A stretch of 64,000 bases of DNA, taken from Halalkalicoccus sp. CGA53. GTDB taxonomy: Archaea; Halobacteriota; Halobacteria; Halobacteriales; Halalkalicoccaceae. Position 1 is the first letter of the stretch; each line of letters opens with the position of its first letter. The DNA is taken from contig NZ_CP144125.1 of NCBI RefSeq assembly GCF_036429475.1, positions 1,302,001 to 1,366,000 on the forward strand, given 5' to 3'. The notes beneath the pieces were generated by a model. That model was not told the origin of the DNA. It worked only from the letters and a program-made list of their open reading frames with translations, and made no database searches. Positions 1 to 64,000 of this stretch are shown one piece after another. A program made the translations under genes and the position numbers.

Positions 1-387
1 GATGTCACAGAGCACCTCGTACATCTGGTACTGCAGCGCCGTGTTCTGAAGGACGGTCTCCTTGTCGCCTTTGAACGCGGCGAACTCGACGAGTTCGGAG
101 GGGATCTCCTCTTCCTCTTCGCCCCAGGCCGGCGGGCCGCCGGCTCGCTGGGGCTCTTCCTCGTAGACGCGCACCTCGGTCACGCTCGCTTTGAGCTGCG
201 CTGTGGGGGTGTACTTGCTTACGGTTCCTTCGGTCGCGACCGCCCTGACGATCAGGGTGTTGTTCCGGCGGGTGATGTCGATGTCCTCGATCTCACCCGG
301 GAGTCGCGGATCGTCTTCGAAGTACTCGAAGACCTCTTCGAGGGGCAGTTCCAGCGTCGAGTGAAGGTGGTATACGCGGCCTGACAT
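1..387 (-). CDS. Conserved haloarchaeal protein, N-terminal part (partial)
   Basis: The reading frame starts at ATG 387 and runs leftwards off the window; 129 codons are visible without a stop. The N-terminus is MSGRVYHLHSTLELPLEEVF, followed by the stretches DITRRNNTLIVRAVA and KYTPTAQLKASV and then an acidic tract (GEEEEEIPSELVEF). No signal peptide or membrane segment is seen. From memory it resembles a haloarchaeal family listed as DUF7110; that name is a recollection, not a search result. The 120 bp to the glutaredoxin gene hold the promoter. Function is unknown. Confidence 0.7.
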   Translation of the reverse strand, partial: MSGRVYHLHSTLELPLEEVFEYFEDDPRLPGEIEDIDITRRNNTLIVRAVATEGTVSKYTPTAQLKASVTEVRVYEEEPQRAGGPPAWGEEEEEIPSELVEFAAFKGDKETVLQNTALQYQMYEVLCDI

Positions 388-508
388 GGGTTCTCCGTGA
401 TCGCGTTGGGTTCCACGCTCGGTGGACGAGCCGACCACGATGACCGGACACGCGTACATACGCGCCCGGGACTTATAGCTCCTGTCCCTCGCGGCCGCCA
501 GCGGCGGC

Positions 509-853
509 TCACTCGGCGTCGAGCGTCGCCGCGAGCTCGCCACGCTCGTGGAGTTCGGCGAGCACGTCGCTGCCGCCGACGAACTCGCCGTCGACGAACG
601 TCTGGGGGGTCGTCTCCCAGCCGCTGTGTTCCTTGAGCGCGACGCGGAACTCCTCCAGCGACTCGAGCGTGTCGACGCACTCGACGTCCTCTCGGTGCTG
701 TTTGATCAGCCGCAGCGCGCGGTCGGAGTAGCCACACTGGGGCATCAGCTCGTTGCCCTTCATGAAGAGGACGACCTCGTTCTCGGCGATGGCGGTGTCG
801 ACGCGCTCGGTGACCTCCTCCTGCGGGAGACTCTGGTTCGGGTTGAACGGCAT
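509..853 (-). CDS. Monothiol glutaredoxin family protein
   Basis: A 114-residue thioredoxin-fold protein of the monothiol glutaredoxin (Grx4/GrxD) type. The active-site stretch is MPQCGYS with Cys40; the family usually has CGFS, so Tyr replaces Phe. The downstream TTPQTFVDGEFVGGSDVL contains the cis-Pro and the GG-S/D glutathione-binding segment typical of the family. Such proteins carry or transfer [2Fe-2S] clusters or reduce mixed disulfides in the cytoplasm. In haloarchaea the natural thiol is probably gamma-glutamylcysteine rather than glutathione (established knowledge, not visible here). It is a single gene between unrelated neighbours. Confidence 0.85.
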   Translation of the reverse strand: MPFNPNQSLPQEEVTERVDTAIAENEVVLFMKGNELMPQCGYSDRALRLIKQHREDVECVDTLESLEEFRVALKEHSGWETTPQTFVDGEFVGGSDVLAELHERGELAATLDAE

Positions 854-918
854 GGCTCCCCCTAGCCGGCCCAGGAACTAATCGGTTGCGTAGCCGGTAC
901 GGGGAAACCCGGTTTCGA

Positions 919-1554
919 CTACCCGCCGTCGCTGCCGACGGGGATCACCTGCACGAGCGAGTAGACGGGGACGCCGCTCACGTCCTCGACGCCCTGTTTG
1001 TCGACCATCACCGCACACGCGACCGGCTCTCCGCCGCGCTCCCTAATCGCCTCGACGGTCTCGGTCATCGTCGTCCCGCTCGTGATCGTGTCGTCGACGA
1101 CGTAACAGTCCCTGTTCCTGATGTCGGCGAAGTTCCGCGAGAAGCTCCCGCCCAGGTCCTCGATGTCGCCGTCCTCCCACTGGTGTTTCCGGGGGGCGTA
1201 GGTACAGAGGTCGGTCTCGAGCTCCGCGCCGACCATCGTCGCGATCGGCGCGCCGGCCTTCTCGATCCCCACGGTGAGGTCGATCTCGTCGCCGTGTTTC
1301 GTCAGCAGGTCCGCGAGCGCCCGCGAGACGTGTCGCAGCCGGGCGCTGTCGCGGCCGATCGCACTCCAGTCGACGTGGATGTCCGCCGGGCTGCCCGGGT
1401 CGGGCCGTTCGACCGGTTCGTCGCCGCCCCCGCGTTCGACCAACCAGCTCGCCGTCTCCCGCGAGACGTTGAGTTCGTCCGCGATCTCGCCCTTCGAGAG
1501 CCCGCGGGCGGCGAGGTCCGCGGCGCTCTCGATCAGGTCGTCGACGTTCTTCAT
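919..1554 (-). CDS. gfcR: Transcriptional regulator GfcR (PRTase-like regulator of sugar catabolism)
   Basis: A 211-residue protein with an N-terminal helix-turn-helix (residues about 10-42: GLSKGEIADELNVSRETASW) fused to an orotate-phosphoribosyltransferase-like domain with the PRPP motif CYVVDDTITSGTT. This architecture is that of GfcR, the haloarchaeal activator of glucose and fructose degradation and related genes. It was formerly annotated as a PyrE-like protein. Its ATG overlaps the TGA of the glucose dehydrogenase gene in an ATGA junction (1551-1554), so the two are co-transcribed and probably translationally coupled. The start is fixed by this junction. The usual length of the family is about 210 residues. 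Confidence 0.9.
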   Translation of the reverse strand: MKNVDDLIESAADLAARGLSKGEIADELNVSRETASWLVERGGGDEPVERPDPGSPADIHVDWSAIGRDSARLRHVSRALADLLTKHGDEIDLTVGIEKAGAPIATMVGAELETDLCTYAPRKHQWEDGDIEDLGGSFSRNFADIRNRDCYVVDDTITSGTTMTETVEAIRERGGEPVACAVMVDKQGVEDVSGVPVYSLVQVIPVGSDGG

Positions 1555-2615
1555 GTGCTGAATTCGAGGGCGGTTTTTATAGTCGTGTCGTCGTCCCCGA
1601 ACGCCTTCTCCACTTCGTCGAGGCCGTAGATCCCGGTGACGAGGTCCGAGAGGAAGCTCTCGGGAAGCGAGGAAAGCGAGTCGCTCGCCGCCTCGAAGTG
1701 ATGCACACCCGAGTTGACGCTGCCCACGAGCGCCTTGTTCTCGAGGACGAACTCGCGGTGGAGTGTCCCTCCGTCTATCTCGAACTCCCAGGAGGAGGGC
1801 ACGCCCAGCAGCGCCCCGACGCCGTTCGGCGCGAGCGCCTCGATCGCCTCGAAGGCGTGTGGCGCGTAGCCCGTCGCCTCGTAGACGAAGTCCATCGACT
1901 CGTGGACCGCTCTCAGTTCGGAGACGGGCGTCTCCCGCGAGTCGACGTACGTCGCCTCGAGCGACTCGATGAGGTCGATCGTCGGGTCGGGTCGGTCGCG
2001 CCGGCCGAGACAGTACGTCCGCTCGAATCTGTAGACGTGTTCGCACATCGCGAGCGTGAGCAGTCCGAGGCTCCCGTTGCCGAGTACGAGCGCGCTCTCG
2101 GGCTCCCAGGTGAACGCCGAACGTGCTGCCGTGGCGTGCGCTACGGCCTTCTCGGTGATACTGATCGGTTCGATCAGGAAGCCCATCTCCGCCTGGTCCT
2201 CGGGGATAGGTACCAGGAACTCCTCGGCCGAGGTGACGTACTCCGCGGCGAAGCCGTGGGCGCCGACGATCCCCCGTTCGACGTACTCGCCCTCGGGTGC
2301 CATGTCGGCCTCCCCACGCTCGAAGTAGGGGTTCGTCCCGTTCGGCGGGCGTCTGACGGTGGGAACGACGACGTCGCCCTCCTCGAACCCCGTGCCGTTC
2401 GGGTCCTCGACGACGCCGACGGCCTCGTGACCGAGGACGAGGTGGTCCTCCCCCTCCGGTGGGCCGCCGTGGCCGCCCGCGATCACCTCGCGATCGGTCC
2501 CGTCGATCCCCACTCTCAGTACTCTGACGAGCGCCTCTCCCTCGGCGGGGTCGGGTCGCGGCTTCTCGATCACGGTGGGTTCGGTCTCGCCCTCCCGTAC
2601 GACGACTGCTCTCAT
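1551..2615 (-). CDS. gdh: Glucose 1-dehydrogenase (NAD(P)+), zinc-dependent
   Basis: A 354-residue medium-chain zinc alcohol-dehydrogenase-type enzyme that closely follows the haloarchaeal glucose dehydrogenase pattern: VGIDGTDREVIAGGHGG, the zinc/catalytic segment LVLGHEAVGVV, GIVGAHG, the cofactor-binding GNGSLGLLTLA and CLGRRDRPDPTIDLIE, and the ending DDDTTIKTALEF. It oxidises glucose to gluconolactone, the entry step of the semi-phosphorylative Entner-Doudoroff pathway. Start ATG 2615 is chosen because a TATA box (2640-2645) lies 25 bp upstream and the family begins at this Met; an upstream Met would add 11 unsupported residues. It is followed directly by gfcR. Gluconate dehydratase is 4 kb away on the other strand. 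Confidence 0.93.
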   Translation of the reverse strand: MRAVVVREGETEPTVIEKPRPDPAEGEALVRVLRVGIDGTDREVIAGGHGGPPEGEDHLVLGHEAVGVVEDPNGTGFEEGDVVVPTVRRPPNGTNPYFERGEADMAPEGEYVERGIVGAHGFAAEYVTSAEEFLVPIPEDQAEMGFLIEPISITEKAVAHATAARSAFTWEPESALVLGNGSLGLLTLAMCEHVYRFERTYCLGRRDRPDPTIDLIESLEATYVDSRETPVSELRAVHESMDFVYEATGYAPHAFEAIEALAPNGVGALLGVPSSWEFEIDGGTLHREFVLENKALVGSVNSGVHHFEAASDSLSSLPESFLSDLVTGIYGLDEVEKAFGDDDTTIKTALEFST

Positions 2616-2639
2616 AGGTCGGTGTGGGTGCCGCACGGG

Positions 2640-2645
2640 TATAAA
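2640..2645 (-). promoter_or_regulatory. TATA box of gdh-gfcR
   Basis: TTTATA on the minus strand, 25 bp before the gdh ATG, which implies a leaderless transcript. The adjacent 2646-2685 stretch is AT-rich (GAATATCTTTACTCGCTATAG read on the minus strand in parts) and is the natural place for a GfcR operator, though I cannot assign a consensus. Confidence 0.6.
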
Positions 2646-2770
2646 CATTCATTCTATAGCGAGTAAAGATATTCACCGCGGGAACGCTGCCCCTCGTGTC
2701 CGCCGCATTCCGTTCGTCGCGGGCCGAGAGGTGGGCGACAGTATATGCCGAGGCCGCGACGATGGGTGGT

Positions 2771-4015
2771 ATGGAACGGTACGACCAGCTCTACCGGCTC
2801 TACGACGAGTTCCCGACCGCGCACGTCAGACAGTACCAGGAGTTCGTCGACCTCTTCCCGCCGATCGACTCGCGGGTCGCGCTCACCCACTGGCAGAACG
2901 CGAGCGACGAGCTCGCGGGGATGAAAGACGAGATCCGCGAGGCCTTCCCGGAGGGCGAGACGTTCGCCGACCTCGCCGCACGGGCGACGCGCGAACAGGC
3001 GTTCACCGCGCTCGATCTGTGTACCAAGTACAGGCGGGCGGTGAACGTGCTCGTACTCGACGTGGACGAGACGCTCCGTTCGGCGGGCAACACCGACAAC
3101 GAGATTCCCCGGTCGACGCTCTCGCTGCTCACGCGCTTTCACGAGGCCGGCGTCCCGATCGTCATCTGCACGGGCCAGACCCTAGAGAACGTGAAGGGGT
3201 TCATGATCCAGGGGCTGGGCAGCGAGATCGTCCACTCCGGGGAGCTCTCGATCGTCTACGAGGCGGGCACGGGGGTGTTCACGCCCGGCCACGGCGCGAA
3301 CACGAAACAGCTGCTCTACGAGGACCTGGATAGCGAGGTGGTCGCGGTCTTCGACGAGCTCCGGTCGCGCGTGCTCCGCGACGCACCCGACCACCTCCGT
3401 CGGGGGTGTCACCTCCAGGGCAACGAGTTCAACGTCACGATGAAGCCGAACTTCGCGACCGGGGGGAGTCAGGCGAGGGAGCTGATCGACGATGCGCTCG
3501 TCCACGAACTCGACCTGCTGGGGGACGCGGTCGCGGAGCGCATCGAAGAGGAGAGAAACGAGGTTCACGGGTGGACGCGCGCGTTCTACGCCGACGCCGA
3601 CCCGGAGATCCGGTCGGTGCTCGAACGATCCGGAGGGATCGGCGAAGCGGACCCGGGGGACGTCCCCGATCGCGCTCGCGAGTTCTTCGAGCGGATCGAC
3701 GTCGCCTACTACGAGGCCGACGCCGCCGAGATCGGAAGCCTCGAACTGAACAAGGTCGTCGGCGTCGAGGCCGCCTTTTCGGTCCTCGCTATCGACGACC
3801 CGTTCGCGCTCGTGATGGGCGACTCGAAGAGCGATCTTCGGGTCATGGAGTGGGTCGCCGAGGAGGGTGCCGGGATCGCCGCCGCCCCCGAACACGCCTC
3901 CGACGACGTGCTCGAACACGTCCTCTCGGGCGACGAGCTCGTCTTCGACCGCGGCGCCAGCGCCGAGGTGCTCCGGGTGGCCTACGCGCTCAACCGACTG
4001 GCCGCACTCGACTGA
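2771..4015 (+). CDS. HAD-superfamily hydrolase, haloarchaeal
   Basis: A 414-residue protein with all four HAD motifs in order: motif I VLDVDETLRS (about residue 100), motif II IVICTGQT, motif III Lys in LELNKVVG, and motif IV VMGDSKSDLR. The long insert between motifs I/II and III (roughly residues 170-330) is a cap domain. The N-terminal 95 residues are helical and specific to this group. A cytoplasmic phosphatase is likely, substrate unknown. The ATG at 2771 lies about 25 bp after a TATA-like TATATG (2742-2747), which favours it over upstream starts. It is divergent from gdh with a 155 bp shared intergenic region, but no functional link is evident. Confidence 0.8.
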   Translation: MERYDQLYRLYDEFPTAHVRQYQEFVDLFPPIDSRVALTHWQNASDELAGMKDEIREAFPEGETFADLAARATREQAFTALDLCTKYRRAVNVLVLDVDETLRSAGNTDNEIPRSTLSLLTRFHEAGVPIVICTGQTLENVKGFMIQGLGSEIVHSGELSIVYEAGTGVFTPGHGANTKQLLYEDLDSEVVAVFDELRSRVLRDAPDHLRRGCHLQGNEFNVTMKPNFATGGSQARELIDDALVHELDLLGDAVAERIEEERNEVHGWTRAFYADADPEIRSVLERSGGIGEADPGDVPDRAREFFERIDVAYYEADAAEIGSLELNKVVGVEAAFSVLAIDDPFALVMGDSKSDLRVMEWVAEEGAGIAAAPEHASDDVLEHVLSGDELVFDRGASAEVLRVAYALNRLAALD

Positions 4016-4071
4016 TCCCCCGGATCCGACCGCCGGTGGATTTAGGGTCTCCCTCCCTGACCGATCGAACG

Positions 4072-5043
4072 ATGTGCGCTACCGTCTTCGTCGCGGGGGC
4101 GACGGGCGTTCTCGGACGCCGACTCGTCGACCGGCTCACCGACGTCGGGTACGGGGTTGTGGGGTTGGTCCGCGACGACGCCGGTGCCGAGTCCGTGCGA
4201 TCGGGAGGCGGTCTCCCCCATCGCGGCGACGTCCTCGACCGTGGCTCGATCGGGGAGGGCGTCGAGGGTGCGGACGTCGTGATCAACGCGGCGACGGCGA
4301 TCCCGACCGGAACGAAGCCGACGGCCGCGGAGTGGGAGCGAAACGACCGCATCAGACGGGAGGGGACCCGGAACCTCGCTGTCGTCGCGGCGGCGGAGGG
4401 GGTCGACCGGTTCGTCCAGCAGAGCGTCGTGTGGGTCGCCCGCCAGTCCGACGGGAGCGCGTTCGACGAACGGGCGGAGCCCACCCCCGACCGGACGACC
4501 GAGTCGGCCGTCGACGCGGAGCGGATCGCCCGCGAGGTCGGCCGTGACGGGGTCGGAGACGTGACGGTCCTGCGTGGCGGCTGGTTCTACGCGCCCGACT
4601 CGGCGCAGACCCGGGCGATCGCGGAGAGCCTGCTGTCGGGCGAGATGCCGATCGTCGGTGGTGGCCTCCTCGGCCGTCGTGACGCCGTCGTCTCGACGAT
4701 CCACGCGGACGACGCGGCCACGGCGTACGTGAGAGCGATCGAGGACGGCGCCTCGGGGACCTTCCACGTCGACGACCGGCCCGTGACGGTCGCGACGTTC
4801 CTCCGGACGTTCGCAGACGCGCTCGACGCACCGGAGCCCCGCCGGGTGCCGGGCTGGCTGGCCCGGTTCGCCGTCGGACGCGACACGGTCCGGTTCCTCA
4901 CGAGCTCGATGCCGACCACGAACGACCGTTTCCGGGAGGTCGCGGCCTGGGAGCCGACCTATCCGACGGTGGAGGAGGGCGTCGCTGCGATCGTCGAGCG
5001 GTGGGGGCGCGAGGGCTACCCGTTCGAGACGGAGGCGGGATGA
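4072..5043 (+). CDS. NAD-dependent epimerase/dehydratase family (extended SDR)
   Basis: A 323-residue atypical short-chain dehydrogenase. The N-terminal dinucleotide-binding motif is VFVAGATGVLGRRLVDRL; further signs are DVVINAATAIPTG and the conserved STIHADDAATAYVRAIE before the C-terminal substrate domain. The usual YxxxK catalytic pair is not obvious: the position after QQSVVWVA lacks it. It is therefore closer to the atypical SDRs (NmrA or complex I assembly-factor-like) than to sugar epimerases. A TTTAGG box at 4041 precedes the ATG by 31 bp. The substrate cannot be told from sequence. The convergent neighbour is the KDPG aldolase gene. Confidence 0.8.
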   Translation: MCATVFVAGATGVLGRRLVDRLTDVGYGVVGLVRDDAGAESVRSGGGLPHRGDVLDRGSIGEGVEGADVVINAATAIPTGTKPTAAEWERNDRIRREGTRNLAVVAAAEGVDRFVQQSVVWVARQSDGSAFDERAEPTPDRTTESAVDAERIAREVGRDGVGDVTVLRGGWFYAPDSAQTRAIAESLLSGEMPIVGGGLLGRRDAVVSTIHADDAATAYVRAIEDGASGTFHVDDRPVTVATFLRTFADALDAPEPRRVPGWLARFAVGRDTVRFLTSSMPTTNDRFREVAAWEPTYPTVEEGVAAIVERWGREGYPFETEAG

Positions 5044-5065
5044 CGCCCTCCCGATCTCCGGTCCC

Positions 5066-5725
5066 TCACTCGCCGCGCTCCCCCCGCGCCGCCTCGACCG
5101 TCCCGACGAACTCGCGCGCACGCTCGGTCAGCGCGTCCCAGTCCTCGCGATCGACGATGGAATCCGAGACGAGCGCGCTCCCCGTGCCGACGGCGAGCGC
5201 CCCCGCTTCTACGTACTCGGTGGCGTTCTCGAGGTCCACCCCTCCGGTCGGTATAATCGGGATCTGACCGAGCGGGCCGTGGATCGATTCGATGTGCCCC
5301 GGGCCGACCGACGACGCCGGAAAGAGTTTGACGGCGTCCGCACCCGCCTCGTACGCCCGGAGCGCCTCGGTCGGGGTGAAGACCCCCGGCATCACGACCA
5401 GTCCGTACCGGTTCGCCGTCTCGATCACCTCCGGATCGAGCGTCGGCGTGATGACGAACTCCGCGCCCGCGAGCGAGGCCGCCCGCGCCGTCTCGCTGTC
5501 GAGGACGGTCCCGACGCCAACGGCGGTCCACTCGGGGAGCTCGGTCGAGAGCTCCTCGATCATCCGCATCGCGCCGGGGGTGTCCGCCGTCACCTCGACG
5601 GCCGTGACGCCGCCCTCGGCGAGTGCCCTCGCGATCTCCACGACCGTCTCCTCGGTGACTCCCCGCAACACGGCGACGACGCCGCCGTCGACGATCCGCT
5701 CGAGACCGTTCGTCTGCTCGCTCAT
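5066..5725 (-). CDS. KHG/KDPG aldolase family protein
   Basis: A 219-residue class I aldolase of the Eda type. The Schiff-base lysine is K133 in DAVKLFPASSVGPG; also seen are VEVTADTPGA (Glu44), VGVGTVLDSE, the proline-rich VMPGVFTPTEAL and the phosphate-binding IPTGGVDLENA. It follows the Thermotoga-type pattern at the active site, where the Arg of the enterobacterial EVTLRT motif is absent. It would cleave 2-keto-3-deoxy-6-phosphogluconate (or 4-hydroxy-2-oxoglutarate) to pyruvate plus an aldehyde. Its position between glucose dehydrogenase and gluconate dehydratase supports a sugar-acid role. Characterised haloarchaeal KDPG aldolases can instead belong to the DapA superfamily, so substrate identity is inferred. 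Confidence 0.82.
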   Translation of the reverse strand: MSEQTNGLERIVDGGVVAVLRGVTEETVVEIARALAEGGVTAVEVTADTPGAMRMIEELSTELPEWTAVGVGTVLDSETARAASLAGAEFVITPTLDPEVIETANRYGLVVMPGVFTPTEALRAYEAGADAVKLFPASSVGPGHIESIHGPLGQIPIIPTGGVDLENATEYVEAGALAVGTGSALVSDSIVDREDWDALTERAREFVGTVEAARGERGE

Positions 5726-5773
5726 GTACCCCGTCGACCGCGAACGGTGATAAAGACAGGCGGATGGGGTCCG

Positions 5774-6202
5774 TCACGTCGGCGCGTACGACTGGTCCCG
5801 TGCGACGACCGTCTCCGGGTCGAACCGGACCAGCCTGTACCGATCGGGTACGTCGAACACCCCGAGAAACCGGTCGTCCCACCGCTCTCTCGGGCCAATG
5901 TACCGCGAGAAGACCGCACTCGCCCGCTCGGGATCGAACGGCTCGACGCTCGCCCGTCCGCGCATCCCGACGTGCTGGACGAGCCCTCGCTCCGCGTCGA
6001 AGTCGACGACCGCGACGGCGGTCCTCGGGTCTCGCTCGATCCGGGCCGGGTAGCTCTTGGTGACCGGGTCGGCGACGATCCAGAGGTGGTGGCCGTCCCA
6101 GTCGTACCACAGCGGTGAGACCCGCGGCCCCTCGTCCGTGGCAGTCGAGAGGAAACAGAACAGCGGCCGCGCTAGGAACGTGTCCACGTCGACACCGAGC
6201 AT
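5774..6202 (-). CDS. Pyridoxamine 5'-phosphate oxidase family protein (FMN-binding split barrel)
   Basis: A 142-residue single-domain split-barrel flavoprotein. The N-terminal half, FLARPLFCFLSTATDEGPR followed by SPLWYDWDGHHLWIVADPVT, is the family signature, as is the KSYPARIERDPRTAVAVVD segment. Members bind FMN or F420 and reduce small molecules. True PdxH proteins are longer and carry a C-terminal domain missing here, so it is not assigned to vitamin B6 synthesis. It lies 48 bp upstream of the aldolase start on the same strand, so the two may share a transcript. Confidence 0.78.
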   Translation of the reverse strand: MLGVDVDTFLARPLFCFLSTATDEGPRVSPLWYDWDGHHLWIVADPVTKSYPARIERDPRTAVAVVDFDAERGLVQHVGMRGRASVEPFDPERASAVFSRYIGPRERWDDRFLGVFDVPDRYRLVRFDPETVVARDQSYAPT

Positions 6203-6343
6203 GTCCTCGACGAGTCACATGCGCCCTCTCGGAAACCACGCGGCAAAAAGTGCGAGCCTTCGCACTCTCAGCTGTTTTCACTCGAACCGTACTCCTCTTT
6301 CGGAAATCCCCACGTTTTAGGTGAAGACCACCACAGAGGGGGT

Positions 6344-7579
6344 ATGGTACGCGACTACGCCCAGCTCCACGACCCGAACGCGGAGTACACGATGCGTAAT
6401 CTCTCCGCCCGATCGATGGACCTGAGTGCCTCGCGGGGCGACCGCGACGTGACGATCACCGACGTCCAGACGACGATGGTGAACGGGAACTTCCCGTGGA
6501 CGCTCGTGCGGATCTACACCGACGCCGGAGTCGTCGGTACGGGCGAGGCCTACTGGGGCGCGGGCGTGCCCGAACTGATCGAGCGGATGAAACCCTTCCT
6601 CTTCGGCGAGAACCCGCTCGACATCGACCGGCTCACCGAGCATCTCGTCCAGAAGATGTCCGGCGAGGGATCGATCGCGGGCGTCACCGTCACCGCGATA
6701 TCGGGCATCGAGATCGCGCTCCACGACCTCGCGGGGAAGATCCTCGACGTCCCCGCCTACCAGCTGTTAGGGGGGAAGTACAGAGACGAGATGCGGGTCT
6801 ACTGTGACTGTCACACGGCCGACGAGGCGGACCCGATCGCCTGCGCCGACGAGGCCGAACACGTCGTCGAGGAGCTGGGCTACGACGCGCTGAAGTTCGA
6901 CCTCGACGTGCCTTCCGGTCACGAGAAGGACCGCGCGAACCGCCACCTCCGGGAGCCGGAGATCGCACACAAGACCTCGATCGTCGAGGCGGTCACCGAC
7001 AGAGTGGGTTCGCGTGCGGACGTCGCCTTCGACTGTCACTGGACGTTCTCGGCGGGGAGTGCGCGACGGCTCGCGGGGGCACTGGAGGAGTTCCCGGTCT
7101 GGTGGCTCGAGGACCCCGTCCCGCCGGAGAACCACGACGTCCAGCGCGAGGTCACCCGGTTCACGTCGACGCCGATCGCCGCGGGCGAGAACGTCTACCG
7201 GAAACACGGCCACAGAAAGCTCGTCGAGGATCAGGCGGTCGACATCATCGCACCCGACATGCCGAAGGTCGGCGGGATGCGCGAGACGCGAAAGATCGCC
7301 GATCTCGCCGACACCTACTACGTTCCGGTCGCGATGCACAACGTCGCCTCTCCCGTGGGTACGGTCGCGAGCGCACACGTCGGCGCGGCGATTTCGAACT
7401 CGCTGGCCGTCGAGTACCACTCGTATCAGCTCGGTTGGTGGGAGGACCTGGTCGAAGAGGACGTCATCGAGGAAGGCTACATCGAGATTCCCGAGGAGCC
7501 GGGACTGGGCGTCACCCTCGACATGGACGCGGTCTCCGAGCACATGATGGAGGGTGAGGAGCTCTTCGACGAGGCGTAA
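6344..7579 (+). CDS. gnaD: D-gluconate dehydratase (enolase superfamily)
   Basis: A 411-residue member of the mandelate-racemase/enolase superfamily that matches haloarchaeal gluconate dehydratase along its whole length: start DYAQLHDPNAEYTMRNLS, GEAYWGAGVPELIERM, QKMSGEGSIAGVTVTA, the metal ligands in VAFDCHWTFS, WWLEDPVPPEN and AAGENVYRK, and the catalytic His in VAMHNVASP. It dehydrates gluconate to 2-keto-3-deoxygluconate, the second Entner-Doudoroff step. A TTTTAGG box (6315-6321) lies 23-29 bp before ATG 6344, which supports a leaderless start. With gdh, gfcR and the aldolase it makes an incomplete pathway cluster; KDG kinase is not in the window. Confidence 0.92.
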   Translation: MVRDYAQLHDPNAEYTMRNLSARSMDLSASRGDRDVTITDVQTTMVNGNFPWTLVRIYTDAGVVGTGEAYWGAGVPELIERMKPFLFGENPLDIDRLTEHLVQKMSGEGSIAGVTVTAISGIEIALHDLAGKILDVPAYQLLGGKYRDEMRVYCDCHTADEADPIACADEAEHVVEELGYDALKFDLDVPSGHEKDRANRHLREPEIAHKTSIVEAVTDRVGSRADVAFDCHWTFSAGSARRLAGALEEFPVWWLEDPVPPENHDVQREVTRFTSTPIAAGENVYRKHGHRKLVEDQAVDIIAPDMPKVGGMRETRKIADLADTYYVPVAMHNVASPVGTVASAHVGAAISNSLAVEYHSYQLGWWEDLVEEDVIEEGYIEIPEEPGLGVTLDMDAVSEHMMEGEELFDEA

Positions 7580-7595
7580 GCCGACGTCGCGCTCG

Positions 7596-7643
7596 CCGAG
7601 CGCCGCTCGGTCGTGTCAGCCGAGGTGTTCGAGATTCGAACCT
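7596..7643 (+). terminator. Tandem stem-loops after gluconate dehydratase
   Basis: Two hairpins lie 17-64 nt past the gnaD stop. The first is CCGAGC-GCC-GCTCGG (7596-7610), a perfect 6 bp stem. The second (7623-7643) pairs AGGT(G)TTCGA with TCGAACCT across a GAT loop with one bulged G. There is no clear T-run, so it could be a processing or stability element instead of a terminator. Confidence 0.35.
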
Positions 7644-7761
7644 GCGGGGTCGACCACCGCTGTTTTCGACGCCCGCGATCGGCCGGACACCTACGAACAG
7701 TGAAATAAATCTCATTAGTGATCGGCGTCAGTGTACGAACCGAGTTGGGGGACACAGCACG

Positions 7762-8919
7762 GTGACGGAGGGGGGATCGAACGCCCGGACGGGGACGACC
7801 GCCGGAGACGGGTCCACCGTGGGACGTCGTCGGATGCTTCGAACGGGGGTGAACGTGGGGGTGTGTGGCGTCCTCGCGTTCGGTCTCGGCGCCGACTACG
7901 TCTCCACGGACGACCCCGGGACGATCACGTACGCGCTGGCTCGCCCGGAGCCGGACTCGGCGACCCTAGTGCCCCGAACGAAGGAGGTGCCACCCGCCTG
8001 GCACGAGAGCCTCCGGCACGCGTTCGCGGCCCAGGATCGGATCCGGGAGCTGGAGCTCTCCCCGCTGATCGAATCGTTCGTCGTTCCCGGTAGTTTCGAC
8101 GGACACGAGGCGTCACTCTCGGTCACGGCGACCGACGAGGGGGTACGCGAGCGTCTCGAACCGATCCTCGATACGGTGCCCCTCGACCTGAACGTCGCCG
8201 ACGAGGTCCCTCCAGCACCCGCAACGGGTACCGAGTCACCGGAGCCGTACCAGATAGCGGAGCTGGATCCCGATCGGATCCCGGGCGGCGTTCTCTGTGA
8301 GAGCGACGACAGCGTCGGGACGCTCGCTCCGGCGCTGTTCGGTGCGGAGAGCGGATCGCGGTTCTTCGGGACCTCGAACCACCTGTACGGGGAGGGCGGG
8401 ACGAAGGAGACCGAACACCGGGGCGAACCGCTGTCGGTCGTTCACGACGACGAATCCCGTCGGATCGGCGACGTCCACCGGGGCTATCCGCTGGCGGATC
8501 TCGTCGTGGCGACGCCCGTCGACGGCTACCGTCCGGCAGCCGAGATCGAACGGGCGTTTCCCTCTCGCGTCATCGGGCAGTACACGAAGGCGGGTCTGGC
8601 TGAGCTGGCCGCTCGGGGGGAACCGCTGACGAAACTCGGCGCGATGACCGACGAGACCAGCGGACGGATCGAGGGGATCGACGGGGTGACCTGTTTCACC
8701 GGCGAGCTCTGCAGGGAGGGACAGCTCAAGTGGGGCGACGAGGAGTCGTTCACCGACGGCGACAGCGGCTCGGTGAACTTCCACGTCGACGAGGAGCGCC
8801 CCGAGGAGTACGTCCTCGTCGGCGGGATGAGCAACGCCCGGACCTGGTGGCCGGGGGCCGATTTCATCTGGGGGACCGCCGGCTACCACCTGCTGGAGGA
8901 GTACGGGATCCACTTCTAA
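7762..8919 (+). CDS. Putative secreted trypsin-like (S1-fold) protease, TAT-exported
   Basis: A 385-residue protein starting at GTG 7762; the internal ATG 7834 is an alternative. It has a twin-arginine segment GRRRMLRTGVNVGVCGVLAF (residues 21-40), then a haloarchaeal N-terminal domain. The C-terminal half has a plausible S1 triad in the right order: His207 in FGTSNHLYG, an Asp in PLADLVVATP, and Ser335 in the canonical TDGDSGSVNF. The oxyanion motif GDSGS is convincing, but the His context differs from the textbook TAAHC. It may be a secreted serine protease or an inactive relative. The short membrane-protein gene follows 37 bp later. Confidence 0.55.
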   Translation: MTEGGSNARTGTTAGDGSTVGRRRMLRTGVNVGVCGVLAFGLGADYVSTDDPGTITYALARPEPDSATLVPRTKEVPPAWHESLRHAFAAQDRIRELELSPLIESFVVPGSFDGHEASLSVTATDEGVRERLEPILDTVPLDLNVADEVPPAPATGTESPEPYQIAELDPDRIPGGVLCESDDSVGTLAPALFGAESGSRFFGTSNHLYGEGGTKETEHRGEPLSVVHDDESRRIGDVHRGYPLADLVVATPVDGYRPAAEIERAFPSRVIGQYTKAGLAELAARGEPLTKLGAMTDETSGRIEGIDGVTCFTGELCREGQLKWGDEESFTDGDSGSVNFHVDEERPEEYVLVGGMSNARTWWPGADFIWGTAGYHLLEEYGIHF

Positions 8920-8956
8920 CCATGCTCACATCGTTCGACACCCAGGCGGTGGATAC

Positions 8957-9163
8957 ATGAGCCCCTCCGGATCGTCCCGGCCGTCGGATCGGCTCACGGA
9001 GGCCCTCCGCTCGGTTCCCTGGCGAGTCGTTCTCGTCGACCTCGCGTTCGTCGTCGTGTGGGTACTCGCAGTTTCGCTCGCCTTTCGGATAGTCGACGCT
9101 CCGATCTGGCTCTACTACCTCGTCGCCTTCGGCGGCGTGATCGCCTACTCGCTCGCGAGGTAG
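8957..9163 (+). CDS. Small two-helix membrane protein
   Basis: A 68-residue protein with a polar N-terminus (about 22 residues) and two hydrophobic segments: VVLVDLAFVVVWVLAVSLAF and the IWLYYLVAFGGVIAYSLA region, ending in AR. The start ATG 8957 is 37 bp after the preceding stop, so co-transcription with the protease-like gene is likely. The family looks haloarchaea-specific; I do not recognise a function. Confidence 0.7.
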   Translation: MSPSGSSRPSDRLTEALRSVPWRVVLVDLAFVVVWVLAVSLAFRIVDAPIWLYYLVAFGGVIAYSLAR

Positions 9164-9209
9164 CGTTCGATTCCGTCTCGTAGGTAGCCCGAAACCGAGA
9201 ATCCTTACC

Positions 9210-9312
9210 AGAAACAGTAATCGCTCAACTAGATAAAACGAACTATCCAACTAGAAAATAATACACAATTTTAGAATAATATTCAATCCCACTAGCTAGA
9301 TTTATTATCGGT
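9210..9312 (+). promoter_or_regulatory. AT-rich promoter island upstream of the M14 peptidase
   Basis: About 100 bp of markedly AT-rich DNA in an otherwise GC-rich genome. CAACTAGA occurs at 9226-9233 and again at 9248-9255 (22 bp period), with ACTAG again at 9291. The putative TATA box is TTTATTA at 9301-9307, about 55 bp before the peptidase start. The repeats look like a regulator or activator binding array. Confidence 0.45.
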
Positions 9313-9359
9313 AATTGTATTTACAGTCCTGTGTGGGGGTCATTTCCACACAGATGCCT

Positions 9360-12185
9360 ATGAGCAAACAAGAAACACGACCTGATACGGTATCCAATCC
9401 GGATGAAGAATCGAACCGTTATACCTACGAGGAGGCGACGGAACTCGACGAGAGTGCCTTCGACGGTGACACCATCGGGCGGCGCACCTTCTTGAGCGTC
9501 GCGGCCGCGACCGGCGCCGCACTCACCCTCCCGGGTGCGGTATCGGCAGAGGTCTCGGACGACCGAGTGACTGACCTCGGCGAGTTCGTCGTCAACGCTA
9601 CACCCGACAGTTACGAGGCGACGCTGGTCCTCGAGTTCGAGGACGTCGATTCGGTACACTCGTTCTACGACGAGTTCGGCGAACCCGACTGGGACATCGA
9701 CGAGGACCTTCGCGCGACGAAGGTCGTCTACCGCGAGGAGCCGACGCCGGCCGCGCACGCCTACCTCACCGAAGCCGAGCTATCTGACGCCCTCGACACG
9801 TTCGACGGCATCGAGTTCGTCGACTACTCGCCCGGCGCGAACCCGTTCTGGACACTCGAAGAGCCCTACGGCGACTACGATGTCTTCCCCGAGTACGTCG
9901 AGGAGTTCGACGTCTTCCCGCGAGTCGAGGACGCCCGCGACTGGACCTCTCACGGGGAGACCGGCCAGGCACTCGACCACCTCGCCGAGGAGTACCCCGA
10001 CATGGTCAGCGTCGAGCGGATCGGCCACGGACCTGGCTGGCCGAACGTGTTCACCGGCGAGGATCCCGACCAGCGCGACATTTACATCGCGGAGCTGACC
10101 AACGACGTGCAGGACCGCGAAGCGTTCGCCGAGAAGGAGAAGGCGGTGTTCATCGTCGGCATCCACGGCAACGAGCGCGCGGGCGTCGAGGCCGGCAGCC
10201 GAATCCTCGAGAGCGCCGCGAAGGGGGAGGCCGAGGATTTCAACCCGTTGCTCGACGACATCGCCATCGTCTACGTCTACATCAACCCGGACGGGTGGAC
10301 CATCCGGAAGCCTACCCTCTGGAGCCCCAACCAGCTCTCGCACTACCGCGGGAACGGCTCCCTGCTCGACACGAACCGCCAATACCCGACGATCGGCTGG
10401 GCGAACCCCTCGTTTTGGCCCGCCGACGCCGGCAACGAGCCCGACGTTCGCCCCGGTTACGACGTCGGCTACTGGGACGTCGTCCCGGACGCGATGGCGA
10501 CCGTCGAGCATCTCCGGGCGTACGAGAACGTCGAGTACCTCTGTGACTACCACATGATGGGGTGGGCGAGTCAGATGGTGCTGAACCTCGAGTCCAACGC
10601 CGCCTACGACCACGACGGTACCCACAACCTGGACGAGGTCAACCGGCGGATCGGTGCCGCGATGGAGGACTACTGGGGGAGTCCCGATGCGATCGCCGAC
10701 GACACCATCCGGGCCGGGGCGGACACGAGCTGGCGGTCGAACTACGTCCCGAACACCCTGTTCGACTACGGCTCGATCTACGACTCGCTCGGCTACAACA
10801 TCACCGGTGGGCTGCTCGGCTGGGCCGGCCAGCCCGAGGAGTTCGGCGGCCTGGGCGCCATCACGGTCGCCCCCGAACTGGGGATGCGCGACGCGACGAA
10901 CTGGCGACCGTACATCGAGCGACACCTCGAGACCGCCTACTACCTCTCCCAGCTCGAGTACGCCAGGCTCTGTGCCGCGGATACGAACGCGACGGTCGCC
11001 ACCGACGGTCAGGACACGGCCTACGTGACCACCGACGAACTGACGCGCCGGTCGGCGGACCTCTCGCACACCGACGAGAGCCCCGGCAGGGGTCGAGGCC
11101 GCGGGCAGGACCGCGCCACGGAGGTTCGACGCCGTCACGGGACCGTCCAGCCCGGTCCCGGTGGGAGCGCGAGCGCGTCCTCCGAGGAACGAACTCACTC
11201 GCTGGCCGCGCAGTTCGACGCCGGAGACGCCGAGGAGGGAGTCGTGCGACTCCTCAACCCCGGTGGCCAGGTCGTTCGCGAGATCGACCTCGCCGAGAGC
11301 GACGAGACGGGGTTCTACGTACCGAACCCCGCCTCTGGCGACTGGTCGGTCGAGTACGAGGGCGAGGGCGACGTCGAGGTCGAGTTCGTCACGATCGAGA
11401 CGGACGAGGAGCACCCGGACCCCTGGGAGGCCTTCGGCTACGAGCAGACCGAGTACGTCGTCAACCCGATGCAGTTCTTCGCCGATCTCGAACCTCACCT
11501 CGAGGACGGCGGTATGGACGGACTGCGCGTCCACGACGTGCGGGTCGGCCGGCTGATGAGAGGCCGATCGGGCCGGCGCCGGTACGACAAGGTCGTGATC
11601 TCCCACGACGTCGGGCGCGACGACGACCGCTACGTCGAGGCGATCGAGGAGTTCGTCGAGGCCGGCGGTGACCTCGTGCTCACCGACACGGGTCTCTACC
11701 TGCTGGACGCGCTGGAGGTGGGCGACGCGGCGAATATCTCCGAGGACGACCTCCAGAGCATCGAGGTCGGCATCGCGAACCTGTTCGACCGGGACTTCGA
11801 CCACTACCTGCTGTCGGGTATCCGGAACCTGCAGCACGAGATATGGAAGAGCCCGCAGGTGGGATACGTCCCAAATACGAACGACCAACCGGCCACCGTC
11901 GTCGACGACGACGCGTTCGCGGCCGCCGGTGGCGACGTCGCCGGACGGATGAGCGGCGACGGTGTGGGGGGTGTAGCCGCCGGCTCTCTGTCGGCTGGCG
12001 ACGCCGAGATCAACCTGATCGGATCGGCCCTGCCACCGGCGAACCAGCGCGAACTGCACCCGTTCGGGATGGCCGACTACGCGGTGTCGTTCATGGGTCA
12101 CACGATGCTCTGTAACGCGCTGGGCTTCGAACAGCGCCGGTTCGTCGAGGGCGAGCTAGTCGGGACCTGGGGCGAACTCCGGTAG
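9360..12185 (+). CDS. Secreted zinc carboxypeptidase (M14 family), TAT-exported
   Basis: A 941-residue protein from ATG 9360 (ATG 9354 and an upstream TTG are alternatives). The TAT signal is GRRTFLSVAAATGAALTLPG near residue 40. The peptidase_M14 domain has zinc ligands His269 and Glu272 in GIHGNERAG and His398 in CDYHMMGW; the catalytic Glu is probably Glu506 in VAPELGMRD. After a Gly/Arg-rich linker (about residues 570-605) come a beta domain and a C-terminal GATase-like module with FVEAGGDLVLTDTGLYLLDA (DUF4350-like). It would act extracellularly on proteins or peptides. The AT-rich promoter upstream suggests strong or conditional control. It is large for the family because of the C-terminal additions. 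Confidence 0.85.
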   Translation: MSKQETRPDTVSNPDEESNRYTYEEATELDESAFDGDTIGRRTFLSVAAATGAALTLPGAVSAEVSDDRVTDLGEFVVNATPDSYEATLVLEFEDVDSVHSFYDEFGEPDWDIDEDLRATKVVYREEPTPAAHAYLTEAELSDALDTFDGIEFVDYSPGANPFWTLEEPYGDYDVFPEYVEEFDVFPRVEDARDWTSHGETGQALDHLAEEYPDMVSVERIGHGPGWPNVFTGEDPDQRDIYIAELTNDVQDREAFAEKEKAVFIVGIHGNERAGVEAGSRILESAAKGEAEDFNPLLDDIAIVYVYINPDGWTIRKPTLWSPNQLSHYRGNGSLLDTNRQYPTIGWANPSFWPADAGNEPDVRPGYDVGYWDVVPDAMATVEHLRAYENVEYLCDYHMMGWASQMVLNLESNAAYDHDGTHNLDEVNRRIGAAMEDYWGSPDAIADDTIRAGADTSWRSNYVPNTLFDYGSIYDSLGYNITGGLLGWAGQPEEFGGLGAITVAPELGMRDATNWRPYIERHLETAYYLSQLEYARLCAADTNATVATDGQDTAYVTTDELTRRSADLSHTDESPGRGRGRGQDRATEVRRRHGTVQPGPGGSASASSEERTHSLAAQFDAGDAEEGVVRLLNPGGQVVREIDLAESDETGFYVPNPASGDWSVEYEGEGDVEVEFVTIETDEEHPDPWEAFGYEQTEYVVNPMQFFADLEPHLEDGGMDGLRVHDVRVGRLMRGRSGRRRYDKVVISHDVGRDDDRYVEAIEEFVEAGGDLVLTDTGLYLLDALEVGDAANISEDDLQSIEVGIANLFDRDFDHYLLSGIRNLQHEIWKSPQVGYVPNTNDQPATVVDDDAFAAAGGDVAGRMSGDGVGGVAAGSLSAGDAEINLIGSALPPANQRELHPFGMADYAVSFMGHTMLCNALGFEQRRFVEGELVGTWGELR

Positions 12186-12301
12186 CACCGTTCCCGTCCA
12201 CACCGCTCCGACGCGTCGAGCGGACCCGACGCGAAGGCGGTGATCCTCTGCCCGTTCGCTCGGAATGAACGGACGACCGGTCCCCACCCTCGTCGCGGCG
12301 C

Positions 12302-12862
12302 TCACCTCGCGCCCGGAGCCGTTCCGAGCGCGGTCGGATCGACCTCGGTCGAGACGTACGCGAGACTACCGACCAGAAACACCACGCCGATCGGGAGCAG
12401 CCAGACGAAGACGGTGAGGAGAGCGGCGCTCGCCTGGATCCCGAAGACGAGGAAGACCACCGGCGCACAGCACGCGGTCCCGGAGACGAGCGCGGGAACC
12501 GACGCGAGAACGCCCGTACTCGTGCCGATCCCACAGGATTTTGGCTGGGTGATCGCGAGGTAGGAGAGCGCCAGGTTCAGTCCGACCAGCAGCGAGAGGC
12601 CGAGCCCGATCGCGAGGTTCACGGGCGAGAGGAGGTATCTGAACAGGAGGAGATCGATCGTCGCGACCCCCTCGTAGGCGAACGGCCCCGGTCCTGGTTC
12701 GACCATGCGCGAGAGTGGGTCGTCCACGACGAACAGCGAGAGACCTGCCTCCGGACGGACGTTCAGGTCGCCGATCGCGAACAGGAAACCGAGGAGGTAG
12801 AGGAGAGCGACGAGCGAGAAGACCGCGGCGGAGTCACGCCGGGCGAGCGCGCCACGGCTCAC
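12302..12862 (-). CDS. Multi-pass membrane protein with a CC motif
   Basis: A 186-residue protein with about five hydrophobic segments (FSLVALLYLLGFLFAIG, LAIGLGLSLLVGLNLALSYL, and a pair near the C-terminus). Between the second and third lies KSCGIGTSTG, and in a later helix SGTACCAPVVFLV. These cysteines and the Pro resemble metal- or thiol-handling membrane proteins, but no named family is certain. It lies 48 bp downstream of the DUF3179 lipoprotein gene in the same direction, so the pair is probably one operon and one process. Confidence 0.7.
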   Translation of the reverse strand: MSRGALARRDSAAVFSLVALLYLLGFLFAIGDLNVRPEAGLSLFVVDDPLSRMVEPGPGPFAYEGVATIDLLLFRYLLSPVNLAIGLGLSLLVGLNLALSYLAITQPKSCGIGTSTGVLASVPALVSGTACCAPVVFLVFGIQASAALLTVFVWLLPIGVVFLVGSLAYVSTEVDPTALGTAPGAR

Positions 12863-12910
12863 CGCCGTCGTCCGCGAGAGTCAGGAGCGTCCCCGTGCGG
12901 TCGCGCCCAT

Positions 12911-14038
12911 TCAGTCGATCACCTCGGTGTCGGGGTAGAAGGCGACCCAGGCGAACCACATCGCGTCGAAGGCGTTGAGCCGCTCCAGCGGTAGGTCCTC
13001 GGCGTCGTGGCTCTCGCCGTCGACCAGGTACCCCTCGCCGTCGACCTCGACGGACTCGCCGTCGGGGTTCCGATAGACGTAGCCCGTGTCGAGGTCGGGA
13101 TCGTACGCCGCCAGGTGGGAGCCACCGCCGACGTCTGTCTCGAGCAGCCGGTCCTCCCGCAGCCGCTCTTTCTCGACCGCGAGCGCCCCGTCGGAACCGC
13201 GTGCGCCGAGGAAGACCTCCTTCTGGCCGTGGCGGCCGTCCTCGTGCATCGTCCGAAACATCGTCCCATCGTCCTCGTAGTAGTCCCGTTTCGGGTTGTA
13301 CGCCCCGTACGGATCGCGGTCGTAGTCCCTGGAGAAGCCGGTCCGTTCGGTGAGCACCGCGCCGTCGGGGTAGGTCTCCCGGAACCGCTCCCACGTCGTC
13401 CAGATCACCGGAACCTCGCGGAGCGCTCTCCCCTCGTTCGGGCCGTCGATCGCCGTTCCGAGCACCTGCGGCCACCAGCTCTCTCCCGCTCGGTCGTACA
13501 TGATCAGGTTGCTGTTGACCAACCTCCCCGACACGCCGAACTCGGTCCTGCCGCGTTCGAAGCCGATCGCGGTGCCCGTCAGCGGGCAGTAGGTGACCGC
13601 GACGTCGAGCCCTCCAACCCGATCGTTGACGATCTCGTGCCAGACGAGAATCGACTGCGGGTACGCCCGGGCGTCGCCCTCCACCTCGACCGCGAACACC
13701 GGATCGCCGTCGTCGAGCCGTCCGTCGACCTCGTCCATCGATTCGAACTCGGGGTCGTCGATCGAGGGGATGCCGTCCTGGCTCACCCCGCCCGAGAACA
13801 CGCTCTCGGTGAACGATTCGAGGTCGTGCTCGAGCGGCACGACCGCCTCCCTGGTGGGTGGGTCCTCACTCTCGTCCCCGTCCTCGCCCCGTTCGCGATC
13901 AGCGTCGGTTCCGTCGTCCCCCGTGCCGTACGGCCCCTCCGAACCGCTACCCGTACAGCCCGCGAGCGCGGCGGTCGAGACCCCCATCGTCGCGAGCAGC
14001 GCCCGCCGGGTGAGGCGTCGCTCGTTCCGTTCGGTCAT
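12911..14038 (-). CDS. DUF3179-domain lipoprotein, TAT-exported
   Basis: A 375-residue protein. Its N-terminus is a TAT lipoprotein signal: RRLTRRALLATMGVSTAALA followed by lipobox Cys in LAGC. A low-complexity acidic linker follows, then the DUF3179 domain with AYPQSILVWHEIVND, VAVTYCPLTGTAIGF and TYPDGAVLTERTGF. DUF3179 proteins are secreted or cell-surface proteins of unknown function, often with a conserved Cys in the TYCPLTG motif, present here. Start ATG 14038 was chosen because upstream residues do not fit a signal peptide. The membrane protein at 12302-12862 follows. Confidence 0.88.
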   Translation of the reverse strand: MTERNERRLTRRALLATMGVSTAALAGCTGSGSEGPYGTGDDGTDADRERGEDGDESEDPPTREAVVPLEHDLESFTESVFSGGVSQDGIPSIDDPEFESMDEVDGRLDDGDPVFAVEVEGDARAYPQSILVWHEIVNDRVGGLDVAVTYCPLTGTAIGFERGRTEFGVSGRLVNSNLIMYDRAGESWWPQVLGTAIDGPNEGRALREVPVIWTTWERFRETYPDGAVLTERTGFSRDYDRDPYGAYNPKRDYYEDDGTMFRTMHEDGRHGQKEVFLGARGSDGALAVEKERLREDRLLETDVGGGSHLAAYDPDLDTGYVYRNPDGESVEVDGEGYLVDGESHDAEDLPLERLNAFDAMWFAWVAFYPDTEVID

Positions 14039-14063
14039 AGGTGACGAGAGGGGGCCTCGGGGG

Positions 14064-14618
14064 TTACCCGTGTGGCGGTCGTGCGTCACGCTCGCACACC
14101 CGTGATCGTCCCCGGCCCCCGAGCCGTTCTGCGATCTCCCGGCCGACGGTCCGCGAATCGACCTCGACGACCTCGATCGGATTGCCGACCCGGATCTCAC
14201 CGCTCGAGACGACGTCCGCACAGATCCCGCTGCGCCCGCGCAATGCCCGTGCGAGCCCCGTCTCCTCGGCCACGCGCTCGACGTGCGCGCAGGGCGGCCG
14301 CCGTCGGGTCCCGCGCAACCGCGCCTCGCCCACCGCGACCGTCGCGCCGAGCAGTTCCTCGAGGTCGACGCCGCGCGTGACGACGTTCCGCCGGTGTTGT
14401 CCCCCGCCGAGGTCGATCCCGGCTTCCTCGCGGATCGCCTCCAGGTCCTCTGCCGCGATCAGCGTCACCTCGCAGACGTCGAACGGGGCGTAGTGACCCG
14501 TCCCGCGCTGGTAGCGGTCGCCCGCAAGCCCTCCTGGGACCGCCTCGACCGACTCGACGCGCTCCATCAGTGCCGATCCCTCGCTCGCGACGAACAGCGA
14601 CTCGACGGTTCCGGTCAT
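14064..14618 (-). CDS. MOSC domain-containing protein
   Basis: A 184-residue single MOSC domain (molybdenum cofactor sulfurase C-terminal type). Motifs are VPGGLAGDRYQRGTG, VTLIAAEDLEAI, QHRRNVVTRGVDLEELLG and the conserved Cys in RRRPPCAHVERV, which in related proteins handles sulfur or the molybdenum centre. It ends 25 bp upstream of the DUF3179 gene start, in the same direction, so it could be in the same transcript. A second, distinct MOSC gene is at 36381-36848. The molecular substrate is unknown. Confidence 0.85.
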   Translation of the reverse strand: MTGTVESLFVASEGSALMERVESVEAVPGGLAGDRYQRGTGHYAPFDVCEVTLIAAEDLEAIREEAGIDLGGGQHRRNVVTRGVDLEELLGATVAVGEARLRGTRRRPPCAHVERVAEETGLARALRGRSGICADVVSSGEIRVGNPIEVVEVDSRTVGREIAERLGGRGRSRVCERDARPPHG

Positions 14619-14694
14619 GGCGGGTGTAGCCGCCCGAGCGCGATAGCCGTTTTCCGCCCGTCGGAGTTTTGCCCCGGTCTCGAGTGGTCGGGGT

Positions 14695-15498
14695 ATGGGA
14701 GAACGCGAGGCGATCGAGCGCTCGGACGAGCCGGTGACGGTCGACCGGCTGAAGAGTGATCTCCGCACGCTCGGGCTCGAACCCGGGGACGCGGTCCTCG
14801 TCCACTGCTCGCTCTCGGCGCTCGGCTGGGTTTCGGGTGGTGCGCCCGCGGTCGTCGATTCGTTGCGGGAGGTGCTCACCGAGGCAGGGACGCTCGCGAT
14901 GCCGACGCACTCGACGCAGCTCTCGGATCCCGCTCGCTGGGAGAACCCACCCGTTCCCGATCCCTGGATCGAACGGATCCGTGAGACGGCACCACCGTAC
15001 AGGAAGGAGGTCACCCCGACGCGGATGATGGGCGCGGTCGCGGAGTGTTTTCGTACCTATCCCGGCGTCCTGCGAAGCGACCATCCGACGCACTCGGTCG
15101 CGGCGTGGGGCGCGGCGGCCGAACGGGTCGTCTCGGGGCACGCGCTCGACCGGCCCCACGGCGAGAACTCTCCGCTCGCCACGCTCTGCGATCTCGATTC
15201 CGACGTACTCCGTCTCGGCGTGACGGCGAACACCTCGTTGCACCTCGCGGAGAACCGGGCGGCGAACGCCCGCTACGGGGAGAACGGCGCACCGGTGCTC
15301 GTGGACGGCGAACGCGAGTGGCCGATGTTCGAGGAGATCGAGAGCGAAGGGGACTTTCGGGCCCTGGAAACCGACTTCGAGCGGGAGCGTCCGGGAGCGG
15401 TTCGCCGTGGACCGGCCGGTGAGGCCGAGGCGACGCTCTGTCGGATGCGTCCGCTCGTCGAGTTCGGTCGCGAGTGGTTCGAGGAGAACCGGGGGTAG
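14695..15498 (+). CDS. AAC(3)-family N-acetyltransferase
   Basis: A 267-residue protein of the aminoglycoside 3-N-acetyltransferase (Antibiotic_NAT) family. Signature segments are GLEPGDAVLVHCSLSALGWV near the N-terminus, LAMPTHSTQLSDP, TPTRMMGAVAECFR, RSDHPTHSVAAWG (catalytic His region) and HGENSPLATLCDL. It transfers acetyl from acetyl-CoA to an amino group. In an archaeon resistance to aminoglycosides is unlikely to be the native role, since archaeal ribosomes are largely insensitive; a metabolite amine is more plausible (inference). It is a single gene, divergent from the MOSC gene. Confidence 0.85.
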   Translation: MGEREAIERSDEPVTVDRLKSDLRTLGLEPGDAVLVHCSLSALGWVSGGAPAVVDSLREVLTEAGTLAMPTHSTQLSDPARWENPPVPDPWIERIRETAPPYRKEVTPTRMMGAVAECFRTYPGVLRSDHPTHSVAAWGAAAERVVSGHALDRPHGENSPLATLCDLDSDVLRLGVTANTSLHLAENRAANARYGENGAPVLVDGEREWPMFEEIESEGDFRALETDFERERPGAVRRGPAGEAEATLCRMRPLVEFGREWFEENRG

Positions 15499-15539
15499 TC
15501 GGATAGCGTGTCCGTATTCGAGGCGTAATCTCCCCGCCG

Positions 15540-16026
15540 TCAGTGATCGTCCTCCGCGACGACCACGGTCGCCTCGAACCGACGCTCGGCGAGCGATTCG
15601 TCCTCCTTGAACACGTCGACCTCGATCGGGAGTCGGTAGATTCCGGGCTGTAGGTTCGGCGTGTCGGGTCGGAGGTAGTACACCCGCTCGGCGTCGTCAC
15701 CCGGTTCCAGTCGGTAGCTGAGTCCGACGTCGTTGTGGACGGCCGCCGTGAAGTCCCTCGTCGTGATGTGTAGGGACCGGTCGTAGGACTCAGTCCAGAG
15801 GTAGATCGGCTCTCCGTCCCCGACGTCGGGCCACATCCGGAGGATCCCGAACGGGGGGCGGTGAATGACCTCCGACGTCGACGGTTTCGTCTCCGGCGTT
15901 CCTCGCCGAGAGGACGACGCTCGATGGATCACCCTCTCAACGATCGACGAGATCGACCGTCACGTCGAGATCTCTCCTGCCAGTAGCGTCCTCCTCGCGA
16001 ACGTTCACTCGTTCGATGACGTACAT
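15540..16026 (-). pseudogene. Frameshifted remnant of a TAT-lipoprotein-type beta-domain gene
   Basis: The remnant shows two disruptions. From ATG 16026 the frame reads MYVIERVNVREEDATG, then DLDVTVDLVDR and a TGA at 15937-15939. The same frame continues past the stop with VVLSARNAGDETVDVGGHS, which aligns with LSLSLENRGERTVEIGSG of the intact lipoprotein at 48439-49230. A +1 shift at a six-base G run (15853-15858 on the plus strand) then moves to the frame that reads PPFGILRMWPDVGDGEPIYL and continues to the stop at 15540, matching PFGVLSIHPEGEPDGESYLL of the paralogue. Removing one base of the run restores the match. The signal peptide and N-terminal domain of the paralogue are absent. Confidence 0.75.
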
Positions 16027-16055
16027 CCGTAGCTTCGCCTGCTCGGTCGGTTCGA

Positions 16056-16394
16056 CTAATCGTCGGCGGCGGCCCCAGCGGAGTCCGCACCGCCCGCCGC
16101 GGCGTCGCCCTCGATGCTCGGCGGGTACTTCCCGCGATCGAGTTTCAGGTCCGAGAGCGGCCGTGCCATGCAGGTGAGCGCGAACCGCTCGGCTTCCTGC
16201 TCGGTGAGTCCGCGGGCGGCCGGTTGCGTGACCTCGCCCTCTACGATCTCCGCCGAGCAGGCCAGACACATCCCGACGCGGCAGGAGTACTCCTGGGCGA
16301 TCCCCTCCTCCAGACAGCGCTTGAGGATCGTCTCGGTCTCTTTCACCTCGATCGTCTCGCCGGTGGTGACGAACTCGACGGTGTGGGCAGTCAT
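16056..16394 (-). CDS. 2Fe-2S plant-type ferredoxin
   Basis: A 112-residue ferredoxin. Cluster ligands appear as C-x4-C-x2-C in YSCRVGMCLACSAEI plus the distant Cys in ALTCMARP. The beta-grasp core starts at TVEFVTTGETIEVKETETIL. The C-terminal Ala/Gly/Asp tail is variable. It lacks the acidic N-terminal insertion of the main haloarchaeal ferredoxin, so it is a smaller paralogue. Start ATG 16394 is 106 bp from the divergent geranylgeranyl reductase start; in methanogens a ferredoxin gene beside this reductase supplies its electrons, so a partner role is inferred here. The pseudogene follows downstream. Confidence 0.9.
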   Translation of the reverse strand: MTAHTVEFVTTGETIEVKETETILKRCLEEGIAQEYSCRVGMCLACSAEIVEGEVTQPAARGLTEQEAERFALTCMARPLSDLKLDRGKYPPSIEGDAAAGGADSAGAAADD

Positions 16395-16500
16395 AGCCCC
16401 GGATACGAAGAGGTCTATGAAAAACCCTTCCTCACTTCCGTCCTCGCGCGGCCGACGGAAATCTGGCAAGAGTTTTCTCCGCGGGGCCGGGAAGGCGTGT

Positions 16501-17868
16501 ATGAGCACGCGCGAGCACGACGTGGTCGTCGTCGGCGCCGGCACGGCCGGCTGTTACGCCGCGGCGACCGTCGCGGGGGCGGGCTACGACGTCGCGTTGG
16601 TAGAGCGGAAATCCGAGACGGAGGCGGGCCACATCGCCTGTGGCGACGCGCTCAAGGGCTCGGACGCCTTCCCGACCGCGATCCCCCGGTCGAGGATCGA
16701 GGCGTCGATGACGAACACCGACGTCGACCACGGCCGGTTCGAACTCCCCGAACACGACACGGTCGTCGAGATCCCGATCCCCGGCGAACTCGCGGTGCTG
16801 GACCGCTGGGAGTACGGCCGACAGCTGATCGCGGGCGCGGAGGACGCGGGCGCGGAGATCCACTACGACACGGTGGTCCAGGACGTCGTCCAGCCCAACG
16901 GCCGGATCGAGGGCGTGCGAGCGATCAGAAAGGGCGAGCCGATCGAGTACAGCGCCGAGGTCGTCATCGACGGCGCGGGCGCGCTCTCGATCCTCCAGGA
17001 TCGGGCGGACCTCTCAGAGGCGACGTTCGACACGAACGTCACCTACTCGCAGTTCTCCTCCGCGTATCGAGAGATCGTCGAGGTCGAGGAGCCGGTCGAG
17101 TGGGAGGACGCGCTCGTGTTCAAGCCGACCGAACGCGCGGCGGGCTACCTCTGGTACTTCCCACGAACGAGCACGGAGATCAACGCCGGTGTCGGTTTCC
17201 AGATGACCGAAGAGCCGATGCAGCTCGTCGACGACCTGAAACGAGACCTGCGGAGCCGATCCGAGTTCAGAAACGCGCGCGTGACCGACAAACTCGGCGC
17301 GGCGCTGCCCACCCGACGACCGTACGACTCGGCCGTCGCACCCGGCATGGTCGCGGTCGGTGACTCGGCGGGTCACGTCAACCCCACCACGGGTGGTGGG
17401 ATGGCGGGAGCGGCCTACGCGGGCGAGTACGCGGGCGAGGAGATCGTCGCCTCGCTCGAATCGGGCGACCGCTCCGAGGAGGCGCTCTGGAACTACAACG
17501 AGCGGGTGATGGAGCACTTCGGCGGGCGGTTCGCCGCCCTCGACGTCTACAACGTCATGTCCACCGCCGTCGAGACCGACGACCTGATGGGGCTGCTCGC
17601 GGCCCTCCCCGGACAGAAGCTCTCGGACGCGCTCTACTCCGGCAGCGCGGACATCGGCTGGAAGCTGAAGCTGCAGGCCGCGGTGAAGAGCTACGGCTAC
17701 TGGGGCGTGATCTGGACCTTTTATCAGACGAAACAGCTCGCCGACGAGCTCTTGGAACACTACGAGGCGTATCCGAGTTCGCCCGAGGGACTGGCCGCCT
17801 GGCAGCGAGAACGCGACGCGCTGATGGATCGGATCTACGAGACGACCGGCGCCGAGGCGAAGTACTGA
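16501..17868 (+). CDS. Geranylgeranyl reductase (digeranylgeranylglycerophospholipid reductase)
   Basis: A 455-residue FAD-dependent reductase. It begins with the FAD-binding Rossmann motif VVVVGAGTAGCYAAATVAGA, then ERKSETEAGHIACGDALKG, the substrate-site motif GYLWYFPRTSTEINAGVG, and the second FAD motif GMVAVGDSAGHVNPTTGGG. It saturates the double bonds of geranylgeranyl chains in archaeal ether lipids, acting at the membrane. The length and pattern match the known haloarchaeal enzyme. The divergent 2Fe-2S ferredoxin is the likely electron donor (inference). A close paralogue of the same length lies at 25382-26749 and a shorter relative at 49335-50420. Confidence 0.9.
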   Translation: MSTREHDVVVVGAGTAGCYAAATVAGAGYDVALVERKSETEAGHIACGDALKGSDAFPTAIPRSRIEASMTNTDVDHGRFELPEHDTVVEIPIPGELAVLDRWEYGRQLIAGAEDAGAEIHYDTVVQDVVQPNGRIEGVRAIRKGEPIEYSAEVVIDGAGALSILQDRADLSEATFDTNVTYSQFSSAYREIVEVEEPVEWEDALVFKPTERAAGYLWYFPRTSTEINAGVGFQMTEEPMQLVDDLKRDLRSRSEFRNARVTDKLGAALPTRRPYDSAVAPGMVAVGDSAGHVNPTTGGGMAGAAYAGEYAGEEIVASLESGDRSEEALWNYNERVMEHFGGRFAALDVYNVMSTAVETDDLMGLLAALPGQKLSDALYSGSADIGWKLKLQAAVKSYGYWGVIWTFYQTKQLADELLEHYEAYPSSPEGLAAWQRERDALMDRIYETTGAEAKY

Positions 17869-17880
17869 GCGTTCGAAAAC

Positions 17881-18075
17881 TTAGTGCGTCGCGCGGTACT
17901 CGCCGTGTTTCACGCCGATCGCGAGCGCCAGCAGCCCGAAGACGATCATCGACGGCGCGACCATCATCAGCACCGTCTCCGTCGTCATCCCCACCGGCCT
18001 GGTGAGCAGGACGGCGACGCCGACCCCGACGATCGCGAGGAACGCGACGGCCGTCTTCGTCGTATCTAACTCCAT
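17881..18075 (-). CDS. Small two-helix membrane protein (DUF7333-like)
   Basis: A 64-residue protein with two hydrophobic segments: TAVAFLAIVGVGVAVLL and ETVLMMVAPSMIVFGLLALA, then a short polar tail VKHGEYRATH. The start ATG 18075 gives MELDTTKTAVAF. It resembles a haloarchaeal family I recall as DUF7333; function unknown. The gene is convergent with the geranylgeranyl reductase gene (12 bp between stops). Confidence 0.75.
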   Translation of the reverse strand: MELDTTKTAVAFLAIVGVGVAVLLTRPVGMTTETVLMMVAPSMIVFGLLALAIGVKHGEYRATH

Positions 18076-18203
18076 GCCCTCCGTTGGTCGCCGTCGGAAT
18101 GAGGCGTGTCGGTTCCCGACGGCGATCGCACTCGCAGTCGGTGTCTCGTCCCGCCGCGTGCGACGGGACGGATGAATCGGAGCGACACCGCGTGTTCTAC
18201 GAG

Positions 18204-18353
18204 TCACCTGACGTCGTACTCGGAGACGTCGGTGGAGCCACAGGACGGACACATCAACTCGTCCGAATCGAGCGCCGTCCCGCACTCTCTGCACTCGTAG
18301 ATGACGGCCGCGTCGTCATCCAGCCACCTCCGCACGGTGTCTGCGAGTGACAT
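18204..18353 (-). CDS. Tiny zinc-ribbon protein
   Basis: A 49-residue protein, MSLADTVRRWLDD at the N-terminus, then two CxxC knuckles: ECRECGTALDSDELM and CPSCGSTDVSEY. The four cysteines should bind one zinc. The N-terminal 20 residues look like an amphipathic helix. Haloarchaeal genomes hold many such small zinc-finger proteins, most uncharacterised. ATG 18353 to TGA 18204 is a complete frame; GC-rich third positions support coding. The upstream neighbour on the same strand is the membrane protein at 18420. Confidence 0.8.
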   Translation of the reverse strand: MSLADTVRRWLDDDAAVIYECRECGTALDSDELMCPSCGSTDVSEYDVR

Positions 18354-18419
18354 CGTGCTGGCGAAGTTACTCCCGGGGTGGTCTTAGGCGTTGTGTATCG
18401 ATCGAATCGGCAGAAACCG

Positions 18420-19166
18420 TCACGCTCGCGGCCTGACGACGTCGGCGAGCGTCACAAGAACCCCCAGTAGCCACCCCAGTGGGACGGCGATCGCGAACCA
18501 CATCGCGACGTACGCGACTCCCTCCAGCGAGTAGTGTCCACGGAGGTAGCTCTCGATCCCGCCGTAGACGAGGAGCTCGTCGAGCAACCAGATCGCGAGC
18601 GCGTCGCTCCCGGGGAGCACGACCGCGCCGACGGTCGGCGAGAACAGCGCCGCGACGACTGGGGGTAAAAAGAGCGCGGTCATCGCCGAGGGGTAGGCGA
18701 GCAGGACCGTCACCGCGCGCCCGCCGATCCGGGCGAGGACGACCGCCGCGCCCGCCGCGAGCGTCGCGACGACCGCGGCCGCGACGACTGCGACGATCTC
18801 CTCTCCCCTGTAGGCGAACTGGAACCAGCTGATCGCCGTGAGCGCGCCCCAGACGACGACGGACAGCCCCATCACGCCCGCGACGCCGAGACCGGCCGCG
18901 AGCCGGTCGATGCGCCGGGAGTGAAAGCGAAGCGCGAAGCCGGCGAGCGTCAGCGGGTAGGCGAGCGCGACGAGCAGCGCGCCGAGGGCGGCCCAGGCCC
19001 TGTAGGCGGCCCACCCGCTCCTCGTCGTAGGCGTCCACTTTCCGAGCACCGAGTGGGCGGCGTCGCGCTGGCGTGGGAACAGCAGCTCCATCCAGCTCTC
19101 GTGGAGACGTCGGAGGTCTAGCTGGATCGCTCCGATCGCCCCGATCCGTCGGGACTGTACGGCCAT
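18420..19166 (-). CDS. Multi-pass membrane protein, haloarchaeal
   Basis: A 248-residue protein with a 55-residue cytoplasmic N-terminus (contains LHESWMELLFPRQRDAAHSV) and then six or so hydrophobic segments, e.g. LGALLVALAYPLTLAGFALR, VMGLSVVVWGALTAISW and VAAAVVATLAAGAAVVLARI. It resembles haloarchaeal YIP1-like or uncharacterised integral membrane proteins; no catalytic motif is seen. An AT-rich promoter (AATATATCTGAATAAATAT on the minus strand, 19173-19193) lies just upstream and implies a near-leaderless transcript. Confidence 0.78.
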   Translation of the reverse strand: MAVQSRRIGAIGAIQLDLRRLHESWMELLFPRQRDAAHSVLGKWTPTTRSGWAAYRAWAALGALLVALAYPLTLAGFALRFHSRRIDRLAAGLGVAGVMGLSVVVWGALTAISWFQFAYRGEEIVAVVAAAVVATLAAGAAVVLARIGGRAVTVLLAYPSAMTALFLPPVVAALFSPTVGAVVLPGSDALAIWLLDELLVYGGIESYLRGHYSLEGVAYVAMWFAIAVPLGWLLGVLVTLADVVRPRA

Positions 19167-19209
19167 AGCGGAAACATATTTATTCAGATATATTACCCTT
19201 GTGGGTCGC

Positions 19210-20037
19210 CTACCAGGGCGCGAAGTCGGGGTCGACGGTGCGCTCTCGCTCCGGGATCCCGTCGATCGTCTCCACCTCCTCCGCCGAGAGCGACAGCGAG
19301 AGAGAGGCGAAGTTGTCCCTGATGTGCTCTCTCCCCGTCGCCTTCGGGATCGCGGTGATCCCGTGCTCGCGGAGCCACGCGAGGCTCACCTGCGCCGCGC
19401 TCGCGTCGTGGTCCTCCGCGATCGCCTCGAGTTCGGGCACGTCGAACACCTCGCCGCGGGCGAGCGGGGAGTAGGCGACGAGTTCGATCCCCATCTCGCG
19501 ACAGACCTCCCGAAGCTCCTCCTGGGGGAGTTTCGGGTGGCACTCGACCTGATTCGCGAAGATCGGTGCGTCGAGGTGGTCGGTCGCAGTCCGCAGGTCC
19601 TCCGGCTCGAAGTTGCTGACGCCGACCCTGTCGATCTTCCCCTCGTCCCGGAGGTCGTCGAACGCCGGGAGCGTCTCCTCCGGCTCGTACTCGCGTGCGG
19701 GCCAGTGGACGTAGAGCAAGTCGACCGCGTTCACGCCGAGTCTCTTCAGGCTCTCCTCCGTGCTCTCCAGCACGTCGTCGTAGTCCAGATCGTCGATCCA
19801 GACCTTCGTCGCGAGGAAGATCTCCTCTCTCGGCACGTCACTCTCGGCGATCGCCTCGCCGACGGCGTCCTCGTTGCCGTAGGCCTGGGCGGTGTCTACG
19901 TGCCGGTAGCCGGTCGAGAGCGCGGTCTTCACGCTCTCGACGCACTGGTCGCGGTCGTCGTTCTGCCAGGTGCCGAGGCCGAGCGTCGGCATTCCCGAGG
20001 CGCACGGTACGTCGCCACAGGTGAGAGAATCAACCAT
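19210..20037 (-). CDS. Aldo/keto reductase
   Basis: A 275-residue (alpha/beta)8 NADPH-dependent oxidoreductase. Catalytic tetrad: Asp and Tyr in YRHVDTAQAYGNEDAVGEAI, Lys in FLATKVWIDDL, His in DLLYVHWPA. NADPH-binding segments are VGVSNFEPEDL, ANQVECHPKLPQ, VAYSPLARG and ITAIPKATGREHIRDN. It reduces aldehydes or ketones of sugars or metabolites; 2,5-diketogluconate reductase-like in pattern. Start ATG 20037 gives MVDSLTCGDVPCASGMPTLG, which fits the family; the extra upstream Met residues do not. Divergent from mgtE. Confidence 0.88.
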   Translation of the reverse strand: MVDSLTCGDVPCASGMPTLGLGTWQNDDRDQCVESVKTALSTGYRHVDTAQAYGNEDAVGEAIAESDVPREEIFLATKVWIDDLDYDDVLESTEESLKRLGVNAVDLLYVHWPAREYEPEETLPAFDDLRDEGKIDRVGVSNFEPEDLRTATDHLDAPIFANQVECHPKLPQEELREVCREMGIELVAYSPLARGEVFDVPELEAIAEDHDASAAQVSLAWLREHGITAIPKATGREHIRDNFASLSLSLSAEEVETIDGIPERERTVDPDFAPW

Positions 20038-20179
20038 CGAGCGAACGGAGGGACGAGTTTCGGATAGCGGTTGGGCCTGCGGCGGGCGCGCACCGACCAC
20101 ACCGGTCCGGATCGGCCGATCGCTTCCGGTGTGAAGGGGTTATCCAAACGGTTTAGGTGGGGTGGGAGATACCAGCGCC

Positions 20180-21442
20180 ATGTCCGTGGACCTCTCCGAG
20201 GAACGACAACGGATAGCCACCTCCTCCTCGCCCGATCGGGCGTTTCAGACCCTCCCCTGGAAGCACAGGCGCGAGGTGTTCTTCGGCCTGCCCGAATCCG
20301 TCCAGCGGACCCTCGTGGCGGAGCTCGGCGAGGGGGAGCTGACGCGGTTCGTTCGTCGGCTCGATCCGGACGAGGCGACCGACGTACTGGGATTGGTCGA
20401 CGAGGAGACGCGCGAGGCTCTCCTCCGACAGCTCGACGAGAGCCGCCGCGAGAAGATCGAACTCCTGCTCGAGTTCGATCCCGAGACCGCGGGGGGGCTG
20501 ATGAACCTCGACTACGTGACGGTCGGATACGACCGGAGCTTCGGGGACGTGCGGAGACGTGTCCAGCGGTACGAGGAGCGCACCGGTCGCTTTCCGACGA
20601 TTCTCGTCATGCAGGACGACACGCTGCTGGGCGAACTCCCCGGGCCTGCGCTGGCGATGACCGACGCCGACAGCGAGTCGATCACCGACTTCGTCAAGGC
20701 GGCACCGTGGGTCAGGTTCGACGAGGACCAGTCGGACGTCATCGAGGTCTTCCGTTCGAACCCCGAGAGCACCGTCGCTGTCCTCGACGACGAGGAGGAG
20801 GAGGACACCGTCCTCGGGGTCATCTACGCGGAGGACCTGCTCCGGATCGTCGAGGAGGAGGCCAGCAGGACGCTCTACGAGTTCACCGGGGTCGCAGAGG
20901 AGGAGGGGATCCTCGACGGGCCGCTCTCGAAGGTCCGCAACCGGTACAAGTGGCTGATCCTCAACCTCGGGACGGCGTTCCTGGCCGCGGCCGTCGTCGG
21001 CCTCTACGAGGACACGATCGCCGCGTTCACGCTGCTTGCGGTCTACATGCCCGTGGTCGCCGGGATGGGTGGGAACGCGGGGACGCAGTCGATGGCGGTG
21101 ACGGTCCGCGGCCTCGCACTCGGCCAGGTATCGCTCGCGACCGGCGGGCGCGTCGTCGTGAACGAGATCGTCGCGGGCGCCGCCAACGGAACGATCACCG
21201 GCGTGCTCGTTGCGCTCATCGCCTCCGTGTTCAACCAGAGCCCGCTGCTGGGGCTGGTACTCGGTGTCTCGATGGTGTTGAACCTCGTGATCGCCGGCTT
21301 CTTCGGGACGACGATCCCCCTCGTGCTCGATCGGATCGGGAAGGACCCGGCCACCTCGGCAACGATCTTCATCACCACCGCGACCGACGTGCTCGGGTTC
21401 TTCATCTTCCTCGGTCTCGCCGGGATCGTCCTGGGGATCTGA
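20180..21442 (+). CDS. mgtE: Magnesium transporter MgtE family
   Basis: A 420-residue protein with the MgtE layout: an N domain of helical hairpins (about residues 15-110; LPESVQRTLVAELGEGELT), a CBS-pair region (about 115-245; DYVTVGYDRSF and VLGVIYAEDLLRI), a connecting helix, and five transmembrane helices. These contain the pore signature PVVAGMGGNAGTQSMA and the ATDVLGFFIFLGLAG segment. It conducts Mg2+ through the cytoplasmic membrane and is gated by Mg2+ bound to the N/CBS domains. A TTTAGG element (20152-20157) lies about 25 bp before ATG 20180, supporting this start. Confidence 0.9.
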   Translation: MSVDLSEERQRIATSSSPDRAFQTLPWKHRREVFFGLPESVQRTLVAELGEGELTRFVRRLDPDEATDVLGLVDEETREALLRQLDESRREKIELLLEFDPETAGGLMNLDYVTVGYDRSFGDVRRRVQRYEERTGRFPTILVMQDDTLLGELPGPALAMTDADSESITDFVKAAPWVRFDEDQSDVIEVFRSNPESTVAVLDDEEEEDTVLGVIYAEDLLRIVEEEASRTLYEFTGVAEEEGILDGPLSKVRNRYKWLILNLGTAFLAAAVVGLYEDTIAAFTLLAVYMPVVAGMGGNAGTQSMAVTVRGLALGQVSLATGGRVVVNEIVAGAANGTITGVLVALIASVFNQSPLLGLVLGVSMVLNLVIAGFFGTTIPLVLDRIGKDPATSATIFITTATDVLGFFIFLGLAGIVLGI

Positions 21443-21486
21443 CCGGCCGGTCGACGAAACGCTCCTGCGCCCTCCGCCGAGGGATC

Positions 21487-22113
21487 CTAGCCGAAGTTCT
21501 CGACCTTCGCCGCGTCGCTCTCCCCGCCGGCCGCCTCGACGGCGTCGACCGCCTCGGTGACGAACGCCTGGAAGCCGTAGACGAACACCTGCTGGCCGTC
21601 GAGGTGCTCTTCTACCACCGGTTCGAGCGCCTCCTCTTCCGCGAGGAACTCGACGGTGACGCCCTCCTCCGAGAGCGTGTCGAGGCGTTCTCGGTGGACC
21701 GGTTCGTCGTCGCGGTAGACGATGGCGACCTCGTTGCCGTCGGCGAGCGCGCGTTCGCCGATGCCGACCGCGGGGCCGACGCCCGGGCCGCCCGCGAGCA
21801 CGAGGCTCTCGGCTTCCCCCTCGTAGTGGGCGCTGCCGAACGGCCCCTCGATCCGCACGGTCTCGCCCTCGCTCTCGGCGAGCCAGGGACCGAGGCTTCC
21901 CTCCGGGTCGACCCCGACGGTGATCTCGAACGTCTCCCCGACGTCGGGCGAGGAGAGGGTGTAAAAGCGCGAGACGTGCTCGTCGTCGACCCGCGCGGTG
22001 AGTTTGACGAACTGGCCGGGGACGGCGTCGAACCCCTCGGGGCTCTCCAGGTCGAGGGCGACGGTGTCGGCTCCGACCTCGGCGACAGAGTGGACGGTGA
22101 CCTCCGCGTTCAT
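21487..22113 (-). CDS. FAD/NAD(P)-binding oxidoreductase (ferredoxin reductase-like)
   Basis: A 208-residue two-domain flavoprotein. The FAD-binding barrel has FYTLSSPDVGETFEITV (RxYS/T motif) and the second domain has VLAGGPGVGPAVGIGERAL, the NAD(P) motif of the ferredoxin-NADP reductase superfamily, ending VFVYGFQAFVTEAVDAVEAA and a FG tail. No iron-sulfur cysteines are present. It transfers electrons between NAD(P)H and a carrier; in this neighbourhood (KorAB, ferredoxin-dependent reductases) ferredoxin is a reasonable partner (inference). Start ATG 22113 fits the barrel's first strand. Confidence 0.85.
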   Translation of the reverse strand: MNAEVTVHSVAEVGADTVALDLESPEGFDAVPGQFVKLTARVDDEHVSRFYTLSSPDVGETFEITVGVDPEGSLGPWLAESEGETVRIEGPFGSAHYEGEAESLVLAGGPGVGPAVGIGERALADGNEVAIVYRDDEPVHRERLDTLSEEGVTVEFLAEEEALEPVVEEHLDGQQVFVYGFQAFVTEAVDAVEAAGGESDAAKVENFG

Positions 22114-22298
22114 GGCTCCCGGTTCTCGCGCGGCGGGCATAGTCCCCGCGGTTTCGGAGCCCTCGGAGAGACGGCGTCGATCGGAGCCCGACGTTCACTC
22201 GAAACCGGGTATCTCTCACCGGTGGCAGGTCGGCGCCGTCCGGCAGCGCTGAACGGTTCAGAAGGCTTTTGCACCGGCGAGGGCAACCTCAAGATCAC

Positions 22299-24050
22299 AT
22301 GCCCGAGGACCTCAACTGGGCCATCGGCGGGGAAGCCGGCGATGGCATCGATTCGACGGGGAAGATCTTCGCCCAGGCGCTCTCACGCGCCGGGCGGCAC
22401 GTCTTCACCTCGAAGGACTTCGCCTCCCGGATCAGGGGCGGCTACACCGCGTACAAGGTCCGCACGTCCGTCGACCGCGTCGACAGCGTCGTCGACCGCC
22501 TCGACGTCCTCGTCGCGCTCACCCAGCGGACGATCGACGAGAACACGGAGGAACTCCACGACGAGAGCGTGATCATCTACGACGGCGAGCGCTCGTGGGA
22601 CGCCGAGATCCCGGAGGAGGTCGTCGGCCTCGACGTCCCGCTGAAGTCGCTCGCCGAGGACGCCGGCGGTGCGATCATGCAGAACGTCGTCGCGCTCGGG
22701 GCGGCCTGCGCGGTCGCCGACTTCGACATCGAGTACCTCGATAGCTCGCTCGAGAAACGCTTCGGGAGCAAGGGCTCGAAGCTCGTGGAGAACAACCAGC
22801 AGGCCGCCCGGATGGGCCGGGACTACGTCTACGAGAACTACGACCACGACTACCCCTACAGCCTGGAGACGACCGACGAGGACTACGTCCTGTTGAACGG
22901 AGACGAGGCGATCGGGATGGGCGCGATCGCCGCCGGCTGCAAGTTCTACGCCGGCTACCCGATCACGCCAGCTACCGCAGTGATGGAGTACCTGATGGGC
23001 CGGATCGACCGCTTCGGGGGCACCGTCATTCAGGCGGAAGACGAACTCGCGGCGATCAACATGACCCTCGGCGCGGCGCGGACCGGCGCGCGCGCGATGA
23101 CGGCGACCTCCGGACCCGGGATCGATCTGATGACCGAGACGTTCGGACTCGTCGCCACCTCGGAGACACCGATGGTGATCGTCGACGTGATGCGCTCGGG
23201 TCCCTCGACCGGGATGCCGACGAAACAGGAACAGGGCGACCTGAACATGCTGCTCTACGGCGGCCACGGAGAGATCCCCCGGTTCGTCGTCGCGCCGACG
23301 ACCGTCGCCGAGTGTTTCCACAAGACCGTCGAGGCGTTCAACCTCGCCGAGAAGTACCAGACCCCCGTGTATCTCGTCGGCGACCTCGCGATGGCGGTCA
23401 CCGAACAGACGTTCTCGCCCGAGGAGTTCGACATGGACGCGGTCGAGAACGACCGCGGGAAGATCGTCCCCGAGGAGGAGATAGAGGAGTGGCTCGACGA
23501 CGAGGGCCACTTCCGCGCCCACGCGAACACCGAGGACGGCATCAGCCCCCGCGCGCTCCCCGGGACGGCGAACGGCGCACACATGTCGACGGGACTCGAA
23601 CACGACGAACTCGGCCGCCGGACCGAGGACACCGAGGTCCGTGTCGAGCAGGTCGACAAGCGAAACCGCAAGGTAGAGACGGCCAGAGAGCGAGAGGACT
23701 GGTCGGCCCGGGAGTTCGGGAACCCCGATTCGGGGAACCTCGTCGTCTCGTGGGGGTCGAACGAGGGGGCGATCCGCGAGGCGATGGCGGAGTTCGACAT
23801 CGACGCGCGGTTCATCTCGGTGCCGTATATCTTCCCGCGGCCGGATCTGACCGAGGCGGTCGAGGCTGCGGAGGAGACGGTCGTGATCGAGTGTAACGCG
23901 ACCGGACAGTTCGCCGACCTGATCGAACACGACACGCTTACGCGCGTGAAACGCATCAACAAGTACAACGGGGTTCAGTTCGCCGCGGACGAACTCGCCG
24001 AGGAGATCTCGGCGGTCTTCGACGGCGTCGAACCGGAGGTCACCGCATGA
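22299..24050 (+). CDS. korA: 2-oxoacid:ferredoxin oxidoreductase subunit alpha (2-oxoglutarate type)
   Basis: A 583-residue fused gamma-alpha subunit. The gamma domain opens with AIGGEAGDGIDSTGKIFAQA, the alpha (PP-type) domain with DEAIGMGAIAAGCKFYAGYP then ITPATAVMEYL, and further GPSTGMPTKQEQGDLN, characteristic of the haloarchaeal KorA. It has no ferredoxin-type cluster cysteines. With KorB it oxidatively decarboxylates a 2-oxoacid to acyl-CoA and CO2, reducing ferredoxin; the pattern fits the 2-oxoglutarate enzyme better than the pyruvate one, whose haloarchaeal alpha subunit starts differently. Stop TGA overlaps korB ATG (24047-24050). Confidence 0.9.
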   Translation: MPEDLNWAIGGEAGDGIDSTGKIFAQALSRAGRHVFTSKDFASRIRGGYTAYKVRTSVDRVDSVVDRLDVLVALTQRTIDENTEELHDESVIIYDGERSWDAEIPEEVVGLDVPLKSLAEDAGGAIMQNVVALGAACAVADFDIEYLDSSLEKRFGSKGSKLVENNQQAARMGRDYVYENYDHDYPYSLETTDEDYVLLNGDEAIGMGAIAAGCKFYAGYPITPATAVMEYLMGRIDRFGGTVIQAEDELAAINMTLGAARTGARAMTATSGPGIDLMTETFGLVATSETPMVIVDVMRSGPSTGMPTKQEQGDLNMLLYGGHGEIPRFVVAPTTVAECFHKTVEAFNLAEKYQTPVYLVGDLAMAVTEQTFSPEEFDMDAVENDRGKIVPEEEIEEWLDDEGHFRAHANTEDGISPRALPGTANGAHMSTGLEHDELGRRTEDTEVRVEQVDKRNRKVETAREREDWSAREFGNPDSGNLVVSWGSNEGAIREAMAEFDIDARFISVPYIFPRPDLTEAVEAAEETVVIECNATGQFADLIEHDTLTRVKRINKYNGVQFAADELAEEISAVFDGVEPEVTA

Positions 24051-24916
24051 GTTCAGAGACACAGGCACACTTCACCGACTTCAAGAGCGACAAACAGCCC
24101 ACCTGGTGTCCCGGCTGCGGGGACTTCGGGACGATGAACGGGATGATGAAGGCGCTCGCGAACACGGGCAACGACCCGGACAACACGTTCCTCGTCGCGG
24201 GCATCGGCTGCTCGGGCAAGATCGGCACGTACATGCACAGCTACGCGCTCCACGGCGTCCACGGCCGGGCGCTCCCGCTCGGGACGGGCGTGAAACTCGC
24301 GAACCCGGAACTCGAGGTGATGGTCGCCGGCGGCGACGGCGACGGCTACTCGATCGGCGCCGGTCACTTCGTCCACGCGGTGCGACGGAACGTCGACATG
24401 ACGTACGTCGTGATGGACAACCGGATCTACGGGCTGACGAAGGGGCAGGCCTCGCCGACGAGCCGCGAGGACTTCGAGACGTCGACGTCACCCGAAGGGA
24501 CGAAACAGTCCCCCGTCCACCCGCTCGCGCTCGCCTTCTCGGCTGGAGCGACGTTCATCGGCCAGACGTTCTCTTCCGATGCGCTGGGCCACGCCGCGGT
24601 GATCGAGGAGGCGATCGAACACGACGGCTTCGCGCTCGTGAACACCTACAGCCCCTGCGTGACGTTCAACGACGTCGACACGTACGACTACTTCCGCGAC
24701 GCGATCGTCGACCTGGAGGAGGAGGGCCACGACCCGACGGACTACGAGGCCGCCCGCGAGAAGATCATGGACTTCGACACGGTCTACACGGGCGTGCTCT
24801 ACCAGGACGAGTCGAGCGTCGGCTACGAGAAACGCCTCGGTCTCTCCGAGAGCATGGCCGACGTGCCCGAGGGGGCCCCGGACGGTGCCGACGACCTCGT
24901 CCGCGAGTTCTACTGA
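24047..24916 (+). CDS. korB: 2-oxoacid:ferredoxin oxidoreductase subunit beta
   Basis: A 289-residue thiamine-diphosphate-binding subunit. Cluster cysteines WCPGCGDFG near the N-terminus and the TPP/Mg motif MVAGGDGDGYSIGAGHFVHA followed by VVMDNRIYGLTKGQASPTS are present. Two further cysteines (GIGCSGKIG and TYSPCVTF) complete the usual [4Fe-4S] set. It forms the catalytic centre with KorA, cytoplasmic. The ATGA junction with korA indicates coupling. Downstream genes are a small membrane protein and a geranylgeranyl reductase, a consumer of low-potential electrons. Confidence 0.92.
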   Translation: MSSETQAHFTDFKSDKQPTWCPGCGDFGTMNGMMKALANTGNDPDNTFLVAGIGCSGKIGTYMHSYALHGVHGRALPLGTGVKLANPELEVMVAGGDGDGYSIGAGHFVHAVRRNVDMTYVVMDNRIYGLTKGQASPTSREDFETSTSPEGTKQSPVHPLALAFSAGATFIGQTFSSDALGHAAVIEEAIEHDGFALVNTYSPCVTFNDVDTYDYFRDAIVDLEEEGHDPTDYEAAREKIMDFDTVYTGVLYQDESSVGYEKRLGLSESMADVPEGAPDGADDLVREFY

Positions 24917-24964
24917 CCAGTACTCATAGAAATAGTTACATAAACCCTCGATAGTTTTCCGTCG

Positions 24965-25297
24965 ATGGAGCGATCGCTCGACGACGTAGCGTCGGCGCTC
25001 GGAGCTATGGCGGTCGGCGTCCTCGCGCTCGGCCAGTACGACGCGGTTCCGATCGCCGCGCTGGCGGGGATGCTCGCGCTCCTGTTGCTCGCGCTCGCCA
25101 CGGTGGAGTTCTATAGAGGGAAACGGCTGGAGACAGTCGGTGCGGCCGCGCTCGCGGTCGGGTGTGGATCGCTCGCCGCCGGCGTCGACGGGGGTGTCGC
25201 GACCGCTCCACTCCTCGTACTGTTCGGCGTCGGCCTCTGGGCACTCCTCGTCGGCCGCTTTTTCGACCGGCTGTTCGAGGGCCCTCGAAGCGCGTGA
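24965..25297 (+). CDS. Small membrane protein
   Basis: A 110-residue protein with three to four hydrophobic segments (AMAVGVLALGQYDAVPIAAL, LALLLLALATVEFY, and a C-terminal pair with LLVLFGVGLWALLVGRFFDR). A charged loop YRGKRLETVG separates the halves. A TACATAAACC element about 25 bp upstream of ATG 24965 may be its own promoter. No family recognised. Confidence 0.7.
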   Translation: MERSLDDVASALGAMAVGVLALGQYDAVPIAALAGMLALLLLALATVEFYRGKRLETVGAAALAVGCGSLAAGVDGGVATAPLLVLFGVGLWALLVGRFFDRLFEGPRSA

Positions 25298-25381
25298 GCG
25301 ATTCTGTCCTTCGTTCGACGACGAACTGTCACGAATCGATTACCTCTCTTTTATGTACCGCACCGTATAACACGCCCTAGT

Positions 25382-26749
25382 ATGAGCGCCGAATCGCACG
25401 ACATCGTCGTCGTCGGGGGAGGAACGGCGGGGGCCTTCGCGGCGGCGACCGCCGCCGACGAGGGTGTCGATGTGGTGTTGATCGAACGGAAATCGGAGGA
25501 GACGGCGGGTCACATCGCCTGTGGCGACGCGATCAAGGGGAAGAGCACGTTCCCCGACGTGATCGACCGTGAGTACCTCAGAGAGGAGTCGTTCACGAAC
25601 CAGGGTATTCGCCGGGCGATCTTCGAGAACCCACAGACCGGCGAGTCGATCGACATCCCGTTCCCCGACGGCGGGGCGATCGTCGACCGGAAACGCTACG
25701 GCGAGGTGCTCCTGGAGGAGGCGGATCGAAAGGGCGCTGAGATCCACTACGATACGGTGGTCCAGGACGTGGTCCAGAACGGCCGGGTGCAGGGCGTCAC
25801 CGCGAAGCGAAACGGCGAACGGCGCACATACGAGGCCGAGGTCGTCATCGACGCGGCCGGAGCGCTCTCGGTGCTGCAGGACAAGGCCGACTTCTCGGGC
25901 ACCTCGTTCGACACGAACGTGAGCTACCAGCAGTTCTGTTCCGCGTATCGAGAGGTCGTCGAGGTCGAGGAGCCGGTTCCGTGGGACGACGCCATCGTCT
26001 TCAAGCCGACCGAGGAACTGGGCTACCTCTGGTACTTCCCGCGGACCAGTACCGAGATCAACGCCGGTCTCGGCTTCCAGATGAACAAGGAGCCCATGGA
26101 GCTGGTGGACGTGCTCAAACGCGACCTCCGTGACCGTCCGGAGTTCGAAAACGCGCGCGTGACCGACAAACTCGGGGCGGCGCTCCCCACGAGGAGACCG
26201 TACGACTCGGCCGTCGCGCCGGGGCTGATGGCCGTCGGAGACGCAGCGGGTCACGTCAACCCGACGACCGGTGGGGGCATCCCCGGTGCCGCGAAGGCGG
26301 GGCACTGGGCCGCGCTCGAAGCGATCGACGCCATCGGGGAGGACGACGTGAGCGAGTCCGCGCTCTGGAACTACAACCACCGCGTGATGACCGACTTCGG
26401 CAAGCGCTTCGCCGCGATGGACCTCTACAACATCTTCGGCGGCGCCCACGATCTGGACGACCTCGTCGGCGTGATCACCGCACTGCCCGGTCAGCAGCTC
26501 GTCGACGCGCTCGGCAAGGAGGGGACGGCCTCGATGAGCCTCGGGCTGAAGGTGACGACGCTGTTCGATACGTTCGGTCACTGGGGACTGCTCTACGAGC
26601 TCTACCGGGTCAGCCAGCGAGCGGCGGAGCTGAAAGATGTCTACGACGAGTACCCGAGACACCCCGACGGCTTCGCCGCCTGGCAGGCGAAACGCGACGC
26701 GGTGATGGACGAGGTCTACGCGATCACCGGTGCCGAGCCGAAGTACTGA
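25382..26749 (+). CDS. Geranylgeranyl reductase family flavoprotein (second copy)
   Basis: A 455-residue paralogue of the protein at 16501-17868 with the same length and motifs: VVVVGGGTAGAFAAATAADE, ERKSEETAGHIACGDAIKG, ELGYLWYFPRTSTEINAGLG and LMAVGDAAGHVNPTTGGG. It differs in the region near residues 60-90 (SFTNQGIRRAIFENPQ) and in the C-terminal helices, which may set a different isoprenoid substrate such as another lipid, a quinone or a carotenoid precursor (inference). A TATA-like GTATAAC lies just upstream (25367-25373). It follows korAB and a small membrane protein; reduced ferredoxin from KorAB could feed it. Confidence 0.88.
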   Translation: MSAESHDIVVVGGGTAGAFAAATAADEGVDVVLIERKSEETAGHIACGDAIKGKSTFPDVIDREYLREESFTNQGIRRAIFENPQTGESIDIPFPDGGAIVDRKRYGEVLLEEADRKGAEIHYDTVVQDVVQNGRVQGVTAKRNGERRTYEAEVVIDAAGALSVLQDKADFSGTSFDTNVSYQQFCSAYREVVEVEEPVPWDDAIVFKPTEELGYLWYFPRTSTEINAGLGFQMNKEPMELVDVLKRDLRDRPEFENARVTDKLGAALPTRRPYDSAVAPGLMAVGDAAGHVNPTTGGGIPGAAKAGHWAALEAIDAIGEDDVSESALWNYNHRVMTDFGKRFAAMDLYNIFGGAHDLDDLVGVITALPGQQLVDALGKEGTASMSLGLKVTTLFDTFGHWGLLYELYRVSQRAAELKDVYDEYPRHPDGFAAWQAKRDAVMDEVYAITGAEPKY

Positions 26750-26909
26750 GCCCGGACCGCCCGGCGGTCGTTCTCTCCTCGCTACTGCTGACATGTCGGG
26801 TTTGTCCATACCCTGCGAGCGCGGCCGGTTCCCTGCGACCGCACTCGTGCCGGCAGCACGGCCACCGTTCTCCCGCAATCGTTATACCGGTCGACTATAA
26901 CGATCGTTC

Positions 26910-27077
26910 ATGGACTACAAGGACGCCGTCGTGATCTCGCTCGCGCTCCTGGGCGGAACGTTCGGCGCATCGATCGGGGGAGGGGTCGGACTGCTCGTGG
27001 GAACGATCGTCGGAGCGGTGTGGGCGTATCACACCGACCTGCGAGAGCGTGCCCTCCGTGACGGTCGGACCGACTGA
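26910..27077 (+). CDS. Very small membrane protein with Gly-rich helix
   Basis: A 55-residue protein: MDYKDAVVISLALLGGTFGA, then IGGGVGLLVGTIVGAVWAYH and a charged tail. The GxxxG-rich helix suggests a glycine-zipper membrane segment. A TTATACC box (26882-26888) is 28 bp before ATG 26910, as expected for a leaderless haloarchaeal gene, which is the main support for translation. No function known. The next gene, a VOC protein, starts 37 bp later. Confidence 0.7.
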   Translation: MDYKDAVVISLALLGGTFGASIGGGVGLLVGTIVGAVWAYHTDLRERALRDGRTD

Positions 27078-27114
27078 CCCGCCGAGCTTTGTGTTCTCCA
27101 CACCTACGCCCACC

Positions 27115-27519
27115 ATGGAGATCGAGGTCTCGGACATCGACCACGTCGCGATCCGTGTCTCGGATATCGACCGAGCGCTCGGGTTCTATCACGACCTGCT
27201 CGGGCTGCCGATCAGGGATCGAGAGCGCTTCGAGCGGGAGGAGGTGCCGTTCGTCGCGGTCGTCGCGGGCGGGAGACACCTCCACCTCGTGCCGACCGAC
27301 GAGGAGATAGACGTCGGCGGCGAGCACGTCTGCCTCCTCGTACGCTCGAACGAGACGGATACGAAGAGGGCGATCGAGGAGTTACTCGAAGAGCTTCGCG
27401 AGGCCGCCGTCGAGGTCGAGGAGGGCGAGCCGATCGAGCGGCTGGGTGCCTACGGCCGGGACTGGGCGGCGTACGTCCGCGATCCCGACGGGCGGCGGGT
27501 CGAGCTGAAACTACACTAA
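27115..27519 (+). CDS. VOC family (glyoxalase/bleomycin-resistance fold) protein
   Basis: A 134-residue single glyoxalase-fold domain. Signature: DIDHVAIRVSDIDRALGFYH (first metal His), FVAVVAGGRHLHLVP, and C-terminal AAYVRDPDGRRVELKLH with the metal Glu. Members bind a divalent metal and act as lyases, dioxygenases or binding proteins; the substrate cannot be read from sequence. The stop codon overlaps the stop of the convergent endonuclease III gene by 3 bp. Confidence 0.85.
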   Translation: MEIEVSDIDHVAIRVSDIDRALGFYHDLLGLPIRDRERFEREEVPFVAVVAGGRHLHLVPTDEEIDVGGEHVCLLVRSNETDTKRAIEELLEELREAAVEVEEGEPIERLGAYGRDWAAYVRDPDGRRVELKLH

Positions 27520-28364
27520 TCGGCATCGGCAGGGTCGACGACCGTCTCGTCGATCTCGTCGATCCCGACCCGGTCACAGAGGTCGTAGAGCGGACAGGCC
27601 TCGGGGCCGTCGAGACAGGCGGGCTTTCGCGCCGAGCAGAACTCGCGGCCGAACTGGATGCTCGCCGTGTGGCCGAACCCGCACTTCTGGGGGGGAACCT
27701 CCCGTTCGAGCACCTCCCGGACCTCCTCGTGGTCCGCGTCGGGAGGAGCGATACCCATCCGTCGGTAGATCCGGTGGACGTGGGTGTCGACCGGGAAGAC
27801 CCCACCCCTGCCACCGGAGAAGAGCAAGACGCAGTCTGCGGTCTTCGGCCCGACGCCATTTATCTCGAGCAGGCGCTCTCTGACCTCGTTCGGCTCCCCG
27901 TCCTTCACGAACGTATCGAACTCGCTCGCGCCGCCGAACTCCTCTCGGATCTCGACCGCGGCGTCGATGATCACCGCCGACTTCTGGTTGTACAGCCCCG
28001 CGGAGCTGATCGTTTCCGCGAGGTCGGATCGTTCTGCCTCGGCGAGCGCCTCGACGAGGTCGCCGGCTCGCGGGCGTTCCCCGCTCGGCCGTTCCGAGGT
28101 GCGTTGGACCCCGCTCCCCCCGTACCGTTCCATCAGCGCGTCGTGGGCGGGCTGGCTCGCCTTGTCCGAGGTGTTCTGCGAGAGGATCGTCCGGACGAGA
28201 CAGGTGAAGGCGTCCTGGCCGCCGTAGGTCTTCTGCCAGTACCGCTCACCTAGGAGGTCGATCACCCGCTCCGCGCGGGTTTCGGCCTCGCTCGGCTCGA
28301 ACTCGGCCGCCATACCGCCGCCCTCGACTCCCCCGCTGATGTTCACCTCCGGCTCGTCTGCCAT
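27516..28364 (-). CDS. nth: Endonuclease III-type DNA glycosylase/AP lyase
   Basis: A 282-residue HhH-GPD base-excision glycosylase. The helix-hairpin-helix plus catalytic Lys is LLEINGVGPKTADCVLLF (Lys174) and the catalytic Asp is Asp193 in FPVDTHVHRI. The [4Fe-4S] cysteines are C243, C250, C257 and C263. The spacing C-x6-C-x6-C-x5-C has a longer middle loop than the usual x2. The N-terminal extension and a Ser/Arg-rich insert (about residues 85-102) are extra to the bacterial enzyme. It removes oxidised pyrimidines and nicks abasic sites. A GGATAAGTGG element near 28390 is the likely TATA. Confidence 0.9.
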   Translation of the reverse strand: MADEPEVNISGGVEGGGMAAEFEPSEAETRAERVIDLLGERYWQKTYGGQDAFTCLVRTILSQNTSDKASQPAHDALMERYGGSGVQRTSERPSGERPRAGDLVEALAEAERSDLAETISSAGLYNQKSAVIIDAAVEIREEFGGASEFDTFVKDGEPNEVRERLLEINGVGPKTADCVLLFSGGRGGVFPVDTHVHRIYRRMGIAPPDADHEEVREVLEREVPPQKCGFGHTASIQFGREFCSARKPACLDGPEACPLYDLCDRVGIDEIDETVVDPADAD

Positions 28365-28450
28365 CGTCTCGGCCTACGGAGCGTATCCACTTATCCCCCA
28401 CCGACGCCGGCCAGACCGATCGCCCACCTTATCGAGAGTGACTATCATTT

Positions 28451-28474
28451 GATATACCGATATATCGTATACGA
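28451..28474. repeat. Overlapping AT-rich palindromes (CGATATATCG and TCGTATACGA)
   Basis: Two perfect 10 bp palindromes share bases: CGATATATCG at 28458-28467 and TCGTATACGA at 28465-28474. They lie about 95 bp upstream of the nth start in a gap of 285 bp (28365-28649) that otherwise holds no gene. The decamer TCGTATACGA occurs again at 35473-35482. A regulator site is possible. Confidence 0.35.
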
Positions 28475-28649
28475 ACCGCGAGAGGCGGCCGTCGGGACGT
28501 GCACTCCGCTCGACGCCGGTGGACGGTCTCGCTGGGACGTCTCTCCGGCAGAAGGGGAGAACGGTGGTTTCGGATGAGGTCAGGGGTTCCTCCTCGGCGA
28601 TGGCTACGAGCTACCGCTGTCGACGGTCCGTGACCGACGCTACCCTCAC

Positions 28650-29066
28650 CTACCGGTCGACCGAGAGGGTCAGAGAGAGCTCTACACCCTCGACCAGTGC
28701 GTCGACGAGCTCCCGTTCGAACCCGTTCGCGGCGTACTCCGCCCCGACCAGCACGGTCCGGTCGTCGACGTACTCGCTCGTCCGACCGACCGCGCTCCGG
28801 TCGCTCTCGAACGTGAGGTCGGGGTGGCCACGGCCACGGACGACCTGCTCGTGGCCGTCGACTGCGACGGTCGCGCTGATCGCCGCAGTCCCGTCCCGGC
28901 AGGCGTCGACGAACGCCGGATCGAAGTCGGCCGGTGCGCGGTCGGCCTCCACCGCGAGGATACAGTCGCCCGCGGGCGTGAGCCAGTCGTCGGTCGTCAC
29001 CTCGAACGTGCTCGCGTGTTCGGCGCGCACGTTCTCGTGGCCGTGTGCGCGGATCACCTCGTCCAT
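28650..29066 (-). CDS. DUF371 domain protein
   Basis: A 138-residue archaeal protein: MDEVIRAHGHENVRAEHAST, TFEVTTDDWLTPAGDCILAV and GRGHPDLTFESDRSAVGRTS are the family hallmarks. It is a small beta-rich cytoplasmic domain conserved in archaea; the function is not established. Start ATG 29066 matches the family's N-terminus. It lies 25 bp downstream of the lipoate-ligase gene in the same direction, so they may be co-transcribed. Confidence 0.85.
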   Translation of the reverse strand: MDEVIRAHGHENVRAEHASTFEVTTDDWLTPAGDCILAVEADRAPADFDPAFVDACRDGTAAISATVAVDGHEQVVRGRGHPDLTFESDRSAVGRTSEYVDDRTVLVGAEYAANGFERELVDALVEGVELSLTLSVDR

Positions 29067-29091
29067 ACTGGGACGTGTGAGAGCGGGCACT

Positions 29092-29910
29092 TCAGCCGGT
29101 CGGATCGATCCGTTCGCGGGTCCACCGGTCGTCGTCGTACTTCGCCTCGGCGATCTCCTCCGCACGGTCGAGTTCGGCCCCGGTCCAGGAGCCCTCCTCC
29201 GCGTCGGTCCACTCGGCCAAGGCGGTCTCGAGCGCCCGCACTGCCTCCTCCCTCGGAATTCCGCTCTCCTCGAAGATCCCCGTCACCCGGTCCTCGAACG
29301 CCCGCTCGCTCACCCCGTGATCCGCGAAGACCGCGAGGTGCGCCTCCGCTCGAACCTCGTAGGTGAGCGAGCCGTGCTGGATCACCGTCTCGCGCTGGCG
29401 GTACTGCGCGTTGCCGCTCACCTTCCTCCCCTCCACACCTGCCACCACGTCGTGTGCGGGGTGGAGCTCGCGCAGGTAACAGGCCGGGTGGTGGATCTCG
29501 GGCTGTGGCACCTCGGCGAACCGGGCGTCGACGCCCATCCGGGAGAACCCCTCCAGAACCGGCTCACAGAGCAGGTGATAGGAGTCGATGAGCTTCCCGG
29601 GGAGCTCCGCAGCGGGCGCGACGATCGAGTAGGAGACGTCGCCCACCGAGTCGTGGTAGATCCCGCCGCCGCCGGTCGGCCTACGTGTGACGGTGATCCC
29701 CTCCCGGTCCGTACACTGCCAGTCGACCGTCTCCGGGTCCTGGTGGTAGCCGAGCGAGAGCGTGCTCGGCTCCCAGCGGTAGACTCTCAGTGTGCGCGGG
29801 CCCCCTGCCGCGGCGGTCTCGGCGGCCACCTCGTCGAGCGCCATGTTCGTCGGACCGTCCCACGACTCCTCGCGGATCAGCCGCCACTCCCGGTCGGCGA
29901 GGTCGGTCAT
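29092..29910 (-). CDS. Lipoate-protein ligase A family protein
   Basis: A 272-residue biotin/lipoate ligase-fold enzyme. The lipoyl-AMP loop is VTRRPTGGGGIYHDSVGDVS, the catalytic lysine lies in EGRKVSGNAQYRQ, and ESWDGPTNMALDEVAAE opens the domain. It attaches lipoate or octanoate to E2 and H proteins; haloarchaea use it for 2-oxoacid dehydrogenase and glycine-cleavage proteins. No separate C-terminal accessory domain of E. coli LplA size is present; the last 60 residues are helical. ATG 29910 is the first Met consistent with the fold. Confidence 0.88.
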   Translation of the reverse strand: MTDLADREWRLIREESWDGPTNMALDEVAAETAAAGGPRTLRVYRWEPSTLSLGYHQDPETVDWQCTDREGITVTRRPTGGGGIYHDSVGDVSYSIVAPAAELPGKLIDSYHLLCEPVLEGFSRMGVDARFAEVPQPEIHHPACYLRELHPAHDVVAGVEGRKVSGNAQYRQRETVIQHGSLTYEVRAEAHLAVFADHGVSERAFEDRVTGIFEESGIPREEAVRALETALAEWTDAEEGSWTGAELDRAEEIAEAKYDDDRWTRERIDPTG

Positions 29911-30309
29911 GCTCGCGGTACCGAGCGTGTGGACAAAGCGGTTGCGACGGGCGGCCTCCCGACGGTCGGTGTACGGTCCGCGAGACTTCCGTAAAATACC
30001 GATGGTCCATCGATCCACTACAAGATGGAGCAGGGATCGGGGGGATCAGTCACCCCCGACCGCCGCCCTAAGCGGGGAATCAGCTACGACCATAACGGAT
30101 GAATTACGATCTGAGGCGATTCTCGGCGTTGTGAGAGCCGTTCGGTGTACCGATACGGCTAGTTCTTCTTGGAGGCACCCAAATTCGATCAGAATGGCGC
30201 TAGATACCTCTAATCGCTCTATGGGTCGAAGTCCGGACCGAGATCACCGACCGAACCTGGTTTTCGATCAACACAATTGATTATTTGGAAGAAATACTAA
30301 CTACTAAGG
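29911..30309. other. Intergenic region without recognised gene
   Basis: About 400 bp between the lipoate ligase and the TAT four-repeat protein. G+C falls steadily to the right (AACACAATTGATTATTTGG around 30270). I find no convincing coding frame, RNA gene or repeat. A TATTT at 30279-30283 may serve the downstream gene. Confidence 0.4.
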
Positions 30310-32001
30310 ATGCTGACGGTATCCTTGTGGTCGCCTATGGCTAACGAATCTCGAAAATGGACAGACGAGAGGCTACCCGGAAGTCGGCGTTGGTTCCTCA
30401 CGGGAATCGCTGCAACAGGAATCGGTATGACCGGTATTACTGGTGCGGCAGCAGAAGAGGATAAAGACCCAATCGGGCCGACCGACACTATCGAGTGTGG
30501 CCAGACGATTTCTGGGAAACTCACAGAAGATGACGCACATGGCTTTCACGAGGCGGGAGGTGTGGACTTCCCTGAAGTCATGCCCGTCCCGCACGACGCC
30601 TTTGAGTTCGCCGCAAATGCGGGTCGGCACCTTACCTTTTCTGTGGATTGCTCCAGATCCCACATGCATCCGTTGCTGATTCTCCTCGATCCGAATCAGG
30701 AGATCATAACCTTACCGACGTATTCCTCGTTCTTAGCTCACCCTAACCGATTCCGATATCACGTGCCTGAGACGGGTCAATATACGATCCTTGTGACGAG
30801 TAGGTATGCTGACCAGTACTTCGAGTATGAACTTTCTCTTAGTTGCCAGACGACACGGGAGCTGATTGGCGATACCGAACACATCTGTTGCGGTGATGTC
30901 GTGCAGGGCGAACTGACCCCCGACGATACTGCCGGCTACAATCTTCACGAACCGACGGCTGTTCACGATGCGTACGAGGTAGACCTTCAGGGAGGAGAAA
31001 TCATCAGGGCAACACTAATCGGGGATCCGGACCATCAGTGGGAACAGAACGGTTTCTTCAACCACGCCGATGTCGATCTTTTGGACGAAAACGGGGAACG
31101 GGTGTTCACCCACGGTATCAGGGATGGGAGGCTGATCAGTCAAAAATCGAATAATTTGGGGGAATCGTATCTCTGGGGAAGGGTTCCAGCCGACGGTCGA
31201 TACACCCTGCTTGTGACGTCCATCTGGGAGGCATACTTCAGCTACGAACTGGGGATCGCCTGTGGTCCCGATATCCCCATCCACTCCCGAGCGATTGCGT
31301 GCGGTGAGACCCGTTGTGGCGACGTTCGGGTCGACCCGGACCGGTTCCCACTGGATCCACCGCCGACCGACAAATACGAGTTCGAGGGTCGCCGGGGACA
31401 GGAGATGACGGTGCGCATCGAATTCCTGGACGGAGTACGGAGTTTGGAGCTCCGGGATCCGAGGGGGAGCATGGTCGGATTCATCAACAGCCCAGAGTCC
31501 CCGATCGAGATGGTGATCCCGAGCGCCTTAGAGGGGATCTACACGTTCGGCGTGTCGGTCCCAACATCGATCTCCCCGGAATCGAACCCCTATAAACTGA
31601 CCCTCGAGTGCGAACCGGACGATCTCCCCGAACCGGACGAGTATTACCCCATTGCGTGTGGACAGTCCGTCGTGGGCGAGCTGACGACCGACGATCTGAC
31701 CGGGTTCCGCGGACCGGAGCATTACCACGACAACTACGCGTTCGATGGGCGACGCGGCCAGACCGTCTCGCTGCGGATGGGGAGTGAAATCGGGAATGGG
31801 ATGCTGTACCTCCTCGATCCCGATGGTGCAGCGATCGCTCAGACGGACGGGACGGGACGCGTTCGGGATGGTTCAATCGACGACGTAACGCTCGAACAGA
31901 CCGGATCGTATCGGATCGTCGCGACCAGCCGGACCAGCCTGGCCACCGATGCGACGTTCGAGTACACCCTGACGCTGTTCTGCACCGGAAGCCAGGACTG
32001 A
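30310..32001 (+). CDS. Secreted (TAT) protein of four Cys-bracketed PPC-like repeats
   Basis: A 563-residue protein (ATG 30310; ATG 30337 is an alternative). The TAT signal is GSRRWFLTGIAATGIGMTGI. The rest is four homologous modules, about 61-180, 191-318, 328-434 and 447-558. Each opens with a (I/A)xCG motif followed by G-x-L/V-T/R-x-D-D (C63, C194, C331, C450), has a HD/D-x-Y/F-x-F/V-x-G-R-x-G core, and closes with Y-x-L-x-(L/I)-x-C (C179, C318, C434, C558). Cys at both ends of each module suggests one disulfide staple per domain. No catalytic domain is seen. Base composition is AT-richer, with codons such as cta, ata and aga uncommon in the neighbours, suggesting transfer. Confidence 0.75.
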   Translation: MLTVSLWSPMANESRKWTDERLPGSRRWFLTGIAATGIGMTGITGAAAEEDKDPIGPTDTIECGQTISGKLTEDDAHGFHEAGGVDFPEVMPVPHDAFEFAANAGRHLTFSVDCSRSHMHPLLILLDPNQEIITLPTYSSFLAHPNRFRYHVPETGQYTILVTSRYADQYFEYELSLSCQTTRELIGDTEHICCGDVVQGELTPDDTAGYNLHEPTAVHDAYEVDLQGGEIIRATLIGDPDHQWEQNGFFNHADVDLLDENGERVFTHGIRDGRLISQKSNNLGESYLWGRVPADGRYTLLVTSIWEAYFSYELGIACGPDIPIHSRAIACGETRCGDVRVDPDRFPLDPPPTDKYEFEGRRGQEMTVRIEFLDGVRSLELRDPRGSMVGFINSPESPIEMVIPSALEGIYTFGVSVPTSISPESNPYKLTLECEPDDLPEPDEYYPIACGQSVVGELTTDDLTGFRGPEHYHDNYAFDGRRGQTVSLRMGSEIGNGMLYLLDPDGAAIAQTDGTGRVRDGSIDDVTLEQTGSYRIVATSRTSLATDATFEYTLTLFCTGSQD

Positions 32002-32021
32002 CCCGACCGCCGGTAGATCGG

Positions 32022-32843
32022 TCAGTCCGCGCTCACCCGACAGCCCTCCTCCGCATAGGAGACCTGCTCGATCGAGTCGATCGCCCCCTCCCCGCAGACG
32101 GGACAGTCGGGGTTCTTCCGGATCTCGACCTCCTCGAACGTCATGTCCATCGCGTCGTAGGCGAGCATCCGCCCCGAGAGCGTCTCGCCGACGCCGACGA
32201 TCATCTTCACCGCCTCGGTCGCCTGGATGCAGCCGACGGTGCCAGGGAGCACGCCCAACACGCCCGTCGTCGCGCAGTCCGGAACCGTCCCCGCCGGGGG
32301 GGCTTCCGGGAACAGACAGCGGTAACAGGGGCCGTCGTCAGCGGGGAACGAGATGACCTGTCCCTCGAACTTGTAGATCGCGCCGTGAGAGAACGGCGTC
32401 CCGGAGAGCGTACAGACGTCGTTGACGAGGTATCTGGTGCGAAAGTTGTCCGAGCCGTCGACGACGAGGTCGTACCCGCCCACCAGTTCTTCCGCGTTCT
32501 CGGGTTCGAGCCGGAGGTCGTGGGTCTCGACCTCGGTATGGGGATTCAGTCGCTCGACGTAGCGTGCGGCGCTCTCGACTTTCGGCTCGCCGACGTCCGC
32601 GTCGCCGTGGACGATCTGGCGCTGGAGGTTCGAGCGCTCGACGACGTCGTCGTCGACGATGCCGAGGGTGCCGACGCCCGCCGCCGCGAGGTACTGGATG
32701 ATCGGGGAGCCCAGGCCGCCCGCGCCGACGACGAGTACGGACGAATCGAGCAGCGCGCGCTGGCCCTCCGGGCCGATCTCGTCCATGATGATGTGTCTGG
32801 AGTACCGGTCCAGCTGGGTCGCATCGAGCGAGAGGCCGCTCAT
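32022..32843 (-). CDS. ubaA: SAMP-activating enzyme E1 (UbaA / MoeB-ThiF family)
   Basis: A 273-residue E1-like adenylyltransferase. ATP site SVLVVGAGGLGSPIIQYLAA, Arg finger SNLQRQIVHG, zinc-binding pairs C173/C176 and C247/C250 (GPCYRC and DCPVCG), and the catalytic Cys190 in TVPDCATTGVLG. In haloarchaea it activates the ubiquitin-like SAMPs for protein conjugation and also for sulfur transfer in molybdopterin and tRNA thiolation. Length and motifs agree with that enzyme. It is convergent with the four-repeat gene and has its own promoter region upstream of ATG 32843. Confidence 0.92.
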   Translation of the reverse strand: MSGLSLDATQLDRYSRHIIMDEIGPEGQRALLDSSVLVVGAGGLGSPIIQYLAAAGVGTLGIVDDDVVERSNLQRQIVHGDADVGEPKVESAARYVERLNPHTEVETHDLRLEPENAEELVGGYDLVVDGSDNFRTRYLVNDVCTLSGTPFSHGAIYKFEGQVISFPADDGPCYRCLFPEAPPAGTVPDCATTGVLGVLPGTVGCIQATEAVKMIVGVGETLSGRMLAYDAMDMTFEEVEIRKNPDCPVCGEGAIDSIEQVSYAEEGCRVSAD

Positions 32844-32944
32844 ACGACTAGTTCCACTGTCGCGGTAATAAGCGCGTGGCCGACCCGAGGATCCGACGGT
32901 GGGTACCGCTGGCCGGCCGGCTCCGTACGAAAACGGTCGATCCG

Positions 32945-33523
32945 CTACTTCCGACTACTGCGGCTCGGGCGGGTCTTCTCCGTCCCCTTCCCGCGTTTTC
33001 TCAGCCCGCGGGACTTCCGCCCGGCGCTCGTCTTGCCGCGGAACGCCCGGCTCTTCTGTCCACTGTCACAGATCCAGTTCAGGTCGTCGTCGTTCTGGAT
33101 CGCGGGGTGTTCGGGATCCGCGAGGATCACCTCGAACCACTTCTGTGAGCCGTCCTCGCCGACCCAGTAGGAGTTCAGTACTCTGAGGTTCCGGAACTTC
33201 CGGCTCGCGCGCTCCTCCGCGATCGACTGGAGGTTCTTGCGGCGGGTGATCCGGGTGACACCCTGGCGCTTCGAACGCCGGCCGGCGCGGAAGCGGCTCT
33301 TTCGGGCCGTCCCCTTGCGGACGCTCACGCGCGCGACGACGATGCCCTGTTTCGCCTTGTAGCCGAGTTCGCGCGCGCGGTCGAGCCGCGTCGGGCGCTC
33401 TACCCGTTCGATCGCGCCCTGTTCGCGCCACTCCTGTTTCCGCTGCCACTGGAGCTCTCCGAGTGCGCCCTCGTCCGGGCGCTTCCATGCCTCCCTGATG
33501 TGTGAGTAGAAGCTTCGTGCCAT
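32945..33523 (-). CDS. rpl15e: 50S ribosomal protein L15e
   Basis: A 192-residue basic protein, [20 protein letters not shown] at the N-terminus, with the conserved [40 protein letters not shown] and a basic tail. It is a component of the large ribosomal subunit near the exit region. Its composition stands out from the acidic surrounding proteome. It has an unusual leader of about 100 nt (see 33524-33651), uncommon in this generally leaderless genome. Confidence 0.95.
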
Positions 33524-33651
33524 CGTGTTTCACCACGGGCGTTTCGTGGTTCAGCCGCGGGTGCGGCCACATCCCGGCCCGTCGCGCGACGGGTGCCCGC
33601 TGGTGCCCGTCTCCAGCGAGTCGTCCGAACTACCCCGGAGACGCGTTTAAG
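33524..33651 (-). promoter_or_regulatory. Promoter and structured leader of rpl15e
   Basis: The likely TATA box CTTAAACG (33644-33651, minus) overlaps the stop codon of the TrmB gene, giving a leader of about 95 nt before the rpl15e ATG. Within it CCCGTC (33588-33593) can pair with GACGGG on either side: upstream at 33606-33611 or downstream at 33578-33583 (the latter a perfect CCCGTCGCGCGACGGG palindrome). The two stems exclude each other, so it could be an autoregulatory or processing element. Confidence 0.45.
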
Positions 33652-34423
33652 AGCTTCGAACCGCGCCGCTCGACTCGTCGAAGAGGCTCGCGAGGATCGT
33701 CGCGAGCACGGTCGCGAGACCCGTTCCCTCGCTCCAGATGGCGGCCTCCTGCCCGCCGCTGTCGCCCTCCGTGAGGACGCTCAGCAGGACGGCGTCGCCG
33801 TCGGCGACCAGCAGCCGACCGCCGTGTCTCGACTGGTCCTGCTCGGGGGGGTAGTACGTCCCTATCTCCCGTCCCTCGAACAGCTCGTGTACCTCGGGGC
33901 TCTCGCTTATCACCTGTACCGAGAGCCCGCCCCGACGTTTCTCGACGAGCGCGTCCCGGATCGGATCCGGAACGAGCGTCACGTCGCTCGCGCCGAACAG
34001 GACCGTCGCCTCCGCGTCGCCCACGAGCTGTTCGACACGGGCGTCGACGTGTTCGCGACCCTGCAGCGACCAGACGTCCTCGCGCTGTTCGCCCTCCGGG
34101 TCGAAGCGTTCCTGGGCCGTCTCGAGGTAGTCGAACGCCCGGTCCCGTTCCTGCTCGAAGCGCTCGTGGAGGATCGTCCTCGCCTCTTCGATGCTCACCG
34201 GCCGATACCGCATCGGTGAGGACTGCTGAATCTCGACGAGGCCCTGCTCCTCCAATGATTCGGCCGCGCCGTAGACCTGCGATCGGGGGATCTCGGCCAG
34301 TCGATAGACCTCCCTCGCCGTCCCGTCCCCGAGCGTTTGGAGGGCGATGAACACCTTCGCCTCGTAGTTCGAGAGCCCGAGCCGTTCCAACGCCTCGACT
34401 GCCTCCTGCCGGTCGATCGCCAT
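33647..34423 (-). CDS. TrmB family transcriptional regulator
   Basis: A 258-residue protein. The N-terminal winged helix (residues 1-80) has LGLSNYEAKVFIALQTLGDG and AREVYRLAEIPRSQVYGAAE, typical of TrmB. A coiled helix (EARTILHERFEQERDRAFDY) follows, then a C-terminal regulatory domain with LQGREHVDARVEQLVGDAEA. The sugar-binding domain of Thermococcus TrmB is not evident, so the ligand is unknown. It could act on its own divergent region, where an ATCGT-N5-ACGAT repeat sits at 34498-34512 between it and the RIO2 gene. Confidence 0.85.
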   Translation of the reverse strand: MAIDRQEAVEALERLGLSNYEAKVFIALQTLGDGTAREVYRLAEIPRSQVYGAAESLEEQGLVEIQQSSPMRYRPVSIEEARTILHERFEQERDRAFDYLETAQERFDPEGEQREDVWSLQGREHVDARVEQLVGDAEATVLFGASDVTLVPDPIRDALVEKRRGGLSVQVISESPEVHELFEGREIGTYYPPEQDQSRHGGRLLVADGDAVLLSVLTEGDSGGQEAAIWSEGTGLATVLATILASLFDESSGAVRSS

Positions 34424-34497
34424 GTGATGTCTGTCTCTCGGGTACTCCGCCCGGGGGGATGAAAGCAGTTTCCGTCGGGCCCGTCTCCGGGTTTACT

Positions 34498-34512
34498 ATC
34501 GTGGTATACGAT
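34498..34512. promoter_or_regulatory. Inverted repeat ATCGT-N5-ACGAT in the TrmB/RIO2 divergent region
   Basis: ATCGTGGTATACGAT, perfect 5 bp arms with a 5 nt spacer, lies between the divergent TrmB (start 34423) and RIO2 (start 34563) genes. The RIO2 TATA-like TTTTACC (34535-34541) is 20 bp further right. The same motif occurs at 35472-35486. Confidence 0.4.
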
Positions 34513-34562
34513 TTACGAGCCGTGACGGGTCCCTTTTACCGACCGCTGTCGTAGCGTGTGCG

Positions 34563-35471
34563 ATGGCAGGGAACGTCGCGAGCGTGATGGCCGACCTTGA
34601 GGCCGAGGACTTCCACCTGCTCTCCGGTGTCGAACACGGGATGCGCTTCAGCGAGTGGGTCGACCGGGGCAAGCTCCCCGAGTTCTCCGGGCTCACCCGC
34701 GAGGAGGTCGACTACCGACTCGGCCGAAGTCTCGAACGCAAACTCGTCGAGCGGAAGACGATCCAGTATGAGGGACTCCGGCTGCGGTTCGCGGGCTACG
34801 ACGCGCTCGCGTTGCGCACGTTCGCGAAGCGGGACACGATCGACGGCTTCGGCGCGCCGCTGGGCGTCGGAAAGGAGAGCGACGTCTACGAGGTCCGTTC
34901 GTACCGCTCGCTCGCGTTGAAGTTCCACCGCGAGGGCTATACCAACTTCCGTGAGGTGAACCGAGAGCGCGATTACACCGCGAGTCACGACCACGTCTCC
35001 TGGTTCTACACCGCGCGGAAGGCGGCCGAACGGGAGTACGAGGTCCTCGAGGCACTCTACCCCGACGTGCGGGTCCCGCGACCGGAGGACCAGAACCGCC
35101 ACGCGCTCGTGATGGAGCTGATCGACGGGGTCGAACTCTCGCGCACGCGGCTGACCGACGAGCAGGTCCGACCGATCTGTTCGGCGATCCTCGCCGAGAT
35201 GGCGAACGCCTACCGCCTCGGCTACGTCCACGCCGACATGAGCGAGTACAACGTCTTCGTGAGCGAGGAGGGGATCACCGTCTTCGACTGGCCACAGGCG
35301 GTCCCCACCGACCACGAGAACGCGAGGGACCTCCTCGAACGCGACGTCGAGAACCTCCTCGGCTACTTCGAGCGGAAGTACCCCGGACAACTGGGCGACG
35401 TGAACGTGGCAGCGCTCACCGACGCCGTCGCTACCGACTCGTTCGACGGGGTCGGATCGTACGCTGGGTAA
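34563..35471 (+). CDS. rio2: RIO2-type serine/threonine protein kinase
   Basis: A 302-residue archaeal RIO2 kinase. The N-terminal winged-helix domain (residues 1-85) is followed by the RIO kinase domain: nucleotide loop GVGKESDVYEVRSYRSLALK, catalytic loop YVHADMSEYNVFV with Asp and Asn, and metal-binding VFDWPQAVPTDH. It phosphorylates or uses ATPase activity in maturation of the small ribosomal subunit. TATA-like TTTTACC (34535-34541) is 26 bp before ATG 34563. It is next to L15e and TrmB, a translation-related neighbourhood. Confidence 0.93.
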   Translation: MAGNVASVMADLEAEDFHLLSGVEHGMRFSEWVDRGKLPEFSGLTREEVDYRLGRSLERKLVERKTIQYEGLRLRFAGYDALALRTFAKRDTIDGFGAPLGVGKESDVYEVRSYRSLALKFHREGYTNFREVNRERDYTASHDHVSWFYTARKAAEREYEVLEALYPDVRVPRPEDQNRHALVMELIDGVELSRTRLTDEQVRPICSAILAEMANAYRLGYVHADMSEYNVFVSEEGITVFDWPQAVPTDHENARDLLERDVENLLGYFERKYPGQLGDVNVAALTDAVATDSFDGVGSYAG

Positions 35472-35486
35472 ATCGTATACGACGAT
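35472..35486. repeat. Second ATCGT-N5-ACGAT repeat, just after RIO2
   Basis: ATCGTATACGACGAT begins directly after the RIO2 stop codon. Same arms and spacer length as 34498-34512. It contains the palindrome TCGTATACGA also found at 28465. Because it lies between two convergent genes it may act at the 3' end rather than as an operator. Confidence 0.35.
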
Positions 35487-35487
35487 A

Positions 35488-36384
35488 TCAATAGCCGGCC
35501 GTCGTGACCGAGACGCGGATCCCGTCCGGGTCCTCCAGTTCGAGTGCGGTTTCGGAGGCCGAGGCGATCGAGTCGCCGGGCACTCGCTCCGCTATCCGCT
35601 CGAGGGTGTCCCGGTCGGGAACGACGAGTTCGAACGATGCGAGACCTCTCCCTTTCGGGGGGTCCGACCGACGGTTCCACGTGTTGAGCGCGAGGTGGTG
35701 GTGGTAGTCGCCGACGGCGAGAAAGAGCGCCGAGTCCCCGACTGCCTGTCGCACGTCCAATCCGAGGTCGTCGGCGTAGAACGCCCCCGATTCGTCGAGC
35801 GAGGAGACCTCGAGGTGGACGTGACCGATCCTCGTTCCCCTCGGGAGGGTCTCCTCGCCAGCGTCGAGCGCACGCAACTCTTCGAGGTCCAGCGGGAGCG
35901 TGTCGATCCCCGGGGTTCCGTCGTCCGTCTCGGGCCACTCGCTTCGCTCCCGGTCGCAGTAGATCTCGACGCCGTTTCCCTCCGGGTCGCGGGTGTAGAG
36001 CGCTTCGCTCACGAGGTGATCGGACGCGCCGGTGAGCCGCCAGTGCGAGTCGAGCCGTTCGAGCGCGTCGGCCAACGCCTTCCGAGACGGGACGAGAAAC
36101 GCCGTGTGAAAGAGTCCGGCCTCGCGTTCAGTTCGCTTCGGTGCGTCCGGGTCCTCCACCAGTTCGAGGAGTGGCCGTTCGCCGGTACCGAGCGTCGGTC
36201 GCCCGCTCTCGCGGTCCTCGACCACCAGTCCCACGACGTCCGTGTAGAACACACTCGCCCGGTCGAGGTCGTTTACCCTGAGCGAGACCCGTCCGGGGTG
36301 CGATCCCGTCGGGAGACTCTCGTCCCGTCTCATACCGGACCTCGACATTCGGCCGGGATAGAACTGCTGGTGGTGACCGTTCAC
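35488..36384 (-). CDS. Two-domain VOC protein (catechol 2,3-dioxygenase-like)
   Basis: A 298-residue protein with two tandem glyoxalase folds. Domain 1 (about 30-160) opens HPGRVSLRVNDLDRASVFYT and has SEALYTRDPEGNGVEIYCDR. Domain 2 (about 185-298) opens RIGHVHLEVSSLDESGAFYA, has YHHHLALNTWNRR and ends LELEDPDGIRVSVTTAG. The layout of metal His/His/Glu in domain 2 matches extradiol dioxygenases. The GTG at 36384 overlaps the stop of the MOSC gene (GTGA), supporting translational coupling; ATGs at 36348 and 36333 are alternative starts. Substrate is unknown. Confidence 0.8.
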   Translation of the reverse strand: MNGHHQQFYPGRMSRSGMRRDESLPTGSHPGRVSLRVNDLDRASVFYTDVVGLVVEDRESGRPTLGTGERPLLELVEDPDAPKRTEREAGLFHTAFLVPSRKALADALERLDSHWRLTGASDHLVSEALYTRDPEGNGVEIYCDRERSEWPETDDGTPGIDTLPLDLEELRALDAGEETLPRGTRIGHVHLEVSSLDESGAFYADDLGLDVRQAVGDSALFLAVGDYHHHLALNTWNRRSDPPKGRGLASFELVVPDRDTLERIAERVPGDSIASASETALELEDPDGIRVSVTTAGY

Positions 36385-36848
36385 TCCGAATCCGGCCCTG
36401 TCACCGCCTCACCGGGTTCGATCCGTCCTCCCTCGAGGACCCGGGCTCGCAGGCCGCCCCGGTGAACGAGCGCCTCCCGAACCCCCTGGGTCTGGAGGTG
36501 GCGTTCGAGGTACGAACACGGTTCACAGAGTTCGACGCCCTCACAGAGCGCACTCCCCACCCGAAACCGCTCGCCGACGAGGTGGTTGAGCGCGATCCCC
36601 CTCGTCGTGATGTTCCGCCGATGAACGCCCGGTTCGAGGGCGATACCGTACTCGCGTTCGACGGCGTCGATGGCCTCGCGTTCGATCAGCGTGAGGTCGC
36701 TCCCGTCTCGCTCGCGGAAGGTCCCCTCGTCGTCGAAGTAGCGGTCGCCCTCGAGCCCCCGGCCGGCGACCGCGTAGATCCAGTCTCGCCCCTCGACCGG
36801 CGCGCCCTGTCCCGGGGCGACGTGGATCGCGACGATCCGCCCGCTCAT
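36381..36848 (-). CDS. MOSC domain-containing protein (second)
   Basis: A 155-residue single MOSC domain: SGRIVAIHVAPGQGAPVEG, AVAGRGLEGDRYFDDEGTF, VHRRNITTRGIALNHLVGER and CEGVELCEPCSYLERHL, whose Cys-rich segment contains the conserved reactive Cys. It shares the fold with 14064-14618, but the context differs. ATG 36848 overlaps the creatininase stop (ATGA) and its stop overlaps the VOC start, so three genes form one tight operon. Confidence 0.85.
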   Translation of the reverse strand: MSGRIVAIHVAPGQGAPVEGRDWIYAVAGRGLEGDRYFDDEGTFRERDGSDLTLIEREAIDAVEREYGIALEPGVHRRNITTRGIALNHLVGERFRVGSALCEGVELCEPCSYLERHLQTQGVREALVHRGGLRARVLEGGRIEPGEAVTGPDSE

Positions 36849-37627
36849 CGCTCCGTCCGCACGCGTGGCTCCGGCATCAGCGTGTCGCGGGGTCGGTCCG
36901 CGAGCCACTCACAGAGCCGGCAGAGCTGCTCGGTCGCCGCCTCGAAGATCCGCTCGCCCTTCTCCGCCGTCGCGTCGGTCGGGTCGCCGAACGCCCCGTT
37001 CGGGGAGTTGTCCGCCGCGTCGTAGAAGGTGCGTGCGCCGAAGCGGGTGGAGGTCTCCGGCGGATAATCGGGAACGCCGCCCTCCCTGGCCGATTCGAAC
37101 TCCTCCTCGCGAACCAGCTCCGGCGCGAGGTGCTGGATCATCGCCGTCTCCTTCGGCCCGGCGTGCGGGCCGTTCCGCTCGAAGACCTCTCGTACGAGGT
37201 CGGGGATCGACTCGTCCCACATCCACTCGATCGCGTAGGCGATCCCCTCTTCGTGGAGCCGGCGGCCGACCTCGCGTAGATGGACGACGTTACCGCCGTG
37301 GGCGTTGACGTAGACGATCCGGTCGATCCCGTGGTAGGTGAGGTTCCGCGAGAAGCTCTCGACGTAGTCGCGAAACGCGGGGGCGTCGACCCACATCGTC
37401 CCCGGGAACTGGCGGTGGTGCGGGCTCACGCCGACGGTGATCGTCGGCGTACAGAGGTAGCCGGTCCGGTCGGCCGCCTCCCGAGCCAGTCCCTCCGCGA
37501 TGAGGTGGTCGGTCGCCTCGGGCAGGTGTGGGCCGTGCTGTTCGGTCGAGCCGAGCGGGACGAGCGCGAGCGACTCCGACTCGAAGTAGCTCTCGAGGTC
37601 GGGCCAGCTCTGGTCGGCGAGGTACAT
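36845..37627 (-). CDS. Creatininase family amidohydrolase (ArfB-like)
   Basis: A 260-residue protein with the creatininase-family metal sites: LVPLGSTEQHGPHLPEATDH, GVSPHHRQFPGTMWVD and IVYVNAHGGNVVHLREVG, plus HAGPKETAMIQHLAPE. In archaea a member of this family (ArfB) deformylates the formamidopyrimidine in riboflavin/F420 precursor synthesis, so ArfB is the best guess; creatininase itself is unlikely in this context. Riboflavin synthase is at 58934 in the same window but far away. First gene of the operon with MOSC and VOC. Confidence 0.75.
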   Translation of the reverse strand: MYLADQSWPDLESYFESESLALVPLGSTEQHGPHLPEATDHLIAEGLAREAADRTGYLCTPTITVGVSPHHRQFPGTMWVDAPAFRDYVESFSRNLTYHGIDRIVYVNAHGGNVVHLREVGRRLHEEGIAYAIEWMWDESIPDLVREVFERNGPHAGPKETAMIQHLAPELVREEEFESAREGGVPDYPPETSTRFGARTFYDAADNSPNGAFGDPTDATAEKGERIFEAATEQLCRLCEWLADRPRDTLMPEPRVRTER

Positions 37628-37726
37628 CGAGTGGGGGTAGGCACTCCGGATACGTAACCCGATCGTAGTCGCGTCTGACGGGAGGCTGACTGAGATTCAT
37701 GGTGGGTGCGAGCGAACGGATCGGAC

Positions 37727-38071
37727 ATGGATTCGCTCGACCGACGAACGCGAGGTGAGAGCTCCCTTCCGAGCGCACGCGTCCGCTCGTTCAACGTCGG
37801 TCTCCTCGCCCTCGGCTCGCTGCTGTTCGTCAACGGCGTCGGTATCGGCATCACGACCGCGTTCGTCCCGTTCGCGGTGAACACGCTGCTCGTCATCGTG
37901 CTCTCGACCGGCCTGTTCGTCCTCGGTGCCGTCTGGATCGTTCGCTCCGGCGGGATCGGCTCGAACGGTACCTCGGACGATAACTCCTTCCCCGATCGGG
38001 TGCGACGTGCGAGAAACGGACGCTCGTCCGGGACCCGCCGTAGTCGCCACAGCGGCCGTGGCGGGCTCTAG
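37727..38071 (+). CDS. Small membrane protein with basic tail
   Basis: A 114-residue protein with two hydrophobic segments: NVGLLALGSLLFVNGVGIG and NTLLVIVLSTGLFVLGAVWI, then an Arg/Ser/Gly-rich tail of 45 residues (RVRRARNGRSSGTRRSRH). Start ATG 37727. Its stop overlaps that of the convergent NikR gene by 4 bp. No function recognised. Confidence 0.65.
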   Translation: MDSLDRRTRGESSLPSARVRSFNVGLLALGSLLFVNGVGIGITTAFVPFAVNTLLVIVLSTGLFVLGAVWIVRSGGIGSNGTSDDNSFPDRVRRARNGRSSGTRRSRHSGRGGL

Positions 38072-38460
38072 TTCTCGATACCCAACACCATCACGGTCAC
38101 CCTCCGCACCCGGTCGAAGTCCTTCACCCGGTGGACGAACTCCCTGATCTCGTCGGCCTCGCCCCGACAGAAGACCGTCTCGAGACACCACTCGCCCTGG
38201 TGGGTGTGACTCGTCGCTGTAATCACCTCCTGATGTTCGTGTTGGACGTCGTGGAGTGCCTCGATCACGTGGGTGTGTTCGTAGTCGAAGACGACGGCCG
38301 CGGCGACCGTTCCACTCACCCGTTCGAGGTCGGTGTGGCTCTCGACGTACTCGGCCATCGCCTCGCGGATCGCCCGCGAACGGGAGTCGAGACCCTCCGC
38401 CTGCCACGTCTCGTCGAACTCGCCGAGCAGGTCCTCCGGGACGTTGAGGCTCGTTCGCAT
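38068..38460 (-). CDS. NikR-type ribbon-helix-helix regulator
   Basis: A 130-residue protein: an N-terminal ribbon-helix-helix DNA-binding segment (MRTSLNVPEDLLGEFDETWQ) and a C-terminal ACT-like metal domain. The nickel site is recognisable: H74/H76 in VQHEHQEV, H85 and H87 in TATSHTHQGEWC, and C92. The gap between the second His and the Cys is one residue shorter than in E. coli NikR. It should sense Ni2+ or a related metal and repress a transporter; no nickel transporter is within view, so its targets lie elsewhere. Confidence 0.85.
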   Translation of the reverse strand: MRTSLNVPEDLLGEFDETWQAEGLDSRSRAIREAMAEYVESHTDLERVSGTVAAAVVFDYEHTHVIEALHDVQHEHQEVITATSHTHQGEWCLETVFCRGEADEIREFVHRVKDFDRVRRVTVMVLGIEN

Positions 38461-38559
38461 GACCGCGACCTCGGGTGCCCCCCGAATAACGTTGGTGTAC
38501 TACGGCTTCGCTATCCGGGTGATAACACCCGGTTTCCGCTCTCGAACCCCGGGTGAGCT

Positions 38560-38812
38560 ATGGACCTCGTCCCCCTGTTCGCGGGCGTCGTCGGCCTCGG
38601 GATCGGCCACCCCACGAGTTCGATCGCGCTCGTGCTCGCCTTCTTCTGGGTCAGTTCGTTCACCGACACCTCGGACGCGACCTGCTCGGGGACGAGATGA
38701 CGCCGACGCTCCCTTCGCCGCGCTCGCCGAGAAAGGTGTCCTGGACGGTGACGAGGGCTACACGCACGACGACGGGGGGACTGAGCGCCGGGTTCCGCCA
38801 GAACACAGCTGA
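38560..38812 (+). pseudogene. Probable frameshifted small membrane protein gene
   Basis: From ATG 38560 the frame reads MDLVPLFAGVVGLGIG and ALVLAFFWVSSF, then stops at a TGA. A second frame in the same region reads VHRHLGRDLLGDEMTP and a third reads DDADAPFAALAEKGVLDGDE and GYTHDDGGTERR up to 38812. Each piece has haloarchaeal coding character, but none is complete, so at least two frameshifts are implied. A membrane-anchored protein with an acidic tail is the likely ancestor; the coordinates of the shifts are not exact. Confidence 0.45.
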
Positions 38813-38861
38813 AAGCTAACACGTACCAAGACCCAATACGACTCGGTGGGATAGCGCGCCT

Positions 38862-40922
38862 ATGGCGACGGAGACCACCGAACGAGCCGACCACCCGTAC
38901 GACCCGCTCTCGGCGTCGGAGATCGAGCGAACGCGGAAGATCCTCGAAGACGAACGCGAGATCGACGACCGCACTCGCTACATCGAGATCGTCCTCGACG
39001 AACCCGGAAAGGAGGCGGTCGGCGGGCACGAGGAGAGCGGGACCGAAGTCGAGCGGAACGCCTTCGTGATCCTGCGCGATACGGACGAGAAGACGACCTA
39101 CGAGGCGACCGTCTCGCTCGATGAGGAGGGCGTAACCGAGTGGAAGGAGCGCTCTGGGGTACAGCCTGCGATCACGCTAGAGGAGTTCGACGCGTGCGAG
39201 GAGACGGTGAAGGCGAACGAGGAGTGGCGCGAAGCGGCGGCGAAGCGAGGCGTGGAGGACTTCGACCTCGCGATCGTCGACCCCTGGTCGGCCGGCTACC
39301 ACCTCGTTCCCGAGGACGTCGACCGGGACCGGCGGCTCGCCCACGCGATGTCCTGGGTCCGAACGAGCGAGGAGGACAACGGCTACGCCCGACCGATGGA
39401 CGGGCTCCACGCCTGGGTCGACCTCGACGAGATGGAGGTAGTGAAGGTGCTGGATCGGGGCCAGAAGGTCGAGAACGTCTACGAGGACCTTGAGGACGCC
39501 CCGTACCGGGAGGACGAACGCGAGCTCCGAACCGATCTGAAGCCGTACAACGTCGACCAGCCGGAGGGACCGAGCTGGAGCGTCGACGGCCGAAAGGTCG
39601 AGTGGCAGAACTGGCACCTCCGAGTGGGCTGGACCCAGCGCGAGGGGCTCGTGCTCTACGACGTCGGCTACGAGGATGACGGCGACGTACGACAGGTCCT
39701 CGACCGGGCGTCGCTCGCGGAGATGGCGGTGCCATACGGCGACCGCGATCCGAACCACAACTGGAAGAACGCCTGGGACGTCGGCGAGTACAACGTCGGG
39801 AAGCTCGCGAACTCGCTCGCCGAAGGCTGTGACTGTCTCGGCTACATGCACTACTTCGACGCGGTGATGAACGACGGCTCGGGCGAGGCGCTGGTCGTCC
39901 CGAACGCGATCTGTCTCCACGAGGAGGATTTCGGGACGCTCTGGAAACACACCGACTGGCGTACCGGAACGACGGAGGTCAGACGCAACCGCCGACTGGT
40001 GATCTCGTTCGTCTCCACCGTCGGGAACTACGACTACCAGTTCAACTGGTACCTCTACCAGGACGGCTCGATCCAGCCGCAGGTCCGGCTCACCGGCATC
40101 GACAGCAACGGGACGGTCGCACGTGGCGAGGATCCGGGCGGCTTCTTCGAGATGCTGGCACCCAACCTGAAGGGGATGGTCCACCAGCATTTCTTCAGTT
40201 TCCGCCTCGACGTGGCGGTCGACGGCCGGACGAACGAGCTGTACAGAAGAGAGAACCGCCGAGTGCCGAAGGGACCGGATACGGAGATCAGGTGGGACGG
40301 GGAGAGTAGAGGCCACTGGACCGGTGAGAACGGGGTGGAGGGGATCAACCCGACGGGTGCGGCCTTCTACGCCGAGAAGGAGAAACTCGCGAGCGAGCAC
40401 GAGGCCCAGGAGCTGATCGACTCGTTGAAGGGCCGGTACTGGCAGGTGGAGAACCCCGAGAAGGAGAACTCGCTCGGCCAACCGGTCGGCTACCGGCTCA
40501 TGCCGGGTGAGAACGTGGAGGCGGCCGCCCAGCCCGACTCCAGCATCATGGAGCGCGCGGGGTTCATCGAGTACCACCTCTGGGCGACCCCGTACAACGA
40601 GGACGAACGGTTCCCCGGTGGGGAGTATCCAAACCAGAGCGCAGGCAGGGAAGGGCTACCGGCGTGGACCGAGGCGGACCGCTCGCTCGACGGCGAGGAC
40701 CTCGTGCTCTGGTACACCCTCGGGGTGAACCACGTCACCCGACCGGAGGACTGGCCGATCTTACCCGTACATATCGCGGACTTCAAACTCGAACCCGTGA
40801 ACTTCTTCGACGAGAACCCGGCGATGGACGTCCCGCCCGAACACGCGATCAAGGACATACAGGCGCGGCGCGAGGAGAAGTACGACGATCCCGAGAGCGT
40901 AGTCCGGTCCGACGACGATTGA
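38862..40922 (+). CDS. Copper-containing primary amine oxidase
   Basis: A 686-residue copper amine oxidase. Tyr390 in VGNYDYQFNW is the TPQ precursor (consensus N-Y-D/E-Y). The copper ligands are His441 and His443 in GMVHQHFFSF and His624 in VNHVTRPEDWPILP. The catalytic-base Asp lies in MHYFDAVMNDG. It oxidises primary amines to aldehydes with H2O2 and NH3. No signal peptide or TAT motif is present, so it is cytoplasmic, unlike many bacterial members. The length is usual for the family. It is transcribed towards the GYD gene. Confidence 0.93.
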   Translation: MATETTERADHPYDPLSASEIERTRKILEDEREIDDRTRYIEIVLDEPGKEAVGGHEESGTEVERNAFVILRDTDEKTTYEATVSLDEEGVTEWKERSGVQPAITLEEFDACEETVKANEEWREAAAKRGVEDFDLAIVDPWSAGYHLVPEDVDRDRRLAHAMSWVRTSEEDNGYARPMDGLHAWVDLDEMEVVKVLDRGQKVENVYEDLEDAPYREDERELRTDLKPYNVDQPEGPSWSVDGRKVEWQNWHLRVGWTQREGLVLYDVGYEDDGDVRQVLDRASLAEMAVPYGDRDPNHNWKNAWDVGEYNVGKLANSLAEGCDCLGYMHYFDAVMNDGSGEALVVPNAICLHEEDFGTLWKHTDWRTGTTEVRRNRRLVISFVSTVGNYDYQFNWYLYQDGSIQPQVRLTGIDSNGTVARGEDPGGFFEMLAPNLKGMVHQHFFSFRLDVAVDGRTNELYRRENRRVPKGPDTEIRWDGESRGHWTGENGVEGINPTGAAFYAEKEKLASEHEAQELIDSLKGRYWQVENPEKENSLGQPVGYRLMPGENVEAAAQPDSSIMERAGFIEYHLWATPYNEDERFPGGEYPNQSAGREGLPAWTEADRSLDGEDLVLWYTLGVNHVTRPEDWPILPVHIADFKLEPVNFFDENPAMDVPPEHAIKDIQARREEKYDDPESVVRSDDD

Positions 40923-40978
40923 AAGGGATCGGCGAAGTGTCCTCTCGTTCTCCGGGTTCCTTCGGACGAAGCGTTCGA

Positions 40979-41001
40979 CCTATGGCAAAAGTTAACATAG
41001 G
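40979..41001 (+). promoter_or_regulatory. Inverted repeat over the TATA region of the GYD gene
   Basis: CCTATG (40979-40984) and CATAGG (40996-41001), perfect 6 bp arms with 11 nt between. The spacer contains AAAAGTTAA, so the right arm overlaps a plausible TATA element TTAACATA (40992-40999). The gene start is 41088 with a strong Shine-Dalgarno (GAGGAGGAAT, about 7 nt before ATG). Confidence 0.45.
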
Positions 41002-41087
41002 TGCGGACGAACTACGAGAGGCGTTCTTCGCGCTGGGGGGTGGGAGGTGACGTACGTGCCGTGTGGAACGCGAGAGGAGGAATACCA

Positions 41088-41381
41088 ATGCCAACGTACA
41101 TCCACCTTACCAGTTACACGGGAGAGGGCGTCCAGAACATCGCGGATAGCCCCGATCGCCTCGACGACGCAAAGGAACTCGCCGATTCCCTGGATGGAGA
41201 GTTCAAGGATTTCTACCTCACGTTCGGACAGTACGACATCGTTGCCGTCACGGAATTTCCGGACGACGAGACGGCGGCGCAGTTCGCCCTCGGGGTCGCC
41301 AGTAGAGGGGCGGTCAGCACCGAGACGCTCAAAGCGTTCCCCGAGGATGAATTCCGCGACGTCATCGCTGACCTACCCTAA
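41088..41381 (+). CDS. GYD domain-containing protein
   Basis: A 97-residue protein: MPTYIHLTSYTGEGVQNIAD, then LTFGQYDIVAVTEFPDDETA and a C-terminal ASRGAVSTETLKAFPEDEF, the family pattern (GYD superfamily, ferredoxin-like fold). Its role is not established. A GAGGAGGAAT sequence directly upstream of ATG 41088 is an unusually strong ribosome-binding site for this genome and decides the start. The upstream inverted repeat suggests regulated expression. Confidence 0.88.
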   Translation: MPTYIHLTSYTGEGVQNIADSPDRLDDAKELADSLDGEFKDFYLTFGQYDIVAVTEFPDDETAAQFALGVASRGAVSTETLKAFPEDEFRDVIADLP

Positions 41382-41559
41382 GAGCGGGTCTCCTCCAACG
41401 GTTTACGAGTCCAGTTTTTCGCTGCTCTCGAATCGACCGAGACGGGGAAACAATGACCGTGGTTAGAAGACACGAACCTTTCCGTTACTCCCTCTCGACC
41501 GTTTCCCGCGGGCGTCCGGAACCGATGGGTACATCCGACTCGCCTCCCTGGTACTCCCA

Positions 41560-44508
41560 ATGAGTCGGGATTTTATTGAAGTACGAGGTGCTGCTGAACA
41601 CAACCTCAAGGACCTCGACGTGCAGATCCCCCGCGAGGCGTTCACGGTCGTCACCGGGCTCTCCGGATCGGGCAAGTCCTCGCTCGCGTTCGAGACGGTC
41701 TACGCCGAGGGCCAGCGACGCTACATCGAGTCGCTCTCCGCGTACGCCCGGAACTTCCTCGGCCAGATGGACAAGCCCCAGGTCGAGTCGGTCGAGGGGC
41801 TCTCGCCAGCGATCTCGATCGACCAGGACGGCGCGGCGAACAACCCCCGGTCGACGGTCGGCACGGTCACCGAACTCCACGACTACCTCCGCCTGCTCTA
41901 CGCCCGCGTCGGCACCCAGTACGATCCCATCACGGGAGAGGAGGTCGGCGAGCAGAGCGCCCAGGACATGGTCCGTCAGATCCTCTCGTTGCCCGAGGGA
42001 ACGAAGGCGATGATCGCCGCGCCGGTCGTCCGCGACCAGAAGGGCGAGTTCGTCGATCTCTTCGACGAACTGGTCTCCGACGGCTACAGCCGGGTCGAAG
42101 TCGACGGCGAACAGTTCGACCTCACGGTGGATCGCCCCGAGCTGGACAAGAACTACGACCACACGATCGACGTGATCGTCGACAGAGTGAAGATCTCGAC
42201 CGAGGCGCGATCGCGGATCGTCGACAGCGTCGAGACCGCACTCGATCGGGCCGAGGGCGTGTTGAAACTGATCGTTCCGAATCCACCGGCGGACCTCGAT
42301 CTGGGTTCGAACACGCGCTCGACCGGATCGCTCGGTGGCGAGGCCGACGACCGTCTCGTCCTCGAGTTCTCCGAGGAGCTGGGCAACCCGAACAGCGAGT
42401 TCCGGTTCTCCGAGATCGAGACGCGTAGCTTCTCGTTCAACAGCCCGCACGGAGCGTGTCCCGAGTGTGACGGTATCGGCGAGACGAAGGAGATCGACGA
42501 GGAGCTCGTCGTACAGGACCCTTCCAAGCCGCTCCGCGACGTCTTCGAGCCGTGGAGCTACCGCCGGTCGTACTACAGAAACAGACTCGACGCGGTCGCA
42601 GCTCACTTCGGCGTGAGCGTATCTACACCGTGGGAGGAACTCGACGAGGAGGTCCAGCGGGCCTTTCTCTACGGCACGAGCGAGAAGGTCGTCTTCGAGC
42701 GCAGCACCCGTCACGGCACCCGGCGGAAGGAGAAGCGCTTCGAGGGCGTGATCCCGAACCTGGAGCGCCGGTACGTCGAGACCGACTCCGAGGGCACCCG
42801 CGACCACATCGAGAAGTACATGGCGGCGACGACCTGTCCGGCCTGTGACGGCACCCGGCTGAAAGAGCAGTCGCGCCACGTGCTCGTCGCAGGGACCGCA
42901 CTCACCGAGGTCAACCGGATGTCGATCGGCGACGCGCTGGCGCACTTCGAGGGCCTCGAGGCCGAACTGACCGACCGCGAGCGGACGATCGCCGAGGAGA
43001 TCCTCAAAGAGATCCGTGCCCGCCTGGGCTTCATGTGCGAGGTCGGTCTCGACTACCTCACGCTCGACCGACAGGCGTCGACGCTCTCCGGCGGCGAGAG
43101 CCAGCGCATACGGTTGGCGACCCAGATCGGATCGGGGCTCGTCGGCGTGCTCTACGTGCTCGACGAACCGTCGATCGGCCTCCACCAGCGCGACAACGAC
43201 CGGCTGCTGAACACGCTCGAAGAACTCAGAGATATCGGCAACACGCTGCTCGTCGTCGAACACGACACGGAGACGATGCGCCGGGCGGACGAGGTGATCG
43301 ACATGGGGCCAGGGCCAGGAAAGCGCGGCGGCGAGGTCGTCGTTCAGGGCGAGTTCGACGAGATCTGTGCCCACGAGGGGTCGATCACCGGCGACTACCT
43401 CTCGGGACGACGGACGATCCCGGTCCCCGAGGACCGACGCGAGAGCGAGGCGAGCATCGCGATCCGGGGGGCGCGCCAGCACAACCTGAAGGATCTCGAC
43501 GTCGAGATTCCTCTGGGAACCTTCGTCGCGATCACGGGCGTCTCGGGGTCGGGCAAGTCGACGCTGATGTACGAGGTGCTCTACAAGGCGCTCGCCCGGG
43601 AGATGAACGACAACACCTCGGTCGATCCGGGCGCACACGACGCGATCGACGGGATCGAGAACGTCGAGACGGTGCGGCTGATCGACCAGAGTCCGATCGG
43701 GCGGACCCCCCGCTCGAACCCGGCGACCTACACGGGCGTCTTCGATTACATCCGAGAGCTGTTCGCGGAGACGAAGCTCTCGCGCCAGCGCGGCTACGAG
43801 CGCGGTCGGTTCTCGTTCAACGTGAAAGGCGGACGCTGTGAGGAGTGTGGCGGACAGGGCACGGTCAAGATCGAGATGAACTTCCTCTCGGACGTCTACG
43901 TGCCGTGTGAGGCCTGTGGCGGCTCCCGGTACAACGACGGGACGCTCGACGTCACGTACAACGGCGCGACGATCGCCGACGTACTCGACATGAGCGTCGA
44001 GGAGGCGCTCGACTTCTTCGAGCACGACCACCGGATAAAGAGTCGACTCCAGCTACTCTCGGACGTGGGCCTCGACTACATGCGCCTGGGCCAGCCGTCG
44101 ACGACCCTTTCGGGAGGGGAAGCCCAGCGCGTGAAACTCGCGGAGGAACTCGGAAAGCGCCAGACCGGAGACACGCTCTACTTACTCGACGAGCCGACGA
44201 CCGGGCTCCACCCCGAGGACGAGCGGAAACTGATCGACGTCCTCCAGCGGCTGGTCGACAACGGCAACACCGTCGTCGTCGTCGAGCACGAGCTGGATCT
44301 GGTGAAGAACGCCGATCAGGTCGTCGATCTGGGTCCCGAAGGCGGCGAGAACGGCGGCGAGGTGATCGCGACCGGCACCCCCGAGGAGCTCACGGAGATC
44401 GAGGCCTCGCACACGGGCCGGTACCTCAGGGATCTGCTCCCGGACGTGGAGTTAGAGGGGCCGCGGTCGGGCGAGCGAAAGGCGGCGAAGGTCGCGGGCG
44501 ACGACTGA
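41560..44508 (+). CDS. uvrA: Excinuclease ABC subunit A
   Basis: A 982-residue UvrA. Two ABC halves: Walker [21 protein letters not shown] (N-terminal) and [20 protein letters not shown] (C-terminal), signatures [20 protein letters not shown] and [20 protein letters not shown]. Zinc modules are [24 protein letters not shown] and the C-terminal [11 protein letters not shown] with [10 protein letters not shown]. It scans DNA for bulky lesions and loads UvrB in nucleotide excision repair. Haloarchaea use the bacterial Uvr system. It is alone here; uvrB and uvrC are not in the window. Confidence 0.96.
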
Positions 44509-44550
44509 GTAGAGGGTAGATTCGTCCCGGTTACCCACGGGATCTGCGGT

Positions 44551-45621
44551 TCAGAGCGGTCCGTCGAGCGAGATGACGAGCTGTTCGATCACGACGACGC
44601 CGAGGATCAGCACGACCCACGCGGTCCACCGCCCGAGCTCGACGCCGCACCGCCGGAGCCATCGCTGGACGGGTGGGAAGACGACCGACCCGAGGACGGT
44701 CCAGCCGACGCCGACGAGGAGGTCCGACCGGATCTCGGGATACGCGAGGTGAGAGACGCCGACGATCACCACCAGGAACGCGACCACGTACGAGACGACC
44801 AGCCCCGGCCTCGTCGCCGTCGCGTGTCTCCCGCACCCGACGCAGAACGCCGCGTCCCCGAACGGTTCGTCACAGGTCCGACACGCCCGTCCCTCCCCGG
44901 AGGCGCTCCGGTCGCCGTCCGTGGCCTCGTTCCGACGGAGCTTCCGGCGCCGAACGACCGGGTAGGCGATGCCTGCGACCAGCACCCCGGGTAGTCCGAG
45001 GAACGCCGCGGCGAACCAGAGGTGCGAGGGCGACCAGTCGACCTCCGAGTCGTGTATCCGTGCGCGGTCGACCCAGACGCCGAGCGAGTACAGCGCGAGC
45101 GACACGACGCCGGCGTACGCGACCAGCAGCAGGGCGGATGACCCGAGGAGGAGCGGAGGGACGACGAGGAGCGAGACGAGCACGAGCGGTCCCCCGAGCG
45201 CTCCAACGGGCGCGAGGGTCCACCAACGAGAGCGTTCGATCTCCTCGCGCGAGAGCGGTTCCTCCCGCCCGATCCCCGCGAGGCCGACGGCTCGCTTTCT
45301 CCGGTAGAGGTAGGCCCCGGCGGTGACGAGCGATATCGGGAAGACGATCGATGCGAGCAGCCACCGACGCGCGTTCGGCTCCCAGCCGAGCCGCCGGACG
45401 GCTCTCGCGTCGCAGTAGACGCCGACGGGGACGGTGACGACCACGACCGCCAGCGCGAGGGCGTTCGGGAGGAGGACCGCCAGGAGCGTTTGAACTCCGC
45501 CGACGCCCCCGAACGAGGAGAACGACCGAGAGAGGCTCCACCAGACCAGGAGTACCGGAACTGCCAGTGGCGCGAGCCCGTACGCGACGAGGACGAGATA
45601 CCACCAGCGAGGTTCGTCCAT
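44551..45621 (-). CDS. Multi-pass membrane protein with an internal zinc ribbon
   Basis: A 356-residue protein with about nine hydrophobic segments in three groups. A cytoplasmic loop near residue 265 holds CRTCDEPFGDAAFCVGCGRH, two CxxC knuckles for one zinc. A charged stretch REEPLSREEIERSRWWTLAP precedes the middle helices. No transport or enzyme motif was recognised. A strong TATA (TTTTTATACTTTTAGG on the minus strand, about 45637-45652) sits 16-30 bp before ATG 45621. Confidence 0.75.
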   Translation of the reverse strand: MDEPRWWYLVLVAYGLAPLAVPVLLVWWSLSRSFSSFGGVGGVQTLLAVLLPNALALAVVVVTVPVGVYCDARAVRRLGWEPNARRWLLASIVFPISLVTAGAYLYRRKRAVGLAGIGREEPLSREEIERSRWWTLAPVGALGGPLVLVSLLVVPPLLLGSSALLLVAYAGVVSLALYSLGVWVDRARIHDSEVDWSPSHLWFAAAFLGLPGVLVAGIAYPVVRRRKLRRNEATDGDRSASGEGRACRTCDEPFGDAAFCVGCGRHATATRPGLVVSYVVAFLVVIVGVSHLAYPEIRSDLLVGVGWTVLGSVVFPPVQRWLRRCGVELGRWTAWVVLILGVVVIEQLVISLDGPL

Positions 45622-45743
45622 GCCGGGGGTGGGCCCTAAAAGTATAAAAAGTTCGTAACGTCCGGGCGGCGCGCTCCTCGGGAACGTCCGGAAATCACCG
45701 CCATCCCAACGGCTACCTCGCTCAGCCCGGTCGGTTTGGCCGG

Positions 45744-46931
45744 ATGGCTCCCGACGGACGACGCCGGATGCTCGCGGTCGCGAGCGCCGCGCTCTTTCTC
45801 TCCGTGCTGGTCTGGTTCAACTACAGCGCGGTGCTGCCGTTCGTCGTCGACGAGTGGGAGCTCTCGGGTACCGAGGCGGGGATCGTCTTCGGGGCGTTCC
45901 AGGCGGGCTACCTCCTCGCCATCGTCCCCGCCGGCATGCTCGCGGACAGGTACTCCCCACGGTGGGTGATCGCGGTCGGCGCGACGGTGACCGGGATCGG
46001 GAGCCTCGCGTTCGCCGCCGGTGCGACCGGGTTCCTCGACGGAACGCTGCTTCGATTCCTCTCCGGGATCGGGATGGCGGGCGTCTACGTCCCCGGGATG
46101 CGCTTCGTCGCCGACTGGTACGCCGAGTCCGGCCGTGGGACGGCGATGGGGGTCTACATCGGGACGTTCTCGCTGAGCAGTGGGCTCTCGTTCCTCGTCG
46201 CCTCGGGAATCGCGAGCGCGGTCGGCTGGCGGAGCGCCATCGCCGTGACGAGCGTCGGCGCGCTCGCGGTCGCACCGCTCGTCCTCGGCCTCGGCCGGGA
46301 CGCCCCGGGAGCGACCCGTCGCGACCGGGTGGGTCTCGACCTCGCGGTCCTGCGAAACCGGTCGTACCTCGCGGCCGTCGGGGTCTACTCCTGGCACAAC
46401 TGGGAACTCTTCGGCGTGCGCAACTGGCTCGTCGCGTTCCTGCTCGTGACGCCCGCGGTCGCCGCGACCGCATCGCCCGCGCTCGTGGCTGGGACGCTCG
46501 CGGGCGTCATGATCCTCCTCGGCGGCTTCGGAAATCTCGCGGGCGGAACGCTCTCCGACCGGATCGGCCGGACGCCGGTGATCGCCGTCGCACTGCTCGC
46601 GAGCGGGCTGGTGAGCGCCACGCTCGCTCTGCTCTCGTGGCTCCCGCTCCCGGCGCTCGTGGCGCTCGTCTTCGTCTACGGGGTAGCGCTCACCGCCGAC
46701 AGCGCGCCGACCTCGACGACCGTGACCGAAGTCGTCGCGGACGAGCGGATGGGGACCGCGCTCTCGATCCAGTCGTTCGTCGGGTTCAGTACCACGGTCG
46801 TCTCGCCGGTCGCTTTCGGCTGGGCGCTCGATTCTGGGGGGTACGCCCTCGCGTTCCCGACCCTCGCGTTCGGAGCGTTCGCCGCACTCGTCTGCGTCGC
46901 GCTCCTCCGCCGGACGGTCGATTCGGGATAG
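45744..46931 (+). CDS. MFS transporter
   Basis: A 395-residue major facilitator with 12 predicted helices. Motif A-like loop GMLADRYSPRWVIAVGATVT follows helix 2, and the second-half equivalent is GGTLSDRIGRTPVIAVALLA. A helix 4-5 region GIGMAGVYVPGMRFVADWY is present. The substrate cannot be inferred; the pattern is nearest to general anion/metabolite or drug exporters. It is followed 30 bp later by the BNR-repeat gene, probably in one transcript. Confidence 0.88.
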   Translation: MAPDGRRRMLAVASAALFLSVLVWFNYSAVLPFVVDEWELSGTEAGIVFGAFQAGYLLAIVPAGMLADRYSPRWVIAVGATVTGIGSLAFAAGATGFLDGTLLRFLSGIGMAGVYVPGMRFVADWYAESGRGTAMGVYIGTFSLSSGLSFLVASGIASAVGWRSAIAVTSVGALAVAPLVLGLGRDAPGATRRDRVGLDLAVLRNRSYLAAVGVYSWHNWELFGVRNWLVAFLLVTPAVAATASPALVAGTLAGVMILLGGFGNLAGGTLSDRIGRTPVIAVALLASGLVSATLALLSWLPLPALVALVFVYGVALTADSAPTSTTVTEVVADERMGTALSIQSFVGFSTTVVSPVAFGWALDSGGYALAFPTLAFGAFAALVCVALLRRTVDSG

Positions 46932-46961
46932 CCCTTTCACCGTCGGTGTCCTACAGCAGGT

Positions 46962-47957
46962 ATGCCCCGGATCTACGCCGCCCTTCGGGACGGCCTCGTC
47001 GTCGCTACGGGCGAGGGGGACGAGTGGCGAACGGCGACCGAACTGACCGACAGACGGATCGAGTGCGTCGCGGTCTCGCCCGAGCGACCGAACCGGATCC
47101 TCGTCGGGACGTTCGACGCCGGGCTCTATCGGAGCGAGGACGGTGGTGACTCCTTCGAACGCGTCGGCGAGGCCGTCATCGACTCCGAGCGGGTGACGAG
47201 CGCGACGGTGAGCCCGCACGACCCCGACGAGCTCTGGGTCGGGACCGAACCGAGTGCAGTCTATCGATCCAGCGACGGTGGTGACACCTGGGAGCAGAGG
47301 GAGGGGATCACCGACCTCCCCTCCGAGCCGGAGTGGTACTTCCCGCCCCGGCCCGACACCCACCACGTCCGGTGGATCGAGGTCGATCCGAGGGAGCGAG
47401 AACGGCTCTACGTGGGGATCGAGGCTGGGGCGCTGCTCGTCACCGACGACGCGGGCGAGAGCTGGAGCGAGCGCCCGCCCGGATCGAGACGGGACAACCA
47501 CTCGCTGGCGACCCATCCCGAACTACCCGATAGGGTCTGGTCGGCCGCGGGCGACGGCTACGCCGAGAGCCACGACGGCGGCGAGACGTGGGACCGGCCA
47601 CAGGAGGGGCTCGACCACCGCTACTGCTGGAGTGTGGTACCGGTGCCCGACGATCCGGAGACGACGTTGCTCTCCTCGGCGAGCGGCGCGAACGCCGCCC
47701 ACCGGGTCGGCGAGAGCTACCTGTACAGGAGACGGGACGGCGAGCCGTGGGAGCGTCTCGACGACCGTGGGATACCGACGGGCGAGGGCACGTATCGAGC
47801 CGTGCTCGCGACCGCCGGAGCGGGCGTCTACGCCGCGACGAACCACGGGATCCACCAAAGCGAAGACGGCGGCGACTCGTGGGATCGACTCCCGCTCGAT
47901 TCGCGAGAGGCGTTCGAGGACCGCGCGGTTCGCGGGCTGGCGGTCGTCGAGGGGTGA
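46962..47957 (+). CDS. Cytoplasmic beta-propeller with Asp-box (BNR) repeats
   Basis: A 331-residue protein, no signal. Five Asp-box motifs (S-x-D-x-G-x-T/S-W/F): YRSEDGGDSFERV, YRSSDGGDTWEQ, VTDDAGESWSERP, ESHDGGETWDRP and QSEDGGDSWDRL, spaced through the chain as expected of a six- or seven-bladed propeller of the sialidase/VPS10-like class. No catalytic Arg triad of sialidases is evident. The role is unknown; a scaffold or sugar-binding protein is possible. Its stop overlaps the GTG of the next gene. Confidence 0.85.
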   Translation: MPRIYAALRDGLVVATGEGDEWRTATELTDRRIECVAVSPERPNRILVGTFDAGLYRSEDGGDSFERVGEAVIDSERVTSATVSPHDPDELWVGTEPSAVYRSSDGGDTWEQREGITDLPSEPEWYFPPRPDTHHVRWIEVDPRERERLYVGIEAGALLVTDDAGESWSERPPGSRRDNHSLATHPELPDRVWSAAGDGYAESHDGGETWDRPQEGLDHRYCWSVVPVPDDPETTLLSSASGANAAHRVGESYLYRRRDGEPWERLDDRGIPTGEGTYRAVLATAGAGVYAATNHGIHQSEDGGDSWDRLPLDSREAFEDRAVRGLAVVEG

Positions 47958-48409
47958 CGGACGTGACGAGCGACGAGACACGAACCCCGATCGAGCGTGC
48001 GAGTATCGACCACGTCGAGCTGTTCGTCCCCGACCGGGAGGAGGCGGCCGCCTGGTACGAGGCGACCCTCGGGCTCACGCCGGCCCCCGAACTCGAAGCG
48101 TGGGCGGCGGACGGACCGCTGATGCTCTCCGGCGACGACGGAGCCACCCTGCTCGCGGTGTTCGAGGGGGAGCCGACCGGCGATCGCGAGCCGACGGGCT
48201 ACCGACGGGTCGCGTTTCGCGTCGACCGGGAGACGTTCCGGTCGTTCGTCGACTCGCTCCCGGCGCTTCCGGTTTCGGACGCCGACGGCGAGCCGATCCG
48301 GCACGAGGACGTCGTCGACCACGACCTCTCGCACTCGATCTACTTCACCGATCCGTACGGCAATCCGTTCGAGGTGACGACGTACGAGGTCGACCGACTC
48401 GAGGGGTAG
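47954..48409 (+). CDS. VOC family protein, coupled to the propeller gene
   Basis: A 151-residue glyoxalase-fold protein. ASIDHVELFVPDREEAAAWY (first metal His), YRRVAFRVDRETFRSFVDSL, and the C-terminal SIYFTDPYGNPFEVTTYE. GTG 47954 overlaps the TGA of the propeller gene by a GTGA junction, so the two are translated together. It probably binds a divalent metal; substrate unknown. Adjacent to a lipoprotein gene on the other strand. Confidence 0.85.
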   Translation: MTDVTSDETRTPIERASIDHVELFVPDREEAAAWYEATLGLTPAPELEAWAADGPLMLSGDDGATLLAVFEGEPTGDREPTGYRRVAFRVDRETFRSFVDSLPALPVSDADGEPIRHEDVVDHDLSHSIYFTDPYGNPFEVTTYEVDRLEG

Positions 48410-48438
48410 TCACGACCCACACGGACCGTCGTCGCGAC

Positions 48439-49230
48439 CTACAGGACCTGGATGCGCACCGTGTAGGGCAGCGACCCACCACTCTCGCCGTCGCCGACCC
48501 CCACCGAGCCAGTGAGTTCGTAGCTCCCCTCCACGAGGCCCGCCGGGTCGATCTCGTACTCGTGCTCGACCCGGTCGTCGGGGTCGAGATCGGTTATCAC
48601 GCCGATGTCCTGCACGGTCCTCACCGACCGGCCGACGGTGCGGACGTGGTCGCTCTCTTCATACTCGCTGGTCCAGAGGAGGTAGCTCTCGCCGTCGGGT
48701 TCCCCCTCCGGGTGGATCGAGAGCACGCCGAACGGGGCGGGCGCGCCGCTTCCGATCTCGACCGTCCGCTCGCCCCGGTTCTCGAGCGAGAGCGAGAGCA
48801 CGCCCGGATCGTGGTCGCTCGCCAGGTCGTCGACCAGTTCCGCGTCGAACGAGACCTCGACGCCCGAGCTATCGCTGACGGCGACCCAGTAGTAGGTGTC
48901 GTCGATGGAGAGGAACTCGTGGCCGTCGAACGCCTCGGCTAGCCCCTCCGGCGGGTTCTCGACGCCGTGGAGGCCGCGAGTCTCGGCCGCCGTCCGGATC
49001 GTGTCGTGGTACGCCTCGTCGATCTCCGCTATACCGACCACCTCCTCCTCCGCGGTGGGTGGATCCTCGCCGAGGTCGTTGATCCGGAGCGAGAGCCGTT
49101 GGGTGGCGACCGACTCGATCGCGAGGCGCAACGGTTCGCTCGGACCCGAGAGCGTCGACCCCGGTCCGGTGGCGAGACAGCCCGCGAGCGCTGCGGCGCT
49201 CAGACCGCTCAGGTACGCGCGTCTGTCCAT
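48439..49230 (-). CDS. TAT lipoprotein of unknown function
   Basis: A 263-residue protein starting MDRRAYLSGLSAAALAGC with TAT RR and lipobox Cys18. The mature part is acidic beta-rich: an N-terminal domain with TAAETRGLHGVENPPEGL and a C-terminal half with PAPFGVLSIHPEGEPDGESY and VTDLDPDDRVEHEYEIDPAG-like pattern. The C-terminal half is homologous to the frameshifted remnant at 15540-16026. Start ATG 49230 is about 25 bp downstream of a TATA-like ATACATAT, which argues against the GTG 6 bp upstream. No enzymatic motif. Confidence 0.8.
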   Translation of the reverse strand: MDRRAYLSGLSAAALAGCLATGPGSTLSGPSEPLRLAIESVATQRLSLRINDLGEDPPTAEEEVVGIAEIDEAYHDTIRTAAETRGLHGVENPPEGLAEAFDGHEFLSIDDTYYWVAVSDSSGVEVSFDAELVDDLASDHDPGVLSLSLENRGERTVEIGSGAPAPFGVLSIHPEGEPDGESYLLWTSEYEESDHVRTVGRSVRTVQDIGVITDLDPDDRVEHEYEIDPAGLVEGSYELTGSVGVGDGESGGSLPYTVRIQVL

Positions 49231-49334
49231 ACTCACACATGAATCCGATGAGATATGTATCCTCGGACGAATGAAGCGCGGGGTTCGGTCACCGACCGAG
49301 GGGTTATTTACGGACAGGCCGGTAGGAACGGTCG

Positions 49335-50420
49335 ATGTACGACTTCGCGGTCGTCGGTGCCGGCCCCGCCGGCTCTCGTTTCTCGCGCGGAGCCGCCGAG
49401 GCGGGCCACGACGTGGTCACCTTCGAGAGCGGTTCCGTCGGCACTCCGCTCGCCTGCTCGGGCCACGTCAGCACCGATATCTGGGAGTTCGTCCCAGACG
49501 ACGCTCGGGAGAGGCTGTTCCAGAACGAGATCTACGGCGCGCGGTTTCACACCGGCGGGCCGGGCAGCCGGGAGTACCCCTTCTACAAGCGCGAGGTCGT
49601 CTCGAACGTGATCGATCGAGTGGGACTGGACCGCACGCTCGCCGACCTCGCCCGTGAGGCCGGCGCGTCGGTCAGAGAGGGCCACACCGTAACCGGGATC
49701 GAGGAGGGCCATGACGAGGTCGAACTCACCGTCAGAGGGCCGGAGACGACGGAGACCGTACGGACGAGGATGATCGTCGGCTGCGACGGGCCGACCTCCA
49801 GGGTACGCAGGGCGCTCTCGCTACCCGAACCCGGCGAGATCCTCCACGGCGTGCTCGGGTTCAGCGAGGAGAAAGACGACGAGGCGTTCGTCGACGTCCA
49901 CCTCACCGCGCCGCGATTCTTCGCCTGGCGGATCCCCCGCGGCGAGGCCGGCGTCGAGTACGGGTTAGCTGCGCCGCCGGCCCGCGATCTCAGGGAGCTG
50001 TTCGACGAGTTCACCGCCGGCTACGGCGTCGAGATCGCCGAGTTCTGCTCCGGGGCGATCCCGATCGGCCTGCCGGAGCGGGTGACGAGTCACAGGGGGC
50101 TGCTGATCGGCGACGCCGCCGCCCAGACGAAGCCCTTTACGGGTGGCGGGATCCTCTACGGGATGACCGCGGCGGATCACGCGGTCCGGACGGTGAACCC
50201 CCGGAACCCGGCGAGTCTCGCCCGCTACGAGGAGGCGTGGCGCTCCGATCTCTCGCGCGAGATCGAACTGGGACACTGGCTGCGGCGGGCGTACTCGCTG
50301 CCGGAGCCGATCCAGCGAGTGGGTCTCAGGACGCTCTCGGGCGAGATCGGCGTCCACATGGACCGGCCGACCTCGCTCTTTTCGCTCGAGCAGTTGAAGG
50401 CGCTCTTCTCGCGGTCCTGA
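49335..50420 (+). CDS. Geranylgeranyl reductase-like FAD oxidoreductase (third, shorter)
   Basis: A 361-residue protein of the same superfamily as the two 455-residue reductases but shorter, lacking their C-terminal extension. FAD motif FAVVGAGPAGSRFSRGAAEA, CSGHVSTDIWEFV, IVGCDGPTSRVRRALSLPEP, and second FAD motif GLLIGDAAAQTKPFTGGGIL. It may reduce a different isoprenoid, for example menaquinone or carotenoid chains (inference). TATA-like GGTTATTTACGG (about 49300-49310) lies 25 bp before ATG 49335. Confidence 0.85.
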   Translation: MYDFAVVGAGPAGSRFSRGAAEAGHDVVTFESGSVGTPLACSGHVSTDIWEFVPDDARERLFQNEIYGARFHTGGPGSREYPFYKREVVSNVIDRVGLDRTLADLAREAGASVREGHTVTGIEEGHDEVELTVRGPETTETVRTRMIVGCDGPTSRVRRALSLPEPGEILHGVLGFSEEKDDEAFVDVHLTAPRFFAWRIPRGEAGVEYGLAAPPARDLRELFDEFTAGYGVEIAEFCSGAIPIGLPERVTSHRGLLIGDAAAQTKPFTGGGILYGMTAADHAVRTVNPRNPASLARYEEAWRSDLSREIELGHWLRRAYSLPEPIQRVGLRTLSGEIGVHMDRPTSLFSLEQLKALFSRS

Positions 50421-50450
50421 GCCAATTGTCGGGTCGGGACGTCAGCCCGC

Positions 50451-50816
50451 CTACTCGAGGGTGCCGAGTGTGATACGAGAGGGGTCGGTGATCTCGCCGT
50501 CGTCGCCGACGGCATCGGGATCCATGAACAGGACCGCGTCGTCGACCATCTCATCCTCGACGGTGACCGGGTGACCCAGGCGGTCTTCGAGTGCGGCCCG
50601 GTCCTCGGTGGCCGCGTTCGCGTTCGACGGCGAGAGGTAGTAGCTACACGCCCCGATGTCGACGTCGGTGTCGAGCGCCTCGGGTAGCTCGCGTAGCTGT
50701 TCGACGGTCACGTCGTCGAGCGTCCGGATCCACACCCGTTCGGTGTCCGATCCGGAGGCGACGCTCGACTGCGTTCGGAGCCGTTCGACGAGTCCCTCGT
50801 AGTCGATCGCGTCCAT
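50451..50816 (-). CDS. Conserved haloarchaeal hypothetical protein
   Basis: A 121-residue acidic protein: MDAIDYEGLVERLRTQSSVA, then ELPEALDTDVDIGACSYYLS and a C-terminal VLFMDPDAVGDDGEITDPSR. No signal peptide or membrane helix. I do not recognise the family. It lies 73 bp downstream of the YgfZ-like gene on the same strand, probably co-transcribed. Confidence 0.65.
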   Translation of the reverse strand: MDAIDYEGLVERLRTQSSVASGSDTERVWIRTLDDVTVEQLRELPEALDTDVDIGACSYYLSPSNANAATEDRAALEDRLGHPVTVEDEMVDDAVLFMDPDAVGDDGEITDPSRITLGTLE

Positions 50817-50889
50817 GGGCGGTCGTCGTCGTGAGGACGGTTAGCGAGTCTCCCGGCCTGTGAAAGCCGCGCTCGCCGACCGTCGTCTC

Positions 50890-51969
50890 TCAGTAGCTCG
50901 GCAGTCGCGCCGACCGGCCGCTGCCCTCGACGAACGGCAGGTCGACCCGCTCCGCACCGACCTCCTCGCCGTTCACCCGAACGGTCAGCGCGTCGCCCTT
51001 GAGGTCGAACGGGACGAACGCGAACGCGATGGCGCTCTCTAGAAGGGGACTCTCCGCGGCGCGGGTGACCTCCCCCGCGGAGCCGTCGCCGTCGAACACG
51101 ACGGCACCGGGCTCCGGAAGCGCCTCGCAGGTCAGCCCGACGAGTCGCTTGCTCGGCTGGCCCCTGTTCTCGACCCGGCTCACGACCTCCTGACCGACGA
51201 AACAGCCCTTCTCGAAGTCGACGGCGTTTTTCATACCTGCGACGTTCGGGATTCGTCCCTCCAGTTCGCTCGGGAAGAGCGGCGTCCCGGCCTCGAGCGC
51301 GAGCGACTCCCACGTCTGGAGCCCGAACGGCGCGGCGCCCGTCCCGAACGTCAACAGCCCGCTCACGACCCGCTCGGCCTCCTCGGCCCGACAGACCACT
51401 TCGTAGGACTCCTCGCCAAGCGGGTCGTCGCCCGCGATCACGGTGACGCCGACGTCCGCGATCTCGCCCCGGTCGAAGACGAGCGTCCCGTCTGGCGCGC
51501 CACGGTTGAACACGCTCCCGATCTTTTCAGTCGATACCGGCCCGTGAACGCCGAAGACGGCGAACTCGTCGCTCGCGGCCTCGATCGTCACGTCCTGGAT
51601 GAACGTCTTCTCCGACCAGTCGGCGGCGATCGGTTCGGCGTGCCCCGGCGCGGTGAAAAGCAGGAGCCGCTCGCCGGCGTTGTAGACGTAGAGGTCGGTC
51701 ACGATCCCACCCTGTGGGTCACAGAGCAGCGCGTAGACCCCCCGTCCGTCCCCTCCTGGTACCCGGTTCGAGACGACGTTGTCGACGTACTCGACGCGGT
51801 CCTCGCCGGTGACGCTCACGACCCCGTAGGGGGCCTCGGTCACGCCGACGGCGTTTCGCACCGCGCGGTGGGTGCGCTCGGGTCGCCCGTAGTGACGCGG
51901 GTAGCGCCGGCCGCCTCGCTCCGTGAAGACGGCACCGTGGTCGGCGTGGAACGACTCGACGACGGTCAT
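50890..51969 (-). CDS. GcvT/YgfZ-family folate-binding protein
   Basis: A 359-residue protein of the aminomethyltransferase fold. The YgfZ signature is present as FEKGCFVGQEVVSRVENRGQ (K-G-C-x-x-G-Q-E), which marks the tetrahydrofolate-dependent iron-sulfur cluster repair or assembly branch and not glycine cleavage. N-terminal VEYVDNVVSNRVPGGDGRGV binds folate in relatives. The enzyme stabilises Fe-S proteins under oxidative stress in bacteria; here the same role is inferred. Start ATG 51969 opens MTVVESFHADHGAVFTERGG. Confidence 0.85.
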   Translation of the reverse strand: MTVVESFHADHGAVFTERGGRRYPRHYGRPERTHRAVRNAVGVTEAPYGVVSVTGEDRVEYVDNVVSNRVPGGDGRGVYALLCDPQGGIVTDLYVYNAGERLLLFTAPGHAEPIAADWSEKTFIQDVTIEAASDEFAVFGVHGPVSTEKIGSVFNRGAPDGTLVFDRGEIADVGVTVIAGDDPLGEESYEVVCRAEEAERVVSGLLTFGTGAAPFGLQTWESLALEAGTPLFPSELEGRIPNVAGMKNAVDFEKGCFVGQEVVSRVENRGQPSKRLVGLTCEALPEPGAVVFDGDGSAGEVTRAAESPLLESAIAFAFVPFDLKGDALTVRVNGEEVGAERVDLPFVEGSGRSARLPSY

Positions 51970-52140
51970 CGCGCCCTCCGTGTGTGCATACGGGGGGTTG
52001 GAGACGGCGGGTCTAAAGGGGTGTGACTGCGGCCCCCGTTCATAGGGATCATCGTAGGAGCGCATACGTTCCGGGCTGCGAATCGAACGACACCGGAGAC
52101 GTGTGAGCCCGCGAGATCCGGGTGGCGACGACGATCCCTA

Positions 52141-52428
52141 TCAGAACGGGAGACGATCGCGGACCCGGTCGAGGAACGATCGCTCGTCCGCTTTCCCGGG
52201 TGCGATCGAGTCCGCGGGACGGATCACCGTCCGGTCGCCGTTCTCCTCGACGGTGATGAGGTCGTCGTCCTTGAGGTTGCGCAGCGCCTCCTCCAGTTCG
52301 TCGATCGAGACGTCGGCGGTGGCCCGGAGTTCGAACACGGTGAGCCCCTCCTCGCGCCACTCGACGAGCGCGTCGAGCACCGCGACCTCGTGCTCGTCTC
52401 GACGCCCGTAGCCCCGCGATCTCGCCAT
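52141..52428 (-). CDS. Small winged-helix protein (DUF6432-like)
   Basis: A 95-residue protein that is mostly one winged helix-turn-helix: EVAVLDALVEWREEGLTVFE, then ATADVSIDELEEALRNLKDD (recognition helix) and DLITVEENGDRTVIRPADS (wing). The C-terminal tail SFLDRVRDRLPF is shared by a haloarchaeal family I recall as DUF6432. It is probably a DNA-binding protein or modular adaptor. Divergent from the zinc-ribbon gene at 52543; the gap is only 114 bp. Confidence 0.75.
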   Translation of the reverse strand: MARSRGYGRRDEHEVAVLDALVEWREEGLTVFELRATADVSIDELEEALRNLKDDDLITVEENGDRTVIRPADSIAPGKADERSFLDRVRDRLPF

Positions 52429-52542
52429 ACCCCCTACTCGTCGTGCAGGGGTCTTATACTGTCGGCCACCCCGCGAGTCGACGCCCGGTCCCCTCGCCGA
52501 TGGGGAGGGTTTTTGGTCACCCCGACAGATAGACAGCCAATC

Positions 52543-53379
52543 ATGGGTCTCAGGTGTTCGCTTCTCGGACACGAGTACGGCGAACCGGAAATCGAACGGT
52601 CTCGCGACGAGCGGGGGAGCGAGGTCGTCATCACCGTCACGGAGTTCCAGCGCTGTACCCACTGCGGGGCAGCCACGGTGATCAGCGAGAACACGGAGGT
52701 CAGCACGACCGGGGAGACGGGGTCGTGGTCGGACGAGCCTGACGGCGGGCCGGTCGTCTCGACCGGGGACCCCGATCGGGCCTCCTCGGCCGACCGCGGC
52801 CGGGAACGACGACCGGACCCCACCTCCGGAGACGACTCTGCTCCCGCGACGGACTCCCGTTCCCGGGTGAGCCACGACTCCGGGAGGGTTCGCCCGCGAG
52901 AGCGCTCTTCCCGAACGACCTCCCGGAACGACTCGTGGAGCACGACCGCGAACTACGATCCGGATCAGGACGACGCGGAGATCCTGGAGGACGACCCCGA
53001 GGAGCGACGCCCCGGCGAGTGGCCGAGCCACGAGGACGAGCGGGCGTCGCCCGAACCCGGCGCGACGGCGGGTCGATGGCCGGAGACCGAGGGCGAGGAC
53101 GAGGGGTTCAGCGTCGCGGCCGACGAGGAGGCGCTCGTCGACGTCGAGGTCAGTGGGGGGCCGAACGCCGACCGGGGTTCGCGCGAGCGGTCGACCGACA
53201 CCGTCGTCGGGTTCGAGCGGGCGGCGAGCGCGCCGGTCTCCGACCGCCCGGTCGGCTCCGGCATCGCGGGCGAACTCGTCTGTCCCGCCTGTGACGCCGA
53301 CCGCCTCGGCGACCGCCCCTCGCTCCGTGTGGGCGACATCTGCCCGGAGTGTCACCGGGGCTACCTCGCCGAGCGGTAG
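52543..53379 (+). CDS. Zinc-finger protein with long disordered centre (DUF7093-like)
   Basis: A 278-residue protein. The N-terminal part (MGLRCSLLGHEYGEPEIERS to about residue 50) carries FQRCTHCGAATVI, and the C-terminal part carries ELVCPACDADRLGDRPSLRV with DICPECHRGYLAE, two paired knuckles. Between them is about 180 residues of Ser/Arg/Asp/Glu-rich low complexity, likely disordered. I recall the family as DUF7093; function unknown. The Cys-x2-Cys pairs at both ends may form separate zinc ribbons that bind nucleic acid or protein. Confidence 0.75.
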   Translation: MGLRCSLLGHEYGEPEIERSRDERGSEVVITVTEFQRCTHCGAATVISENTEVSTTGETGSWSDEPDGGPVVSTGDPDRASSADRGRERRPDPTSGDDSAPATDSRSRVSHDSGRVRPRERSSRTTSRNDSWSTTANYDPDQDDAEILEDDPEERRPGEWPSHEDERASPEPGATAGRWPETEGEDEGFSVAADEEALVDVEVSGGPNADRGSRERSTDTVVGFERAASAPVSDRPVGSGIAGELVCPACDADRLGDRPSLRVGDICPECHRGYLAER

Positions 53380-53417
53380 ACGAAACCCGTAAATCCACCC
53401 CACTCGATTACGGTCCC

Positions 53418-53804
53418 ATGCGCGAGTACAAGATGCGCCGGGGCGAGCACCTAGAGGAGCGAATCCCCGACCTGGAGGCGACCGTCGAGGAGTACTTCGG
53501 TCCGATCACCGAAACCGAGGAGTACAACGGGAGCGACCTCTTCGTCGTCTCCGAACCCGACAACCCCGTCTTCGAGCGCATCGTGGCCGGCGCTGTCTCC
53601 TACAGCGGCAAGAAGGACACGCTCGCCGTCGAGTTCGAGGAGCGCGATCCGACCGAGCTCTCGCCCGACGACCTCGAAGCAGCCGGCGAGGCAGTCAGCG
53701 CGAAGAACGACTTCCTCCTCGAGGCCACCGGGCGCGACGCGAAGTCCCGTCGCGAGTCGCTCAAACGCGAGGTCGAGGACGACGAGACACCGGACGTCGC
53801 CTAG
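53418..53804 (+). CDS. DUF5611 family protein
   Basis: A 128-residue protein: MREYKMRRGEHLEERIPDLE, VEEYFGPITETEEYNGSDLF, ERIVAGAVSYSGKKDTLAVE and a C-terminal KNDFLLEATGRDAKSRRESL. It matches a haloarchaeal family known as DUF5611 of unknown function. The stop overlaps that of the convergent FAU-1 gene by 4 bp. A leaderless start at ATG 53418 is consistent with the short upstream spacing. Confidence 0.82.
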   Translation: MREYKMRRGEHLEERIPDLEATVEEYFGPITETEEYNGSDLFVVSEPDNPVFERIVAGAVSYSGKKDTLAVEFEERDPTELSPDDLEAAGEAVSAKNDFLLEATGRDAKSRRESLKREVEDDETPDVA

Positions 53805-55186
53805 GAGAGCGCGCGTTCGATCGACGCGGCTACGTCGCGAGCACGATCGGCGAGCGGTCGGCTCACGTTCCCCCGCTCGACCGCCCCGTCGAGGTCGTCG
53901 TCGTCGACCCGTTCGACCCTGCCGGCGGCGTCTTTCACCACGTCGACGTGGAGGTCGACGTACCGGGCGGCGCCGGGGAAGAGTTCGATCGGGGTACAGA
54001 CGTTCACGTACGTCCCTTTCCGCACGCCCTCCTCGCTCCGGTAGACCGTCGGGTACCACCACCGTCCCTCCGAGAGCGTGGTGAGCGCGACGTCGCCGTC
54101 CTCCCGGGTCGCCGAGAGCGCGTCGTAGGTGCCCCCCGCGGTCATCTCGCGGCGGAGGACGACGCTCCCCTCGGGATCCACCTCGACCACCTCTCCCCGG
54201 CCGAGCGTGATCAGCCGCCCGTCGGGTTTGCCGTGTTCGATCGCGAGCGCGTCGCCGACTCCTGGGCCGAACTGGTCGGCGACCACCCCGAACGGGAACG
54301 CCTCGATCGCCGGACAGAGCGCCTCGACGAAGTCGACGGGACCGCTCGCCCGTTCGCTCCCCGCCTTGATCCGGTGGTGGCCGGCCATGGTCCCCGTGAC
54401 CTCCCTTCGTAGGTCGTCGAGCGCGAACCGTGACTCGCGGCCGAACCAGCACCAGGTCGTCGCGAACGGCGCAGTCCGGACGCCCTCCTCGCCCACCTCC
54501 CGATCGAGCGCGTCGTCGACCGCGAGCGCCCGCTCGCGTGCCGCCGAGAGCGCCGCCGAGAGCGTCTCCAGGCTCGCCCTCTCCGCACCCCGACCCAGTT
54601 CGACACCCCATGCCTCCGGCGGGTCGTCGAGCAGGTCGACCAGCCCTGCCGTCTCGCGATCGGGCGCGTCGACGACGCCCTCGCGACCGGCGACCAGCCG
54701 AACCAGACCGCCGGGCGTCCCAACGCCGACCTCACCGGTGAGCGTCGGCTCCCGATCGCTCCACGGCGGGGTCGGCTTCGCGACCTGCACCCTGACGCTG
54801 TCGCCGACCTCGACGTACCCGTCCGCGTCGTCGAACGGGAGAAAGCCCTCCCCGTCGCCGCAGTCGACGACCGCCCCACGACCCCGTTCCCGGCGCACGG
54901 TGCCCTCGACGATGGCCCCTCGCGCTAGCGGGTCGTCCCAGGCGAACGTGTCGATTCCTAGCCCCTCGAGCAGTGCCCTCGTCGCCGCGACGGCGTCGGG
55001 GTCGCCCGAGAGTTCGACGCCCTGGCGGTCCCCCGTGGTCGCCAGGTCGCAGTCGGCGAGCGTGTGGGAGAACTCCCGGTCGAACCGCTCGCGTATCGGC
55101 TTCGATACCTGGACGACCTCGTGGTCCCCCTCGGCCAGCAGTCGGGTCAGCGCAGTGGTGTAGATCCCCCGAACGCGCACCCTCAT
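53801..55186 (-). CDS. fau-1: Ribonuclease FAU-1 family RNA-binding protein
   Basis: A 461-residue protein of the archaeal FAU-1 (RNase AU-1) family. It has an N-terminal domain (MRVRVRGIYTTALTRLLAEG), an S1-like region near residues 90-150 (GAIVEGTVRRERGRGAVVDC), and a C-terminal DUF402 domain with FGVVADQFGPGVGDALAIEH and the tail RKGTYVNVCTPIELFPGAAR. FAU-1 binds AU-rich RNA and processes rRNA in some archaea. The ATG 55186 overlaps the stop of the DUF7532-like gene (ATGA junction). Confidence 0.88.
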   Translation of the reverse strand: MRVRVRGIYTTALTRLLAEGDHEVVQVSKPIRERFDREFSHTLADCDLATTGDRQGVELSGDPDAVAATRALLEGLGIDTFAWDDPLARGAIVEGTVRRERGRGAVVDCGDGEGFLPFDDADGYVEVGDSVRVQVAKPTPPWSDREPTLTGEVGVGTPGGLVRLVAGREGVVDAPDRETAGLVDLLDDPPEAWGVELGRGAERASLETLSAALSAARERALAVDDALDREVGEEGVRTAPFATTWCWFGRESRFALDDLRREVTGTMAGHHRIKAGSERASGPVDFVEALCPAIEAFPFGVVADQFGPGVGDALAIEHGKPDGRLITLGRGEVVEVDPEGSVVLRREMTAGGTYDALSATREDGDVALTTLSEGRWWYPTVYRSEEGVRKGTYVNVCTPIELFPGAARYVDLHVDVVKDAAGRVERVDDDDLDGAVERGNVSRPLADRARDVAASIERALS

Positions 55187-55569
55187 AGTCGCTCCCGATC
55201 GGTCGAAAAGCGCACCCGCCCGTTCACCGTCGGCCCGAGCGTACACTCGACTACGTCCGGTAGCGCCTCGCCGACGAGCACCCGGACGTCCTCGACGGGC
55301 ACGCCCCAGGAGTCGAAGCGGAGGTAGCCCCTGATCTCGGCGCCGTGGGTGAACAGATCGCAGTAGTCGACGGTGTGCTCGGGGAACTCCTCGGAGCTGT
55401 GTGCGAGATCCATGTCGGAGACGACCCGGTCGTGTGCGCCGAAGAAGCCCTCGACCCGTTCCGCGTCCTCCCTCGCCAGTTCGACGACCCGATCCGCGAC
55501 CCGCTCGACCGTCTCCCGATCGACGCCGGCCTCGCGGAACGCCCGCTGGGTTCGCCCGTCGAAGTGCAT
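55183..55569 (-). CDS. DUF7532-like haloarchaeal protein
   Basis: A 128-residue protein: MHFDGRTQRAFREAGVDRET, FFGAHDRVVSDMDLAHSSEE, VDYCDLFTHGAEIRGYLRFD and CTLGPTVNGRVRFSTDRERL. I recall this as DUF7532; no function known. Its stop overlaps the FAU-1 start by ATGA, so the two form an operon; an RNA-related role is possible by association only. Confidence 0.78.
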   Translation of the reverse strand: MHFDGRTQRAFREAGVDRETVERVADRVVELAREDAERVEGFFGAHDRVVSDMDLAHSSEEFPEHTVDYCDLFTHGAEIRGYLRFDSWGVPVEDVRVLVGEALPDVVECTLGPTVNGRVRFSTDRERL

Positions 55570-55666
55570 ACGCCCGCTATGGGGACGGGGGTGTTGAGCG
55601 TGCCGAGTCGGGACGGCGCTCTCCCGCCGGGGGAACGGTTAGGGACCGGCCGGCCCAACGGTGGGT

Positions 55667-56683
55667 ATGAACAGGGGCCGGGATCCGGTCGAGCGCGAGA
55701 CGAGCGACGATCGCGACCTCTACGAGATCACGACCTGGGAGCGTCGGTCGTTCCTCGACTCGCTCGCGGTCGGGATCCACCGCTTCGGCGCCGTGAGCCT
55801 GCGGGTGGTGCTCGTGGCGCTCGCGTTCGTCCTCTTGCTCGCACAGCTGATCCTCGGGGGTGTCGGCGTGCTCGTCGCCGACCCCGTCGTCGGCACGCTC
55901 GTCTTCCTCTCGGTCGTCCCCGCCCTGGGGATCGCCGTCTACATCTGGTACGCCGACGTGACGACCGGCGAGCCGCTCTCGCTGCTCGTCGTCACCTTCC
56001 TGCTCGCCGTCCTCTTCGCGATGTTCGCGGCCGTCATCAACAGCGTCCTGCAACCGGCCTTCGGCGCCCTCGGCTTCCTCGGACTCGTCCTCTTCTTCTT
56101 CCTCGTCGTCGGCCCCGTCGAGGAGACGGTGAAACTGCTCGCCGTACGGCTCTACGCCTACCGATCGACGCGCTTCGACGCGGTGATCGACGGGATGGTC
56201 TACGGCGCGGTCGCCGGCCTCGGCTTCGCCACCATCGAGAACGCCTTCTACATCACGCAGGGACTGGACTCGGGGCTGGCCGCGATGGAGGTCGTCGACG
56301 AGGCCGGCGCGACCGCTGCGGTCCGATCACTCGCCGGCCCCGGACACGTCCTCTACTCGGCCATCGCCGGCTTCTACCTCGGCCTCGCGAAGTTCAACCC
56401 CGAGAACGCGGGCCCGATCGTGATAAAGGGGCTGACGATCGCGGCGATCCTCCACGCGCTGTACAACAGCCTCGCGGGGATCGTCCCCGGCCTGCTCGTC
56501 GCTTCCGCGACCTGGATCACCCTCCCGATCGCACTGCTCGGGTTCATCGTCCTCTACGACGGCTTCGTCGCCTACATACTCTATCGGAAAGCCTCGCGCT
56601 ACATGAAGGCGTACAGGGACGCCGGCATCGAGCGCCTCGACGAACGCGAGCTGATTCCCGAGCGCACCGAGTTCGACCCCTGA
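55667..56683 (+). CDS. PrsW-type intramembrane metalloprotease
   Basis: A 338-residue membrane protein with about eight helices. The PrsW/CAAX-like metal motifs are in order: FFLVVGPVEETVKLLAVRLY (EExxK), AGLGFATIENAFYITQ (ExxxY), AGPGHVLYSAIAGFYLGLAK (HxxY) and AAILHALYNSLAG (HxxxN). In bacteria PrsW cleaves anti-sigma factors; archaeal members probably process membrane proteins or regulators. The first 45 residues are cytoplasmic and acidic. ATG 55667 was chosen over the upstream GTG because the family begins near there. Confidence 0.88.
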   Translation: MNRGRDPVERETSDDRDLYEITTWERRSFLDSLAVGIHRFGAVSLRVVLVALAFVLLLAQLILGGVGVLVADPVVGTLVFLSVVPALGIAVYIWYADVTTGEPLSLLVVTFLLAVLFAMFAAVINSVLQPAFGALGFLGLVLFFFLVVGPVEETVKLLAVRLYAYRSTRFDAVIDGMVYGAVAGLGFATIENAFYITQGLDSGLAAMEVVDEAGATAAVRSLAGPGHVLYSAIAGFYLGLAKFNPENAGPIVIKGLTIAAILHALYNSLAGIVPGLLVASATWITLPIALLGFIVLYDGFVAYILYRKASRYMKAYRDAGIERLDERELIPERTEFDP

Positions 56684-56871
56684 TACGGACCCTGTACTGT
56701 GTACCGCTCGGTCCGAACGGTACAGGCTACAGCAGTCCGTGCGAGACCGTGGTCGTCGACGAGCGCCGGACGGGTTCTCGAGAGGGGCCACTCGCCCGGT
56801 TCGTGGCCGCGAGCGGAGCGGTCGGGATCCACTTCTGGACTGTCACGTTCGTTCATCACCCGGGATCGTCC

Positions 56872-56905
56872 CACCCGGTGAGTGGATTTCACCCGGTGAA
56901 TATTT
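56872..56905 (+). promoter_or_regulatory. Tandem CACCCGGTGA operator abutting a TATA element
   Basis: TTCACCCGGTGAA (56888-56900), arms TTCACC/GGTGAA about a central C, is followed at once by TATTTCC, a TATA-like element (56899-56905). A second copy CACCCGGTGA at 56872-56881 is centred 18 bp upstream. The downstream regulator starts at 57117. The same TTCAC-N3-GTGAA plus ATATTT design occurs at 62419-62440. Confidence 0.55.
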
Positions 56906-56943
56906 CCGGTTCTGCGCCCATGGTAATCCGAAGTGGCGAGACG

Positions 56944-57120
56944 ATGGGGTCGGTGAGCGGAGGCGCGAGCGAGAACGCCGAGGGGGAACCCGCGCTAGAA
57001 GAACTCGTCCGTCGGCAGCGGCCAGCGCGTGAGGAGTGCGGAAAAGGTCCCCCGACTCCCGTCGCCAACCCTCGACCGGTCCACCGTCGCGCCCGACCCG
57101 GCACGGACACGACAGCATGA
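56944..57120 (+). CDS. Possible short leader ORF before the winged-helix regulator
   Basis: ATG 56944 opens a 58-codon frame (MGSVSGGASENAEGEPALEE, then LVRRQRPAREECGKG) whose TGA overlaps the regulator ATG (ATGA, 57117-57120). It sits about 40 nt after the operator/TATA element. The acidic first half is plausible; the Arg/Pro-rich second half is not typical of this proteome. The 56684-56871 stretch before it shows no gene. Confidence 0.3.
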   Translation: MGSVSGGASENAEGEPALEELVRRQRPAREECGKGPPTPVANPRPVHRRARPGTDTTA

Positions 57121-57926
57121 AACCGAGTAGATCGAGATCGCCGGTCGAAGACATCGCGTACCTCACGCGGGCGGACCACCGGGTGGCGGCGCTCGCGGCG
57201 TCGACGGTCCGTCCCCGGAGCCGATCCGAACTGGTCGAGCTGACCGGCGTCTCCTCCTCGACGATCCGACGGACGATCCGCGAGTTCGAGGACCGAAACT
57301 GGGTTCGAAAGGTGGACTACCAGTACGAGACGACCCAGCTCGGGGCGTACATCGCCTCGGGGATGGTGGAGCTGATCGACCGCGTCGAGACCGAGCAGAC
57401 GCTGCGGGACGTCTGGGGGTGGCTCCCGGGCGAGGAGAGCGGCTTCACGATCGAGATGGTCTCCGATGCGGCCGTGACGGTCGCCGCCGCCGACGCCCCG
57501 TACGCTCCGGTGAACCGGTTCGTCTCCCTGTTCGAGGGGTCGGATCGGTTCCGGGCCGTCGGGTTCGACGTGGCGCTGCTCGAGCCGTGCCGGGACGAAC
57601 TCTGCCGGCGGCTCGACGACGGGATGCACGCGGACCTCATCGCCCCGCCCAGGGTCGCGAACTACATCCGCTCGACCCGTTCGGAGCAGTTCTCGACGAC
57701 CTTCGAGAGGGGTGACCTCACGATCCGATTACACGACGACCTGCCCTCGTACGGGGTCTGTCTCTTCGACGACCGGGTCGCGATCAGCGGCTACGGCCCC
57801 GAGGGCGTGACCGTCCGCGTGCTCGTCGACAGCGACGCCCCAGCGGTGTACGAGTGGGCCGAGTCGACGTACACCGCCTACCGACGCACGACGCCGACGC
57901 TCCCGCTCGACCCGATCCAGGAGTGA
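57117..57926 (+). CDS. Winged-helix regulator with FilR1-like C-terminal domain (copy 1)
   Basis: A 269-residue protein. N-terminal HTH (about residues 10-75): ADHRVAALAASTVRPRSRSE and VSSSTIRRTIREFEDRNWVR. The central VETEQTLRDVWGWLPGEESG leads into a C-terminal domain like DUF1724/FilR1, ending FDDRVAISGYGPEGVTVRVL. It is paralogous with 61488-62315, which shares ETE-x-x-LRDVWxWLP and the same architecture. Such regulators are common in haloarchaea and respond to unknown signals. It lies downstream of the operator at 56872-56905, so it may control itself. Confidence 0.85.
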   Translation: MKPSRSRSPVEDIAYLTRADHRVAALAASTVRPRSRSELVELTGVSSSTIRRTIREFEDRNWVRKVDYQYETTQLGAYIASGMVELIDRVETEQTLRDVWGWLPGEESGFTIEMVSDAAVTVAAADAPYAPVNRFVSLFEGSDRFRAVGFDVALLEPCRDELCRRLDDGMHADLIAPPRVANYIRSTRSEQFSTTFERGDLTIRLHDDLPSYGVCLFDDRVAISGYGPEGVTVRVLVDSDAPAVYEWAESTYTAYRRTTPTLPLDPIQE

Positions 57927-57929
57927 CCA

Positions 57930-57954
57930 CCTCGATCCTGTGTCGTGATCGAGG
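57930..57954 (+). terminator. Hairpin after the first winged-helix regulator
   Basis: CCTCGATC (57930-57937) pairs with GATCGAGG (57947-57954), an 8 bp perfect stem with a 9 nt loop, 4 nt after the regulator stop. No T-tract follows. The rest of the gap to 58156 shows no gene. Confidence 0.4.
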
Positions 57955-58156
57955 CCGCTCGGTCGACGTTTCTCGTCTCACTCTCGCCGTCGTCAGTCGC
58001 GATACCGGGTCGAGCGGTGGTCCACGGAACGGACCCCGCGCCCGTCCGTCCGGTCGATCACCCGCTGCACGACGGTCACGGGGCGCCCAAATCCCAGTCG
58101 GTAGCTACCTCGTGTTCGCGTTCGTATCCGGTCTCGGGAGTGGGGAAGACGAGACC

Positions 58157-58780
58157 ATGTCAAACGACGAACGAGTGATGCACGGTGTCGAGCTCGACCG
58201 ACTCGACGCCTTCGCCGAACGCGCGGCCGAACACCCCGACGCGATCACGCTCGGTCTCGGAGCCCGCTCGACGTACGAGGGGACTTGCGGCCACAGCCTG
58301 TCAAAGGTCGACAGCTACACGCTCGGTGACGAGGTGATCGTGCGCGAGACCCGCGACTACACGATCCCGTACGGCGGCTGTAAGGAGCTGCTCGACGCCG
58401 GTGGGTGGATCGGTGCGACCGACCGGATGGATCCGATCGAGGGCGCGTTGGCCGCGCTCGCCGCCTGTATCAACGTCGGGATCACGGTCAACGCCGTCGC
58501 GAACGGCGTCGACGTCGAGGGGCTCCAGACGCGGGTCCGGACCGAGGTCGATCCCCGCGTCCTCTTCAGCCTCGCTGACCTCACCGAGGCCGACGGCGTC
58601 TTCGAGAACCTGACGGTCGAGATCGAGATCGAGGGCGAGGCGCTCGAGAAGGACCTCGTCGACGAGTGGGCGCGGCGGGCGCCCGTCTACACGCTCGTCT
58701 CGCTCGCCCAGGACGTCGAGGTGACGATCACCACCCCCACCGAGGTGGCGGGTGCGAACCCGCGAGGGGATCGAGAATAA
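58157..58780 (+). CDS. OsmC family protein
   Basis: A 207-residue OsmC/Ohr-fold protein. Segments GLGARSTYEGTCGHSLSKVD, YGGCKELLDAGG, the family core MDPIEGALAALAACINVGIT with its conserved Cys, and LEKDLVDEWARRAPVYTLVS (helix with the reactive-site Asp/Arg region). The first Cys of the classic OsmC pair is less clear, so peroxidase activity is not certain; many members are oxidative-stress proteins. Start ATG 58157. It stands between the regulator and the riboflavin synthase genes. Confidence 0.88.
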   Translation: MSNDERVMHGVELDRLDAFAERAAEHPDAITLGLGARSTYEGTCGHSLSKVDSYTLGDEVIVRETRDYTIPYGGCKELLDAGGWIGATDRMDPIEGALAALAACINVGITVNAVANGVDVEGLQTRVRTEVDPRVLFSLADLTEADGVFENLTVEIEIEGEALEKDLVDEWARRAPVYTLVSLAQDVEVTITTPTEVAGANPRGDRE

Positions 58781-58933
58781 CCGACTCGCACGAATTCGAC
58801 CGCCTCGAACGGACGGTCAAGAGCATCTACCGGGGGCGCCGAACGGCCGGTCGAGGAGTTCCACTTCGAGACCGGACGCGAACTCGCTGCCGGCCGGTAC
58901 CGCGAGACAGGCAGCGCTCACGGAGAGAGGTGC

Positions 58934-59548
58934 TCACCGGTCGACGGTCGCCGGTCCGTCGGCGTACGGTTCGGTCACGGATTCGACGTACTTCGCGATC
59001 ACGTCCACTTCGAGGTGGACCGGATCGCCCGCCGACTTCGCCGACAGCGTCGTCACCTCGTAGGTCGTCGGGACGATCGCCACGGAGAACGTCTCGGTGC
59101 CGAGATCGGCGACCGTGAGGCTGATACCGTCGACCGTGATCGAGCCCTTCTCGACGACGTAGCGTGCGAGTGCCGCGGGCAGCGAGAAGGAAAACCGCCA
59201 GTCCTCGCCCACCCGCTCGACCGACTCGACGCGAGCGGTCGCGTCGACGTGACCCTGGACCACGTGGCCGTCGAACCGTCCCCCGGCAGTCATCGCCCGT
59301 TCGAGGTTCACTTCCTCGCCCTCTTCGACCTCCCCGAGATAGGTCCGCTCGACCGTCTCGGTCGCGAGGAACACGGAAAAGCCCGCGGCGTCCGTTCGCT
59401 CGACGGTGAGACACGCCCCGTTCACGCTCACGCTCTCGCCCTCACGGAGCGCGTCGGCGAACGAGCAGTCGATCCAGAGGCGTCTCTCACCCTCGTCGTG
59501 GGTGACCTCGCGCACCACGCCCCGCTCCTCGACGATCCCGGTGAACAT
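58934..59548 (-). CDS. ribE: Riboflavin synthase alpha-chain type
   Basis: A 204-residue two-lumazine-domain enzyme. Repeat 1 opens MFTGIVEERGVVREVTHDEG with SVSVNGACLTVERTD; repeat 2 has FDGHVVQGHVDATARV and ITVDGISLTVADLGTETFSV. It dismutates two 6,7-dimethyl-8-ribityllumazine molecules into riboflavin. This is the bacterial alpha-type, not the methanogen RibC type. Length is usual. An AT-rich promoter with TATATTAATATG on the minus strand (59592-59606) precedes it. Confidence 0.93.
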   Translation of the reverse strand: MFTGIVEERGVVREVTHDEGERRLWIDCSFADALREGESVSVNGACLTVERTDAAGFSVFLATETVERTYLGEVEEGEEVNLERAMTAGGRFDGHVVQGHVDATARVESVERVGEDWRFSFSLPAALARYVVEKGSITVDGISLTVADLGTETFSVAIVPTTYEVTTLSAKSAGDPVHLEVDVIAKYVESVTEPYADGPATVDR

Positions 59549-59716
59549 ACCCCGGGTTGGTGAGTGCGGGCTAAACCCGTTCCGCCCACCCCCATATTAA
59601 TATATGATAATACTGTCGGGTCGTATGGGAACTCTCGATACACCCCCCCACTCCTCGAAGGCGACTCATGTGTGCATGCGACAGATTGACGGCTGTGAGG
59701 GGTCGCCACGTACACG

Positions 59717-59836
59717 ATGGCTATCAGCGTGCGTACGTGTCCGCAGTGTGAGTGGACGGGGACGGAGTCGACGTTCGACACGGGGAACGACGACAGGGCC
59801 TGTCCCGTCTGCCGCCACACGATCCTGGACTCCTGA
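59717..59836 (+). CDS. Tiny two-knuckle zinc-finger protein
   Basis: A 39-residue protein: MAISVRTCPQCEWTGTEST, then a linker and ACPVCRHTILDS. Two CPxC knuckles for one zinc, the pattern of the haloarchaeal zinc-finger micro-proteins. Complete frame ATG 59717 to TGA 59834-59836 with GC-rich third positions. Function unknown, though relatives in Haloferax are reported as regulators or adaptors of growth and biofilm traits. Confidence 0.75.
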   Translation: MAISVRTCPQCEWTGTESTFDTGNDDRACPVCRHTILDS

Positions 59837-59928
59837 GACAAAAGTATAGCAAATACACACTGTTCGGAATTCTCGACAGGTTTACCGAGCGAATAGGTAA
59901 CCGCCAGGGACGACTCCCCTCGCTCGAC

Positions 59929-61149
59929 ATGACCGGACAGGAGAGAGGACGGACCCGGCGGGGGTTCCTCCGGACGACCGGGGCGGGGGCGGCGGGGCTC
60001 GCGTGGGCGGCCCACGCGCCGCGGGCATCGGCGACCGGGGAGGCGGCGGGCCTGCTGGTCCTCGTCTACGACGACAGCCCGGCCGAGGACTACACGAAGA
60101 CGTTTCGGGTCCACCGGGAGTACGACGTCCCGGGCTGTATCGCTGCCTGCCCGGGGTTGATGGAGGACGGTTCGGGCGAGTGGCTCTCGCCGGGACAGCT
60201 CCGGGAGATCCACGCGGAGGGCTGGGAGGTGATGAGCCACACGAACCACCACCGGCTGCTCGGTGAGGTACCGCTCGAGGGGAGCGTCGAGGCCGGCGAG
60301 ACGCGGATCCCGGTCAGGAGCGACCTCCAGGGACGCTTTTCGGGCGACCCGCTCGTCTTCATCGACGGCGACAGCCGGGTCGAGGCGACCGCCGCGGGCC
60401 GCGAGCGCGAGGACGACGACGAGCGGTTTCTCCTCGTAGAGGAGGGCCTCCCCGAGTCGCTCTCCTCGGAGGCGGTCGTCCGCTACACCGACGCGTTCAC
60501 CGAGGAGGTGCTCGCCGGGTCACAGTCGACGCTAGAGGGCTGGCTGGAGGACCAGGGCGGGCGGGTCGACGGCTACGTCCACACCTACGACTGGGTTGAG
60601 GGCGTCAGGAACGTCGTCCCGTCGGTCTACGACGCCACGCCGAACGGCCGGCCCGGTCGCGGGCCGTTCAACCCCGATCTCGACCCGGACCCGCTCTCGC
60701 TGACCCGGGGATACGTGGAGACCGACTCGATGGACGACGATCGGGTGCTCGCGGTGCTCGATACGATCGCGACCGATCCGGACTTCGGCGTCCTCGCCGG
60801 TCACTCGAACCACGAGACGCTCCCCGAAGAGCGCATCCGCTTCGTCATCGAGGAGGCGCTCGAACGCGACATCGAGATCGTCACCCTCCAGGAGGCGCTG
60901 CACCGCCTCGGCGTGCTCGAAGCGCGCGACGAACGCATCAGGGCGGGGATCGACGTCGAGTTCGGCGCGGAGGAGGCCACGCCGACGCCCACACCGGCGG
61001 GCGAGGAATCGGACGCCGAGGACGACGCTCCCGCGTCGGACGACGGGACGCCCGACGGGGGCGGCGAGGACGTGACGGGCGAGGAGGGGGGGACACGGAG
61101 CCTCTGGGAGCGGCTCGTCGAGTTCCTCCGTTCGCTGTTCGGGCTCTGA
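59929..61149 (+). CDS. Secreted polysaccharide deacetylase (NodB-like), TAT-exported
   Basis: A 406-residue protein. TAT signal TRRGFLRTTGAGAAGLAWAA. The NodB domain has metal-site VLVYDDSPAEDY (Asp pair) and the HxxxH motif in EVMSHTNHHRLLG. A C-terminal segment LAGHSNHETLPEERIRFVIE and the LGVLEARDERIRAGID helix complete it. After about residue 350 come Glu/Asp/Thr/Pro-rich linkers and the hydrophobic amphipathic tail LWERLVEFLRSLFGL, perhaps for surface association. It would deacetylate or modify an extracellular polysaccharide. ATG 59929 is chosen for the signal peptide. Confidence 0.85.
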   Translation: MTGQERGRTRRGFLRTTGAGAAGLAWAAHAPRASATGEAAGLLVLVYDDSPAEDYTKTFRVHREYDVPGCIAACPGLMEDGSGEWLSPGQLREIHAEGWEVMSHTNHHRLLGEVPLEGSVEAGETRIPVRSDLQGRFSGDPLVFIDGDSRVEATAAGREREDDDERFLLVEEGLPESLSSEAVVRYTDAFTEEVLAGSQSTLEGWLEDQGGRVDGYVHTYDWVEGVRNVVPSVYDATPNGRPGRGPFNPDLDPDPLSLTRGYVETDSMDDDRVLAVLDTIATDPDFGVLAGHSNHETLPEERIRFVIEEALERDIEIVTLQEALHRLGVLEARDERIRAGIDVEFGAEEATPTPTPAGEESDAEDDAPASDDGTPDGGGEDVTGEEGGTRSLWERLVEFLRSLFGL

Positions 61150-61199
61150 TCCCCGATCCGTGACGTGGCGCTTTTCCCCTCCGGTCGAGTAGGTACGGT

Positions 61200-61433
61200 A
61201 TGAACTCGCCCGGGCTGCTCACGCTGATACAACTCGCCTCGGGGCTGGTCTTCGCCATCCCGCTGGCGATCATCGGCGTCGAGTTCCTCGGCGGGGGTCA
61301 GCCGCTTCTGGGTCTCGGCTTCCTCTCGCTCGCGGCGGTGATGCTCGTCCTCCCGGAGTACCTCACGCGCAAGGTCGGCGGCCCGCGCGACTGGATTAGG
61401 CGTCGGCTCCCGGGTCGCTCCCGGGAGGAGTAG
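61200..61433 (+). CDS. Small two-helix membrane protein (DUF7533-like)
   Basis: A 77-residue protein: LTLIQLASGLVFAIPLAIIG and LLGLGFLSLAAVMLVLPEYL, then a basic tail GGPRDWIRRRLPGRSREE. I recall the family as DUF7533. It lies 50 bp after the deacetylase gene and 54 bp before the second regulator, same direction. Confidence 0.78.
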   Translation: MNSPGLLTLIQLASGLVFAIPLAIIGVEFLGGGQPLLGLGFLSLAAVMLVLPEYLTRKVGGPRDWIRRRLPGRSREE

Positions 61434-61487
61434 AGAGGCGACGGAGCCACCGGAACACGTATCGACTCTTCCGTGCGTACTGTTACC

Positions 61488-62315
61488 ATGGATTCGGTGA
61501 TCGACGATATCGAGTTCATCGCCAGCTCGAGACACCGCGTCGGCGTGCTCGACGCGCTCGCGGAACGGGGTTGTGACCGGGACGGCCTGCGTGCGACGAC
61601 GGGGGCGTCCTCGCCCACCATGGGACGCGTTCTGGGCAGTTTCGAGGATCGGCGCTGGATCGAACGGATCGGTCCGAGGTACGAGCTGACGCCGCTGGGG
61701 GCGTTCGTCGCCGAGCGCTTTTCTGAGCTGCGCGAGGCGATGGAGACCGAGCGGAAACTGCGCGACGTCTGGCGGTGGCTCCCCCGCGAGATGGAAGGCT
61801 TTTCGGTGGAGCTGTTCGCGGACGCCGTCGTCGCCTACCCGGGACCGGGCTACCCGTACGAGCCCGTCGAACGGGTGATCCAGCTCGTCGAGGAGAGCGA
61901 CTCGATGTGTGGGCTGGGGACGACGGTGTTCAAGTCGATCGCCAACGAGGCGGTCTGTCTGGCGGTGCTCGACGGGATGGCGTTCGAGTACGTCTACCCC
62001 CCGGACGTGCTGGCGGCGACCGTCGCCTGGAACCCCGAGATGGTCGAGCGGGCGACCTCCCGGGACCACTGCACCGTCCTGGTCCACGACGACCTGCCCG
62101 ACAGGGAGCGCTGTGGCATCGGCATCTTCGACCACCGGGTGGGAATCTGCTGTCACGACGCGGACTCCAGAGCGCTCCTGGCGTGGATCGACACCGACGC
62201 ACCCGAGGCCCGGGAGTGGGCGCTCTCGGTCTTCGAACGCTATCGCGACGAGGCACGACCGGCCGACGAGGCCGCCACGGCGACGCCGATCCCCGAGGGG
62301 TTCACCGTCCCGTGA
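61488..62315 (+). CDS. Winged-helix regulator with FilR1-like C-terminal domain (copy 2)
   Basis: A 275-residue paralogue of 57117-57926: HTH SSRHRVGVLDALAERGCDRD with SSPTMGRVLGSFEDRRWIE, central METERKLRDVWRWLPREMEG, and a C-terminal domain with FDHRVGICCHDADSRALLAW in the position of the first copy's FDDRVAISGYGPEGVTV. Cysteines in the C-terminal domain (ICCHDAD and ERCGIGIF) are not in the first copy and could be sensors (inference). The next operator and the DUF4242 gene start about 105-180 bp after its stop, suggesting a controlled target. Confidence 0.85.
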   Translation: MDSVIDDIEFIASSRHRVGVLDALAERGCDRDGLRATTGASSPTMGRVLGSFEDRRWIERIGPRYELTPLGAFVAERFSELREAMETERKLRDVWRWLPREMEGFSVELFADAVVAYPGPGYPYEPVERVIQLVEESDSMCGLGTTVFKSIANEAVCLAVLDGMAFEYVYPPDVLAATVAWNPEMVERATSRDHCTVLVHDDLPDRERCGIGIFDHRVGICCHDADSRALLAWIDTDAPEAREWALSVFERYRDEARPADEAATATPIPEGFTVP

Positions 62316-62418
62316 CGATCGGTAGTAGCCGGTGTGTCGCTTTCGGCAGGATAGCCGCCCCACGACGCGATCTCTGCGACCGACCGAACTCCCGATTCGT
62401 TCCCGGCGAACCGTCGCT

Positions 62419-62440
62419 TTCACTCCGTGAAATATTTCAC
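62419..62440 (+). promoter_or_regulatory. Operator TTCAC-TCC-GTGAA overlapping GTGAAATATTTCAC
   Basis: TTCACTCCGTGAA (62419-62431) shares its right arm with the perfect 14 bp palindrome GTGAAATATTTCAC (62427-62440), which covers the TATA-like AAATATTT. Three TTCAC/GTGAA half-sites thus lie in 22 bp, against the promoter of the DUF4242 gene (ATG 62496). The layout repeats that at 56888-56905. Confidence 0.55.
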
Positions 62441-62495
62441 TAGGAATTTACAGTACCCCGGCGGTCGTAGCTCCCTGTGCGAAGAGGTGACAAAC

Positions 62496-62801
62496 ATGAC
62501 CGAAACCGAACTGGAGGACTACCTGATCCTCCGCAACCTGGACGAACCACTTCCCAGACACGAGTTCGAATCCGCTGCCGAACACGCCGTCGGGGTCGTA
62601 CAGCAACTCGCCGACGAGGGTGTCGGTATCCGGTGGCTGAAGTCGGACGTGCGAACTCGAACCGACGGATCGGTCACGGGGACGTTCTGTCACTACCAGG
62701 CGGAGAGCGAAAAGGCGCTGTACGAACACGCAGAGCGTGTGGGGCTTCCGGTGACCCGGATCGACCTCCGCGGCGAGACGATCGAAAACGGGGCCGGGTG
62801 A
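62496..62801 (+). CDS. DUF4242 family protein
   Basis: A 101-residue ferredoxin-like-fold protein: MTETELEDYLILRNLDEPLP, then VGIRWLKSDVRTRTDGSVTG and LYEHAERVGLPVTRIDLRGE, the family pattern (a Streptomyces member binds nickel). The metal-binding residues are not certain. The stop overlaps the next gene's GTG (GTGA). It is controlled by the operator at 62419-62440. Confidence 0.8.
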   Translation: MTETELEDYLILRNLDEPLPRHEFESAAEHAVGVVQQLADEGVGIRWLKSDVRTRTDGSVTGTFCHYQAESEKALYEHAERVGLPVTRIDLRGETIENGAG

Positions 62802-63097
62802 TCCGAGTGCGCTACGTCGTCACGATGACACACAGCACGGAGAACTGCTGGGCACGGGAGGAGAACGAGGGGAAAGCCACGGAGTGGATCGGTGGAATGG
62901 AGGAGACGGCGGCCGACGCCGACGTCGAGGTACACGGGGCGTACGTCTGCCCGAACGAGCACACGTTCTACTTCGTGCTGGAAGCCGACTCCTTCGAAGG
63001 AGTCACCGCGTTCCTCGGACCACCCCTGCTCACCGACCACGACGCCCACGTCGCACCCGTCGTCTCGTTCGCGGAGGCCGAGCGTGCCGTGCGGTGA
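62798..63097 (+). CDS. Small alpha/beta-barrel-like protein (DUF3303-like)
   Basis: A 99-residue protein starting at GTG 62798 (ATG 62825 possible). Features are YVVTMTHSTENCWAREENEG, VEVHGAYVCPNEHTFYFVLE and TDHDAHVAPVVSFAEAERAV, which resemble the DUF3303 group and other dimeric alpha/beta-barrel proteins. The role is unknown. The GTGA overlap couples it to the DUF4242 gene; together they form the likely regulated unit of the operator. Confidence 0.72.
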   Translation: MIRVRYVVTMTHSTENCWAREENEGKATEWIGGMEETAADADVEVHGAYVCPNEHTFYFVLEADSFEGVTAFLGPPLLTDHDAHVAPVVSFAEAERAVR

Positions 63098-63265
63098 GGG
63101 ACACGAACGGGGAGGACACACGCGGCGAGGGACCGCCGCACGACGAACGATCTGTCGCACTCACGGACGATCGCCGACCGAGCAGTACCGACTCGACTCT
63201 CGGCCTCTCACCGGGCGTGTATATCTCCGTCCGGGTCGGAGGGCTCTCCGAGGAGTGAAACCGAG

Positions 63266-64000
63266 ATGACCGACGACGGAGGAGTAGCCGACTACACCGA
63301 GGTGACCGACCGGCAGCGAGAGACTTGGTCGACCGGCGACTTCAACGAGGTCGCCAGACAGAACATCGTCATGGCCGAGGCGCTCTGCGAGGCGGTCGAC
63401 CCGCGCCCGGGCCAGCGCGTGCTGGACGTGGCCTGTGGCAGCGGAACGGCAGCGCTCGTCGCGGCGCGGCGGTACTGCGAGGTGACGGGCGTCGACTACG
63501 TCCCCGGACTGATCGAGCGCGCACGGGCCCGGGCGGCCGCCGCGGGCCTCGACGCGGAGTTCCACGTCGGGGACGCCCAGGAGCTACCGTTTCCCGACGA
63601 CAGCTTCGACGCGGTGCTCTCGGTCTACGGCGTGCAGTTCGCGCCGGACCAGGAGCGGGCGGCGAGCGAACTGCTCCGAGTCTGTCGTCCGGGCGGGACG
63701 ATCGGGCTCGCCGGTCCGATCCCCGAGGGCTGGAGCGGGGACTTCTTCGCCGCCCACGCCGAGTACGTCCCGCCGCCACCCGGCGTCGAACCGCCCCACC
63801 GGTGGGGAACGGACGACGGACTCGGCGAACTGCTCGGTGCGGGCGTTCGTTCGATCGAGAACGACCGACGGACGGCGCTGCAGTACTACCGGTCGGTCGA
63901 CCACGCCGTGGAGGTGTTCGGCACGTACTTCGGACCGACGGTCAGGGCGCTCGAGGCGATCGACGCGGAGGCAGGCGAGCGCCTCCGCGCGGATCTCGCG
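63266..64000 (+). CDS. Class I SAM-dependent methyltransferase (partial)
   Basis: A frame open to the right edge; 245 codons are visible from ATG 63266. Motif I is RVLDVACGSGTAALVAARRY, motif II VTGVDYVPGLIERARARA, and motif IV-like PFPDDSFDAVLSVYGVQFAP, the UbiE/COQ5-like methyltransferase fold. The GGAG about 13 nt upstream of the ATG is a possible ribosome-binding site. Substrate unknown; the C-terminal end lies outside the window. Confidence 0.85.
   Translation, partial: MTDDGGVADYTEVTDRQRETWSTGDFNEVARQNIVMAEALCEAVDPRPGQRVLDVACGSGTAALVAARRYCEVTGVDYVPGLIERARARAAAAGLDAEFHVGDAQELPFPDDSFDAVLSVYGVQFAPDQERAASELLRVCRPGGTIGLAGPIPEGWSGDFFAAHAEYVPPPPGVEPPHRWGTDDGLGELLGAGVRSIENDRRTALQYYRSVDHAVEVFGTYFGPTVRALEAIDAEAGERLRADLA

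Follow-up and report, generated by a model that had tools for sequence, protein, structure and literature searches.

Locus and gene product

The window, by which we mean the whole 64-kb stretch of DNA that was analysed, carries a gene for a four-module protein between a lipoate-protein ligase-like (lplA-like) gene and a ThiF/E1-like (E1-like) gene (Table 1). The ORF at 30310-32001 was confirmed, and four repeats are present in its translation. An orthologue with 93% identity was found on contig SKWB01000160.1 (L008) of a Halococcaceae MAG; below, G002 denotes the SKWB assembly and G000 the genome of the window itself. As this orthologue has a GTA opposite the ATG at 30310 while the ATG at 30337 is common to both, the latter is the likelier start. 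Near its N-terminus the protein harbors the motif SRRWFLTG, which we take to be a twin-arginine (Tat) signal, and no lipobox cysteine was seen in this signal by eye. A Pfam scan of the window protein found PPC only, with no Peptidase S8 or other enzyme domain, and an NCBIfam scan returned only a chance-level match.

Table 1. Features of the four-module gene and its surroundings (positions of the window)
Feature	Position	Strand	Remarks
Left flanking gene, lipoate-protein ligase-like (LplA-B_cat)	29095..29910	-	
AT-rich upstream gap, GC 0.52	30019..30336	.	alignable to the L008 locus, no match in G001
Gene for four-module protein, 554 aa	30337..32001	+	start by comparison with L008
Likely Tat signal peptide	30337..30453	+	SRRWFLTG..., cleavage near A-A-A, read by eye
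Module R1, Cys54 ... Cys170	30478..30846	+	
Module R2, Cys185 ... Cys309	30871..31263	+	
Module R3, Cys322 ... Cys425	31282..31611	+	most diverged
Module R4, Cys441 ... Cys549	31639..31986	+	best PPC match, module modelled
Right flanking gene, ThiF/E1-like	32025..32843	-	

The preliminary description of this DNA had proposed four modules with CG at the start and Y-x-L-x-[LI]-x-C at the end of each, and both the translation and the cysteine positions bear this out. From R1 to R4 the modules start with ECGQ, CCGD, ACGE and ACGQ and end with YELSLSC, YELGIAC, YKLTLEC and YTLTLFC. Eight of the eleven cysteines of the protein bracket the modules, the others being residues 105, 184 and 327; random placement of eleven cysteines would fill the eight named positions with a probability of ~1.6e-15, the positions having been named post hoc. 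All eight bracketing cysteines are kept in the orthologue together with C184 and C327, while C105 is replaced by Ser. The two extra cysteines that are kept, 184 (30886-30888, in R2) and 327 (31315-31317, in R3), might form an inter-module bond.

Fold and family of the modules

The window protein scores 40.6 bits against the Pfam PPC family (PF04151; gathering cut-off 25.9) over two stretches and its orthologue scores 49.7. Two proteins described below, that of G105 and L014, a paralogue with two modules, do not reach this cut-off. A model of R4, built from an alignment of eight modules (those of the window protein and L008), has a pLDDT of 83 and a pTM of 0.80. Structural comparison (Foldseek, VIA-align) matched the model to the lysozyme inhibitor PliG (4dzg, Z 13.0), the Bacillus anthracis PPC domain (5sv5, Z 12.8) and the CBDs of ColG (1nqj, Z 12.8) and ColH (3jqw, Z 12.4), with an rmsd of 2.0-2.2 over 94-100 residues for the top matches. 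GOLD, calpain C2-like and CorA copper protein structures also score Z 9-11.6, so that the fold match of R4 is unspecific when taken alone. As a possible analogue among GOLD domains, a C49-C121 disulfide has been described for TMED9 (PMC11414720), but we put no weight on it. A full-length model of all four modules, made from two sequences, was poor (pLDDT 60); the homology of R1-R3 to the module profile is clear, although R1-R3 are themselves rows of that profile. Taking the family score and the model together, R4 is predicted to have the PPC/CBD beta-sandwich fold.

PliG ranks first among the structural matches of R4 and also gave the module profile its best sequence hit in the PDB (4dy5, E 7e-4), which could mean that the window protein is a secreted PliG-like inhibitor of an extracellular enzyme and not an adhesive binder. 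We consider this improbable, given that a shared fold shows no function and that PPC and collagen-binding domains score within 1 Z of PliG. Haloarchaea also lack peptidoglycan, the substrate of g-type lysozyme, which counts against an inhibitor.

Occurrence of Cys-bracketed arrays

Nine modules from the window's own genome were made into a profile, with which we searched 391 genomes of the class (completeness of at least 90%; taken as haloarchaea from the title of the L008 record). At an E-value of 1e-6, matches were found in at least 32 of the 391 genomes, with up to 11 candidates being scored in each, and loci covering some of the matches were read in 30 of these 32. Modules with bracketing cysteines were found at these loci in only four of the 391 genomes: the window's own genome (G000), G105, G330 and G345. 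When 391 genomes were drawn again, some of them the same ones, 23 had matches at 1e-12, and these reached the closing Cys only in the same four.

The bracketed proteins carry four modules in the window, three and two in its paralogues L013 and L014 (the latter also present in the congener G001), four each in G330 and G345, and two in G105; we define these proteins here as Cys-bracketed PPC arrays. Across 93 modules from 34 distinct ORFs, Cys stands at both ends in 25 and at neither end in 68, with no module having one alone. The set includes the L008 and G001 orthologues, without which the bracketed modules number 19, and the 25 comprise 23 recognised by a script pattern and two, with N or E after the opening Cys, recognised by eye. 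All modules inside one protein are of one kind, and the opening place in Cys-less modules is mostly occupied by Tyr or Val (second profile, in which 19 of 105 rows are unaligned there). Each of the six distinct bracketed proteins has a twin-Arg motif near its N-terminus (signals read by eye), keeps its first opening and last closing Cys, the two-module proteins included, and ends 0-5 residues past that last Cys. The G330 protein contains exactly eight cysteines, all bracketing and none spare.

The distribution of these arrays is sporadic. A search at 1e-15 found no match besides the genome it was centred on, neither among 52 genomes of the G330 genus nor among five of the G345 genus. Among 294 genomes of the phylum, two weak matches fell outside the order (G514 and G600); neither shows a closing Cys, and their opening place is unaligned with a Cys near it. 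A tblastn search of the window protein against plasmids and phages found no relatives, and viral contigs gave no match to the window or G345 protein in a scan that reaches close relatives only. Plasmid records of bacteria were matched by the paralogue L013 (five) and by the G345 protein (four), and the bracketing cysteines are absent in both of the matches that were read (L114 and L115).

It had been suggested that disulfide-stapled, enzyme-free tandem PPC proteins are unusual for a haloarchaeon. As regards enzyme-free arrays as such this did not hold, since Cys-less arrays occur in several genomes and the four that were scanned all lack a peptidase domain; the rarity applies to the bracketed kind only. 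We found no report of Cys-bracketed tandem PPC proteins in the open-access literature. The window protein is a rare, well-defined variant of PPC arrays.

Probable pairing of the bracketing cysteines

The expectation that each module has its own disulfide gains indirect support from the paired presence or absence of the two cysteines in 93 of 93 modules, from the orthologue, in which all eight are kept while C105 is exchanged, and from the first and last cysteines of the six arrays. As both of these are kept in all six, closure inside the modules is favored over closure across the linkers. If the cysteines instead stapled neighbouring modules across linkers, the protein would be a stiff rod and would contain no closed beads. 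The spacing is suitable for this, as only 11-16 residues separate a closing Cys from the next opening Cys (170/185, 309/322 and 425/441 in the window protein; 228/239, 409/420 and 536/551 in that of G330). However, such wiring leaves the first opening and the last closing Cys of every array without a partner and G330 has no spare Cys to supply one, so a rod of this kind seems unlikely. Rather, one disulfide per module is probable.

We also asked how often the Cys type had changed. Five changes were counted on a tree of 86 modules, from which pieces shorter than 85 aa and the six modules belonging to the L008 and G001 orthologues had been excluded. Three were counted on a tree of 80 modules, built after removal of six long rows; R3 of the window was one of the removed rows, and three of the six were Cys rows. 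A single origin of the Cys type was not rejected (p-AU 0.22) and well-supported branches hold only one independent pair. Given that one clade of the Cys type is compatible with the data, the co-occurrence of the cysteines is unusable as a significance test.

A different partner for the opening Cys is suggested by the halolysin SptA, in which mutants and gel mobility demonstrated a Cys303-Cys338 disulfide in a jelly-roll-like C-terminal extension (PMC3158780). In the halolysin-type sequence L143, the cysteine of a CG motif aligns with the opening Cys of our modules and is followed by a second Cys at the SptA spacing of 35 residues, one column away from the CGDC motif that the two-module proteins of G000 and G105 carry in their second module. 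It is therefore conceivable that the opening Cys of the modules is generally bonded to a residue about 35 positions on, as in SptA (PMC3158780) and as the extra cysteines at +32/+35 in these second modules would allow, with the closing Cys otherwise engaged. We regard this as very unlikely, however, since the four window modules close at +103 to +125 and are free of cysteines near +35, and since eight of 15 modules compared contain no cysteines besides the bracketing pair. The alignment itself rests on one sequence (one of the 13 S8 tails that we inspected had the CG motif), and at an E-value of 0.15 the profile match lacks significance. Rather, as the CG cysteine of L143 aligns and that of SptA is bonded, the opening Cys may mark an ancient site of disulfide bonding, with a different partner in these modules.

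The CGDC-containing second modules, which lie in L014:5192-6124 (+) and L074:8931-9971 (-), have their extra cysteines at +32/+35, near the SptA partner position. With four cysteines in one module, two pairings are possible in each.

Base composition and inheritance of the gene

The base composition and codon use of the gene differ from those of its neighbours, as had been noted from the sequence: its GC is 0.575 (57.5%) and its GC3 0.66, as compared with a GC3 of 0.82-0.93 in 17 neighbouring genes (24-40 kb of the window; an ORF at 38459-38809 with a GC3 of 0.66 was dropped as not gene-like). The gap before the gene is likewise AT-rich (Table 1). A cruder list covers 41 other ORFs from across the window, among them some in a wrong frame. 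Its GC values range from 0.64 to 0.71, which makes the gene an outlier; in GC3 (mean 0.80) it is no outlier, as the minimum of that list is 0.50. Within the gene, GC3 is 0.59 and 0.63 in R1 and R2 and 0.77 in both R3 and R4. The 5' half (30337-31263; R1 and R2) has a GC3 of 0.59 versus 0.76 in the 3' half (31264-31998), and the halves differ also in dS (0.26 versus 0.13), as the parts of a mosaic gene might.

Two of three congeners (G000 and G002) carry the gene at the same site. In the third, G001, a single contig has the lplA-like and E1-like genes with 615 bases between them, and nothing there matches the gene. For the sister genus, matches to these flanking genes are separated by 315-1013 bases in six genomes; a seventh (G009) has no E1-like match. 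Two of the three sister-genus gaps that we looked at (L070 and L071) hold another, unrelated Tat-type ORF of ~270 aa, and the interval therefore resembles a variable site occupied by genes for exported proteins. Inspection by eye revealed neither a mobile gene near the window gene nor, among the surrounding ORFs, a neighbour shared by the genes of G000, G330, G345 and G105, and no tRNA was found in the 64-kb window. A direct repeat of 11 identical bases (30055/32002) lies on either side of the gene; we rejected its reading as a target-site repeat, as other exact 11-12-base repeats occur in the region. In G105, an integrase SAM-like ORF with a GC3 of 0.55 (L074:7718-8758, -) adjoins the two-module gene, perhaps as the border of a provirus or island.

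At the two flanks, all three congeners are separated by similar distances (dS 0.35-0.52). Between G000 and G002, dS is 0.20 (CI 0.15-0.25) for the gene versus 0.36-0.52 for four flanking genes, uncorrected for base composition, and the whole-gene interval stops just short of that of rpl15e (0.256). The 3' half (0.13, CI 0.08-0.19) is below the flanks while the interval of the 5' half (0.18-0.35) overlaps them.

Acquisition by transfer had been proposed from the composition of the gene. The gene-free site in G001, the lower dS and the patchy distribution suggest such a transfer, between related haloarchaea; G001 may instead have lost the gene. The family, however, is native to the genus: the same genome contains two paralogues of normal composition elsewhere (three and two modules; GC3 0.83 and 0.86), and the two-module one, near dnaJ, is shared with G001. 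These paralogues are also compatible with a wholly vertical history, in which the gene is an old paralogue evolving fast under weak codon selection, its low GC the result of drift and its absence from G001 a loss. The low GC of the orthologue (0.571) and the overlap of the 5' half with the flanks would fit such a history. Weak codon selection, though, should raise dS, and that of the whole gene is roughly half as high as at its flanks; the high GC3 of the paralogues and the sporadic occurrence of the Cys type in two other genera speak against it as well. We consider vertical descent a serious but less likely account than exchange.

Proposed role and meaning

We propose, with evenly balanced confidence, that this accessory gene encodes a Tat-exported, enzyme-free multivalent binder of four disulfide-closed beads of the PPC/collagen-binding type, probably exchanged between haloarchaea. 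In each module, a disulfide would join the Cys just before the first strand to the Cys that ends the last strand. Export and oxidation outside the cell would then yield a salt- and protease-resistant string of beads, and these beads could bind an extracellular protein or other polymer multivalently, in the way a halolysin's PPC-like tail serves its protease, here with no protease attached. This copy would probably have been exchanged between related haloarchaea at the variable site flanked by the lplA-like and E1-like genes. Binding by such domains has precedents: the C-terminal domain of SptA binds collagen and is protected from cleavage by its disulfide (PMC3158780), and conserved Asp and Tyr/Trp residues mediate protein binding by the PPC domains of protease E495 (PMC3327674). 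Much of the acidic loop (DDDSG) seen in many relatives is missing from the window modules, so their binding may differ or be lost.

We further hypothesize, more tentatively, that the Cys-bracketed arrays are a distinct haloarchaeal class of beads, in which a PPC jelly roll became closed end to end as the partner of the halolysin cysteine moved C-terminal. Arrays of two to four such beads would serve as free multivalent binders that are sporadically transferred, with the low-GC copy spread between related species. PPC domains are mostly known as appendages of proteases and here PPC modules make up the whole protein; such modules may supply compact, robust binding units. The presence or absence of the Cys pair as a unit is a natural experiment on the role of disulfides in keeping secreted proteins stable when salt is high. 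The patchy copy, which one congener lacks at the same site, offers a tractable case of possible secreted-protein exchange among haloarchaea.

Comparison with known systems

As a member of the PPC family (PF04151), the window protein has a sequence above the curated cut-off and an R4 fold that fits, but it differs in lacking a peptidase, in having a Cys pair around each module and in consisting only of modules after the signal. The ColG and ColH CBDs (1nqj and 3jqw) and the B. anthracis PPC domain (5sv5) share the predicted fold (Z 12.4-12.8) at 16-19% identity; unlike the window modules they are attached to collagenases. PliG (4dzg), a periplasmic inhibitor of g-type lysozyme, resembles R4 in fold (Z 13.0, 21% identity), yet it is a single-domain enzyme inhibitor of Gram-negative bacteria.

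The Cys-less tandem PPC proteins of the class are homologous and likewise enzyme-free but lack the bracketing cysteines, and those in L017, L025 and L028 have what appears by eye to be a lipoprotein-type signal (LAGCS/LAGCT). The L017 protein (L017:4808-6751, -), a Cys-less array of five modules, could be a counterpart of the window protein that is anchored in the membrane.

The nearest studied relative is the tail of halolysin SptA, whose CG cysteine is bonded to another partner. As described, this tail is haloarchaeal, secreted, jelly-roll-like and disulfide-stabilised, starts its Cys pair with Cys-Gly, and was related to a CBD by its authors' modelling (PMC3158780). In contrast to the window protein, it is a single domain on a subtilase, and its Cys pair is set 35 residues apart (303-338) and not end to end (PMC3158780).
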